NCBI RefSeq assembly: GCF_011065895.1
Contig: NZ_JAALCR010000048.1
Span: 1-36,356 of the forward strand
Source: Paludisphaera rhizosphaerae
GTDB taxonomy: Bacteria; Planctomycetota; Planctomycetia; Isosphaerales; Isosphaeraceae
DNA length: 36,356 nt
Direction of reading: 5' to 3'
The notes under the pieces are model-generated. The model was not told where the DNA came from. It ran no database searches and was given only the letters and a program-made list of their open reading frames with translations. The number at the start of each line of letters is the position of its first letter. The stretch's first letter is position 1. Shown one piece after another: positions 1-36,356 of the stretch. Made by a program: the position numbers and the translations under genes.

Positions 1-145
1 TCGCGGGGGAAGACAGACCGCGAAGCGGTCAGATGAGGGGGACGACCGCCATCGGACGTACATCCGACGGCTCGACTTCAATCCGACGCCGATCCCCCCT
101 CATCCGGCCCTTCGGGCCACCTTCCCCCGCGAGGGAGGAAGGCCG
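1..145 (+). repeat. Palindromic repeat copy R1 (cut by window start)
   Basis: This copy of the roughly 160-bp repeat family lacks the left arm of hairpin A because the window begins inside it. Visible parts in order: the right arm of A; hairpin B, GACCGC-GAA-GCGGTC (about 17-31); the closing stem GATGAGGGGG paired with CCCCCTCATC near 94-104; an apical hairpin with an imperfect GCCATCGGA/TCCGACGGC stem; hairpin C, GGCCC-TTC-GGGCC; and hairpin D, CTTCCCCCGCGAGGGAGGAAG. It ends 29 nt beyond the stop codon of the PSCyt1 gene and is inverted relative to the copy inside that gene. Confidence 0.85.
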
Positions 146-174
146 TGTTACACCTCCCCGAAACAGCCTCCCAA

Positions 175-3100
175 TCAATCGATGTAGATAAATTCCTTGA
201 CGTTAAACAACGCGTGAGCCAGGTCGGTCCAGGCGGCCCGATCGTCGGCCGCGCCCTCGCGCCGGGCCTTCAAGTAGGCGAGGCATCGCGACGACTCGTC
301 GGCCGTCGGCGGTCGGGCGAAAGCTTCCTGGTAGAGACGCTCGATGCGCTTCGCATCGGTCGATTCCTCGGCCGTCACGCGTGCGGCCCAGTCTCCGGCA
401 AGCTGCATCACCAGCGGGTCGTTCAGCAGGGCGAGCGCCTGGGCGGGGACGTTGGAGGCGTGGCGACGGCCCATCGTGGAGAACGGGACCGGGGCGTCGA
501 AGACCAGGAACAGCGGGTTCAGGAAGTTGCGCCGGACCTGAAGATACAGGCTGCGGCGGCCGTCGCCATCGAGGGGTCCGCTCGCCTTGGGCCGGCCTCG
601 GCCCTCCATGAACGGCGAGAGATAGGGCGGCGTGCTCGGGCCTTCCTGGCGACGGTCCAGCCGCCCCGCGACGGCGAGCAGCGAGTCGCGCACGGCCTCC
701 GCCTCCAGGCGACGGACGTTGGCCCGGTGAAGCAAGGCGTTGGTCGGGTCGTTGCGGTCGGCCTCGGGCGTGGCGCGCGCGGCCATGCGATAGGCCGACG
801 ACTCCACCATCAGCCGGTGCATCGCCTTGATCGACCATCCCCGACGCACGAATTCGGCCGCGAGCCAGTCGAGCAACTCCGGATGAGACGGCCCCTGCCC
901 CATCGCGCCGAAGTCGTCCGTCGACCGCGCCAGGCCCTCGCCGAAATGGTGCTTCCAGATCCGATTGACGATCACCCGGGCGATCAGCGGATTGGACTGG
1001 ACGTCGACCATCGCGCGGGCCAGTTCCAGCCGGCCGCTGCCGGTCGCATCGGGCGCAGGCCCGCCGCCGCCAAGGATCGCCGGCAAACGTCGCGGAGAGG
1101 CATCGCCAAGCGTCCTCGGGCTCCCCCGCAGCATGACGAATTCGTCCTCGCCATCGCCGTCGACCGCGGCCGGGGCCAGCGCGGGGGTCGGGATGCGGCC
1201 CTCGATCTCGCGATAGCCCGCGACCGCCCCCGACAGCCGCGCGGCCAGGGGTGAATCCACCCCGTTGAGGTCGCGGACGAGGGCCTCCACGTCAATCATG
1301 ACGGAGGCCGGGATGGGAACATCGGGAGACGTAGTGTCGTCGGTCGCGCGGACGGCCAGGACGTCGATCCGCCCCCGACCGTCCACCAGGGTCGTCGTCA
1401 CGCCGCCGAACTCGGCCGTGGCTCCGTCGGAGGCTTCCAAACAGGCCCGACGACCGACCCAGGACGTCACGTCGAACGAATACCAGCACGGGGCTTTCGG
1501 CGAGTTCACCGGGATGGTGAGGCCGTCGTAGATCGGCCCTCGGATTTTCTCGAACCCGTCGATCACGACGTTGACCCGGCCGCCCGTCCCCGAAGCCAGC
1601 ACGTGCAGGCGACGGCCCGCGATGGTGAACGTTGGCGACCGCGCCACGCCGAGCAGCCGGTCCGAAATCAGCCCGCTCTCCAGCGATCCGGCCGGAACCG
1701 CGACCAGCCGGGGATGCTCATGCAACTCGATTCGAAACGGTGATGCGCAACGTTCGAAGGCGTCTCCCGTCGTCCGCCAGGCCGAGAGTTCCTCGACCGA
1801 CTGGTCCGAAACCGTAACGGCCTTCCCCCCTCGCGGGAGAAGGTGGCCCGAAGGGCCGGATGAGGGGGCGATCGGCTTCGCGTTCAGGTCAGTCGTTTGG
1901 ATGCGCGGCCCGCGCCTGTCGTCCCCCTCATCTGACCGCTGCGCGGTCTGTCTTCCCCCGCCAGGGGGGAAGACGGTTCCGAGCAGGCCCTCGACTTCCC
2001 TCCGGCGCGGCTCGGGGAGCTTCGGGGCGGCTTCAGCGAGGATATCGGCGAGGGCCGCCTTGCGGGCGCGAAGCTCCGCGACGAGCGGCGCGATGCGGAC
2101 ATCGGAGTCAATGAACGCCTGTTGATGCCGGGTGCTGCGGAGGAAGCCGGCGAGAGCGTAGTAATCCTTCTGGGTGATCGGGTCGAACTTGTGGTCGTGG
2201 CAGCGGGCGCAGCTTACCGTCAGGCCAAGGAACGTCTTGGAGAGGACGTCGATCTGGTTGTCGACCCGACGCACCTCCTCGTCGCGGAGGTCCAGCGGCG
2301 AGTGAACCCCCTCGCCCAGCCAGTAGAAGCCGGTCCCCTGGATCGACTCGTTCGAGCCGTCGACGGGGTTGCGACGCGGCTCGGGCAGCAGGTCGCCGGC
2401 CATCTGCTCGACGACGAATTGGTCGTACCGGAGGTCGGCGTTGAAGGCGCGGACGACGTAGTCGCGATAGCGCCAGGCGTGGAGGATGTCGTAGTCGAAC
2501 TCGTGCCCGGACGATTCGGCGAAGCGGACGAGGTCCAGCCAGTGGCGGCCCCAGCGCTCGCCGTAGGCGGGGCTGGCCAGGAGGCGCTCGACGAGCCGCT
2601 CGTAGGCGTCGGCCCGATCGTCGGCGAGGAACGCGGCGACTTCCTCGGGCGTGGGGGGAAGTCCGGTGAGGTCGAACGTCAGGCGGCGGATCAGAGTGCG
2701 ACGGTCGGCCTCGGGGGCGGGCTCCAACCCCTTCGCGGTCATCGCCGCGAGCAGGAAGCCGTCGATCGCCCCTCGCGGCCAGGCGCCGGCGACGACCGGG
2801 GGCTCGACCGCGTGGATCGGCTGGAACGACCAGAAGCCGGCGCGGCGGGCGAACTCGGGCGAGCCTTCGAGGCCGCTTTTCGCGGGGCCGGCCGCGGCGG
2901 ACTTCTCGGGCTCAGGCCCCCACGCCGCGCCCCGGGCGACCCACTTCGCGAGGACGTCGATCTCCTCCTGAGCGAGCTTCGACTTGGGGGGCATGCGAAC
3001 GTCCCCCTCGTAGCGGATCGCCTCGACGAGCATGCTGGCCTCGGCGTCGCCCGGCTTGATCGCCGGGCCGGACGAACCGCCCGCGAGAGCCCCCGCACGC

Positions 3101-3297
3101 GAGTCGAGCCGAAGTTCCCCCTTGGTCTTCTCCGGTCCGTGGCAGCCGATGCAGCGCTCGACGAGGATCGGTCGGACGCTCTTCTCGAAGAACTCCACGG
3201 CCGATGGGTCGGCGGGGTCCTCGGCCGCGACGGACATCGCCGCGGCCAGCCACATCGCCAGGCCCAGGGCCGTTTGGAGGGATTGTCTCAAGGTCAT
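175..3297 (-). CDS. PSCyt1/DUF1549/DUF1553 planctomycete cytochrome-type protein carrying an in-frame repeat insertion
   Basis: This is a 1040-residue exported protein of the planctomycete cytochrome family. Residues 1-25 look like a signal peptide. A PSCyt1 domain follows with heme motif CIGCH (C49, C52, H53) and a conserved MPP segment near residue 103. Residues about 175-400 match DUF1549 (PSCyt2), with a second heme-type motif CARCH (C363, C366, H367) followed by DHKFDP. The C-terminal third matches DUF1553 (RVIVNRIWKHHFGEGL, then the RRLEAEAVRDS and NVPAQALALLNDP regions). Residues about 441-493 are encoded by a palindromic repeat and look foreign (Pro/Gly/Arg/Ser-rich). The frame stays open through them, so the protein is probably still made. 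The ATG at 3297 is supported by the signal peptide; no good Shine-Dalgarno site is visible. It lies 113 nt behind the PVC propeller-cytochrome gene, and such genes are often paired in this phylum. A periplasmic redox role is inferred; the substrate is unknown. Confidence 0.93.
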   Translation of the reverse strand: MTLRQSLQTALGLAMWLAAAMSVAAEDPADPSAVEFFEKSVRPILVERCIGCHGPEKTKGELRLDSRAGALAGGSSGPAIKPGDAEASMLVEAIRYEGDVRMPPKSKLAQEEIDVLAKWVARGAAWGPEPEKSAAAGPAKSGLEGSPEFARRAGFWSFQPIHAVEPPVVAGAWPRGAIDGFLLAAMTAKGLEPAPEADRRTLIRRLTFDLTGLPPTPEEVAAFLADDRADAYERLVERLLASPAYGERWGRHWLDLVRFAESSGHEFDYDILHAWRYRDYVVRAFNADLRYDQFVVEQMAGDLLPEPRRNPVDGSNESIQGTGFYWLGEGVHSPLDLRDEEVRRVDNQIDVLSKTFLGLTVSCARCHDHKFDPITQKDYYALAGFLRSTRHQQAFIDSDVRIAPLVAELRARKAALADILAEAAPKLPEPRRREVEGLLGTVFPPGGGRQTAQRSDEGDDRRGPRIQTTDLNAKPIAPSSGPSGHLLPRGGKAVTVSDQSVEELSAWRTTGDAFERCASPFRIELHEHPRLVAVPAGSLESGLISDRLLGVARSPTFTIAGRRLHVLASGTGGRVNVVIDGFEKIRGPIYDGLTIPVNSPKAPCWYSFDVTSWVGRRACLEASDGATAEFGGVTTTLVDGRGRIDVLAVRATDDTTSPDVPIPASVMIDVEALVRDLNGVDSPLAARLSGAVAGYREIEGRIPTPALAPAAVDGDGEDEFVMLRGSPRTLGDASPRRLPAILGGGGPAPDATGSGRLELARAMVDVQSNPLIARVIVNRIWKHHFGEGLARSTDDFGAMGQGPSHPELLDWLAAEFVRRGWSIKAMHRLMVESSAYRMAARATPEADRNDPTNALLHRANVRRLEAEAVRDSLLAVAGRLDRRQEGPSTPPYLSPFMEGRGRPKASGPLDGDGRRSLYLQVRRNFLNPLFLVFDAPVPFSTMGRRHASNVPAQALALLNDPLVMQLAGDWAARVTAEESTDAKRIERLYQEAFARPPTADESSRCLAYLKARREGAADDRAAWTDLAHALFNVKEFIYID
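1819..1977 (-). repeat. Palindromic repeat copy R2, inserted in frame in a coding sequence
   Basis: This full-length copy reads A-B-closing stem-C-D on the minus strand, the coding strand of the host gene. Hairpin B is GACCGC-GCA-GCGGTC, hairpin C is GGCCC-TTC-GGGCC, the closing stem pairs TGAGGGGG with CCCCCTCA, and both outer hairpins are present. The block measures 159 nt (53 codons), contains no stop in the host frame and lies between the DUF1549 part and the downstream part of the protein. Its outer flank (CCGAAACCGTAACGGCC at about 1806-1822) resembles the flank of the mini-copy at 29357, so the mobile unit may extend slightly past the limits given. Confidence 0.88.
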
Positions 3298-3410
3298 GCG
3301 GCCGCCCCGAGGAGGGTTCGTTCTGTCGTCGAAGCCTGGCGGTATTCAACAAAAATCGTACGTCCCTGCGAGCTGACCCGCAACGCCGATTCCGTGACCG
3401 CCGCCCGTCC

Positions 3411-6400
3411 TCAAGGTTCAGGCTTGGCCCCCGGCGAGGCCGCGCGGCGGCGGGCGAGGAACTCGACGAGGTCGCGCAGCTCGAATTTGGAGAGGTTGGC
3501 GATGATGTCCTCGGGCATGGCGGAATCTCCCCGGCGCTGGTCTTCGATGGTCGATTTGGGGATCGTCAGGGGGGCGCCGTCGGGGGTGACGAGCTTCACG
3601 GATTCGGCGTCCTCGGAGCGGAGGACGCCCACGTGGACGCGGCCGTCGTTGGTGGCAACGACGCGGGTCTCAAAGCCCGGAGCGATCTGCCGGCTGGGAG
3701 CGACGATCGCTTCGAGGAGATAGTTGCGGTCGTGCGCGGCGCCGATCGCCGAGAGGTCAGGGCCGACCTCACCCCCCTGGCCGTCGACCTTGTGGCAGCG
3801 GACGCAGGCGACGGCCAGCTTCTGGTTGAACACCTTCCGCCCGGCCGCCGCATTGCCGCCCATGAGCGCCTCGGCGAAGCGGGCGACGGGGTCGTCCTTC
3901 GGCCTGGCGGCCTCGTACACGGCGATCTTCCGGCGGATCTCTTCCTGGTTCCGGCCGCGAGCGGCCTCCAGCACATCGAGGCGGATCTCCGGGGGGACGC
4001 TGCCGGCGATCAGGCGGTCGAGCCACGTCGACAGGAGATCGTCGGCGACCGGCGACTTGAACGCCCCGAGCGTGCGAAGCGCCCCCTGACGCTCGGCGAC
4101 GGGACCGGCTCCGATGCGAGCCTCCAGCCGCTTCACGGCCTGCTCCGGCCTCACGACGGCCAGAATCCGCAGGGCCTCGTTTCGCACCGGGACGGCGTCG
4201 TCGTCGGCCGCTCGCTCGGCGAGGTCAGCGTCGGTCGCTCCCATCGTTTCGAGCGCCCGCAACGCCTCGACGCGCGTCGCCGAGGCGCGGCGACGGTCGA
4301 CGATCAGGGCCTTCAGTGCGGGCGAGGCGTCGGCAAGGGCAAGGCCGCCGGCAGCCCGCGCGGCCCCCTGGCGGACGAGCTCGGGCGATCCGTTCAATAG
4401 GGGATTCAGCACGGGTGCGAGCGCCGCGACGGCCTCGTCCGCGGGCCTCGGATCGATCGGCCGCCAAAGGCCGACGATCCGGTCCTTGGCCGACGGTGCG
4501 GGCCAGTCGCGGAGGGCGTCGAGAGCCTCCATGCGGATGCCCGCGGGAAGGTCCGATCGCGCGGCGATGGCCGCCAGGGCCTCGGCTCGCTCCTTGCCGC
4601 CAAGGCGGAGGTTCGCGTTCACGATCCGCCGCAGGAGGGGCTCGGAGGAGTCGGCGGCGGCAGGCGTGGAGGCGAGGGCCGGGAGGGCTTCGGGGATAAG
4701 GGCGTCGTTGATCGCCCGCGCGGCTTCGAGCACCAGCGCCGGGTCGGCGTCGGTCAGGAACCGCGCGACCTCAGGACGCTTCAGCCGACGGAGCGTCAGC
4801 AGCACGCCCGCGCGCACGGCCGGCGAATCGTCACCTGCGGCGGCGAGCAAGGCGGGGACATCGCCGATACCGGCCAGGCCCATGACGCCGGAGTGGCGGA
4901 GGTAGGCGTCCTTGTCGGCGTTGCGGCGGAGCATCTCCAGGATCGGCCCGACGGCCTCCGAGCGGCCGATCTTGCCCAGCGCCATCGCGGCGAAAAACCG
5001 GACGCGCGGGCTCTTGTCGCGGGTCGCGGCGATCAACCCGTCGAAGGCGGCGGCGACCCGGCCCTCGCCCAGGAGGTTGGCGACCTGGCCGCGGACCTCG
5101 GGATCGGCGTCGGTCAGCAGCGGCAGCAGTGGCATGAGAGCCTCGGCGTTGCGGCGGCCCAGTTGCCCCAGTCCCCAGATCGCGTGCAACCGGGCCAACG
5201 GAGAGGCGTTCGCCTTCGCGACGCTCGCCAGCCGCGCGGCGCCTTCAGGACCGTGGTCCGCCAGGGCGAGCTGCGCCTCCTGACGGATCCGCCGATCCGG
5301 GAACGCGAGCAGTCCGGCCAGCTCGTCGACTGATCGCTTCTCGAACCCCTGGGCCAGCAGTTCGCGGGCCCGAGCGACCTGGGGGTCGGATGGGCTCGAC
5401 GGGTCGACGATGCGGTAGATCCGCCCCTTCGAGGGGGAGCTGAACTTCTCGACCCAGTCGGTGAAGTAGAGCGCGCCGTCGGCGCCGAACTCGACGTCGG
5501 TGGCCAGCACGCCCCAGACGAGCTTGCGGGCGTCGGCCAGCCGGAAAGTTGCGCCGTCGGGCTCGTTCGTGAGGACCTGGATGCCGCTCTGGTTGGCGGT
5601 GGCGCGAAAGTCGCAGAGGAAGAACTTGCCGCGGTACTCGGCGGGGAACCCGACGCCGGGGTCGCAGACGAGGCCCGAGGGTCCGTCCGCGATGTTGGCC
5701 AGCGGCGGGATCATCGAGAGGGCGTGTTTGGCTCCTTCGGAATCCCAGAGCCGCTCGGCGTTCCAGGGGCCTCGGCTGGTGGGCGTTTCGAGGTACTGGT
5801 AGCCCATTCGCCAGCCGCTGTCGCCCCCCTCGACGACGTGGACCCAGCGCGCCTTGTCGCCGCCGTCGGAGTTGTTGTCGCAGGTGAAGAGGTTGCCGTG
5901 GTCGTCGAAGGCCAGTTCCTGGGGATTGCGCAGGCCAGTGGCGTAGATCTCCAGTTTGGAACCGTCGGGCTCGCAGCGGAGGACCGCGCCGGTCTCGACT
6001 TCGACGACGCGGCGGCCGTCGGGCGTGGGGATGTTGAAGCCGCGGTCGCCGATGCTGAAATAGAGCCGACCGTCGGGCCCCAGACGCAGCCCGTGCAGGT
6101 CGTGGCCGAGGTAGCCGACGTGGACGCCGAAGCCCCGGTGCAGCGAGAGTCTCTCGTCGGCCTTGCCGTCGCCGTTGGTGTCGCGGAGTCGCCAGAGGTC
6201 GGGGATGCAGGCGAACCAGACGGAGTCGCCGCGGGCGAGGACCCCAGCGCCGATGCCGCCCAGAATCTCGTTGAAGCCGTCGGCGAAGATGGTGGAGCGA
6301 TCCGCCTTGCCGTCGCCGTCGCCGTCCTCGACCATCCGAATCCGGTCGTGCTCCACGCCGTACGTTTCGGCCTCGGCGCCCATGTGCTTGCGGAGCATGG

Positions 6401-6740
6401 CGAGCCGATCCTCGATCGTCCGGCCGGAGAGGTCGTCGTCGAGCCAGGTCATGTGGCGGCGGATGTCCGTGACGCCGGCGTGGTAGCGGAACGTTTCGGC
6501 CACGAAGATCCGGTTGCGGCCGTCGATGCTCAGCGTGACCGGGTTGGCGACCAGGGGCTCGCCGGCGAACAGTTCCACCTTCAGCCCAGGGGCGACGCTG
6601 AACCCCTGGATCGCCCGCACGCCCGCATCCGAGGCCGTCGCGATCTTCCCCGCATATGGGTCTGGAGCCTGGGCCGACGCCGACGCGCCGATCGCCAGCG
6701 CGACGCCAAGGATTCCGACCGCCGCGATGGCCCGTGTCAT
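3411..6740 (-). CDS. PVC-type propeller / HEAT-repeat / cytochrome c protein
   Basis: This is a 1109-residue exported protein with the three-part PVC-type heme-binding architecture. A signal peptide (about 1-24, ending ASASAQA) precedes a six-bladed, sorbosone-dehydrogenase-like propeller up to about residue 420, with motifs such as LFAGEPLVANPV, DRIRMVEDGDGDGKAD and GLRNPQELAFD. HEAT-like helical repeats fill about 450-900 (VRFFAAMALGKIG and similar). A C-terminal cytochrome c domain has CVRCH (C979, C982, H983) and the downstream GGEVGPDLS signature. The start at 6740 is chosen over an upstream in-frame ATG because it directly precedes the signal peptide and has AAGGAG seven bases upstream (6748-6753). 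It precedes the PSCyt1 gene on the same strand, 113 nt away. A role in periplasmic sugar or polymer oxidation is often proposed for the family; here it is only inferred. Confidence 0.93.
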   Translation of the reverse strand: MTRAIAAVGILGVALAIGASASAQAPDPYAGKIATASDAGVRAIQGFSVAPGLKVELFAGEPLVANPVTLSIDGRNRIFVAETFRYHAGVTDIRRHMTWLDDDLSGRTIEDRLAMLRKHMGAEAETYGVEHDRIRMVEDGDGDGKADRSTIFADGFNEILGGIGAGVLARGDSVWFACIPDLWRLRDTNGDGKADERLSLHRGFGVHVGYLGHDLHGLRLGPDGRLYFSIGDRGFNIPTPDGRRVVEVETGAVLRCEPDGSKLEIYATGLRNPQELAFDDHGNLFTCDNNSDGGDKARWVHVVEGGDSGWRMGYQYLETPTSRGPWNAERLWDSEGAKHALSMIPPLANIADGPSGLVCDPGVGFPAEYRGKFFLCDFRATANQSGIQVLTNEPDGATFRLADARKLVWGVLATDVEFGADGALYFTDWVEKFSSPSKGRIYRIVDPSSPSDPQVARARELLAQGFEKRSVDELAGLLAFPDRRIRQEAQLALADHGPEGAARLASVAKANASPLARLHAIWGLGQLGRRNAEALMPLLPLLTDADPEVRGQVANLLGEGRVAAAFDGLIAATRDKSPRVRFFAAMALGKIGRSEAVGPILEMLRRNADKDAYLRHSGVMGLAGIGDVPALLAAAGDDSPAVRAGVLLTLRRLKRPEVARFLTDADPALVLEAARAINDALIPEALPALASTPAAADSSEPLLRRIVNANLRLGGKERAEALAAIAARSDLPAGIRMEALDALRDWPAPSAKDRIVGLWRPIDPRPADEAVAALAPVLNPLLNGSPELVRQGAARAAGGLALADASPALKALIVDRRRASATRVEALRALETMGATDADLAERAADDDAVPVRNEALRILAVVRPEQAVKRLEARIGAGPVAERQGALRTLGAFKSPVADDLLSTWLDRLIAGSVPPEIRLDVLEAARGRNQEEIRRKIAVYEAARPKDDPVARFAEALMGGNAAAGRKVFNQKLAVACVRCHKVDGQGGEVGPDLSAIGAAHDRNYLLEAIVAPSRQIAPGFETRVVATNDGRVHVGVLRSEDAESVKLVTPDGAPLTIPKSTIEDQRRGDSAMPEDIIANLSKFELRDLVEFLARRRAASPGAKPEP

Positions 6741-6815
6741 GTCTGGTCTCCTTCGCGCCTGGGACTGACTCAGATTGCCGTGCTTCAATATGAGTCCGGA
6801 CCACAGCAACGGCTT

Positions 6816-6840
6816 TCCCCTCTCCCCCCGGGAGAGGGGA
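6816..6840. terminator. Perfect GC hairpin, likely terminator after the TauD-like gene
   Basis: TCCCCTCTCCC (6816-6826) and GGGAGAGGGGA (6830-6840) form a perfect 11-bp stem with a CCC loop. It lies 33 nt past the stop of the dioxygenase gene and upstream of the PVC cytochrome gene, all on the minus strand, so it fits a terminator separating two transcription units. No clear T-tract follows. The sequence resembles the outer hairpins of the repeat family and could be a relic of one. Confidence 0.6.
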
Positions 6841-6872
6841 CTTGGATTAGGAAAGCAACCTCGATCTCTCCC

Positions 6873-7868
6873 TCACGCGTTCGCAGCAGCCAGCGAGGCC
6901 AGCACGCGGCGCGTGCCGGAGAAGGTGCGTCGGCCGTGCATCGCGACGTAGTTGTCAACGTAGGCGACGTCCCCCGTCTGCCAGGGGATGTCGAAGCTCA
7001 GCTCGTCGGCAATCTCAATGGCGTCCTGCACGGCGGCTCTGTCGAGCTTCGCGCCGTCGCCGAAGGTGATGGCGCTGGACGGGTCGTTGCGGCTGTCCTT
7101 CCAGCCTCGATAGGCGGCGATCAACTGGTTGAAGAACGACTTCCGGCCCGGGGAAAGCTCGCGGACGGCCTGCAAGACGGGCGTCGTGGCGCGGAGGCTG
7201 CCGTCTTCCATCCATTGCCAGGTATAGCCTAGCTTTCGCAGGCGTGCCTCGGCCTGTTCGCGGGTCTCGGACCGCAGTGTGCTCTTCCAGCTCCGGCCCA
7301 TGCCGGAGAGAGGGTCGGGCTCCTCCGGCATGACGTTGGAGTATTTCAGCCCCTTCTCGACGCAGTCGCGGGCGAACTCGGGATGACGCTCGGCGAGACG
7401 TCCCCAGAGCACGTCCGACCGGCAGATCGGCGTCGCGCCCCCCTGCTCGGCCGCCTTCTCGCAGAAGAAGAAGAGCTTGGAGGGGTAATAGGGCGTCTGA
7501 GCCAGCTCGTGGTGCAGGAAGATGGAGACCTCCGGCGGGGCCTCGTTGGCCGTGAAGACGCGAGGGGTTTTGTTGACCCGCACGGCGTTGGACATCGAGT
7601 CCTCGTAGGTGAAGTTCTCCAGGTCGAACGCGGCGATGAACCGGTCGAAGTCCTGGGCCGTCGCCACAGGGAAGCCCCGGAAGAGGATCGCCCCATGGCG
7701 CGACGCCTCCGCGCTCAGCTCCTCGCGATGCTCGTGCAGCCAGGCGACGGCGTCGTCGAGGCTCGTCCCCTCCGTCTTGCATTCCAGCCCCAGCGGGAAC
7801 GAGACGCCGTCGTGCTCCTGCTGGCCGGGGAGCGGGATCGGGGTGACCTGGATCGCCTCGCGCGTCAT
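6873..7868 (-). CDS. TauD/TfdA-family Fe(II)/2-oxoglutarate dioxygenase
   Basis: This 331-residue protein belongs to the TauD/TfdA (clavaminate synthase-like/SyrP-like) fold. The expected iron ligands are visible: H119 and E121 in the FLHHEL segment (HxE rather than HxD) and a distal histidine, H311, in VAMHGRRTF. An arginine in the GTRRVL segment after H311 is well placed to bind 2-oxoglutarate. Members oxidise small molecules with 2-oxoglutarate and O2; the substrate here cannot be read from sequence. The ATG at 7868 has AGGAG eight bases upstream. It is the last gene of a three-gene operon, 34 nt behind the MFS transporter, which suggests import followed by oxidation of one compound. A hairpin just downstream (6816-6840) probably ends the transcript. 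Confidence 0.92.
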   Translation of the reverse strand: MTREAIQVTPIPLPGQQEHDGVSFPLGLECKTEGTSLDDAVAWLHEHREELSAEASRHGAILFRGFPVATAQDFDRFIAAFDLENFTYEDSMSNAVRVNKTPRVFTANEAPPEVSIFLHHELAQTPYYPSKLFFFCEKAAEQGGATPICRSDVLWGRLAERHPEFARDCVEKGLKYSNVMPEEPDPLSGMGRSWKSTLRSETREQAEARLRKLGYTWQWMEDGSLRATTPVLQAVRELSPGRKSFFNQLIAAYRGWKDSRNDPSSAITFGDGAKLDRAAVQDAIEIADELSFDIPWQTGDVAYVDNYVAMHGRRTFSGTRRVLASLAAANA

Positions 7869-7902
7869 ACCACGGACTCCTGTCGAATTGCGGAATCGAA
7901 AG

Positions 7903-9192
7903 TCACTCGGGCAAGGGCCGTCCCTTGGTCTCGGGCATGAACCACAGGACCGCCAGACCGACCAGGAACAGCAACCCCAGGCCGGCCACCGCCGCTTGCA
8001 GGCCGATGCCCGGCTGGTTCTTGATCTCGCCGGAGAACCAGAGGATCGGCGCGGCGAGGAGTCGGCCGCCGTTGAAGCAGACGCCGGTCCCCGTGGCGCG
8101 CAGGCGATCGGGAAAAAGCTCGGGGAAATACAACGCGAAGCCCGCGTGCGTGCTCAGAGTGAAAAACCCGAACAGGGGCAGGATCGCCAGCAATTGGGTG
8201 TAATTCCGGGGCGCGTAGCAGGTGATGGGCACGATCAGGACGCTGCAGATCAGCATGAGCGCGAACGCCGGCTTCCGGCCCAGCCGCGCGGCCAGCGGGC
8301 CGAAGCAGAGTAGGCCGAGCCCGCCGCCGGCCGTCTCCACGACCCCATAGGCGAACTTCGACTTCGCCGAGGCCTCCTCGCGCGACACGCCGTCGCGGAT
8401 CAGCCGCTCGCGGGCGAGATCCTGGCCGGCCACGGTCACGCCCCAGAACGTCCCCAGGCCGATGGCCGCCATCGCCACGCCCCCCAGCGCAGGATATCGC
8501 CAGCGCGGATCGCCCCAGAGCTCCTTGAAGCTGCCGAGCTTCTGGCCCGACTCGCCGGCCCGCCGCCAGCTCTCGGGCTCGACAAGGCTCGAACGCACCC
8601 AGAGGACCAGCAGCGCGGGGGCGATCCCGACCAGATAGGCGTATCGCCACTGGCTCCCCACCAGCAGGCCGACGATCGCGGCCGTCCACGTCCCCAGAAC
8701 GCTCGTGGCGTGGAAGATCCCCGAAGCGTGCGCCCGGGCCCGCGCTGGGAAGACCTCGGCCACCAGCGCCGCGGCCACCGCCCACTCGCCGCCGACGCCC
8801 AGGGCGACGAGGAACCGCAGCGCCGCCACGTGCCACAGCTCGGTCGCGAAATAGGTCAGGCCGGAGAAGATCGAGTAGAAGAGGACCGTCGCGGCCATCG
8901 TCGGCTTGCGGCCGAACTTGTCGGCCAGCGAGCCGAAGACGACGCCCCCCAGCGTGCCGCCGAGCAGGAAGACGGCCAGGAACGAGTCCCCCCAGCGGCG
9001 GATCGCGCCGGGGTCGCCGTTAGCTCCCAGCAGTTCGCCGAGCATCTGCTCGCGGGTGATGTTGAAGATCTGCCCCTCGAACGCGTCGAAGATCCAGCCC
9101 GCGGAGGCGATCGCCAGCACCAGCCACTGGTAGCGATTCACCCCCGCGTACCACGGGGCTTTCGTCGTCGTCGCGTCCTCGGTGGTCGCCAT
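7903..9192 (-). CDS. MFS transporter, metabolite:H+ symporter type
   Basis: This 429-residue integral membrane protein has about 12 predicted helices. The MFS motif A, GSLADKFGRK, spans residues 87-96 between TM2 and TM3, and the VALGVGGEWAVAAAL segment fits TM4. The overall pattern resembles the sialate/aromatic acid/sugar symporter groups; the substrate is not determinable. The ATG at 9192 is chosen over an upstream in-frame ATG (9294) because it has GGGAGG eight bases upstream, begins the conserved N-terminus and follows the stop of the Gfo/Idh/MocA gene after only 2 nt. The longer start would overlap that gene by about 100 nt. Tight spacing on both sides implies co-transcription with the oxidoreductase and the dioxygenase. 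Confidence 0.93.
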   Translation of the reverse strand: MATTEDATTTKAPWYAGVNRYQWLVLAIASAGWIFDAFEGQIFNITREQMLGELLGANGDPGAIRRWGDSFLAVFLLGGTLGGVVFGSLADKFGRKPTMAATVLFYSIFSGLTYFATELWHVAALRFLVALGVGGEWAVAAALVAEVFPARARAHASGIFHATSVLGTWTAAIVGLLVGSQWRYAYLVGIAPALLVLWVRSSLVEPESWRRAGESGQKLGSFKELWGDPRWRYPALGGVAMAAIGLGTFWGVTVAGQDLARERLIRDGVSREEASAKSKFAYGVVETAGGGLGLLCFGPLAARLGRKPAFALMLICSVLIVPITCYAPRNYTQLLAILPLFGFFTLSTHAGFALYFPELFPDRLRATGTGVCFNGGRLLAAPILWFSGEIKNQPGIGLQAAVAGLGLLFLVGLAVLWFMPETKGRPLPE

Positions 9193-9194
9193 CG

Positions 9195-10232
9195 TCAGGA
9201 CCTCCCAGCAACGGCGACGGGGGCTTTCTCGCGCAGGGAGCGCTCGGCCGCGAGGCAGAGGTAGGTCGACCAGCGGCCGTCCTCGCCGGTGCAAGGCAGG
9301 CGGGTCCCCTCGCGGACGGCCCGAGTGAACGCCTCCACCTCCTCGACCAGCTCATAGACCTCGCCGCTGGGTCTCATCAGCGAGACCTCCTCGATCCGGT
9401 CGCCGACGGACCGCTTCAGGCTAGCGGTCGGTTCGAAGGTGCGGTCCATCGCGCCGCTCCAGGAAGCCCAGAGCGCCCCTTCGGTCCCGGTCAGCTTGAC
9501 CGTCTGGTGGTGCTCCCAGCCCGAGAGCGTTTGCGAGACCACAGCGTACCGCCCCTTCGGAAAGTTGACGATGGCCGAGAAGTTGTCGAGCAGCTCCGGA
9601 TGATCGGGCCGCGAGCCGTTGGCCGAGGCGTAGACGGTGGTGGGGTCGCCGGCCGAGGAGAGGTACCATCGCGCCAGGTCGAAGAAGTGGATCGGCTCCT
9701 CCAGGATCCAGCTTCCCACGCGGGAGATGTCGTACCGCCAGCCGCTGGAGCCCTGGCGGTAGGGCTTCCGCCACAGTTCCACCAGAGCGTAGAGCGGCTC
9801 GCCGACCGCCCCGGCGTCGACGAGTTCCTTGACCTTCCCCCAGAGCGAGGACATGCGCAGCTCATGGCCGATCGCCAGCAGCTTGCCGCGGGCCGCGGCC
9901 AGGTCGATCAGCCGGTCGCAGTCCTCGACGCTCAGGGCCATCGGCTTCTCGAGCAGCAGGTGCCGACCCGATTCCAGCACGGCGGATCCAACCTCGTGGT
10001 GGAGGTCGGACGGCAGGACCACGCTGACGGCGTCCAGATCCTCGCGGGCCAGCATCTCGCGGTAATCGCCGTAGACCTTCGCCGAGGGCTGCTCGGAACG
10101 CGCACGCTCCTGGCTGGCCTCCGACCGCCCCGCCACCGCGACTAGACGAGCGTCCGAGACGGAATTGATCGCCCTCGCGTGGTGGGATCCCCACGCGCCA
10201 TAGCCGATGAGGCCGAATCGCAGTTCAGACAT
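9195..10232 (-). CDS. Gfo/Idh/MocA-family NAD(P)-dependent oxidoreductase
   Basis: This 345-residue cytoplasmic enzyme has an N-terminal Rossmann fold with GYGAWG at residues 10-15 and the family motif EKP at 95-97 (LLLEKPMAL), followed by the C-terminal alpha/beta domain with a WILEEPIHFFDLARWY segment. Members oxidise or reduce sugars, inositols and related polyols with NAD(P). No Tat signal is present, unlike many planctomycete paralogs. The ATG at 10232 begins the beta1 strand directly; the ribosome binding site is weak. It is the first gene of the operon with the MFS and TauD-like genes. The upstream 128-bp gap contains an AT-rich tract (about 10287-10299) that stands out in this GC-rich DNA and may hold the promoter. 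Confidence 0.93.
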   Translation of the reverse strand: MSELRFGLIGYGAWGSHHARAINSVSDARLVAVAGRSEASQERARSEQPSAKVYGDYREMLAREDLDAVSVVLPSDLHHEVGSAVLESGRHLLLEKPMALSVEDCDRLIDLAAARGKLLAIGHELRMSSLWGKVKELVDAGAVGEPLYALVELWRKPYRQGSSGWRYDISRVGSWILEEPIHFFDLARWYLSSAGDPTTVYASANGSRPDHPELLDNFSAIVNFPKGRYAVVSQTLSGWEHHQTVKLTGTEGALWASWSGAMDRTFEPTASLKRSVGDRIEEVSLMRPSGEVYELVEEVEAFTRAVREGTRLPCTGEDGRWSTYLCLAAERSLREKAPVAVAGRS

Positions 10233-10360
10233 AGCACGACCGTTCCGAGGGGTGATGGAGCCGCCCCCAGGTCGGGGCGATCCAGGATTTATTAAATATC
10301 AGAGAAGCCGGCCGACGCGAAACCCTGGCCTCAAGGCGGGCCTCGAATAATCAGGCGGGC

Positions 10361-11029
10361 TTACGGGTCGGAGGAAGCTGGCGGCGGGCCCGACTGTGGG
10401 ACGTCGAAGGCGGGCTCGATCCAGAGCACCATGCCCTCAGTCGGCCCCTCTGGCGTGGTGGACTGGCCCTTGGCGTCGCGAGGGCCCATGAACCGACGGT
10501 GGAACAGGACGACGGGCTTGTCGGCGGCCGACTGACGGCTGGTGGAGAATCGACTGCCGCCCGATGAGCCCGTGCCGGCGTACCAGTCTTTCGGCTCGGC
10601 CGTCGACGTCGCGACCGTCCCATCGCATAAGACGTCGACCCGCCAGTCCTCGCCGTCCTTGACCTGGTTCAAAGCGACGACGTGGACGCCGGGCTCCAGC
10701 GGGGTGGAGACCTTGGGAGACGGAGTCGCGTTCCGCTCGATGCCTCGGGTCGCCAGGCAGAGGCGGTATCGGCGGCCGGCGGGGAGATAGAACTCCCAAC
10801 GGTTGTCGTCGTACCAGAGTTCCTGCCGATGGACCACGGCGATCATCCCCAGGTCGTCCACCTCCAGCTCACGCGCCAGGGGTTTCAGGGCGTTGATCCG
10901 GGTCGTGAGGTCGGCGCTCCGTCGGCGCTCGAGCGAGTAGGACGTCCAGACGGCCACGGCCGCCGTAAGCAGGATGAGCGTCCGCAGGCCGACCTGCCAG
11001 CGTCGGCGAGGCGCATCGGGCGGCGTCAT
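10361..11029 (-). CDS. Anchored hypothetical protein, cassette copy 1, second gene
   Basis: The function is not recognised. The 222-residue product starts with a basic stretch and one transmembrane segment (RRRWQVGLRTLILLTAAVAV, residues about 8-27), a pattern frequent in planctomycete proteins. A soluble, probably periplasmic domain follows with FYLPAGRRYRLCLATRGIE and a C-terminal MVLWIEPAFD segment. The ATG at 11029 overlaps the TGA of the preceding gene as ATGA, implying translational coupling; the longer in-frame start at 11086 would lie inside that gene. The protein is clearly paralogous to the product of 11753-12424, with near-identical N-termini and shared YRLCLATRGIE, PLEPG and PVVLF segments. 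Confidence 0.8.
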   Translation of the reverse strand: MTPPDAPRRRWQVGLRTLILLTAAVAVWTSYSLERRRSADLTTRINALKPLARELEVDDLGMIAVVHRQELWYDDNRWEFYLPAGRRYRLCLATRGIERNATPSPKVSTPLEPGVHVVALNQVKDGEDWRVDVLCDGTVATSTAEPKDWYAGTGSSGGSRFSTSRQSAADKPVVLFHRRFMGPRDAKGQSTTPEGPTEGMVLWIEPAFDVPQSGPPPASSDP

Positions 11030-11640
11030 GGAACCGTCCCCGGCGCGCCGATCGACAGCTCCAGGAGGTTCCCGGAGGAGATCCATTGGGGAAGGTCGGG
11101 CGGCCGGATCGCGTCGGGAATGCTGATCCGCAAGAGGACCGTCGGCTTCGTCGCGTCCGGGGTGATCGTCACCGCCTCGGACCGGCCGATCTGCTCAATC
11201 TTCAGCTCGTGCGCGTGCTCGCGCAGCAGCCGAGCCAGCTCGGGGCTGTCGTACCCCGACGTCCCGCTTCCGCCGGCGAACTTCGTATAAACACGGACTT
11301 GATTCGGCGCTTCTTCGCGCAAGCGGACCCGGGCGATCAACTCCTGCGGGTCCGAGTGCGATGAGGTGCTGGTGGACGATCCTCCCGCCATCTGAGACCG
11401 CACCGCGAGAGTGGTCTTGGGAGGCAAGTGGACCCGCCAGGCGAAGTGGAGAGGCTCCCCTGTGTCGAGGGCCTTGAGATAGATCAGGGTCGGATCATCG
11501 ACGGCCAGCTCCCCCGCGGCGTCGACCAGCCGGGCGTGATGCGCCGCCAGCCCCATCCGCTCGCCCCCTGCCCGGAAGGCGAGCACGCCGCCGATCAGGA
11601 TGACGACGACGAGAGCCAGGTCGATCGCATTTCGCATCAT
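11026..11640 (-). CDS. Anchored hypothetical protein, cassette copy 1, first gene
   Basis: The function is not recognised. The product has 204 residues with an N-terminal membrane segment (about 7-25, LALVVVILIGGVLAFRAG) and an extracytoplasmic region containing DDPTLIYLKALDTGEPLHFAWR and LARLLREHAHELKIEQ-type segments, each repeated almost verbatim in the paralog at 12421-13107. GGAG lies eight bases before the ATG, within the string GGAGCAGG that is also found before the paralog. It ends in an ATGA overlap with the second cassette gene. The coupling and the shared single-anchor topology suggest the two products act together at the membrane. Confidence 0.8.
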   Translation of the reverse strand: MMRNAIDLALVVVILIGGVLAFRAGGERMGLAAHHARLVDAAGELAVDDPTLIYLKALDTGEPLHFAWRVHLPPKTTLAVRSQMAGGSSTSTSSHSDPQELIARVRLREEAPNQVRVYTKFAGGSGTSGYDSPELARLLREHAHELKIEQIGRSEAVTITPDATKPTVLLRISIPDAIRPPDLPQWISSGNLLELSIGAPGTVP

Positions 11641-11752
11641 CGCTCCTGCTCCTCCACCGGCCGCCGATCAAGGCTTACAGCGATTGCCCCTGGGAACACT
11701 TGCACGATAGTCGTCAACGACCTCCGGCGCGGCCGCCGAAATTCGAGAGAGC

Positions 11753-12424
11753 CTATGGGGCGGAGGAAGTCGGGCGCGGACCCGGCCACGGAAAGTCGGA
11801 GTCGGGCTCGATCCAGAGCGCGACGCCATCGGTCGGCCCCCGGGGCAGGAAGGGCGTCCCATGGACGTCGCGTCCCCTGAATCGCTCGCGGAACAGAACG
11901 ACGGGCCTGTCGTCGTCGGAGGACGACTGCTCGCCCATCGGGACTTGACTGCCGCCCACCCCGCCAAGATTGCTGCGCCATTCCTTCGGCTCCGTCGTCG
12001 ACGCGACGACCATTCCATCGCATGAGACGCCGAGACGCCAGCCCTCGCCGCCCGGGGGAACAACCATGGCGATGACGTGTCGGCCGGGCTCCAGCGGGGC
12101 GGAGGCCTGGGGCGGCGGCGGCGGCGCGCCTTCCTCAATGCCTCGGGTCGCGAGGCAGAGGCGGTATCGGCGGCCGGGAGGGAGGTAAACGTCCCAGCGG
12201 TCCGAGTTGTAGATAAATTGCGCCTGGACCACGGCGATCCTTCCCGGGTCGTCCACCACCAGTTCACGCGGCAGGGGAGACTGGGGGTAGAGTTTGTCCG
12301 TGAGATCGGCGATCCGATAGCTTTCCAGCGCGTACGTCAGCCCGACGGCGACGGCCGCCGTCAGCAGGATCAACGTCCGGACGCCCACCTGCCAGCGGCG
12401 TCGAGGGGCGTCGGGCGGCGTCAT
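11753..12424 (-). CDS. Anchored hypothetical protein, cassette copy 2, second gene
   Basis: The function is not recognised. The product has 223 residues and is paralogous to the product of 10361-11029. The N-terminus (MTPPDAPRRRWQVG, then a transmembrane segment) is almost identical, followed by VYLPPGRRYRLCLATRGIE, a proline-rich insert (PPPPPQ) and a C-terminal VALWIEPDSD segment. By eye the two are about half identical. The start at 12424 overlaps the stop of the first cassette gene as ATGA; the longer frame to 12685 lies inside that gene and reads as low-complexity Arg/Pro sequence, so it was rejected. Confidence 0.8.
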   Translation of the reverse strand: MTPPDAPRRRWQVGVRTLILLTAAVAVGLTYALESYRIADLTDKLYPQSPLPRELVVDDPGRIAVVQAQFIYNSDRWDVYLPPGRRYRLCLATRGIEEGAPPPPPQASAPLEPGRHVIAMVVPPGGEGWRLGVSCDGMVVASTTEPKEWRSNLGGVGGSQVPMGEQSSSDDDRPVVLFRERFRGRDVHGTPFLPRGPTDGVALWIEPDSDFPWPGPRPTSSAP

Positions 12425-13107
12425 GGTGGGAAACTCCCCGGCGAGCCGACCGAGATCTCCAGGAGATTCGCCCAGTCGACCGACCTGGAGAGGTCGGGCG
12501 GGCGGAGCGCCTCGGGGAGGCCGACCCGCAGGAGGACCGTCGGCTTCTGCGCGTTCGGGTCGATCGCCGTCACGCCGGCCCGGCCGAGCTGCTCGACCTT
12601 GAGCTCGTGCGCGTGCTCGCGCAGCAGCCGGGACAGCCCGGGGATGTCGGCGTACCCCGAATATCCGAGGTGGCCGGCGATCCATATCGAAGCGCGGACC
12701 TGATCCGGCGCGTCTTCGTACAGCTGAACGCCGTCGAAGGCGACCTCGGCGAAGCCGACCCCGCCCGTTGGTCCGGACGGCCCTCCCAAGCTCGAGGTCG
12801 TCCCTCCCATCCGGGTTTGGATGTGGAGGTTGATCTTGCCGGGCATTTTATGTCGCCACGCGAAGTGGAACGGCTCGCCGGTGTCTATGGCCTCGAGATA
12901 AATCAAGCTCGGATCCTCACCCGGAAGTTTCGACAAGGCGCTGCTCCGGGCGCGAGCCTCCTCGCGCCGGGCGCGATACTCCTCCAGGGCCATCCGCTCG
13001 CGGCCCGCCTGGAAGGCGAAGACGCCGCCGATCAGGACGACCGCCGCGATGACCAGGTCGATCGGGATGACCGTCGCGAGGATCCGGTGGATTGCGTTCC
13101 GCCTCAT
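12421..13107 (-). CDS. Anchored hypothetical protein, cassette copy 2, first gene
   Basis: The function is not recognised. The 228-residue product has a membrane segment at about residues 15-33 (PIDLVIAAVVLIGGVFAFQAG), a charged stretch (REEARARSS) and a soluble domain sharing DPSLIYLEAIDTGEPFHFAWR, LSRLLREHAHELKVEQLGR and QKPTVLLRVGLPEALRPPDL with the paralog at 11026-11640. It carries additional Gly/Ser-rich residues around 100-120. The ATG at 13107 is preceded by GGAGCAGGGGAG. It is the first gene of the duplicated cassette, and a strong hairpin (13182-13212) separates it from the upstream isomerase gene. Confidence 0.8.
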   Translation of the reverse strand: MRRNAIHRILATVIPIDLVIAAVVLIGGVFAFQAGRERMALEEYRARREEARARSSALSKLPGEDPSLIYLEAIDTGEPFHFAWRHKMPGKINLHIQTRMGGTTSSLGGPSGPTGGVGFAEVAFDGVQLYEDAPDQVRASIWIAGHLGYSGYADIPGLSRLLREHAHELKVEQLGRAGVTAIDPNAQKPTVLLRVGLPEALRPPDLSRSVDWANLLEISVGSPGSFPP

Positions 13108-13181
13108 CTCCCCTGCTCCGGCCGCCTTGTTCGGAGGGTCGACGGCTGCTCCCGAACAGCGAATCCAAGGGACATTGACGA

Positions 13182-13212
13182 CGTCCCTTCTCCCCTGGTG
13201 GGAAAAGGGACG
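13182..13212. terminator. Hairpin downstream of the isomerase gene
   Basis: CGTCCCTTCTCCC (13182-13194) pairs with GGGAAAAGGGACG (13200-13212) with one mismatch across a 5-nt loop. It lies 63 nt beyond the stop of the minus-strand isomerase-like gene and before the next gene on that strand, the expected place for a terminator. Its CTTCTCCC-rich arms resemble hairpin D of the repeat family, so it may be a solo outer hairpin. Confidence 0.55.
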
Positions 13213-13274
13213 CTCGTTGGGGCTTTGCCAAAGCGTTATAGACGCTCATCCTTCGTGGGAATTCGAAGCCGGCC

Positions 13275-14198
13275 TCAGGCCAGGGCCTCCCTGCAGTAGT
13301 CGACGCACTTGCGGACCTCGGCCACGGCAGTCGAGCCGGCGGGGATCTTGTATTCGACCTCGATGTCGCCGGGGAAGGTCCACTTCTCCTGCTTCATGAG
13401 CTGGAGGACTTCCTTGATGGGCGTCCCGCCCTGGCCCCAGGGGAGGTTCTGGCCGTCGGCGGTCCGGTCCTTCAGGTGGAGGCTGACGATCCGGTCGTGG
13501 TACTTCTCCAGCAACGGGATCGGCGATTTGCCCTTGGTCCCGGCATAGTAGTGACCGATGTCCACGTTGAACCCGATGTACGGGCTGTGGTCCAGGATCG
13601 GGTCGTGGTCTTCCAGCTTGGGGTAGTTCTCGGTGTGGTTGTGGAAGCCGACCCAGATCTTGTACTTGTCGGCGAACGGGGCGAGCTTCTTGGCCATCGC
13701 CTCGCTGCGTTCCAGGGTGATCCCCTTGCAGCCCAGCGCCTGGGCGACCTGGAAGTTCAGGTCGATCGCCTCGTCAGTCGAGCCGAAGGGGATCTTGTGC
13801 AGGTGCATGTTGACGCCGGCGTCGTTGTACATCTTGCGCATCTCGGCGCACTTGGCGAGGATCGCGTCGCGCTGGACGTCCATCAGCTCCGTCGGCTTCT
13901 GACCGGGACGGCCGCCGCCGGGGAGGCCGGTGAAGGTCCGGATCGGGCCGTCCATCATCTCGCACTCGCTGAGGCCGTCCGTGATGAGGGCCTTCAGGGT
14001 GTCCTCGGCCGAGGCGATCTCGCCGCGGTAGCTGTAGGTGATGCAGCCGATCCGGACGCCGTTGAAGACGGAGTTCGGCTTCTCCTGCGCGGCCGCCAGA
14101 ACCGTCCGGGGGAGGACCGAAGACGCGGCGAGGGCCGCCGCCCCCCCCAGGAACGACCGGCGGGTCGTCGTTGCATCAAGAATCTGTCGCATGTCCAT
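13275..14198 (-). CDS. Tat-exported sugar phosphate isomerase/epimerase-like TIM-barrel protein
   Basis: This 307-residue protein matches the AP-endonuclease-2-like (xylose isomerase-like TIM barrel) family. Residues 12-19, TRRSFLGG, form a twin-arginine motif followed by a hydrophobic stretch ending near LPRTVLAAA, so Tat export is likely. Barrel motifs likely to carry metal ligands include NMHLHKIPFG, VGFHNHTENY, FNVDIGHYYAG, SLHLKDR and GDIEVEYK. The ATG at 14198 has AAGGAG eight bases upstream; a second in-frame ATG follows two codons later. The open frame extends to 14819, but that extension crosses the repeat at 14381-14540 and the divergent gene, so it was rejected. Exported members are common in planctomycetes; the substrate is unknown. 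Confidence 0.92.
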   Translation of the reverse strand: MDMRQILDATTTRRSFLGGAAALAASSVLPRTVLAAAQEKPNSVFNGVRIGCITYSYRGEIASAEDTLKALITDGLSECEMMDGPIRTFTGLPGGGRPGQKPTELMDVQRDAILAKCAEMRKMYNDAGVNMHLHKIPFGSTDEAIDLNFQVAQALGCKGITLERSEAMAKKLAPFADKYKIWVGFHNHTENYPKLEDHDPILDHSPYIGFNVDIGHYYAGTKGKSPIPLLEKYHDRIVSLHLKDRTADGQNLPWGQGGTPIKEVLQLMKQEKWTFPGDIEVEYKIPAGSTAVAEVRKCVDYCREALA

Positions 14199-14582
14199 GG
14201 CTGCTGCTCCTTCGTCGCGAGGCCCGCCGGCCGACCACGAATCCGCCGCCGCCCTCGAAGTTCTCAGGCTACCACGAGGGCCGCCCCGCCAGAACGAGCC
14301 TCCGCCGCGAAGGGGCTTGCGGCGGGCGTCGCCGGCGGTGGAACATAAAAGGGCGAGACCAGCCCAAGCTGTGCCTCCGTCCCCTCTCCCGTCGGCAGAG
14401 GGCGGTCGCGCAGCGACGGGTGAGGGTTGTCGGAGTGCAGAGGGCGAAACGAACTCGCGCCGGCCGAGACCGCCGTGGCGGCCGCGAATCGCGACGCCCC
14501 TCATCCGGCCTTCGGCCACCTTCTCCCGGGGGGAGAAGGGACGAGTAGCGTCGACCCCGTCCCGCAAGCAGGACCCCGCCCC
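14199..14582. other. 384-bp divergent intergenic region dominated by repeat R3
   Basis: This region separates the minus-strand isomerase-like gene from the plus-strand cytochrome/copper-monooxygenase gene. Positions 14381-14540 are taken up by repeat R3, described separately. I see no credible gene in it and no convincing promoter; the reading frames that cross it are continuations of neighbouring shadow frames. Confidence 0.6.
14381..14540 (+). repeat. Divergent palindromic repeat copy R3
   Basis: This copy has the family architecture with different sequence. Hairpin A has CCTCT/AGAGG arms; hairpin B is GTCGC-GCA-GCGAC; a closing stem pairs TGAGGG (about 14421-14426) with CCCTCA (about 14502-14507); hairpin C is GGCC-TTC-GGCC; and hairpin D is a perfect 9-bp CCTTCTCCC-GGG-GGGAGAAGG (14519-14539). 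The roughly 75-bp apical segment is unrelated in sequence to the other copies. It lies between divergent genes, ending 42 nt before the ATG of the downstream gene. Confidence 0.75.
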
Positions 14583-15905
14583 ATGCGACCCGGCCTGTTC
14601 CTCCCGCTCGCCCTGCTCGGCCTGGCCCCGCTCGCTCCGGCGGCCGACGGCGTCCCCACGTACCACGGCGAGATCAGCCGCATTATCCAAACGCGCTGCC
14701 AGGACTGCCACCGGCCGGGGCAGGTCGCGCCGTTCTCGCTGCTGACGTATGAGCAGGCCCGCAAGCGAGCCGGCGACATCGCCGGCGTGGCTTCGGATCG
14801 GTCGATGCCCCCCTGGCACGCCTCAACCCGGGAGGGCGGCCCGTTCCGCGACGTCCGCGTGATGCCGCAGGACGAGATCGACGCCCTCGCCGCCTGGGCC
14901 TCCGCCGGCGCCCCCGAGGGCGACCCGACCGACGCGCCGCCGCATCGCGAGTTCCCCTCCGACTGGCCGCTCGGCGAGCCCGACCTGGTGCTGAAGCCCT
15001 CGGCGGCCTACACGCTGGCGGCCGACGGCCCCGACGAGTTCCGCGTCTTCGTCTTGCCCAGCGGGCTGACGGAGGGGAAGTGGATCCAGGGGATCGACTA
15101 CCGGCCGGGCAACCTCCGGGTCGTCCACCACGTCCTGGCCGCCTTCGACACTCGCGGCCGCGCCCGCAAGCTGGACGAGGCCGACCCCACGCCGGGGTAC
15201 TCGGTCTCGGGCGGCGGCTACCGGATCTTCCCCGAGGGCGAACTTGACGGCTGGGCCCCCGGCAAGTCCCCCCACCGCCTGGCCGACGGCGTCGCCCGGT
15301 ATCTCCCCGCCGGCTCCGACGTCCTGCTGCAGGTCCACTACCACAAGAGCGGCAAGCCCGAGGAAGACGCCACGGCGATCGGTCTGTACTTCGCGAAGGC
15401 ACCCGTCGAGAAGCAGCTCCGCGCCGGGGGCGTGCTGCCGCCGTTCCGGCCCCTCACCTTCAAGCCCGACCTGACGATCCCGGCCGGCGCCGACCGGCAC
15501 GAGGTCCGCGGCTCGATGACCCTGCGGAGCGACATCCACGTCGTCGCGGTGATCCCCCACATGCACTGGCTGGGCCGAGACTTCCTCCTGACCGCCGCCC
15601 TTCCCGACGGCTCGAAAACAACGCTGATCCGCATCGACCACTGGGACTTCAACTGGCAGAGCACCTACGACCTGGCCGCCCCCCTGCCCCTCCCCAAAGG
15701 CACCCGGCTGGAGATGCTGGCCCACTTCGACAACTCTGAATCCAACCCCTCCAATCCCACCAGTCCCCCCAAAGAGGTCCGCTGGGGCGAGCAGACCACC
15801 GACGAGATGTGCATCGGCTTCATCCACTACACCCGCGACGACGAACACCTCACCGGCGGCCCCCCCGCCAGGAAGTACGACCCCCTCGCCGACTGGTGGC
15901 CCTGA
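14583..15905 (+). CDS. Cytochrome c domain fused to PHM-like copper type II monooxygenase domains
   Basis: This is a 440-residue exported protein. After a signal peptide (1-21) comes a short cytochrome c-type domain with CQDCH (C39, C42, H43) and an MPPWHA segment. The rest resembles the two-lobe copper type II ascorbate-dependent monooxygenase family (peptidylglycine alpha-hydroxylating and dopamine beta-monooxygenases). All six expected copper ligands can be placed: H182 and H183 (VVHHVL) and H252 (LLQVHYH) for the CuH site; H326 and H328 (PHMHWLG) and M409 (TDEMCIGF) for the CuM site. It probably hydroxylates a substrate in the periplasm, with the fused cytochrome as a possible electron carrier; that role is inferred. 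The start at 14583 fits the signal peptide; an upstream in-frame ATG at 14427 lies in the repeat. Confidence 0.88.
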   Translation: MRPGLFLPLALLGLAPLAPAADGVPTYHGEISRIIQTRCQDCHRPGQVAPFSLLTYEQARKRAGDIAGVASDRSMPPWHASTREGGPFRDVRVMPQDEIDALAAWASAGAPEGDPTDAPPHREFPSDWPLGEPDLVLKPSAAYTLAADGPDEFRVFVLPSGLTEGKWIQGIDYRPGNLRVVHHVLAAFDTRGRARKLDEADPTPGYSVSGGGYRIFPEGELDGWAPGKSPHRLADGVARYLPAGSDVLLQVHYHKSGKPEEDATAIGLYFAKAPVEKQLRAGGVLPPFRPLTFKPDLTIPAGADRHEVRGSMTLRSDIHVVAVIPHMHWLGRDFLLTAALPDGSKTTLIRIDHWDFNWQSTYDLAAPLPLPKGTRLEMLAHFDNSESNPSNPTSPPKEVRWGEQTTDEMCIGFIHYTRDDEHLTGGPPARKYDPLADWWP

Positions 15906-16067
15906 TCGGGCAAGGCCAGACGTTGAGGTTCGTCGGTTCCCTCTCAGGTCCGCCCGGGTCGAGGACTGACGGCGACGTTCGCGAATGTTCCGGCGGCCCG
16001 TCAGGGCGTCGTCCAAAACGCCTTGCCCGGATTGCACTTAAAGAAAGCCTGGCGGGGGGCGTCCGCG

Positions 16068-16096
16068 TTGCGGGAGATGGGCGTTTCGGGTACAAT
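16068..16096 (+). promoter_or_regulatory. Candidate sigma-70-type promoter of gyrA
   Basis: TTGCGG (16068-16073) and TACAAT (16091-16096) are separated by exactly 17 nt, about 80 nt before the gyrA start. It is one of the few near-consensus pairs in this GC-rich DNA and faces the right way. The remaining part of the 271-bp gap (15906-16067) shows no gene. Confidence 0.5.
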
Positions 16097-16176
16097 CGTG
16101 GGATTGGAACGGCCCTTGCAGACGGCGTGCGCGCGTGGGTGCGTCGCGAGGGCGTTGACGAGGGAACGGAGCCGCC

Positions 16177-18840
16177 GTGAGTACCGCCGATCAGCCGACC
16201 AACGGGGCGCTGGCGCCCTTGCCGCTGGACATCGAAGAGGAGCTGAAGGAGAGCTACCTCACGTATGCGATGTCGGTCATCATCAGCCGGGCGCTGCCGG
16301 ACGTCCGCGACGGGCTGAAGCCCTCGCAGCGCCGGATCCTCGTCGCCATGCGCGACCTGGGGCTGGGGCCGAACTCGGCCACCAGCAAGTGCGCCGGCAT
16401 CGTCGGCGAGACGATGAAGCGGTACCACCCCCACGGCGACAACTCCATCTATCCCACCCTGGCCCGCATGGCCCAGTGGTGGAACATGCGGCACCTCCTC
16501 ATCACCGGCCAGGGGAACTTCGGCAGCATCCATGGCCTGCCCCCGGCCGCCATGCGGTACACCGAGGCCAAGCTGAGCCCGGTCGCCGCCGAGATGCTGG
16601 AGGACATCAACTACGACACGGTCGACTTCCAGCCCAACTACGACGAGAAGTACCAGGAGCCGCGCGTTCTCCCCGGCAAGTTCCCCAACCTGCTGGTGAA
16701 CGGCTCGGGCGGCATCGCCGTGGGCATGGCGACGTCGATCCCCCCGCACAACCTCGGCGAGGTCTGCGACGCCCTGATCGCCTACATCGACAACCCGGGG
16801 ATCGACCTCGACGAGATCATGGAGTATCTCCCGGCCCCCGACTTCCCCACCGGCGGCGTCATCTGCGGCCGGATGGGCGTGAAGGAGGCCTATCGCAGCG
16901 GCCGAGGCCGGCTGATCCTCCGCGCCACGTCGACGATCGAGGAGCTGAAGGACGGGCGCTCCCAGATCATTTTCAGCGACATGCCCTACCAGCTCACCAA
17001 GGAGCCGCTCCTCAAGAAGCTGGCCGAGCTGGTCAACAGCGGCCGGATCACCGGCGTCTCCAACATCGACGACTTCAGCGACCGCAAGGACCCGGTCCGG
17101 ATCGCGGTGACGGTCAAGAAGGGCGAGGACGCCAACGTCATCCGCAACCAGTTGTACGAGTACTCGCCGCTGCAGGACACGTTCAGCGTGATCATGCTGG
17201 CGCTCGTCGACGGCCGACCGCGGACGTTGCCCATCAAGGAGTTCCTCCGGCTCCACGTCGAGCATCGGATCAACGTCATCCGCCGCCGGACGCGATACCT
17301 CCTCCGCCAGGCCCGCCAGCGCGCCCACATCGTCGAGGGCCTGCTGATCGCGCTGCATTACATCGACGAGATCATCCGCGTCATCCGGACCTCCGCCAAC
17401 CCGGCCGAGGCCCGCATCCGCTTGATGGGGATGGAGGTCTCCGCCCAGATCCTCCAGCGCGCCCTCAACGACCCTGAGGCCAAGGAGTCGACCAGCCTGA
17501 CCCGCATGCAGGCCGACGCCATCCTGGCCATGCAGCTCCAGCGCCTCACCGGCCTGGAGGCTGACAAGCTGGCCCAGGAATACGTGGGCCTGAAGGCCGA
17601 CATCGACCGCTACGAGGCCATCCTGGCCGACGAGCAGTTGATCCTCGAGATGATCCGCAACGACCTGCGGGAGCTGAAGCAGAAGTACGCCAACGCCCGC
17701 CGCACCGTGATCTCCGACGAGGAACTCGGCGACTACGACAAGGAGTCGCTGATCCGCGAGGAATACATGGTGGTGACCGTCACCCACGACGGCTACATCA
17801 AGCGCCAGCCTCCCAGCACCTATCGCGCCCAGGGTCGCGGAGGCCGCGGCATCACCGCCGCCAACACCCGCGACGGCGACTTCCTCGAACACATGTTCGT
17901 CGCCCTGACGCACGACTACCTCTTGTTCTTCACCGACAAGGGGAAGGTCTACTGGCTGAAGGTGTACGACCTCCCCATGGCCACGAGGACCTCGGGCGGG
18001 CGGGCCGTCGTCAACCTGCTGCAACTCTCCGAAGGCGAGAAGATCACCGGCATCGTCCCCGTCCGCGAGTTCCGCGACGACGAGAGCCTGATGATGGTCA
18101 CCCGCCGCGGGACCGTGAAGAAGACCGACCTCACCGCCTTCAAGCGGCCCCTCGGCCGAGGGATCATCGCCCTGGGCCTGGACGAAGGGGACCAGCTCAT
18201 CGGCGTCGCCCGCACTAGGGCCGGCGACCAGGTGGTCCTCAACACCCGCGAGGGGATGGCCATCCGGTTCGACGAGTCCGACGTCCGCTCCATGGGCCGC
18301 CCCGCGCACGGCGTGCGCGGGATCAGCCTGGAAGAGGGGGACGAGGTCGTCGGCATGGTTGTGGCCAACGGCGGCGAGGACCCGGCGAGCCTGCTCACCG
18401 TCTGCGAGAACGGTTATGGGAAGCGGACGCTGCTGGCCGAGTACCGGTCGCAGAACCGCGGCGGCAAGGGGCTGATCGACATCAAGACCAGCGACCGCAA
18501 CGGCCGCGTGGTGGCCGTCGCCAAGGTGACCGACGCCGACGAGGTGATGATCACCACCACCGGCGGCATCCTGATCCGCACCCGGGTCGGAGACACCCGC
18601 CCGATCGGCCGCAACACCCAGGGCGTGCGGCTCATCCGCCTGGACGACGGCGACGCCGTCAGCAGCCTCGCCAAGCTCCCCGAAGAGGAGCTGACCGCCG
18701 AGGCCGAAGCCGAGCTAGAAGCCGCCCCCGTCGCCCTCGACGGCCCCGTCGCCGAAGGCCACATCATCGACGACGGCGTCGCCGAAGCCGAGGCCAGCGA
18801 CCACATGGAAGACGAGGCCGACGGCGAATCGGAAGAGTGA
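16177..18840 (+). CDS. gyrA: DNA gyrase subunit A
   Basis: This 887-residue type IIA topoisomerase subunit breaks and rejoins DNA with GyrB to introduce negative supercoils. The breakage-reunion domain begins near residue 25 ([20 protein letters not shown]) and carries the catalytic tyrosine Y128 in [10 protein letters not shown]. The GyrA box QGRGGRG at 552-558 identifies it as gyrase rather than topoisomerase IV, followed by the C-terminal pinwheel repeats and a long acidic tail (about 835-887). The start is GTG at 16177, with a GGAACGGAG-like ribosome binding region. At the positions matching E. coli S83 and D87 it has N89 and P93. The neighbours are unrelated and gyrB is not in the window. 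A near-consensus promoter lies about 80 nt upstream. Confidence 0.98.
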
Positions 18841-18868
18841 CCGCCGAGAAGCCCCGGAGGGACGCGCC

Positions 18869-19162
18869 ATGCTCTTGAGGAACCTGGAGATCCGCGACTT
18901 CCGGGGCTTTCATCACTTCCGAATCCCCCAACCGGGACGGGTCAACCTCCTGGTCGGGACCAACAACTACGGCAAGACGTCGATCCTGGAGGCGGTCAGC
19001 TTCCTGGCGGCCGTCGGGGAATTCTCGCCGATATGGCACGCGCTTCGGCGGCGAGGAGAAGAGATTCGAAGCGATGTCGGGCCGCCTCCTCCGGCCGCCT
19101 GCCGCTGGGATTGGCGTTCGCGCAATGGTTCATGGAACTTTTCCGGATTCCGCCAAGATTAG
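18869..19162 (+). pseudogene. Truncated N-terminus of an AAA/RecF-like ATPase
   Basis: The 97-residue frame begins like the RecF/SMC-type AAA ATPases (AAA_15/AAA_21): MLLRNLEIRDFRGF, then PGRVNLLVGTNNYGKTSILE with the Walker A GTNNYGKT at about residues 31-38, and a conserved HALRRRGEE segment. After about residue 66 the sequence turns into Pro/Arg/Trp-rich residues without family resemblance and stops. Intact relatives run to several hundred residues, with Walker B and signature motifs that are absent here and in the following DNA. It starts 28 nt after gyrA with a good ribosome binding site (GGAGGG), so it may still be translated, but the ATPase is broken. The parent might have been an OLD-like or defence-associated ATPase; that cannot be told from this fragment. 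Confidence 0.8.
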
Positions 19163-19169
19163 AGCCGCT

Positions 19170-19211
19170 CCTCTGAAGATATAGAGACGCGACCCCGTCT
19201 CCATTCAGAGG
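19170..19211 (+). promoter_or_regulatory. Hairpin that covers the ribosome binding site of the zinc-ribbon gene
   Basis: An outer 8-bp perfect stem pairs CCTCTGAA (19170-19177) with TTCAGAGG (19204-19211), and an inner 6-bp stem pairs GAGACG (19184-19189) with CGTCTC (19196-19201). The only Shine-Dalgarno-like sequence for the ATG at 19220, GAGGA (19208-19212), lies mostly in the right arm. The hairpin could sequester the site, or act as a terminator after the gyrA unit; no U-tract follows. Confidence 0.5.
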
Positions 19212-19219
19212 ACTCGACG

Positions 19220-19804
19220 ATGATTCTCCCCGAGTCGGACCAGTCCAGGCCGCCCGTCGATCCTCAACGCGACAAAGGCGGCGTGCGCTGTCCTCGGTGT
19301 GGGGGAGAGGCGCTCGTCGCCGGCGGCTTCGCTTCCCACGGGGGGAGCCGGCCCGTGTTCCTGCCGCAGTATTGCGGCACGCCGTCCTACGCCGGCATCA
19401 TCCCGCCGCAGTTGTTCCGGGCCTGCCTCTCTTGCGGGCTGCTCTGGTCGGCCGTCGACCCCAAGGGCCTCCGCGCTCTGATCGCCCGCTGCGGCGGCGA
19501 ACTGGGCCTTCAGCATCTCGACGAGATCGACCACGGCCCTTACCGCGACCTTCCCGACACCGACCTCGCCCGCGAGATCGGCGATAAGATCGCCGAACTG
19601 GACGCCATCGCCCGAACGCAGACGCCCGGCGCGATGGTTCGCCGCTGCCGCGAGCTGTACAGCGCGACCTGGGACCAGGCCCATCTGGACGCCAAGGAGT
19701 GGCCGCGCCTCAGCCGCGAGGACAAGCTCGAACGCTTCGGCTGGTCGCCCAAGGAGAAAGAGAAGAAGGCGCCGCTCGACGACTTCGACTCGCCCTTCTT
19801 CTGA
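19220..19804 (+). CDS. Zinc-ribbon hypothetical protein
   Basis: The function is not recognised. The 194-residue cytoplasmic protein has two CxxC pairs, CPRC (C24, C27) and CLSC (C69, C72), spaced as in a zinc ribbon with a long insertion. A mostly helical charged region follows (DLAREIGDKIAELDAIA) with an ARTQTPGAMVRRCRELY segment, then a lysine/glutamate-rich stretch and an acidic, aromatic C-terminus (DDFDSPFF). No membrane segment or signal is present. The ATG at 19220 is the only reasonable start, with GAGGA seven bases upstream embedded in a hairpin. Base composition matches the neighbours. Confidence 0.8.
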   Translation: MILPESDQSRPPVDPQRDKGGVRCPRCGGEALVAGGFASHGGSRPVFLPQYCGTPSYAGIIPPQLFRACLSCGLLWSAVDPKGLRALIARCGGELGLQHLDEIDHGPYRDLPDTDLAREIGDKIAELDAIARTQTPGAMVRRCRELYSATWDQAHLDAKEWPRLSREDKLERFGWSPKEKEKKAPLDDFDSPFF

Positions 19805-20137
19805 TCCGTCGCGCGAGGGCTGATCCCGCGGGCGAACGACGACGATGTTCTCCGCGGCCCGATTCCATGCGACGTCGCGGATGATCGGGCCCGCGGGCGT
19901 CGCTCCTTTCACTTTCGCTCCTGGGGGATCGTCGGACCTCGTCGTCGCAGTCGACGTTGTTGAGATTCGGTCCGCCGGATGTCCCTTTCGCACCACGCGC
20001 CGTCACCGAATCACACCGCCCGATGCCGGCCGGCATCCCCTCCACGCGCCGATCGAGACCTTGACTTATCCTTCCCACAGACTTGATCGGACCGGGCGAA
20101 GTCGACCGGACGATCGACCGAGAAGGAAAGGAAGGGC
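19805..20137. other. 333-bp intergenic region, nothing identified
   Basis: This stretch lies between the zinc-ribbon gene and the glycosyltransferase gene on the plus strand. I see no credible gene or repeat. A TTGACT at about 20061-20066 could be a -35 element, but the hexamer 17 nt downstream (TGATCG) is a poor -10 match. The last 20 nt hold purine-rich AGAAGGAAAGGAAGGG, the ribosome binding region of the next gene. Confidence 0.5.
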
Positions 20138-21325
20138 ATGGATACATATCGATTTGGATTCGTCATGGAACAGGCCCTGGGCCACCGCGTTTATCATCGC
20201 AACCTTGAAACATGGAGCCGCGGCGATACGTCGTATGAAGCAACCTGGATGTCCGTCCCTTCATGGCGGGACGATCGCTGGAACCGCCTCCCCCTGCTGA
20301 ATCGCAACTACTCCGTGAGGATGAGCTTTCGCGCTCGCGACCTGGTTCGGGCGAGGCAAGCCGAAGGCCCCTCGTTCGACGCCCTGTTCTACCACACCTT
20401 CGTCTCCTCCCTGTTCAACCGCGGGGCCTCGCGCGATTCGCCCGTGGTGATTTCGATGGACGCCACTCCACTGGGGTTCGACGCCTTGGGCGCGGGGTAT
20501 GGCCACAAGGCCGACGCCCCCGGCCTGGCCAGTCGCCTGAAGCTCCGATGGTACAAACGCCTGTTCAACTCCGCCGCCGCCGTCACCTGCTGGAACCGAT
20601 GGACGGCCGAGAGCCTTATGAACGACTACGACGTGGAGCCGTCCCGAATCTCGGTCATCTCGCCAGGCGCCGACCTGGATCGGTGGAAGCCCACACATCG
20701 CGACGATCGCGACAACGCCCGGCCTCGCCTGCTGTTCCTGGGCGGCGAGTTCGAGCGCAAGGGAGGGCGCGTCCTCCTGGACGTCTTCCGTTCGCACCTG
20801 GCCGATCGCTGTGAACTCGACATCGTCTCCGACGAGGCGCCGATCGAATCCGAGGGGCCGATCCGCGTCCATCGCGGCGTCACCCACGAGAAGGGAGGGT
20901 TGAAGGCCCTCTTCGACGCGGCTGACGTGTTCGTCCTCCCCACCCGGGGCGACACCTTGCCGCTGGCGATCACGGAGGCGATGGCGAGCGGGCTTCCGGT
21001 CGTCTCCTGTCGCGTCGGCGCCATTCATGAGCAGGTCGTCGAGGGGGAGACCGGGCTGCTGGTGCCTCCGAACGACCCGGCCGCCCTGGCGAAGGCCTTG
21101 ACCTCGCTCCTGGACGACCCGGCCCGGCGGCGGGAGATGGGGATCGCCGGCCGCCTCCGCACCGAGAGGCTCTTCAACGGTCCACGCAACGCCGCGGCCT
21201 TGATGGACTTCTTGAAGAGGGTCGTCGACGACGCTCGCGGCCGCAAAGCGGCTCCAGCGAATCGCCCGATCGCGGTCCCGATCGGCGGTCGGCGTTCGAC
21301 GATTCGATCGACTCGATCGTCCTGA
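20138..21325 (+). CDS. GT4-type glycosyltransferase
   Basis: This 395-residue protein has the GT-B layout of glycosyltransferase family 4/1. The N-terminal acceptor half includes the DALFYHTFVSS and SMDATPLGFD segments. The C-terminal nucleotide-sugar-binding half starts near residue 190 with RLLFLGGEFERKGG, typical of GT4, followed by the DTLPLAITEAMASGLPV motif with E280 and a DxxxxxxxE variant of the EX7E motif, then the GETGLLVPPND region. It transfers sugar from an activated donor, probably for exopolysaccharide or cell-surface glycans; donor and acceptor are unknown. The ATG at 20138 has a purine-rich ribosome binding site. No signal peptide or transmembrane segment is visible. It has no glycan-gene neighbours in the window. 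Confidence 0.9.
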   Translation: MDTYRFGFVMEQALGHRVYHRNLETWSRGDTSYEATWMSVPSWRDDRWNRLPLLNRNYSVRMSFRARDLVRARQAEGPSFDALFYHTFVSSLFNRGASRDSPVVISMDATPLGFDALGAGYGHKADAPGLASRLKLRWYKRLFNSAAAVTCWNRWTAESLMNDYDVEPSRISVISPGADLDRWKPTHRDDRDNARPRLLFLGGEFERKGGRVLLDVFRSHLADRCELDIVSDEAPIESEGPIRVHRGVTHEKGGLKALFDAADVFVLPTRGDTLPLAITEAMASGLPVVSCRVGAIHEQVVEGETGLLVPPNDPAALAKALTSLLDDPARRREMGIAGRLRTERLFNGPRNAAALMDFLKRVVDDARGRKAAPANRPIAVPIGGRRSTIRSTRSS

Positions 21326-21379
21326 ACCGCCGTCCCCACGGGATGAACGCGGAGGACGGAAGCCGTCGGCCATGGATCG

Positions 21380-21418
21380 GCCCCCTCGTCGCATCCCCGG
21401 AGGACGCGACGAGGGGGC
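21380..21418. terminator. Perfect 13-bp hairpin between convergent genes
   Basis: GCCCCCTCGTCGC (21380-21392) and GCGACGAGGGGGC (21406-21418) are perfect inverted repeats separated by 13 nt. They sit in the 99-bp gap between the stops of the convergent glycosyltransferase and FG-GAP genes, so they fit a bidirectional terminator. There is no T-tract. Confidence 0.75.
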
Positions 21419-21424
21419 TGTCCG

Positions 21425-22645
21425 TCAACGCCACCGCAGGCGGGCGACGCGCGGCTGGCGGGGGTGGGCGCCGTTGATAAGGACGGCGACGTGGTCGACG
21501 GTGGGGACCACGACGTCGGGGCGGGCGCCGCGAGTGAGCCGACCCAAGGAGATCTTGCCGGTGGACGCGCCTCCCACGGCGAAGGCTCGGTTGGCGGGCC
21601 GGCAGCGGTAGAAGTCGCCGTTCCCCTTGCCGTAGAGAACCGTCAGGCTCTGGTCGCCGGAGTTGGAGACGGCCAGGTCGAGCCGGCCGTCGCCGTTGAA
21701 GTCGGCGGCGGCGATCGCGTTGGGGGCCTTGCCCACGGGGAGGGTATACCTCGCGGTGAAGTTCCCGCTGCCGTCGCCGATCAGGATGCTGACGTTGTTG
21801 CTTTCCTCATTGGCCGCGGCGATGTCGGGGACGCCGTCACGGTTGAAATCGCCGATCGCCAGCGCGGTCGGGGCCGTCCCGGCGTTGAAGAAGCGGACGT
21901 CCTGGAAGGTCCCGTCGCCGTCCCCCAGCAGGACGCCGACCTTGTTCGCCGAAGGCCCGGCGTCGGCTCCGTAGGTCACGGCCAGGTCGGGAATCCCGTC
22001 GCCGTTGAAGTCGCCCACGACGAGCGAATCCGAGTTCGCGCCGGCGGCGACGAACTGGACGTCCTGGAAGGTGCCGTCGCCGTTCCCCAACAGGATGCCG
22101 ACCGAGGCGCTCTCATCGGCGGCGATGTTCGCCGTGGCGACGTCCAACTTGCCGTCGCGGTTGAAGTCGCCGACGACCACGTAGACTGGCTCCGCCCCCG
22201 CGCCCTGGGTGATGGGATCGCCGAAGGCCAGGTTCCCCGCGCCGGTGCTCTCGTTCAGGATCACGCTGAGCTGGTTGGTGGAGAACGTGCTGGTCGCCAG
22301 GTCGGGCTTGCCGTCGTTGTTGAAGTCGCCCACGGCGATCGAGATGGTCGACGGGAAGAACGGCGACGGGTCGCCGGTGAAGTACTGGGCGGCCTGGAAG
22401 GTGCCGTCGCCGTTCCCCAGCGTCACGCCCAGATTCGCGCCCCCCAGCGCGGTGGCCAGGTCGAGCTTGCCGTCGCCGTCGAAGTCGGCCAGGCCCGTCG
22501 AGTTCGGGTTCCCCTCGAAGGCGACCGGGGCCGGGGGGCCGAACTGGACCAGACCCAACGTCATCAACTGACGTCCTTCCAGCAGGTCGAATCCCCTCGT
22601 CCCGCCCGTCCTACGCCGTCGGGTCGTCGTCTGGTGCGTCCTCAT
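21425..22645 (-). CDS. FG-GAP/VCBS seven-bladed beta-propeller protein, paralog 3
   Basis: This 406-residue protein is built almost wholly of FG-GAP/VCBS repeats. Six blades carry the Ca-binding type DFxxDGxxD motif (for example DFDGDGKLDLA, DFNNDGKPDLA, DFNGDGIPDLA) and a seventh, degenerate one is GRLTRGARPDVVV, consistent with a closed seven-bladed propeller. The N-terminus has no hydrophobic signal peptide. Instead it has a basic stretch (TTRRRRTGGTRG) followed by LLEGRQLMT, related to the LEPR-XLL-type N-terminal signature of planctomycete exported proteins. The C-terminus is basic (PRVARLRWR). The ATG at 22645 has AGGGAG nine bases upstream. It is the last and most divergent of three tandem paralogs. 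An extracellular binding or structural role is inferred. Confidence 0.88.
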   Translation of the reverse strand: MRTHQTTTRRRRTGGTRGFDLLEGRQLMTLGLVQFGPPAPVAFEGNPNSTGLADFDGDGKLDLATALGGANLGVTLGNGDGTFQAAQYFTGDPSPFFPSTISIAVGDFNNDGKPDLATSTFSTNQLSVILNESTGAGNLAFGDPITQGAGAEPVYVVVGDFNRDGKLDVATANIAADESASVGILLGNGDGTFQDVQFVAAGANSDSLVVGDFNGDGIPDLAVTYGADAGPSANKVGVLLGDGDGTFQDVRFFNAGTAPTALAIGDFNRDGVPDIAAANEESNNVSILIGDGSGNFTARYTLPVGKAPNAIAAADFNGDGRLDLAVSNSGDQSLTVLYGKGNGDFYRCRPANRAFAVGGASTGKISLGRLTRGARPDVVVPTVDHVAVLINGAHPRQPRVARLRWR

Positions 22646-22785
22646 GAATGGCGACTCCCTGGATGCTCTAGCCTGTGGAATCGAGGCAAACGTCCCATTT
22701 GCTGCATTCAGACGTTTCCGCGATCAGAAGCCTAGAACAAGAAGGGAACGCCGTCTGGGAAACCTCGAGGAGCCGCGACGACGGG

Positions 22786-24045
22786 TCAACGGCGCCGGTG
22801 GAGAGGTCGCGAGAACCGGGAGTGGTTCAGGAGTACGGTGACGCGGCCGGAGCCGTTGAGGACCGCAAGGTCCGGGAGCGTCCGGTTGGCGATGCGGCCG
22901 ACGGCGATGTTTCCCGAAGCCCCTGCGCCGGCCGAGAAGAGGCTCTGGCGAGGACCGAAGCGGACGAAGTCGCCGTTCCCCTTGCCGTAGAGGACGGTCA
23001 GGCGTCCGTCGGAGTCGAGCACGCTCAGGTCGAGCTTGCCGCTGCCGTTGAGGTCGGCGGCCGTAACGGCGATGGGGATGGAGGAAAGCGGGAGAACGGA
23101 GCGCCGCGTGAAGCCTCCCCGGCCGTCGCCGATCAGGACGCCCACGCTCTTGAGGAAGTCGTCGGTCGGCGAGGAGCCGGCGTTGGCCGTCGCGATGTCG
23201 AGGACGCCGTCGCCGTTGAAGTCGCCCATGGTCAGGGCTCTCGGCGCCGAGCCGGCCAGGAACAGACTCGGCGTTCCGAACGTGCCGTCGCCCTCGCCCA
23301 GCAGGATCCCGATCGTCGATTCGAGCGACTGCCGGCGATTGGCGAAGGTCACAGCCAGGTCGACGACGCCGTCGCCGTTGAAGTCGGCCGCGGCGACGGT
23401 TTCGATGGTCGCCAGGTCGGCGGAGGGAAGGTCCAGGCCGTTCTGGAACGTGCCGTCGCCGTTGCCCAGGAAGACGCCGCCAGGGCGCGAGCCGTAGCGG
23501 AACCCCGCCGCGACGTCGAGCTTGCCGTCGCCGTTGAAGTCGCCCACGGCCAGGCTGTACGAGAGCCCCCGCGCGGGGGTCGTCGCGGCGGCTTCGAAGC
23601 TCAGGGAACCCGACCCCGCCCCCGTGTTGAGCAGCACGCCGAAGTCGCTGGGGTAGCCGGGAAGGCTGGAGCCGCTACGGGCGTATGCAAGATCCGGCTT
23701 GCCGTCGTTGTTGAAGTCGCCCACGATCACCGTCGTCGTCGATCCGCTCGCGGCGGCCGAACTCGCCGCCGTGTCGAAGTACCGCGCCGGCCCGAACTTC
23801 CCGTTCCCATAGCCCAGCGCGACGCCGACCTGCGAGTTCCCGGCGGCCATCGCCATGTCGAGGAGGCCGTCGCCGTTGAAATCCGCCAGGACCGGCGAGT
23901 TCGTCGCCAGCTCAAACGGCGTCGACGAGCTCGGGACGAACCGGACCGCGCCGTAGGTCATCAGCCGACGATCCTCCAACGTCTCGACGCACCGGGTCGT
24001 TCGTCGCCGCCGCCGTCGCCGAGTTGTACCCCAATTGATTCGCAT
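22786..24045 (-). CDS. FG-GAP/VCBS seven-bladed beta-propeller protein, paralog 2
   Basis: This 419-residue protein has an N-terminus of TTRRRRRRRTTRCVETLEDRR followed by LMTYG, then seven FG-GAP blades: five canonical DFN(G/N)DGxxD motifs, one with changed ligand residues (DLNGSGKLDLS) and the degenerate final blade (GRIANRTLPDLAVL). It ends in the basic tail NHSRFSRPLHRRR, shared with paralog 1. The ATG at 24045 has AGGAGG about nine bases upstream. A gap of 148 nt with a strong hairpin (24146-24174) separates it from paralog 1, so it is probably transcribed on its own. No catalytic residues are recognised. Confidence 0.88.
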   Translation of the reverse strand: MRINWGTTRRRRRRRTTRCVETLEDRRLMTYGAVRFVPSSSTPFELATNSPVLADFNGDGLLDMAMAAGNSQVGVALGYGNGKFGPARYFDTAASSAAASGSTTTVIVGDFNNDGKPDLAYARSGSSLPGYPSDFGVLLNTGAGSGSLSFEAAATTPARGLSYSLAVGDFNGDGKLDVAAGFRYGSRPGGVFLGNGDGTFQNGLDLPSADLATIETVAAADFNGDGVVDLAVTFANRRQSLESTIGILLGEGDGTFGTPSLFLAGSAPRALTMGDFNGDGVLDIATANAGSSPTDDFLKSVGVLIGDGRGGFTRRSVLPLSSIPIAVTAADLNGSGKLDLSVLDSDGRLTVLYGKGNGDFVRFGPRQSLFSAGAGASGNIAVGRIANRTLPDLAVLNGSGRVTVLLNHSRFSRPLHRRR

Positions 24046-24145
24046 CGTCGGAGCCTCCTCGTGTTTTCTGGTTCACAGGTTCGAGATTGGCGCCCTGGAC
24101 GGTGAACACCTCCCCTCGTGCTCAGGAACGGCGGATCCGCCCCCC

Positions 24146-24174
24146 CCCCCGCCGACGGGAGGAGTCGGCGGGGG
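24146..24174. terminator. GC hairpin after FG-GAP paralog 1
   Basis: CCCCCGCCGAC (24146-24156) pairs perfectly with GTCGGCGGGGG (24164-24174) across a 7-nt loop, next to a run of ten or more Cs at 24139-24150. It lies 20 nt past the stop of the minus-strand gene at 24194, in the 148-bp gap before the next paralog. Confidence 0.65.
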
Positions 24175-24193
24175 CGGTGTCGACGGTTCAATC

Positions 24194-25459
24194 TCAACGA
24201 TGCCGACGCAGCGGCCGCGAGAACCGGGAGCGGTTGAGCATCACGTTGACGTGGCCAGACGAACCGGCCGCGACGACGACGTCGGGGAGCGTGCGATTGG
24301 CGACGCGGCCCACGGCGATGGAGTTGCTGGAGGCGTCGGCGTCGACCGGGAAGACGCTCTGGCGGGGGCGGAATTTCACGAGGCCGCCTCGACCGTCGCC
24401 GTAGAGGACCGTCAATGAGTCGTCGGCGGGGGTGAGGACGGCCAGGTCGAGCCGGCCGTCGCCGTTGAAGTCGGCGGTTGCGACGGCGGTGGCGGCGGAG
24501 GCGAACGGGATCGTCGCCTGCTTCGTGAAGGCTCCCGCGCCATCGCCCAGCAGGACGGTCGCCTGATTGGTCCCGGCGCTGGTGTAGCCGCCGAAGGAGA
24601 CGGCGGAGGCCGCGGCGATGTCGAGGGCGCCGTCGCGGTTGAAGTCGCCCACGGCCAGCGAGGTCACGCTCGTCCCGACGTCGAGGTCCGTCATGTCCTG
24701 GAACGAACCGGTCCCGTCGCCCAGCAGGACCCCGGCTTTGTAAACGACGGGAGGACGCGGGTAGACGTCGGAACGATTGAAGTAGGTCGCGGTCAGGTCG
24801 AGCTTGCCGTCGTGGTTGAAGTCGGCGGTCCCCAGCGAGACGAAGTTCTGAAGGAAGTAGCTCTTCATAACAGGCTGGAACGTGCCGTCGCCGTGCCCCA
24901 GAATGACGCCGATGCCGTTCAGCGAATCATCCGCGTAGCCCACGGCGACGTCCAGTTTGCCGTCGCCGTTGAAGTCGCCCGCCGTGAGGCACCGCACCCT
25001 CCATCCAGCGTCCACGGTCGTCACGGGGGCGAAACTCAAGGCGCCGCCGCTCGCGCTGGTGTTGATCAGGACGCCCAGCGGGGTGTCTCCATTGCTGTAA
25101 TTGTATGTGGTCATCGCCAGGTCGGGCTTGCCGTCGTTGTTGAAGTCACCCACGACCAACCCCGTCACGTTCAGATTCGAAGGAGACGGGAGATACTGCG
25201 GAGCCCGAAACGCGCCGTTCCCCTTGCCCAGCGCGACTCCCACGACGGTCGACGTCCTCGTGAACGTCGCCAGGTCGAGGTTGCCGTCGAGATTGAAATC
25301 CGCGAGCACCGCCGTCTGGGGTGCGAGGTCGAAGGCGATCGGCGTCCCCGTCACGAACCGCGCCGCGCCATAGGTCATGAGCCGGCGATCCTCCAGCGCT
25401 TCCGGGGCCTGCCCAATCGTCCCGCGCCGCCGACTCGTCATCGAGCGATAGGTGTTCAT
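24194..25459 (-). CDS. FG-GAP/VCBS seven-bladed beta-propeller protein, paralog 1
   Basis: This 421-residue protein starts MNTYRSMTSRRRG and has ALEDRRLMTYGAARF near residue 21, the same N-terminal signature as paralog 2. Seven blades follow: six with DFNxDGxxD motifs (DFNLDGNLDLA, DFNNDGKPDLA, DFNGDGKLDVA, DFNHDGKLDLT, DFNRDGALDIA, DFNGDGRLDLA) and the degenerate GRVANRTLPDVVV. The C-terminal tail is NRSRFSRPLRRHR. The ATG at 25459 has AGGGAGA six bases upstream; the longer frame to 25795 runs into the divergent gene and was rejected. A perfect TATAAT lies about 55 nt upstream. The protein is probably exported and calcium-binding. Confidence 0.88.
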   Translation of the reverse strand: MNTYRSMTSRRRGTIGQAPEALEDRRLMTYGAARFVTGTPIAFDLAPQTAVLADFNLDGNLDLATFTRTSTVVGVALGKGNGAFRAPQYLPSPSNLNVTGLVVGDFNNDGKPDLAMTTYNYSNGDTPLGVLINTSASGGALSFAPVTTVDAGWRVRCLTAGDFNGDGKLDVAVGYADDSLNGIGVILGHGDGTFQPVMKSYFLQNFVSLGTADFNHDGKLDLTATYFNRSDVYPRPPVVYKAGVLLGDGTGSFQDMTDLDVGTSVTSLAVGDFNRDGALDIAAASAVSFGGYTSAGTNQATVLLGDGAGAFTKQATIPFASAATAVATADFNGDGRLDLAVLTPADDSLTVLYGDGRGGLVKFRPRQSVFPVDADASSNSIAVGRVANRTLPDVVVAAGSSGHVNVMLNRSRFSRPLRRHR

Positions 25460-25513
25460 GAGGCGTCTCCCTGAACGTCGTCGCCTTTGGATTGCAGGCG
25501 ACCATGCATCTTG

Positions 25514-25519
25514 ATTATA
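25514..25519 (-). promoter_or_regulatory. Candidate -10 element for FG-GAP paralog 1
   Basis: On the minus strand this reads TATAAT, a perfect -10 hexamer in locally AT-rich DNA, 54 nt upstream of the start at 25459. No good -35 hexamer is visible at 16-18 nt, so it is only a candidate. The 226-bp divergent gap (25460-25685) also carries the upstream region of the glycohydrolase gene. Confidence 0.35.
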
Positions 25520-25685
25520 CAGATGCAACAGGCGTTTCGGTTGCGACAGAAACATTAAATCCGCATCATCGGCATGCCCGGCCAAGACGGAAACGAGCGG
25601 CAAGCGTTTGGGCAGGGATTTGCTACGATGCGAACGAGTCCCGAAGGCGTGGTTCATTGGGGGGGACGGCTGGAAGGGAGGGGTC

Positions 25686-26459
25686 ATGCTGGGGGCGATC
25701 GCCGGAGACGTGATCGGCTCGGTGTATGAGGCGAGACCGATCAAGACGACGCGGTTTCCGCTGTTCCATCCGCTCTGCCAGTTCACCGACGACACGGTGC
25801 TGACGGTTGCAATGGCCGATCATCTTCTGCGCGGGGAGCCGTACGCGGAGTTGATGAAGCGGTACTTCCGCGCTCATCCGGACGCCGGCTACGGGGGCAT
25901 GTTCATCCAGTGGGCGCTGATGGATGAATCCGAGCCTTACAACAGTTGGGGGAACGGTTCGGCCATGCGGACGAGTCCCGTCGGCTACGCCTTCGAGACG
26001 ATGGACGAAACGCTGGCGGCCGCGAAGGCCGGAGCCGAGGTCACGCACGACCACCCGGAGGGAATCAAGGGCGCGCAGGCGATCGCCGCCGCCGTGTTCC
26101 TGGCGCGGACCGGTCGCGACAAGGATGCGATCAAGGAATGCGTCGAATCGCGATTCTCATACAATCTGGATCGAACGCTCGACGAGATCCGGCCGATGTA
26201 CTCCTTCGAGGTCTCCTGCCGGCACAGCGTCCCCCAGGCGATCCGGGCGTTCCTGGAGTCGACCGACTTCGAAAGCGCCGTGCGGCTGGCGATCTCTCTG
26301 GGGGGTGACAGCGACACCCTCGCCTGCATGGCCGGCGCGATCGCCCAGCCCTTCTACGGCGGCGTCCCCGAACCGATCCACCGCCGCGTCCTTGAGATCC
26401 TCGACGACGACCTGGCCGCCGTGACCCGTGAGTTCTCCGAGCGTTTCAACTGCCCGTGA
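25686..26459 (+). CDS. ADP-ribosylglycohydrolase (DraG-type)
   Basis: This 257-residue cytoplasmic enzyme has the DraG/ARH fold. Metal-site motifs are visible: LGAIAGDVIGSVYE at the N-terminus, TDDT at residues 34-37, GNGSAMR at 89-95 and GGDSDT at 206-211 (GGDTDT in many members), which together bind two Mg ions. The family removes ADP-ribose from arginine, from DNA or from small molecules; the substrate here is open. The start at 25686 is preferred to an in-frame ATG at 25608 because GGGAGGGG directly precedes it and the conserved N-terminus begins there. It lies 13 nt before the PPP phosphatase gene, so the two are probably co-transcribed. Confidence 0.93.
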   Translation: MLGAIAGDVIGSVYEARPIKTTRFPLFHPLCQFTDDTVLTVAMADHLLRGEPYAELMKRYFRAHPDAGYGGMFIQWALMDESEPYNSWGNGSAMRTSPVGYAFETMDETLAAAKAGAEVTHDHPEGIKGAQAIAAAVFLARTGRDKDAIKECVESRFSYNLDRTLDEIRPMYSFEVSCRHSVPQAIRAFLESTDFESAVRLAISLGGDSDTLACMAGAIAQPFYGGVPEPIHRRVLEILDDDLAAVTREFSERFNCP

Positions 26460-26472
26460 TCGAGGAACGCTC

Positions 26473-27132
26473 ATGGCCCGCGTGATCGCGATCGGCGACG
26501 TCCACGGCTGCTCGACGGCGCTGGGGGCGTTGATCGAGGCCGTCGAGCCTCGGCCCACCGACCTGATCGTGACGCTGGGCGACTACATCGACCGCGGCCC
26601 CGACAGCCGGGGCGTGCTGGATCAGCTCATCGAGCTAGGCCGGCGCTGCCGATTGGTCCCGATCCTGGGCAACCACGACCAGATGCTGCTGGACGTCCGA
26701 ATCGGCAAGTACCCGATCTTTTGGTTCTTCGACATCGGCGGGACCACGACGCTCGACTCGTACGGCCCGGGGCGGGAGCTTTCCCTCATCCCGGACGAAC
26801 ACTACGAGTTCCTGGAGGGCTGCCTGGACTACCACGAAACGGCCACTCACATCTTCACGCACGCCAATTACTTCCCCGACGTGCCGATGGCCGAGCAGCA
26901 CGCCGGAACCCTGCGTTGGGAGTCGATCCGCGAGATGACGCCCGGCCCGCACGAGTCGGGCAAGACCGTGATCGTCGGCCATACTCCCCAGCGCACGGGA
27001 GAGATCCTCGACCTGGGTCATCTGGTCTGCATCGACACCTACTGCCACGGCGGCGGCTGGCTCACCGCTTTGGAGGTGAAGACGGGCGAGTTTTGGAGGG
27101 CGAACCAGCGAGGCGAGGTTGAGGCGGGGTAG
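26473..27132 (+). CDS. PPP-family metallophosphoesterase (serine/threonine phosphatase-like)
   Basis: This 219-residue cytoplasmic phosphoesterase has the dinuclear metal motifs in order: GDVHG at 8-12, GDYIDRG at 36-42, GNHD at 66-69, then HANYF and GHTPQR further on. This arrangement matches bacterial PPP phosphatases (PrpA/PrpB, lambda phosphatase-like). Symmetric Ap4A hydrolases are related, but their C-terminal regions differ. The ATG at 26473, after GAGGA, gives the conserved start MARVIAIGDVHG; a longer frame would overlap the glycohydrolase. It probably dephosphorylates proteins. Its pairing with a glycohydrolase suggests that both genes reverse modifications. Confidence 0.92.
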   Translation: MARVIAIGDVHGCSTALGALIEAVEPRPTDLIVTLGDYIDRGPDSRGVLDQLIELGRRCRLVPILGNHDQMLLDVRIGKYPIFWFFDIGGTTTLDSYGPGRELSLIPDEHYEFLEGCLDYHETATHIFTHANYFPDVPMAEQHAGTLRWESIREMTPGPHESGKTVIVGHTPQRTGEILDLGHLVCIDTYCHGGGWLTALEVKTGEFWRANQRGEVEAG

Positions 27133-27157
27133 TCCCTCCTGAAGGCCGCTGAGGCTG

Positions 27158-28093
27158 TCATGCGGTCTCCGCGAGCGCGCGCCCACGCTCGGGCGGCTCC
27201 TCCATTCGGCTCCCGGTCCTGGAGCATCGGAGGATCAGCACGGCAAGCAGACCCAGCGTCAGCAGGCCGGGGGCCACGCCCTCGGGGAGAGGCGAGGCGA
27301 TCGGCGACGGCGGTTCGTTCAAGAGAGTATGGATCCCGACGGCGAGGAACAGGTTGTTCGACGCGAGATATACGCCGGCTAGCACCAGGCCGATGGCGAA
27401 CTGCACGAGCAGGAAGATCGCGGAGATGTGGTGCGCGACGTTGACCGGGATGTGAATGGCGGCGAAGACCCCTTGCGACAATGCGAGCGCGAAGGCGAGA
27501 CGCGTCGCCGGACGGCTCTCGGGCAGGCGAGCCGCCAGGAAGTAAGCCTGGGGGAGGAAGAACCCCCGATACACGACTTCTTCGAACAGGGCGTTGCCGA
27601 ACAACTGGGCGATCCAGAGGCCGGCCGCGACCGTCCACGTTTTTCCTGACCAGGCGGCACTCAGCGCGAGCGGCTCTCCCTGACTCCAAGCGGCTGCGGC
27701 TTCCGCCGCCAACTGCATCGCGAAGATCAGGGCCGTCACCGCCACGCCGGCCGGGATGTGCCTGGGGTCGAGGCCCAGCATGTGGGGCTGCTGCCGAAAG
27801 CCGATCATCAGCAAGCCGACGACGAAAAGGGCGAAGTTGAGGAGGTTCGCGGACAGGGTCAGGTTGACGAGCCCGCCGGATTCCTCGGCCAGCCGCCAGG
27901 CGGGTTGGAACCAGCGCTCGGGGTCACGAAAGGCGAGGAATACCAACACGGCGTTCCAGGCCACGAGGAGGATCGCAAGCCCGAGGAGAGCCGCCGCAGG
28001 CACGGGACGAGGTCGAGGGATCGCTAGAGGCCATCGCGGAGACGTCTCTGAGCGATTTCCTCCCGACTCGCCTGGGGCCGGTTCGATCGCCAT
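27158..28093 (-). CDS. CPBP-family intramembrane metalloprotease
   Basis: This 311-residue membrane protein has about eight hydrophobic segments. CPBP (Abi/CAAX prenyl protease-like) motifs are present: EEVVYR (E171, E172, R176), FxxxH (F210-H214 in VFAAIH) and the final GIHTLLN motif. The family cleaves substrates within the membrane; some members provide bacteriocin immunity. The start at 28093 has GGAG six bases upstream and opens a proline-rich cytoplasmic tail before TM1. The longer frame to 28618 crosses the divergent AHSA1 gene and was rejected. The gene converges with the PPP phosphatase gene, the stops being 25 nt apart. Confidence 0.9.
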   Translation of the reverse strand: MAIEPAPGESGGNRSETSPRWPLAIPRPRPVPAAALLGLAILLVAWNAVLVFLAFRDPERWFQPAWRLAEESGGLVNLTLSANLLNFALFVVGLLMIGFRQQPHMLGLDPRHIPAGVAVTALIFAMQLAAEAAAAWSQGEPLALSAAWSGKTWTVAAGLWIAQLFGNALFEEVVYRGFFLPQAYFLAARLPESRPATRLAFALALSQGVFAAIHIPVNVAHHISAIFLLVQFAIGLVLAGVYLASNNLFLAVGIHTLLNEPPSPIASPLPEGVAPGLLTLGLLAVLILRCSRTGSRMEEPPERGRALAETA

Positions 28094-28204
28094 CAAGTTC
28101 TCCGGCGCTTCATGTCGAGGAAGTTCCCAGGGCCGCCGTTCCAGGCGGGCCGAACGACTGCAAAATAGCCCGTCCGAGCACAGCCGCGAAGCGAGGAGTC
28201 TGGA

Positions 28205-28627
28205 ATGACGACCTTCACGACGAAGCGCGAGATCCCTGCAATCCCGTCCGCCGTCTTCGCCGCGTTTCGGGATCCGGTACGCCTCGCCCGGTGGTGGGGG
28301 CCGGACGGCTTCACCAACACGTTCGAGACGTTCGAGTTCCAGCCCGGCGGGCGCTGGGTCTTCGTCATGCACGGGCCCACCGGGGCGAACTACGACAACG
28401 AATCGCGGTTCGAGACGATCGTTCCGGACGAACAGGTCGTCATCCGACACGTCTCGCAGCCGCATTTCCGGCTCACCGTCACGCTCCAGGAGCAGCCGGC
28501 CGGAACCCTTCTCCTGTGGGAGCAGGCGTTCGACGACGACGACGTCGCGAAGGCCGTCCGCCACATCGTCGAGCCCGCGAACGAGCAAAACCTCGACCGG
28601 CTCTCGGCGGAGGTTCAAGCTGGCTGA
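28205..28627 (+). CDS. SRPBCC/AHSA1-domain protein
   Basis: This 140-residue single-domain cytoplasmic protein has the START/SRPBCC fold of the Aha1-C-terminal-like group. Typical features are an N-terminal strand REIPAIPSAVFAAF, then LARWWGPDGF, EFQPGGRWVFVM, the YDNESRFETIVP region and a C-terminal helix. These proteins bind hydrophobic ligands or act in stress responses; no specific ligand can be assigned. GAGGAG stands six bases before the ATG. It is divergent from the CPBP gene with a 111-bp gap, and its stop is 18 nt from repeat R4. Confidence 0.92.
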   Translation: MTTFTTKREIPAIPSAVFAAFRDPVRLARWWGPDGFTNTFETFEFQPGGRWVFVMHGPTGANYDNESRFETIVPDEQVVIRHVSQPHFRLTVTLQEQPAGTLLLWEQAFDDDDVAKAVRHIVEPANEQNLDRLSAEVQAG

Positions 28628-28645
28628 TCGGGGCGGCGTCGGACG

Positions 28646-28804
28646 GTCTTCCCCCCTCGCGGGGGAAGACAGATCGCGCAGCGATCAGATGAGGGGGACG
28701 ACCGGCGTTGCACGCGCCTCCGATCGGTGGGCCTGAACGCGGCGCCGATCCCCCCTCATCCGGCCCTGCGGGCCACCTTCCCCCGCGAGGGGGGAAGGCC
28801 GTTA
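28646..28804 (+). repeat. Palindromic repeat copy R4 (best complete copy)
   Basis: This 159-bp copy has every element: hairpin A, CTTCCCCC/GGGGGAAG around CTCGC; hairpin B, GATCGC-GCA-GCGATC; the closing stem GATGAGGGGG with CCCCCTCATC; a variable apical part; hairpin C, GGCCC-TGC-GGGCC; and hairpin D, CTTCCCCC/GGGGGAAG around GCGAGG. It fills most of the 199-bp gap between two convergent stop codons, 18 nt from one and 22 nt from the other, where it could act as a bidirectional terminator. Confidence 0.9.
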
Positions 28805-28826
28805 TGGCTTTGCCATCTCATTCTGA

Positions 28827-29267
28827 TCACGGCTTCTGCAGCTTGTACTCCACGAAGAACTGGAGCGAGCCGTCGGCCGTCTTGAACTCCTTGGGGCGTT
28901 CCTTGCCGGAGATGTCGTAGCAGACTTTCAGGGAGTCGCCGTTGCGCTCGTAGATGGCCGGGATGGTCTTGCCCTTGTTGGGGCCGTCGGTGCCGGTGAT
29001 GTCGAGCGTCTTGGGCTTGGCGGCGGGGTCGCGCTTGCAGTCGCCCTTGTCGACCTGGCCGTTGATGGTCACCGTGTACTTGTCGTCCTTGACCTCCAGC
29101 TTGAACGTCTTCAGGAAGTCGTCGGGCAAGGGCTGGCCGGCCATCTCCCCCTTGGCCGGGATCCAGACGCCCTCCATCTGGTCGTTCACGTCGGCGGCGT
29201 CCGCGCCCGGTACGGCCGCGCAGCAGGTCAGGAGCATAGCGAAGGCGAAGAGCAGCTTGAGCGACAT
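28827..29267 (-). CDS. TIGR03067-family exported protein
   Basis: This 146-residue protein has an N-terminal signal (MSLKLLFAFAMLLTCCAAVPG); two adjacent cysteines near residue 15 could make it a lipoprotein, although the lipobox is not canonical. The mature part matches the TIGR03067 pattern common in planctomycetes: a DQMEGVWIPAKGEMAG start, YTVTINGQ, PKTLDITGTDGPNKGKT, PAIYERNGDSLKVCYD and the RPKEF segment near the end. The function of the family is unknown. The ATG at 29267 has GAGGA eight bases upstream. A longer frame exists to 29411 but would displace the signal peptide. Confidence 0.9.
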   Translation of the reverse strand: MSLKLLFAFAMLLTCCAAVPGADAADVNDQMEGVWIPAKGEMAGQPLPDDFLKTFKLEVKDDKYTVTINGQVDKGDCKRDPAAKPKTLDITGTDGPNKGKTIPAIYERNGDSLKVCYDISGKERPKEFKTADGSLQFFVEYKLQKP

Positions 29268-29356
29268 GGGGGACGTCCTCAGGGGTTGCGGTTCGGTTCG
29301 ACGATGTTCTGAAAAGATACACGCCGGCGAACCGCGACGCCAATCATCCGAATCTG

Positions 29357-29405
29357 GAACCGTAACGGCCTTCCCCCGCGAAGGGGGGAAGACTTTTCGG
29401 AACAG
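29357..29405. repeat. Mini-derivative of the palindromic repeat
   Basis: Only one outer hairpin, CTTCCCCC/GGGGGAAG (29370-29391), is present, flanked on one side by GGAACCGTAACGGC, matching the flank of R2, and on the other by TTCGGAACAGCC. It looks like the two ends of the element joined with hairpins B and C and the core deleted. It lies 3 nt downstream of the stop of the small MFS partner gene (minus strand) and could serve as its terminator. Confidence 0.65.
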
Positions 29406-29407
29406 CC

Positions 29408-29533
29408 TCACCTCTGAAACAGCGGCAGCGACTTGCCCACGCTCTGGACCACGCCCCAGGCCAGCGGGATCGCCACGATGAGCCAGGAAACGACGAGGCG
29501 GGCCGTCGAGGATTTCGATTCGGTGGTGTTCAT
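29408..29533 (-). CDS. Small single-pass partner of the OFA-type MFS transporter
   Basis: This 41-residue protein has a short polar N-terminus (MNTTESKSST), one transmembrane segment (about residues 12-32, VVSWLIVAIPLAWGVVQSV) and a SLPLFQR tail. Its ATG overlaps the TGA of the transporter gene (ATGA), so it is translationally coupled. Similar small ORFs after oxalate/formate-type MFS genes are annotated, as I recall, as 'MFS transporter small subunit'. It probably associates with the transporter in the membrane; that is inference from position and size. It is below the length usually kept by gene callers. Confidence 0.82.
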   Translation of the reverse strand: MNTTESKSSTARLVVSWLIVAIPLAWGVVQSVGKSLPLFQR

Positions 29534-30924
29534 GAGTTGGCGTCCTGGTCGGTGGCGGGATCGTCGGGATGGCGGTGGTGGCGGGAGTCGACGGGGGTGA
29601 TGAGCAGGTTGCAGGCCAGGCCCGCCAGCAGCAGGGCGGCCATCAGGTACATGGTCGCGTTGTAGGCCTCGGCGCGGGGGACGCCCTGGGCGATCCGATA
29701 CGTCGAAATGTAGTTCACCAATTGCGGTCCCAGGACCGCGGCCATCGACCAGGACGTGATCAATCGCCCGTGGATGGCGCCCAGGTGGAGCGTGCCGAAG
29801 AGGTCGCGGAGGTACGCCGGGATCGTGGCGAAGCCGCCGCCGTACATCGAGATGATCGTCGCCGTCAGCCCGACGAAGAGCGCCACGCTGTGGGTCTTCT
29901 GGGCGAACGGGATCAGGCAATACAGCAGGGCGCCCAAAAGGAAATAGACGCAGTAAACCCCCTTGCGACCGACGTGGTCCGAGGCCGACGACCAGAAGAA
30001 CCGCCCCGCCATGTTGAACAGGCTGAGGAGTCCCGCGAAGCCGCCCCCCACCGCCGCACTCACGCCGAACATGTCCTGGCAGATCAGCGAGGCTTGCCCC
30101 AGGATGCCGATCCCCGCCGTGACGTTCAGGCAGAGCACCCCCCAGAGCAGCCAGAACTGGGGGGTCTTCCAGGCGAGATCCACCGGCACGTCGGCGTCCG
30201 ACACCAGCTTGCGGGGCTTCGCCGAGGGGACGAATCCCTCCGGCCGCCAGCCCGCCGAGGGGATCCGGATCGTGAACGCGCCGAACATCATGAGAGCGAA
30301 GTAGAGCAAGGCCATCGCCAGGAACGCTTCCCAGACCCCGACCGACCCCGCCGACTTGAACCGGCCCATCAACTCCACACCGAGCGGCGCCCCGATCAGC
30401 GCCCCGCCGCCGAAGCCCATGATCGCCAGTCCGGTGGCCATCCCCGGCCGGTCCGGGAACCACTTCACCAGCGTCGACACCGGCGCGATGTACCCCAGCC
30501 CGAGCCCCACGCCCCCGATCACGCCGTACCCCAGGTAGAGGACGCTAAGGCTGTGCAGCCAGGCCCCCAGCGCCGAGACCAGCAACCCGCCGCAGAAGCA
30601 ACAGGCGCTCGCGACGATCGTCTTCCTCGGCCCCACGCGCTCGACCCATCGCCCGAGGAACGCCGCCGAGAGCCCGAGCATGATCAGCGCGATCGAATAA
30701 CACCAGCCGACCTGCGGGATCGTCCAGTCCACCCCATCGACCGAATGATCGACGCCCGCCAGTCGCGTCAGCGGCACGTTGAAGACGCTGAACCCGTAGA
30801 CCTCGCCGATGCAGAGGTGAACGGCCATCGCCGCCGGCGGGATCAGCCAGCGGTTGAACCCCGCCGGCGCGATCGTGCGCTCGCGGTCCAGGAGGCCGGG
30901 GGCGGCGGTTTCAACGACTTGCAT
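29530..30924 (-). CDS. OFA-family (oxalate/formate antiporter-like) MFS transporter
   Basis: This 464-residue protein has about 12 transmembrane segments. The TM1 region GEVYGFSVFNVPL is typical of OFA members, followed by a motif A-like loop (FLGRWVERVGPRK) and the GLGLGYIAPVSTLVKWFPDRPG segment, also family-typical. A cytoplasmic loop between the halves carries LVSDADVPVDLAWKTPQFW. It transports a small organic acid anion; oxalate or formate should not be assumed. The start at 30924 was chosen because AAGGG lies upstream and the conserved N-terminus follows; the frame extends to 31026 with an Arg/Asp-rich leader that was rejected. It is coupled to the 41-residue gene and lies behind the J-domain gene on the same strand. 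Confidence 0.92.
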   Translation of the reverse strand: MQVVETAAPGLLDRERTIAPAGFNRWLIPPAAMAVHLCIGEVYGFSVFNVPLTRLAGVDHSVDGVDWTIPQVGWCYSIALIMLGLSAAFLGRWVERVGPRKTIVASACCFCGGLLVSALGAWLHSLSVLYLGYGVIGGVGLGLGYIAPVSTLVKWFPDRPGMATGLAIMGFGGGALIGAPLGVELMGRFKSAGSVGVWEAFLAMALLYFALMMFGAFTIRIPSAGWRPEGFVPSAKPRKLVSDADVPVDLAWKTPQFWLLWGVLCLNVTAGIGILGQASLICQDMFGVSAAVGGGFAGLLSLFNMAGRFFWSSASDHVGRKGVYCVYFLLGALLYCLIPFAQKTHSVALFVGLTATIISMYGGGFATIPAYLRDLFGTLHLGAIHGRLITSWSMAAVLGPQLVNYISTYRIAQGVPRAEAYNATMYLMAALLLAGLACNLLITPVDSRHHRHPDDPATDQDANS

Positions 30925-31022
30925 GAGGAGCCCTTCAGAGAGAATTCTCAACGACGAGGCAGCGGACGGCGTCGCGTCTCCACGATCGCACCGACCATCA
31001 CACGGCACAAGGATCTCTCGCC

Positions 31023-31565
31023 TCACCCCCGCCAGGCCGCGTACTCCAGGGCCGTTTCATAGGCGGCGTTGAGCTTGACCATCGAGGCATGGTCGCCGCC
31101 GCGGTCGGGGTGGAGGACGACGGCCTTGCGGCGGTAGGCGACCTTGATTTCGTCGACGGACGCCGCCAGCGGCAGGCCCAGCGTGGCGAAGGCGGTGGAC
31201 GATCCCCCGGAGGTCCAGAAGGCCGCCTGGGCGCGACGGCGGGCTTCCTCTTGCTCGCGCTCGAAGTTCCGCAGGACCTCATCGGCGTGGGCCGAGACTC
31301 CCGCGGCGACGCCGAACCGGACGAACTGCCGCCGCGCCTTGCGGTCCTTAAGCACGTCCTCAGCGCCGGCCCGCCAGCGTTCGGCCAGCTCGACCAGCCG
31401 AGGCTCCGTCGTCAGCCGAGCCTTGAAGGCAGCCTCGGCCTCGTCGCGGCCAGGGAACTCGCCCAGGTGCAGGATGATCCGGCTCCGGATCCGCTTCTTG
31501 GGTCGATGAAGCTCCACCACCACCCAGATGACCCGGCCGTCCTGGCTCTCGGCCATCAGCATCAT
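31023..31565 (-). CDS. Protein with C-terminal J domain
   Basis: This 180-residue cytoplasmic protein carries a J domain at its C-terminus (about residues 122-175: FATLGLPLAASVDEIKVAYR, the HPD motif at 152-154 and HPDRGGD), which would stimulate DnaK ATPase. The N-terminal 110 residues are not recognised. They hold VIWVVVELHRPKKRIRSRII, a segment ILHLGEFPGRDEAEAAF, and a charged helix before the J domain (EREQEEARRRAQAAF). There is no zinc-finger or CTD substrate domain, so it is a class III J protein. GGGAGAG lies seven bases before the ATG at 31565; the open frame runs on into the divergent gene and was rejected. Confidence 0.88.
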   Translation of the reverse strand: MMLMAESQDGRVIWVVVELHRPKKRIRSRIILHLGEFPGRDEAEAAFKARLTTEPRLVELAERWRAGAEDVLKDRKARRQFVRFGVAAGVSAHADEVLRNFEREQEEARRRAQAAFWTSGGSSTAFATLGLPLAASVDEIKVAYRRKAVVLHPDRGGDHASMVKLNAAYETALEYAAWRG

Positions 31566-31686
31566 CGCCCGACTCTCCCGTAATGAACGAATCCATGCCC
31601 CGAAGGAGCGTAACCGAACGCCCCCGATGCTGGCAAACGACGTCGAGACGCAAAACCTCACCCAATCGTCACTGTCGCATGAGTGA

Positions 31687-31715
31687 TTGCGTAGCGAACC
31701 TGTGATGAGTACACT
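31687..31715 (+). promoter_or_regulatory. Candidate sigma-70-type promoter of the 1448-residue surface protein gene
   Basis: TTGCGT (31687-31692) and TACACT (31710-31715) are 17 nt apart, followed by an A-tract (GAAAAAATTC). They lie in the 260-bp divergent gap, about 110 nt before the GTG start at 31826. The pair resembles the one before gyrA in sequence and spacing. Confidence 0.45.
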
Positions 31716-31825
31716 GAAAAAATTCGTTCGGCGACCTCCGCAGGCGATCGCCGAACCGGTTTGCAGGCCCCGCCGCTCGATTCCAGGCGCGGCCGATCCG
31801 CGATTGAGCTGCGAGGTTCCTCTCC

Positions 31826-34800
31826 GTGATTCGCAAGATTCGTGCAGTCGTGCGCGCCGAGCGTCGTCGGAAGCCGTTGCTGGAAGGGCTTGAGATCCGC
31901 GCCGTGCCGGCCTCGGCCGTGGCGGCGGACGCGGTCGCGAACGCGGCGGCCATCCGCGGGACCGTGTTCGAGGATGTGAACTACGGCGGCGGCGGCGCAG
32001 GGCGGAGCCAGGCCGCCAGCGGCGGCGTCGGGATCTCCGGGACGCGGGTCGAGCTGTACGGTGCGACGGGCGCCTACCTGTCGGCGACGACCACCGACGC
32101 GGCCGGCGGCTACGAGTTCTCGGGGTTGGCGGCGGGGGCGTCATACTCCGTGCGGGTGGTCGATTCGACGGTGACCTCCACCCGCGTCGGCGGGACCTCG
32201 TGGTACATCTTCGCCGTGCCGACCTATCGCACCGACGCAACCTCCGGGACGGCCGCGCCGGTCGTCAATGAGGTGGGCGGCGCGAACCCCGCCGGCCAGG
32301 ACTCGGACGCGAAGGGCCCCGGCGGGAACCTGAGCGACGCGGCCCTGGAACAGTCGGTGGCGCGGGTGTCGATCCCGGCCGGCGCGACGGCCGTGGCCGG
32401 CGTGGATTTCGGCTTCAACTTCGATACGGTGGTCAACACGAACGACGCCGGCCAGGGGAGCCTGCGGCAGTTCATCGTCAACAGCAACGCCATCGGCGGC
32501 GAGAAGACCCTCGCCCAGGCGGGGCTGCCGGCCGGCTATGAATCCACCGTCTTCATGGTGCCGCAGGCGGCCCTGACGGACGGCGTTGCCGTCTTCTCCG
32601 TCATGACGATGCTGCCCGGCGTCACCGGGCCGTGGACGCGGATCGACGGCACCACGCAGACCAGGAACGTCGGCGATACGAACCCCGGCGTCCAGGGGAC
32701 GGGCGGGACGGTCGGCGTCGACGGCCTGGCGCTGGCGAAGGTCGACAAACCCGAGGTCGAGATCCGCGACGGTGCCTCGGTGGGCATCGGTCTGGGATTC
32801 GGCGGCGCCGATCAGGTCCTGACGGGCGTCGCGATCCACGGGTTCGACGGGCAGGACGTCAACGCCGGCCGGTCCCGCACGCTCATCGAAAAGAACTTCC
32901 TGGGCTCGACCGCGAAATCCTTCTCCGACCCCGGCCCGGGCGAGCGGACCGGCTGGGGGCTGATCACAAGTTATCAATCGTATGACGTGACGATTCGGAA
33001 CAACTTGATGGGCTTCAGCGGACACAAGGGCGTTTACGCCGACTGGGGCGGCAACTTGACCGTTACGGGCAACGAGATTCTCAGCGCCGCGCTCGACGCC
33101 CCGCGCGAACTCGACGGCCCGCTCGGGTCCGCCGTCCGCGCGCTCCATGTCGGCTGGATCACCTTCGCCGGCAATCTCATCGTGGACGGAGGCGGCGCAG
33201 GCGTCTTCGTCGACTATGGGTACGGGACCATCGCGAACAATACGATCCAGGGCAACGGCCGACTGGGGTATTCCACCGCGGGAATCAACCTGAACGCCGC
33301 CAACATCACGACCTCGCGCAACGTCATCAGCGCGAATTACGGTGCCGGGGTGCTGGTCGGCAAGGACTCCGTCTACAACGTCATCACCCAGAACTCGATC
33401 TTCGACAACGGCGTGGCCGCCTTGCCGGGCGGGACGCCCAGCGGACAGCTCGGCATCGACCTGCTCCTGCCGTCGAACGATCAGAAGCTCGGGACGGCGC
33501 CGTTCGTCACGGTCAACAAGGTCGGCGGCGTCTCGACCGTCGGCGGCAACTTCCTGACCAACTTCCCGATCCTCGCCCGCGCCGTCGTCCACGACGGCTA
33601 CCTGGAGCTGAGCGGATACACGAGCCAGACCCCCGGGGCGGTGATCGAGCTGTTCATCGGCGACGGCGACCCTTCGGGCTTCGGCGAGGGGAAGACGTTC
33701 CTCGTCACCCTGACCGAAGGCTCGGCCGACGACCTGGACCAGACCCGCGGGAGCTACGGGCCCAGCCTGATCAACGGCCTGTCGCAGGGGAAGGACGTCG
33801 ACGCCAATCGGTTCCGGTTCCTCGTGCCGCTGTCGTCCCTGCCGGGGGTCGGCGTGGGGACGCCCCTCACGGCGACGTCCACGCTGAACCGCGCGACGTC
33901 CGAGTTCAGCGGACAGGTGATCGTCGCGAACGCGACGACGGGCTCGATCCAGGGGACGGTCTTCGAGGACGTGAACTACGGCGGCGGCCCGGGAAGGGAC
34001 CAGGCCGGCAGCCAGGGAGTCGGCCGCCCCGGCGTCCGGGTTGAGTTGTACGACGCGGCCGGCGCTTTCCTGACGGCCACGACCACCGACGCGAACGGCC
34101 GATACCAGTTCAGCGGGCTGCCGCTGGCCACGACGTACTCGGTCCGGGTCGTCGACGCCTCGGTGACCTCGTCGCGCCCGGGGGGGACGACGGCGGGCCT
34201 GCTCGCCGTCCAGACCTACGGCACCGGCGTGGGCCAGGGAACGGTCACGCCCGTCGTCGACGAGGTGGGCGGCGCGGACCCCTTCGGCCAGGACTCCGGG
34301 GCTAAGGGCCTCGGCGGAAACCTGAACGACGCGGCCCTCGAACAGTCGGTGACGAAGGTCAAATTCGGGACCGGCGCGACCGAGATCGTCGGCGTGGACT
34401 TCGGGTTCAACTTCGACACCGTGGTCAACGCCAACGACGCCGGCCAGGGGAGCCTGCGGCAGTTCATCGTCAACAGCAACGCCCTGCTCAACGACGGGCT
34501 CGACCAGGACGACGTGAGCCAAACCATCCCAGAGGGCGTGGAGGCGACGGTCTTCATGATCCCCGGCGCGGGGGTGAAGACGATCACCCTGGCCAGCCGG
34601 CTTCCCGCGATCGCCGACGACGACACCTGGATCGACGCCCTGATGCAGGCCGGCGCCGCGCCCGGCGCGCCGGTCGTCGAGCTGGTCGGCTCCTCCACGC
34701 TGTCGAATGGGCTGACGGTCCTGAACGCCAGCCGGAGCCTGATCCGCGGCCTGACGATCCGGGGGTTCACGGCGAGCGGAGTGGCGGTCCTCGGCGACGA

Positions 34801-36172
34801 GACGATCGGCGGCCGGATCGTGGGGAACGTCATCGCCCACAACGGCAAGGGGGTCGTCGTCGGCTCGTCGGCGACGGCCGCCGGCCCGAGGGGGATCACC
34901 ATCTCGCGGAACAGCATCTACGCCAACGCCCTCATGGGGATCGACCTGGGCGACGACGGCCCGACCCCCAACGACGACCATGACGCGGACTCCGGCCCCA
35001 ACCGCCTGCTGAACGCCCCGATCATCACGAGCGTGACCCCCAGGGCGATTTACGGGGAATACCACGGCGACACCAGCGCGCTCCTCGTGGAGTTCTTCAT
35101 CGCCGACTCGCTGGACCTCTCGGGATCCGGCGAGGGGCGGACGTTCCTCATGTTCGATGGAGTCGAGCCGACGAGCCACACGGGGGACGGAAAGATCGTC
35201 GCCCTGCTCAACGAACCCCTGCCGGCCGGCGCCTACCTGACGGCCGTCGTCTGGGACTTGCTGACCGGCGACACCTCGGAGTTCTCCGCGATCTTCCGGA
35301 CGGACGCCGATCTGGTCGTCGGCCGGAGCACGGATCCGGCCGTCGGCGTCGTCGGCCAGGAGCTGACCTACACGATCCTGGTGACCAACCGGGGTTCCAA
35401 CGCGGCCAGCGGCGTGATCGCGACCGAGAACCTCCCCGCCGGAGTCGAGTTCGTCTCCGCCTCCACGTCGCAGGGGACCGTGACGCAGTCGGACGGCGTC
35501 GTGACCGCGGCGCTCGGCGACCTGGCCCCCGGCGCGACCGCCACGGTGACCCTCGTCGTCCGGCTCATAATGGCCGGCGACCTCACGAGCACGACGACCG
35601 TCGACGCCGACCAGCCCATCGCCGATCCCGCCAGCCGCAGCTCGCAGGCGAGGATCCGGGTCATGGCGGCGCCCGTCCAGCCGCCGGCCGGGACTCCCTC
35701 TCAGCCTCAGCCCCAACCTCAATCGCCGGTCGCGGTATCGTCGCTCACGCGCTCCGGCTTCCGCCGGGCGCCGACGTCTCTCACGCTCGGATTCAGCGGC
35801 CCCCTCGACCCGTCCACGTCACAAGATGCGAGCAACTATCGAATCGAAGTCGTCTCGCCCCGGGGCCGGACGATCCGGGCCGTCCGGGTCGCCTCGGCCT
35901 CGTACGACGCCGCGGCCCAGACGGTCACGCTGGGGTTCCGCCGCCGGCTCTACCCCTTCGCCCGATATCGAATCACGGTGAACGGCTCCACCCCCGGCGG
36001 GGTGGCCGACGCGTCGGGACGCCTTATCGACGGAGCCGGGACCAACCGGCCGGGGAGCGACTACGTCCGGACGTTCAACCGCAGCATCCTGACGGCCCTG
36101 ACCGCCCGGGCCGTCGACGCGGCGCTCCCCCACATCGCCGTGCTACACGCCGCGATGCGCGCGACGCGCTGA
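31826..36172 (+). CDS. Large secreted SdrD-B / beta-helix / DUF11 / Ig-like protein with internal duplication
   Basis: This 1448-residue protein starts at a GTG (31826). The N-terminus is basic (RAVVRAERRRKPLLEG) with a LLEGLEIRAVPAS signature like the LE.R-type exported proteins of the phylum and no ordinary signal peptide. Domains: an SdrD-B/carboxypeptidase-regulatory-like fold at about 44-200 (GTVFEDVNYGGG), then NTNDAGQGSLRQFIVNSNA (CSLREA-like) and a right-handed beta-helix to about 640; a second copy of the same module from about 708 to 1150; a DUF11 domain at about 1158-1270 (LTYTILVTNRGSNAASGV); a Pro/Gln linker (PSQPQPQPQSP); and an SbsA-type Ig-like domain at about 1301-1415. It is probably a surface or matrix protein. 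The C-terminus shows no sorting motif that I recognise. Confidence 0.9.
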   Translation: MIRKIRAVVRAERRRKPLLEGLEIRAVPASAVAADAVANAAAIRGTVFEDVNYGGGGAGRSQAASGGVGISGTRVELYGATGAYLSATTTDAAGGYEFSGLAAGASYSVRVVDSTVTSTRVGGTSWYIFAVPTYRTDATSGTAAPVVNEVGGANPAGQDSDAKGPGGNLSDAALEQSVARVSIPAGATAVAGVDFGFNFDTVVNTNDAGQGSLRQFIVNSNAIGGEKTLAQAGLPAGYESTVFMVPQAALTDGVAVFSVMTMLPGVTGPWTRIDGTTQTRNVGDTNPGVQGTGGTVGVDGLALAKVDKPEVEIRDGASVGIGLGFGGADQVLTGVAIHGFDGQDVNAGRSRTLIEKNFLGSTAKSFSDPGPGERTGWGLITSYQSYDVTIRNNLMGFSGHKGVYADWGGNLTVTGNEILSAALDAPRELDGPLGSAVRALHVGWITFAGNLIVDGGGAGVFVDYGYGTIANNTIQGNGRLGYSTAGINLNAANITTSRNVISANYGAGVLVGKDSVYNVITQNSIFDNGVAALPGGTPSGQLGIDLLLPSNDQKLGTAPFVTVNKVGGVSTVGGNFLTNFPILARAVVHDGYLELSGYTSQTPGAVIELFIGDGDPSGFGEGKTFLVTLTEGSADDLDQTRGSYGPSLINGLSQGKDVDANRFRFLVPLSSLPGVGVGTPLTATSTLNRATSEFSGQVIVANATTGSIQGTVFEDVNYGGGPGRDQAGSQGVGRPGVRVELYDAAGAFLTATTTDANGRYQFSGLPLATTYSVRVVDASVTSSRPGGTTAGLLAVQTYGTGVGQGTVTPVVDEVGGADPFGQDSGAKGLGGNLNDAALEQSVTKVKFGTGATEIVGVDFGFNFDTVVNANDAGQGSLRQFIVNSNALLNDGLDQDDVSQTIPEGVEATVFMIPGAGVKTITLASRLPAIADDDTWIDALMQAGAAPGAPVVELVGSSTLSNGLTVLNASRSLIRGLTIRGFTASGVAVLGDETIGGRIVGNVIAHNGKGVVVGSSATAAGPRGITISRNSIYANALMGIDLGDDGPTPNDDHDADSGPNRLLNAPIITSVTPRAIYGEYHGDTSALLVEFFIADSLDLSGSGEGRTFLMFDGVEPTSHTGDGKIVALLNEPLPAGAYLTAVVWDLLTGDTSEFSAIFRTDADLVVGRSTDPAVGVVGQELTYTILVTNRGSNAASGVIATENLPAGVEFVSASTSQGTVTQSDGVVTAALGDLAPGATATVTLVVRLIMAGDLTSTTTVDADQPIADPASRSSQARIRVMAAPVQPPAGTPSQPQPQPQSPVAVSSLTRSGFRRAPTSLTLGFSGPLDPSTSQDASNYRIEVVSPRGRTIRAVRVASASYDAAAQTVTLGFRRRLYPFARYRITVNGSTPGGVADASGRLIDGAGTNRPGSDYVRTFNRSILTALTARAVDAALPHIAVLHAAMRATR

Positions 36173-36236
36173 GATCGAGCGGCGTCAATCGTCCCCCCTC
36201 CCGCCGGGCTGACGACCTGACACATTTTCGGCGGCG

Positions 36237-36330
36237 GCGATCAGATGAGGGGGACGACCGCCGTTGGGTTCACGTCCGGCGGCTGGTTCCTGATGCGACG
36301 CCGATCCCCCCTCATCCGGCCCTGCGGGCC
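36237..36330 (+). repeat. Core-only palindromic repeat copy R5
   Basis: Only the inner part of the element remains: the right arm of hairpin B (GCGATC), the closing stem GATGAGGGGG with CCCCCTCATC, the apical hairpin (GCCG..CGGC) and hairpin C, GGCCC-TGC-GGGCC. Outer hairpins A and D are missing and the flanks are unrelated. It lies 64 nt after the stop of the large surface protein gene, in the same orientation as R1, R3 and R4. Nothing else is visible in 36173-36356. Confidence 0.8.
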
Positions 36331-36356
36331 AATACTGTTCGGCACGGGAATTGAGC

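Follow-up and report, generated by a model that had tools for sequence, protein, structure and literature searches.

REP and REPIN sequences bearing the GTAG or CGTC tag are described as short, high-copy palindromes that occur as singlets and as inverted dimers, also in Planctomycetes (PMC3733652, in part), and Class 3 TnpA(Y1) genes are reported mainly from Planctomycetes, Acidobacteria and Proteobacteria, with adjoining structures that can reach about 600 copies per genome (PMC6006769, in part). RIME are rhizobial intergenic repeats with conserved sequence and structure, which were set aside in screens for sRNAs (PMC2573895 and PMC2245857, both in part). Rickettsia palindromic elements (RPE), repeats of 105-146 bp, are fused in frame in conserved proteins, and the CIR repeats of Caulobacter and relatives, intergenic and about 110 bp long, are common to alphaproteobacteria (both from an excerpt of PMC2229807). 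From biophysics, mini-hairpin DNA of the d(GCGAAGC) type is known as a motif of extraordinary stability and nuclease resistance, given a loop of GNA or GNNA and two or more G-C pairs; work on DNA aptamers puts the melting point of GCGAAGC itself at 78 °C (PMC4686876, in part).

The window considered here, i.e., the whole stretch of 36,356 nucleotides from Paludisphaera rhizosphaerae, harbors a structured element at about 28643-28807, between the ends of two convergent ORFs (Table 1). The initial annotation, made from the letters alone, had placed a folded repeat at this site, and the fold is indeed far stabler than dinucleotide shuffles, both as RNA (28630-28815, z -9.5) and as DNA (28640-28810, z -7.6), with 0 of 200 shuffles as stable in either case. 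Hairpins A and B are followed by a closing stem of GATGAGGGGG and CCCCCTCATC round a variable apical part, then by hairpins C and D, and energy folding also gives an alternative in which the outer hairpins A and D form one long stem. The full element consists of two related modules in inverted order, each combining the outer palindrome CTTCYCCC..GGGRGAAG with an inner hairpin and the fixed GATGAGGGG; the stem sequence of the inner hairpin is free, while its loop is mostly GNA or GNNA and closed by C-G. All five copies that had been claimed for the window were found (Table 1; the one described here within 28640-28810), and the hairpin B variants GACCGC/GCGGTC, GATCGC/GCGATC and GTCGC/GCGAC are as first reported, the copy then labelled R3 being the diverged one, whose hairpin B is GTCGC-GCA-GCGAC at 14405-14417.

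Table 1. Location of the element, its parts and related features in the window (positions without prefix) and on other contigs of the genome (prefix C).
Feature	Location	Strand	Remarks
Element copy cut by contig start	1-146	+	Hairpin B GACCGC-GAA-GCGGTC
PSCyt1/PSCyt2/PSD1 protein, 1040 aa	175-3297	-	Element copy 1809-1990 between PSCyt2 and PSD1
Full copy within coding sequence	1809-1990	-	In frame, about 57 residues
Diverged copy (R3)	14383-14538	+	Left module 14383-14426, right module 14497-14538
Flanking ORF, AHSA1 domain	28205-28627	+	Convergent with 28827-29411
Full element copy	28643-28807	+	Between ends of two convergent ORFs
Hairpin A	28646-28670	+	Outer palindrome of left module
Hairpin B	28672-28686	+	GATCGC-GCA-GCGATC; inner hairpin of left module, GNA loop
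Fixed GATGAGGGGG	28688-28697	+	Left arm of closing stem
Variable apical part	28698-28750	+	
Fixed CCCCCTCATC	28751-28760	+	Right arm of closing stem
Hairpin C	28762-28774	+	GGCCC-TGC-GGGCC; inner hairpin of right module, GNA loop on - strand
Hairpin D	28776-28798	+	Outer palindrome of right module; pairing with hairpin A also possible
Flanking ORF, no Pfam match	28827-29411	-	Convergent with 28205-28627
Lone outer palindrome	29370-29391	+	Perhaps remnant of a copy
Copy truncated on both sides	36234-36331	+	Without hairpin A and left arm of B; hairpin C cut by MITE
MITE end (CAATACTGTTCGGCACG)	36330-36356	+	Inserted in hairpin C; contig ends within MITE
Complete MITE copies	C4:236409-236630, C6:49216-49437, C9:226088-226309, C18:108151-108372, C19:17253-17474, C53:7085-7307, C53:17773-17995		
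Copies with nested CCATGGCCACGC..GCGTGGCCATGG palindrome	C43:14352-14656, C4:336704-336963, C6:276043-276342		

In the Paludisphaera genome (8.05 Mb, 110 contigs, the window being on C48) the exact module pattern CCCTCATC-N8..24-CTTCYCCC-N2..8-GGGRGAAG was matched by 301 modules (156 + 145), and its reversed form, used as control, by none. A profile search of 1.22 Mb of the genome gave 118 raw matches, reduced to 64 once overlaps were removed, 29 of them full length. The 95 modules obtained with a looser pattern comprised 34 inverted pairs and 27 single modules, the gap within pairs being 31-32 nt in seven, 56-69 nt in 26 and 181 nt in one, and there are size classes of 170 nt, 120 nt and, for monomers, about 45 nt. 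Lone outer palindromes are scarce (5 of 84). The apical part of some copies holds other palindromic repeats; in three copies one such repeat, CCATGGCCACGC..GCGTGGCCATGG, is nested there (Table 1).

Covariation was tested on 30 aligned genomic copies with a five-helix structure, and the excess looked for following the initial annotation emerged in part: both sides had changed in 5 of 45 pairs, whereas column shuffles gave 2.3 and attained the observed count in 2 of 500, but further pair types did not exceed the shuffles (13 vs. 12.3, 143 of 500), and these counts are not independent, since the copies share ancestry. Sliding the structure left at most one pair with both sides changed. Across the 30 copies 96.2% of the cells were paired, a figure that includes one pair (columns 65-112) unpaired in 27 of them. 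The bulk of the evidence sits in hairpin B, which reads GATCGC/GCGATC in 18 copies, GACCGC/GCGGTC in nine and otherwise in three (one of them GACGC/GCGTC with a longer loop), its varying pair being T-A in 20 copies, C-G in ten and broken in none. Covariation within this genome is thus modest. The stronger test is the one not conditioned on the inner hairpin: when the genome's own modules were picked by their outer motifs, an inner stem of at least 4 bp was present in 97 of 98, with respect to 13% of shuffles, and 12 different 5' arms occurred among them.

Loops were counted on distinct inner segments in which a stem of at least 4 bp encloses three or four bases. With the groups pooled and each segment counted once, 77 of the 97 segments with a stem were closed by a loop that reads GNA or GNNA on one of the strands (G..A loop); stem-bearing shuffles gave 8-12%, and at least one G..A loop was carried by 32 of 34 different arms. 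By group, the loop was found in 25 of 29 stems in the own genome, 19 of 20 in the same genus (P. soli, strain 71-10 and four loci of other genus members), 34 of 49 in clostridia, where AAA is the commonest of the other 15, and 16 of 17 in alphaproteobacteria. Segments without such a stem numbered 2 of 31, 4 of 24, 13 of 62 and 27 of 44, respectively, the alphaproteobacterial inner hairpin being often imperfect (perfect stem of at least 4 bp in 17 of 44 distinct segments). Clostridial segments were mostly typed from the module listing of the 24 genomes to which the pattern scan had led, and the counts for other genomes leave out exact matches to the scan pattern, because the pattern fixes the hairpin. 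Of the 94 triloops of the own genome, 91 begin with G and all 94 end in A, with a free base between the two; the heptamer GCGAAGC is present in many of the 30 aligned copies. The inner hairpins therefore mostly share the loop class and the closing C-G pair of the d(GCGAAGC)-type mini-hairpins, and we know of no link between these and a bacterial repeat family. Energy models give the GNA and TNC strands the same stability and do not separate DNA from RNA for the loops, so that the argument for a DNA fold draws on the literature. Single-stranded DNA would be the favored folded form, with the loop rule as its best sign, while the imperfect alphaproteobacterial stems and the other loops of clostridia speak against it. 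The rule provides a concrete means of asking whether repeats of this sort work as DNA or RNA.

Two copies of the element lie in frame within proteins. The insert in the PSCyt2/PSD1 protein (Table 1) is missing from all five genus orthologues. The second, at C4:362468-362640, is carried by a HemG-like FAD protein (oxidase) whose Pfam Amino_oxidase match is split in two stretches, and in its four closest orthologues there is no insert, the flanking parts being joined with 2 to 5 codons between. The linkers have diverged, which blurs the exact target sites. A third copy lies in a PMT-family ORF. In behavior the element resembles RPE, in frame as it is in two proteins and missing in their orthologues, although the host belongs to another phylum than Rickettsia; the copies in the HemG-like enzyme and in the PSCyt2/PSD1 protein provide simple tests of gene tolerance.

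Twelve Rhizobium plasmid sequences, hand-picked (L251, L252 and L254-L263) from matches listed for 60 of 931 records and aligned, differ in how much of the element they hold between two ABC transporter genes. Six sequences keep the element, two have partly lost it, three retain only one outer palindrome and the R. hidalgonense allele has a degenerate palindrome. We read the short alleles as deletions, which would have run between the two outer palindromes, because the filled allele of WSM1689 shares its left palindrome and flank with them; alternatively, the element may have inserted at a pre-existing palindrome.

The initial annotation had suggested mobilization of the REP/MITE type. The REP-like part of this proposal stood, in the form of a mobile element with in-frame inserts missing in relatives, while a MITE reading of the basic element found no support: inverted ends are present, but a search reaching 24 nt out on both sides of 44 full copies detected no target duplication, the counts at the ends being not above shuffled pairing. 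A single odd offset pair (18 and 11 nt out) had three shared 5-mers as compared to at most two in 20 shuffles, an excess that we take as relatedness of the copies. A true MITE of 222-223 bp with ends CAATACTGTTCGGCACG nevertheless carries the 120-nt element as its core. It has 26 ends in the own genome, ten facing pairs among them, and five of its seven complete copies (those on C4, C6 and C18 and the two on C53, the latter two read by eye) show a target duplication of 9-10 bp, absent from the copies on C9 and C19. At six of eight MITE sites, the window end included, at least one flank lies in the inner hairpin of a module, and for this reason the MITE seems to use module hairpins as landing sites. 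The MITE is one route of spread for the 120-nt subfamily; no transposase was found for it.

Modules are present in Planctomycetota, Alphaproteobacteria and Clostridia. A 34-base right-module pattern occurs in at least 120 stretches of a species-level genome collection, which by title include 84 alphaproteobacterial, 26 planctomycete (from two genomes) and nine clostridial ones, and the 24 genomes behind the pattern loci, picked for having modules as they were reached through the pattern scan, all hold between 2 and 416 modules, with 0 for the reversed control in each. Among Planctomycetota the pattern was found in 3 of 199 sampled genomes, that of P. rhizosphaerae included, and by DNA search matches were found in all six genomes of the genus, in 4 of 19 genomes from the family's other genera and in none of 15 elsewhere in the class. 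This patchy distribution suggests horizontal spread, and the same module in three phyla implies transfer or a shared copying system. A rhizobial copy was matched by 186 plasmid records, in 22 cases across 80% or more of its length; 135 are from Rhizobium, 24 are typed as conjugative and 24 as mobilizable. One module was matched at 80-90% by 6 of 50,697 phage records. A 32-base right-module pattern was also seen in 39 viral-contig stretches (L297-L335), possible carriers between hosts. A literature search covering few subscription journals showed, among the papers listed, no description of the module family across phyla, and searches with the sequence strings of the element gave, among the matches listed, none relevant by title; to our knowledge, repeats of such look have been described genus by genus.

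Modules are common in the Rhizobium, Mesorhizobium and Shinella genomes tested, as expected of RIME, which could be compared by description only, and differ from them in occurring also in Planctomycetota and Clostridia. The title of the original 1995 paper on RIME is said to name a two-component gene region, reportedly chvI-chvG; we found modules in 0 of 9 rhizobial loci round a ChvG-type sensor gene, the original RIME strains being, as far as we know, not among them. Whereas CIR repeats carry a conserved GANTC, here GANTC is present in 9 of 30 copies, with no fixed sequence. We class the element as of the REP/RIME kind, outside the REP-RAYT, MITE and Rfam families, and, with RIME compared by description, do not file it as RIME itself.

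The explanation that we consider fairly probable is a mobile palindromic element, REP/RIME-like and non-autonomous, that acts through single-stranded DNA. In its active, single-stranded form, the GNA hairpin and the fixed GATGAGGGG motif would be recognized by a trans-acting enzyme, which would insert the element without duplicating the target; host genes would survive by virtue of an open reading frame through the element and of inserts falling in loops or linkers, and plasmids or phages may carry the element between phyla. More tentatively, the copies of the different phyla might form a single family, whose common parts are only GATGAGGGG, the outer palindrome and the GNA/GNNA mini-hairpin, and whose movement, in the form of single-stranded DNA, would depend on an undescribed enzyme other than a Y1 transposase. 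A classical REP/REPIN moved by RAYT (Y1 HUH transposase), with the enzyme later lost from many hosts, is in our opinion unlikely. Like REP sequences, the module is a high-copy palindromic unit, and its inverted dimers, single modules and rhizobial RL pairs resemble REP singlets and dimers; a Y1_Tnp match was present in 8 of 9 planctomycete genomes searched, and both the host range of Class 3 TnpA(Y1) and its high-copy adjoining structures would fit (PMC6006769, in part). Of 44 copies, 15 have CGTC, the tag of one REP super-family, at their left end, thus a minority and at one end only, and 16 have a C before the left end, as compared to 26% C in the flank. Against this, GTAG is absent from the hairpin ends and occurs anywhere in just 3 of 44 copies, each module has two hairpins, and the REP-associated tyrosine transposase to which the initial annotation had pointed was sought and showed no link to the modules. 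At E 0.001 a Y1_Tnp (PF01797) match was missing in 11 of 18 module-bearing genomes, one of which has 265 modules, and one genus member (G002) in which the element is abundant has no match either. The 26 Y1 loci read, at 23 distinct places, comprise the own one, 10 of 39 planctomycete matches and all 15 from module-bearing genomes; none has a module closer than about 1.5 kb. A Y1/RAYT transposase is not the general mobilizer, though its loss after amplification would be conceivable. No mobilizing enzyme was found for the element, and in a non-exhaustive look at 1.22 Mb and 80 loci no module pair was noticed round a gene, as a parent element would have. Ahead of the only Y1_Tnp match of the own genome (locus C45:508-3843) stand direct repeats of GAAATTCGGTGTCAGTTCTATTTCCTT, which have no relation to the element.

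An RNA function, as transcription terminator or stabilizer of mRNA 3' ends spread by copying and conversion, appears more improbable still. The position of the copy at 28643-28807 between the ends of convergent ORFs would suit it, as would the intergenic location of 33 of 41 copies (20 tandem, 9 convergent and 4 divergent, vs. about 56, 17 and 27% of intergenic bases), these gene contexts coming from a crude home-made ORF scorer that calls the copy at 28643-28807 tandem though its ORFs converge. The orientation preference in tandem pairs is, however, slight (11 same vs. 7 opposite, counted by hand after dropping two of the 20 rows, namely that miscalled copy and the second half of one element), copies lie in frame within genes, and no Rfam family matched the window at gathering score; at a loose E-value, 11 matches to the element all remained below gathering score, the best being to a plant-type miRNA model with 37 of 137 bits. 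The paired changes themselves might derive from hairpin-templated repair (quasi-palindrome correction) instead of selection on the fold, an origin that we regard as rather doubtful. Whole stems differ between fixed flanks, as templating would allow, and one hairpin B pair, with both of its bases changed in 10 of the 30 copies, is never broken. Templating by the opposite arm does not reach the loop, though, where G and A are kept and the middle base varies, and beyond the inner hairpin the fixed motifs persist as well. The selection on a folded molecule proposed in the initial annotation is accordingly upheld as far as compensated stems and a G..A loop rule over many stems go, and it is likely rather than shown, because hairpin-templated repair can mimic it by making compensated changes without selection.

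Apart from the element, the window shows further repetition. Degenerate direct repeats, spaced by about 147-177 nt, extend over positions 21554-25400 and perhaps encode a repeat protein, and the stretches 10830-11627 and 12225-13064, similar neighbors about 1.4 kb apart and 77-80% identical in pieces, are probably the product of a gene duplication.
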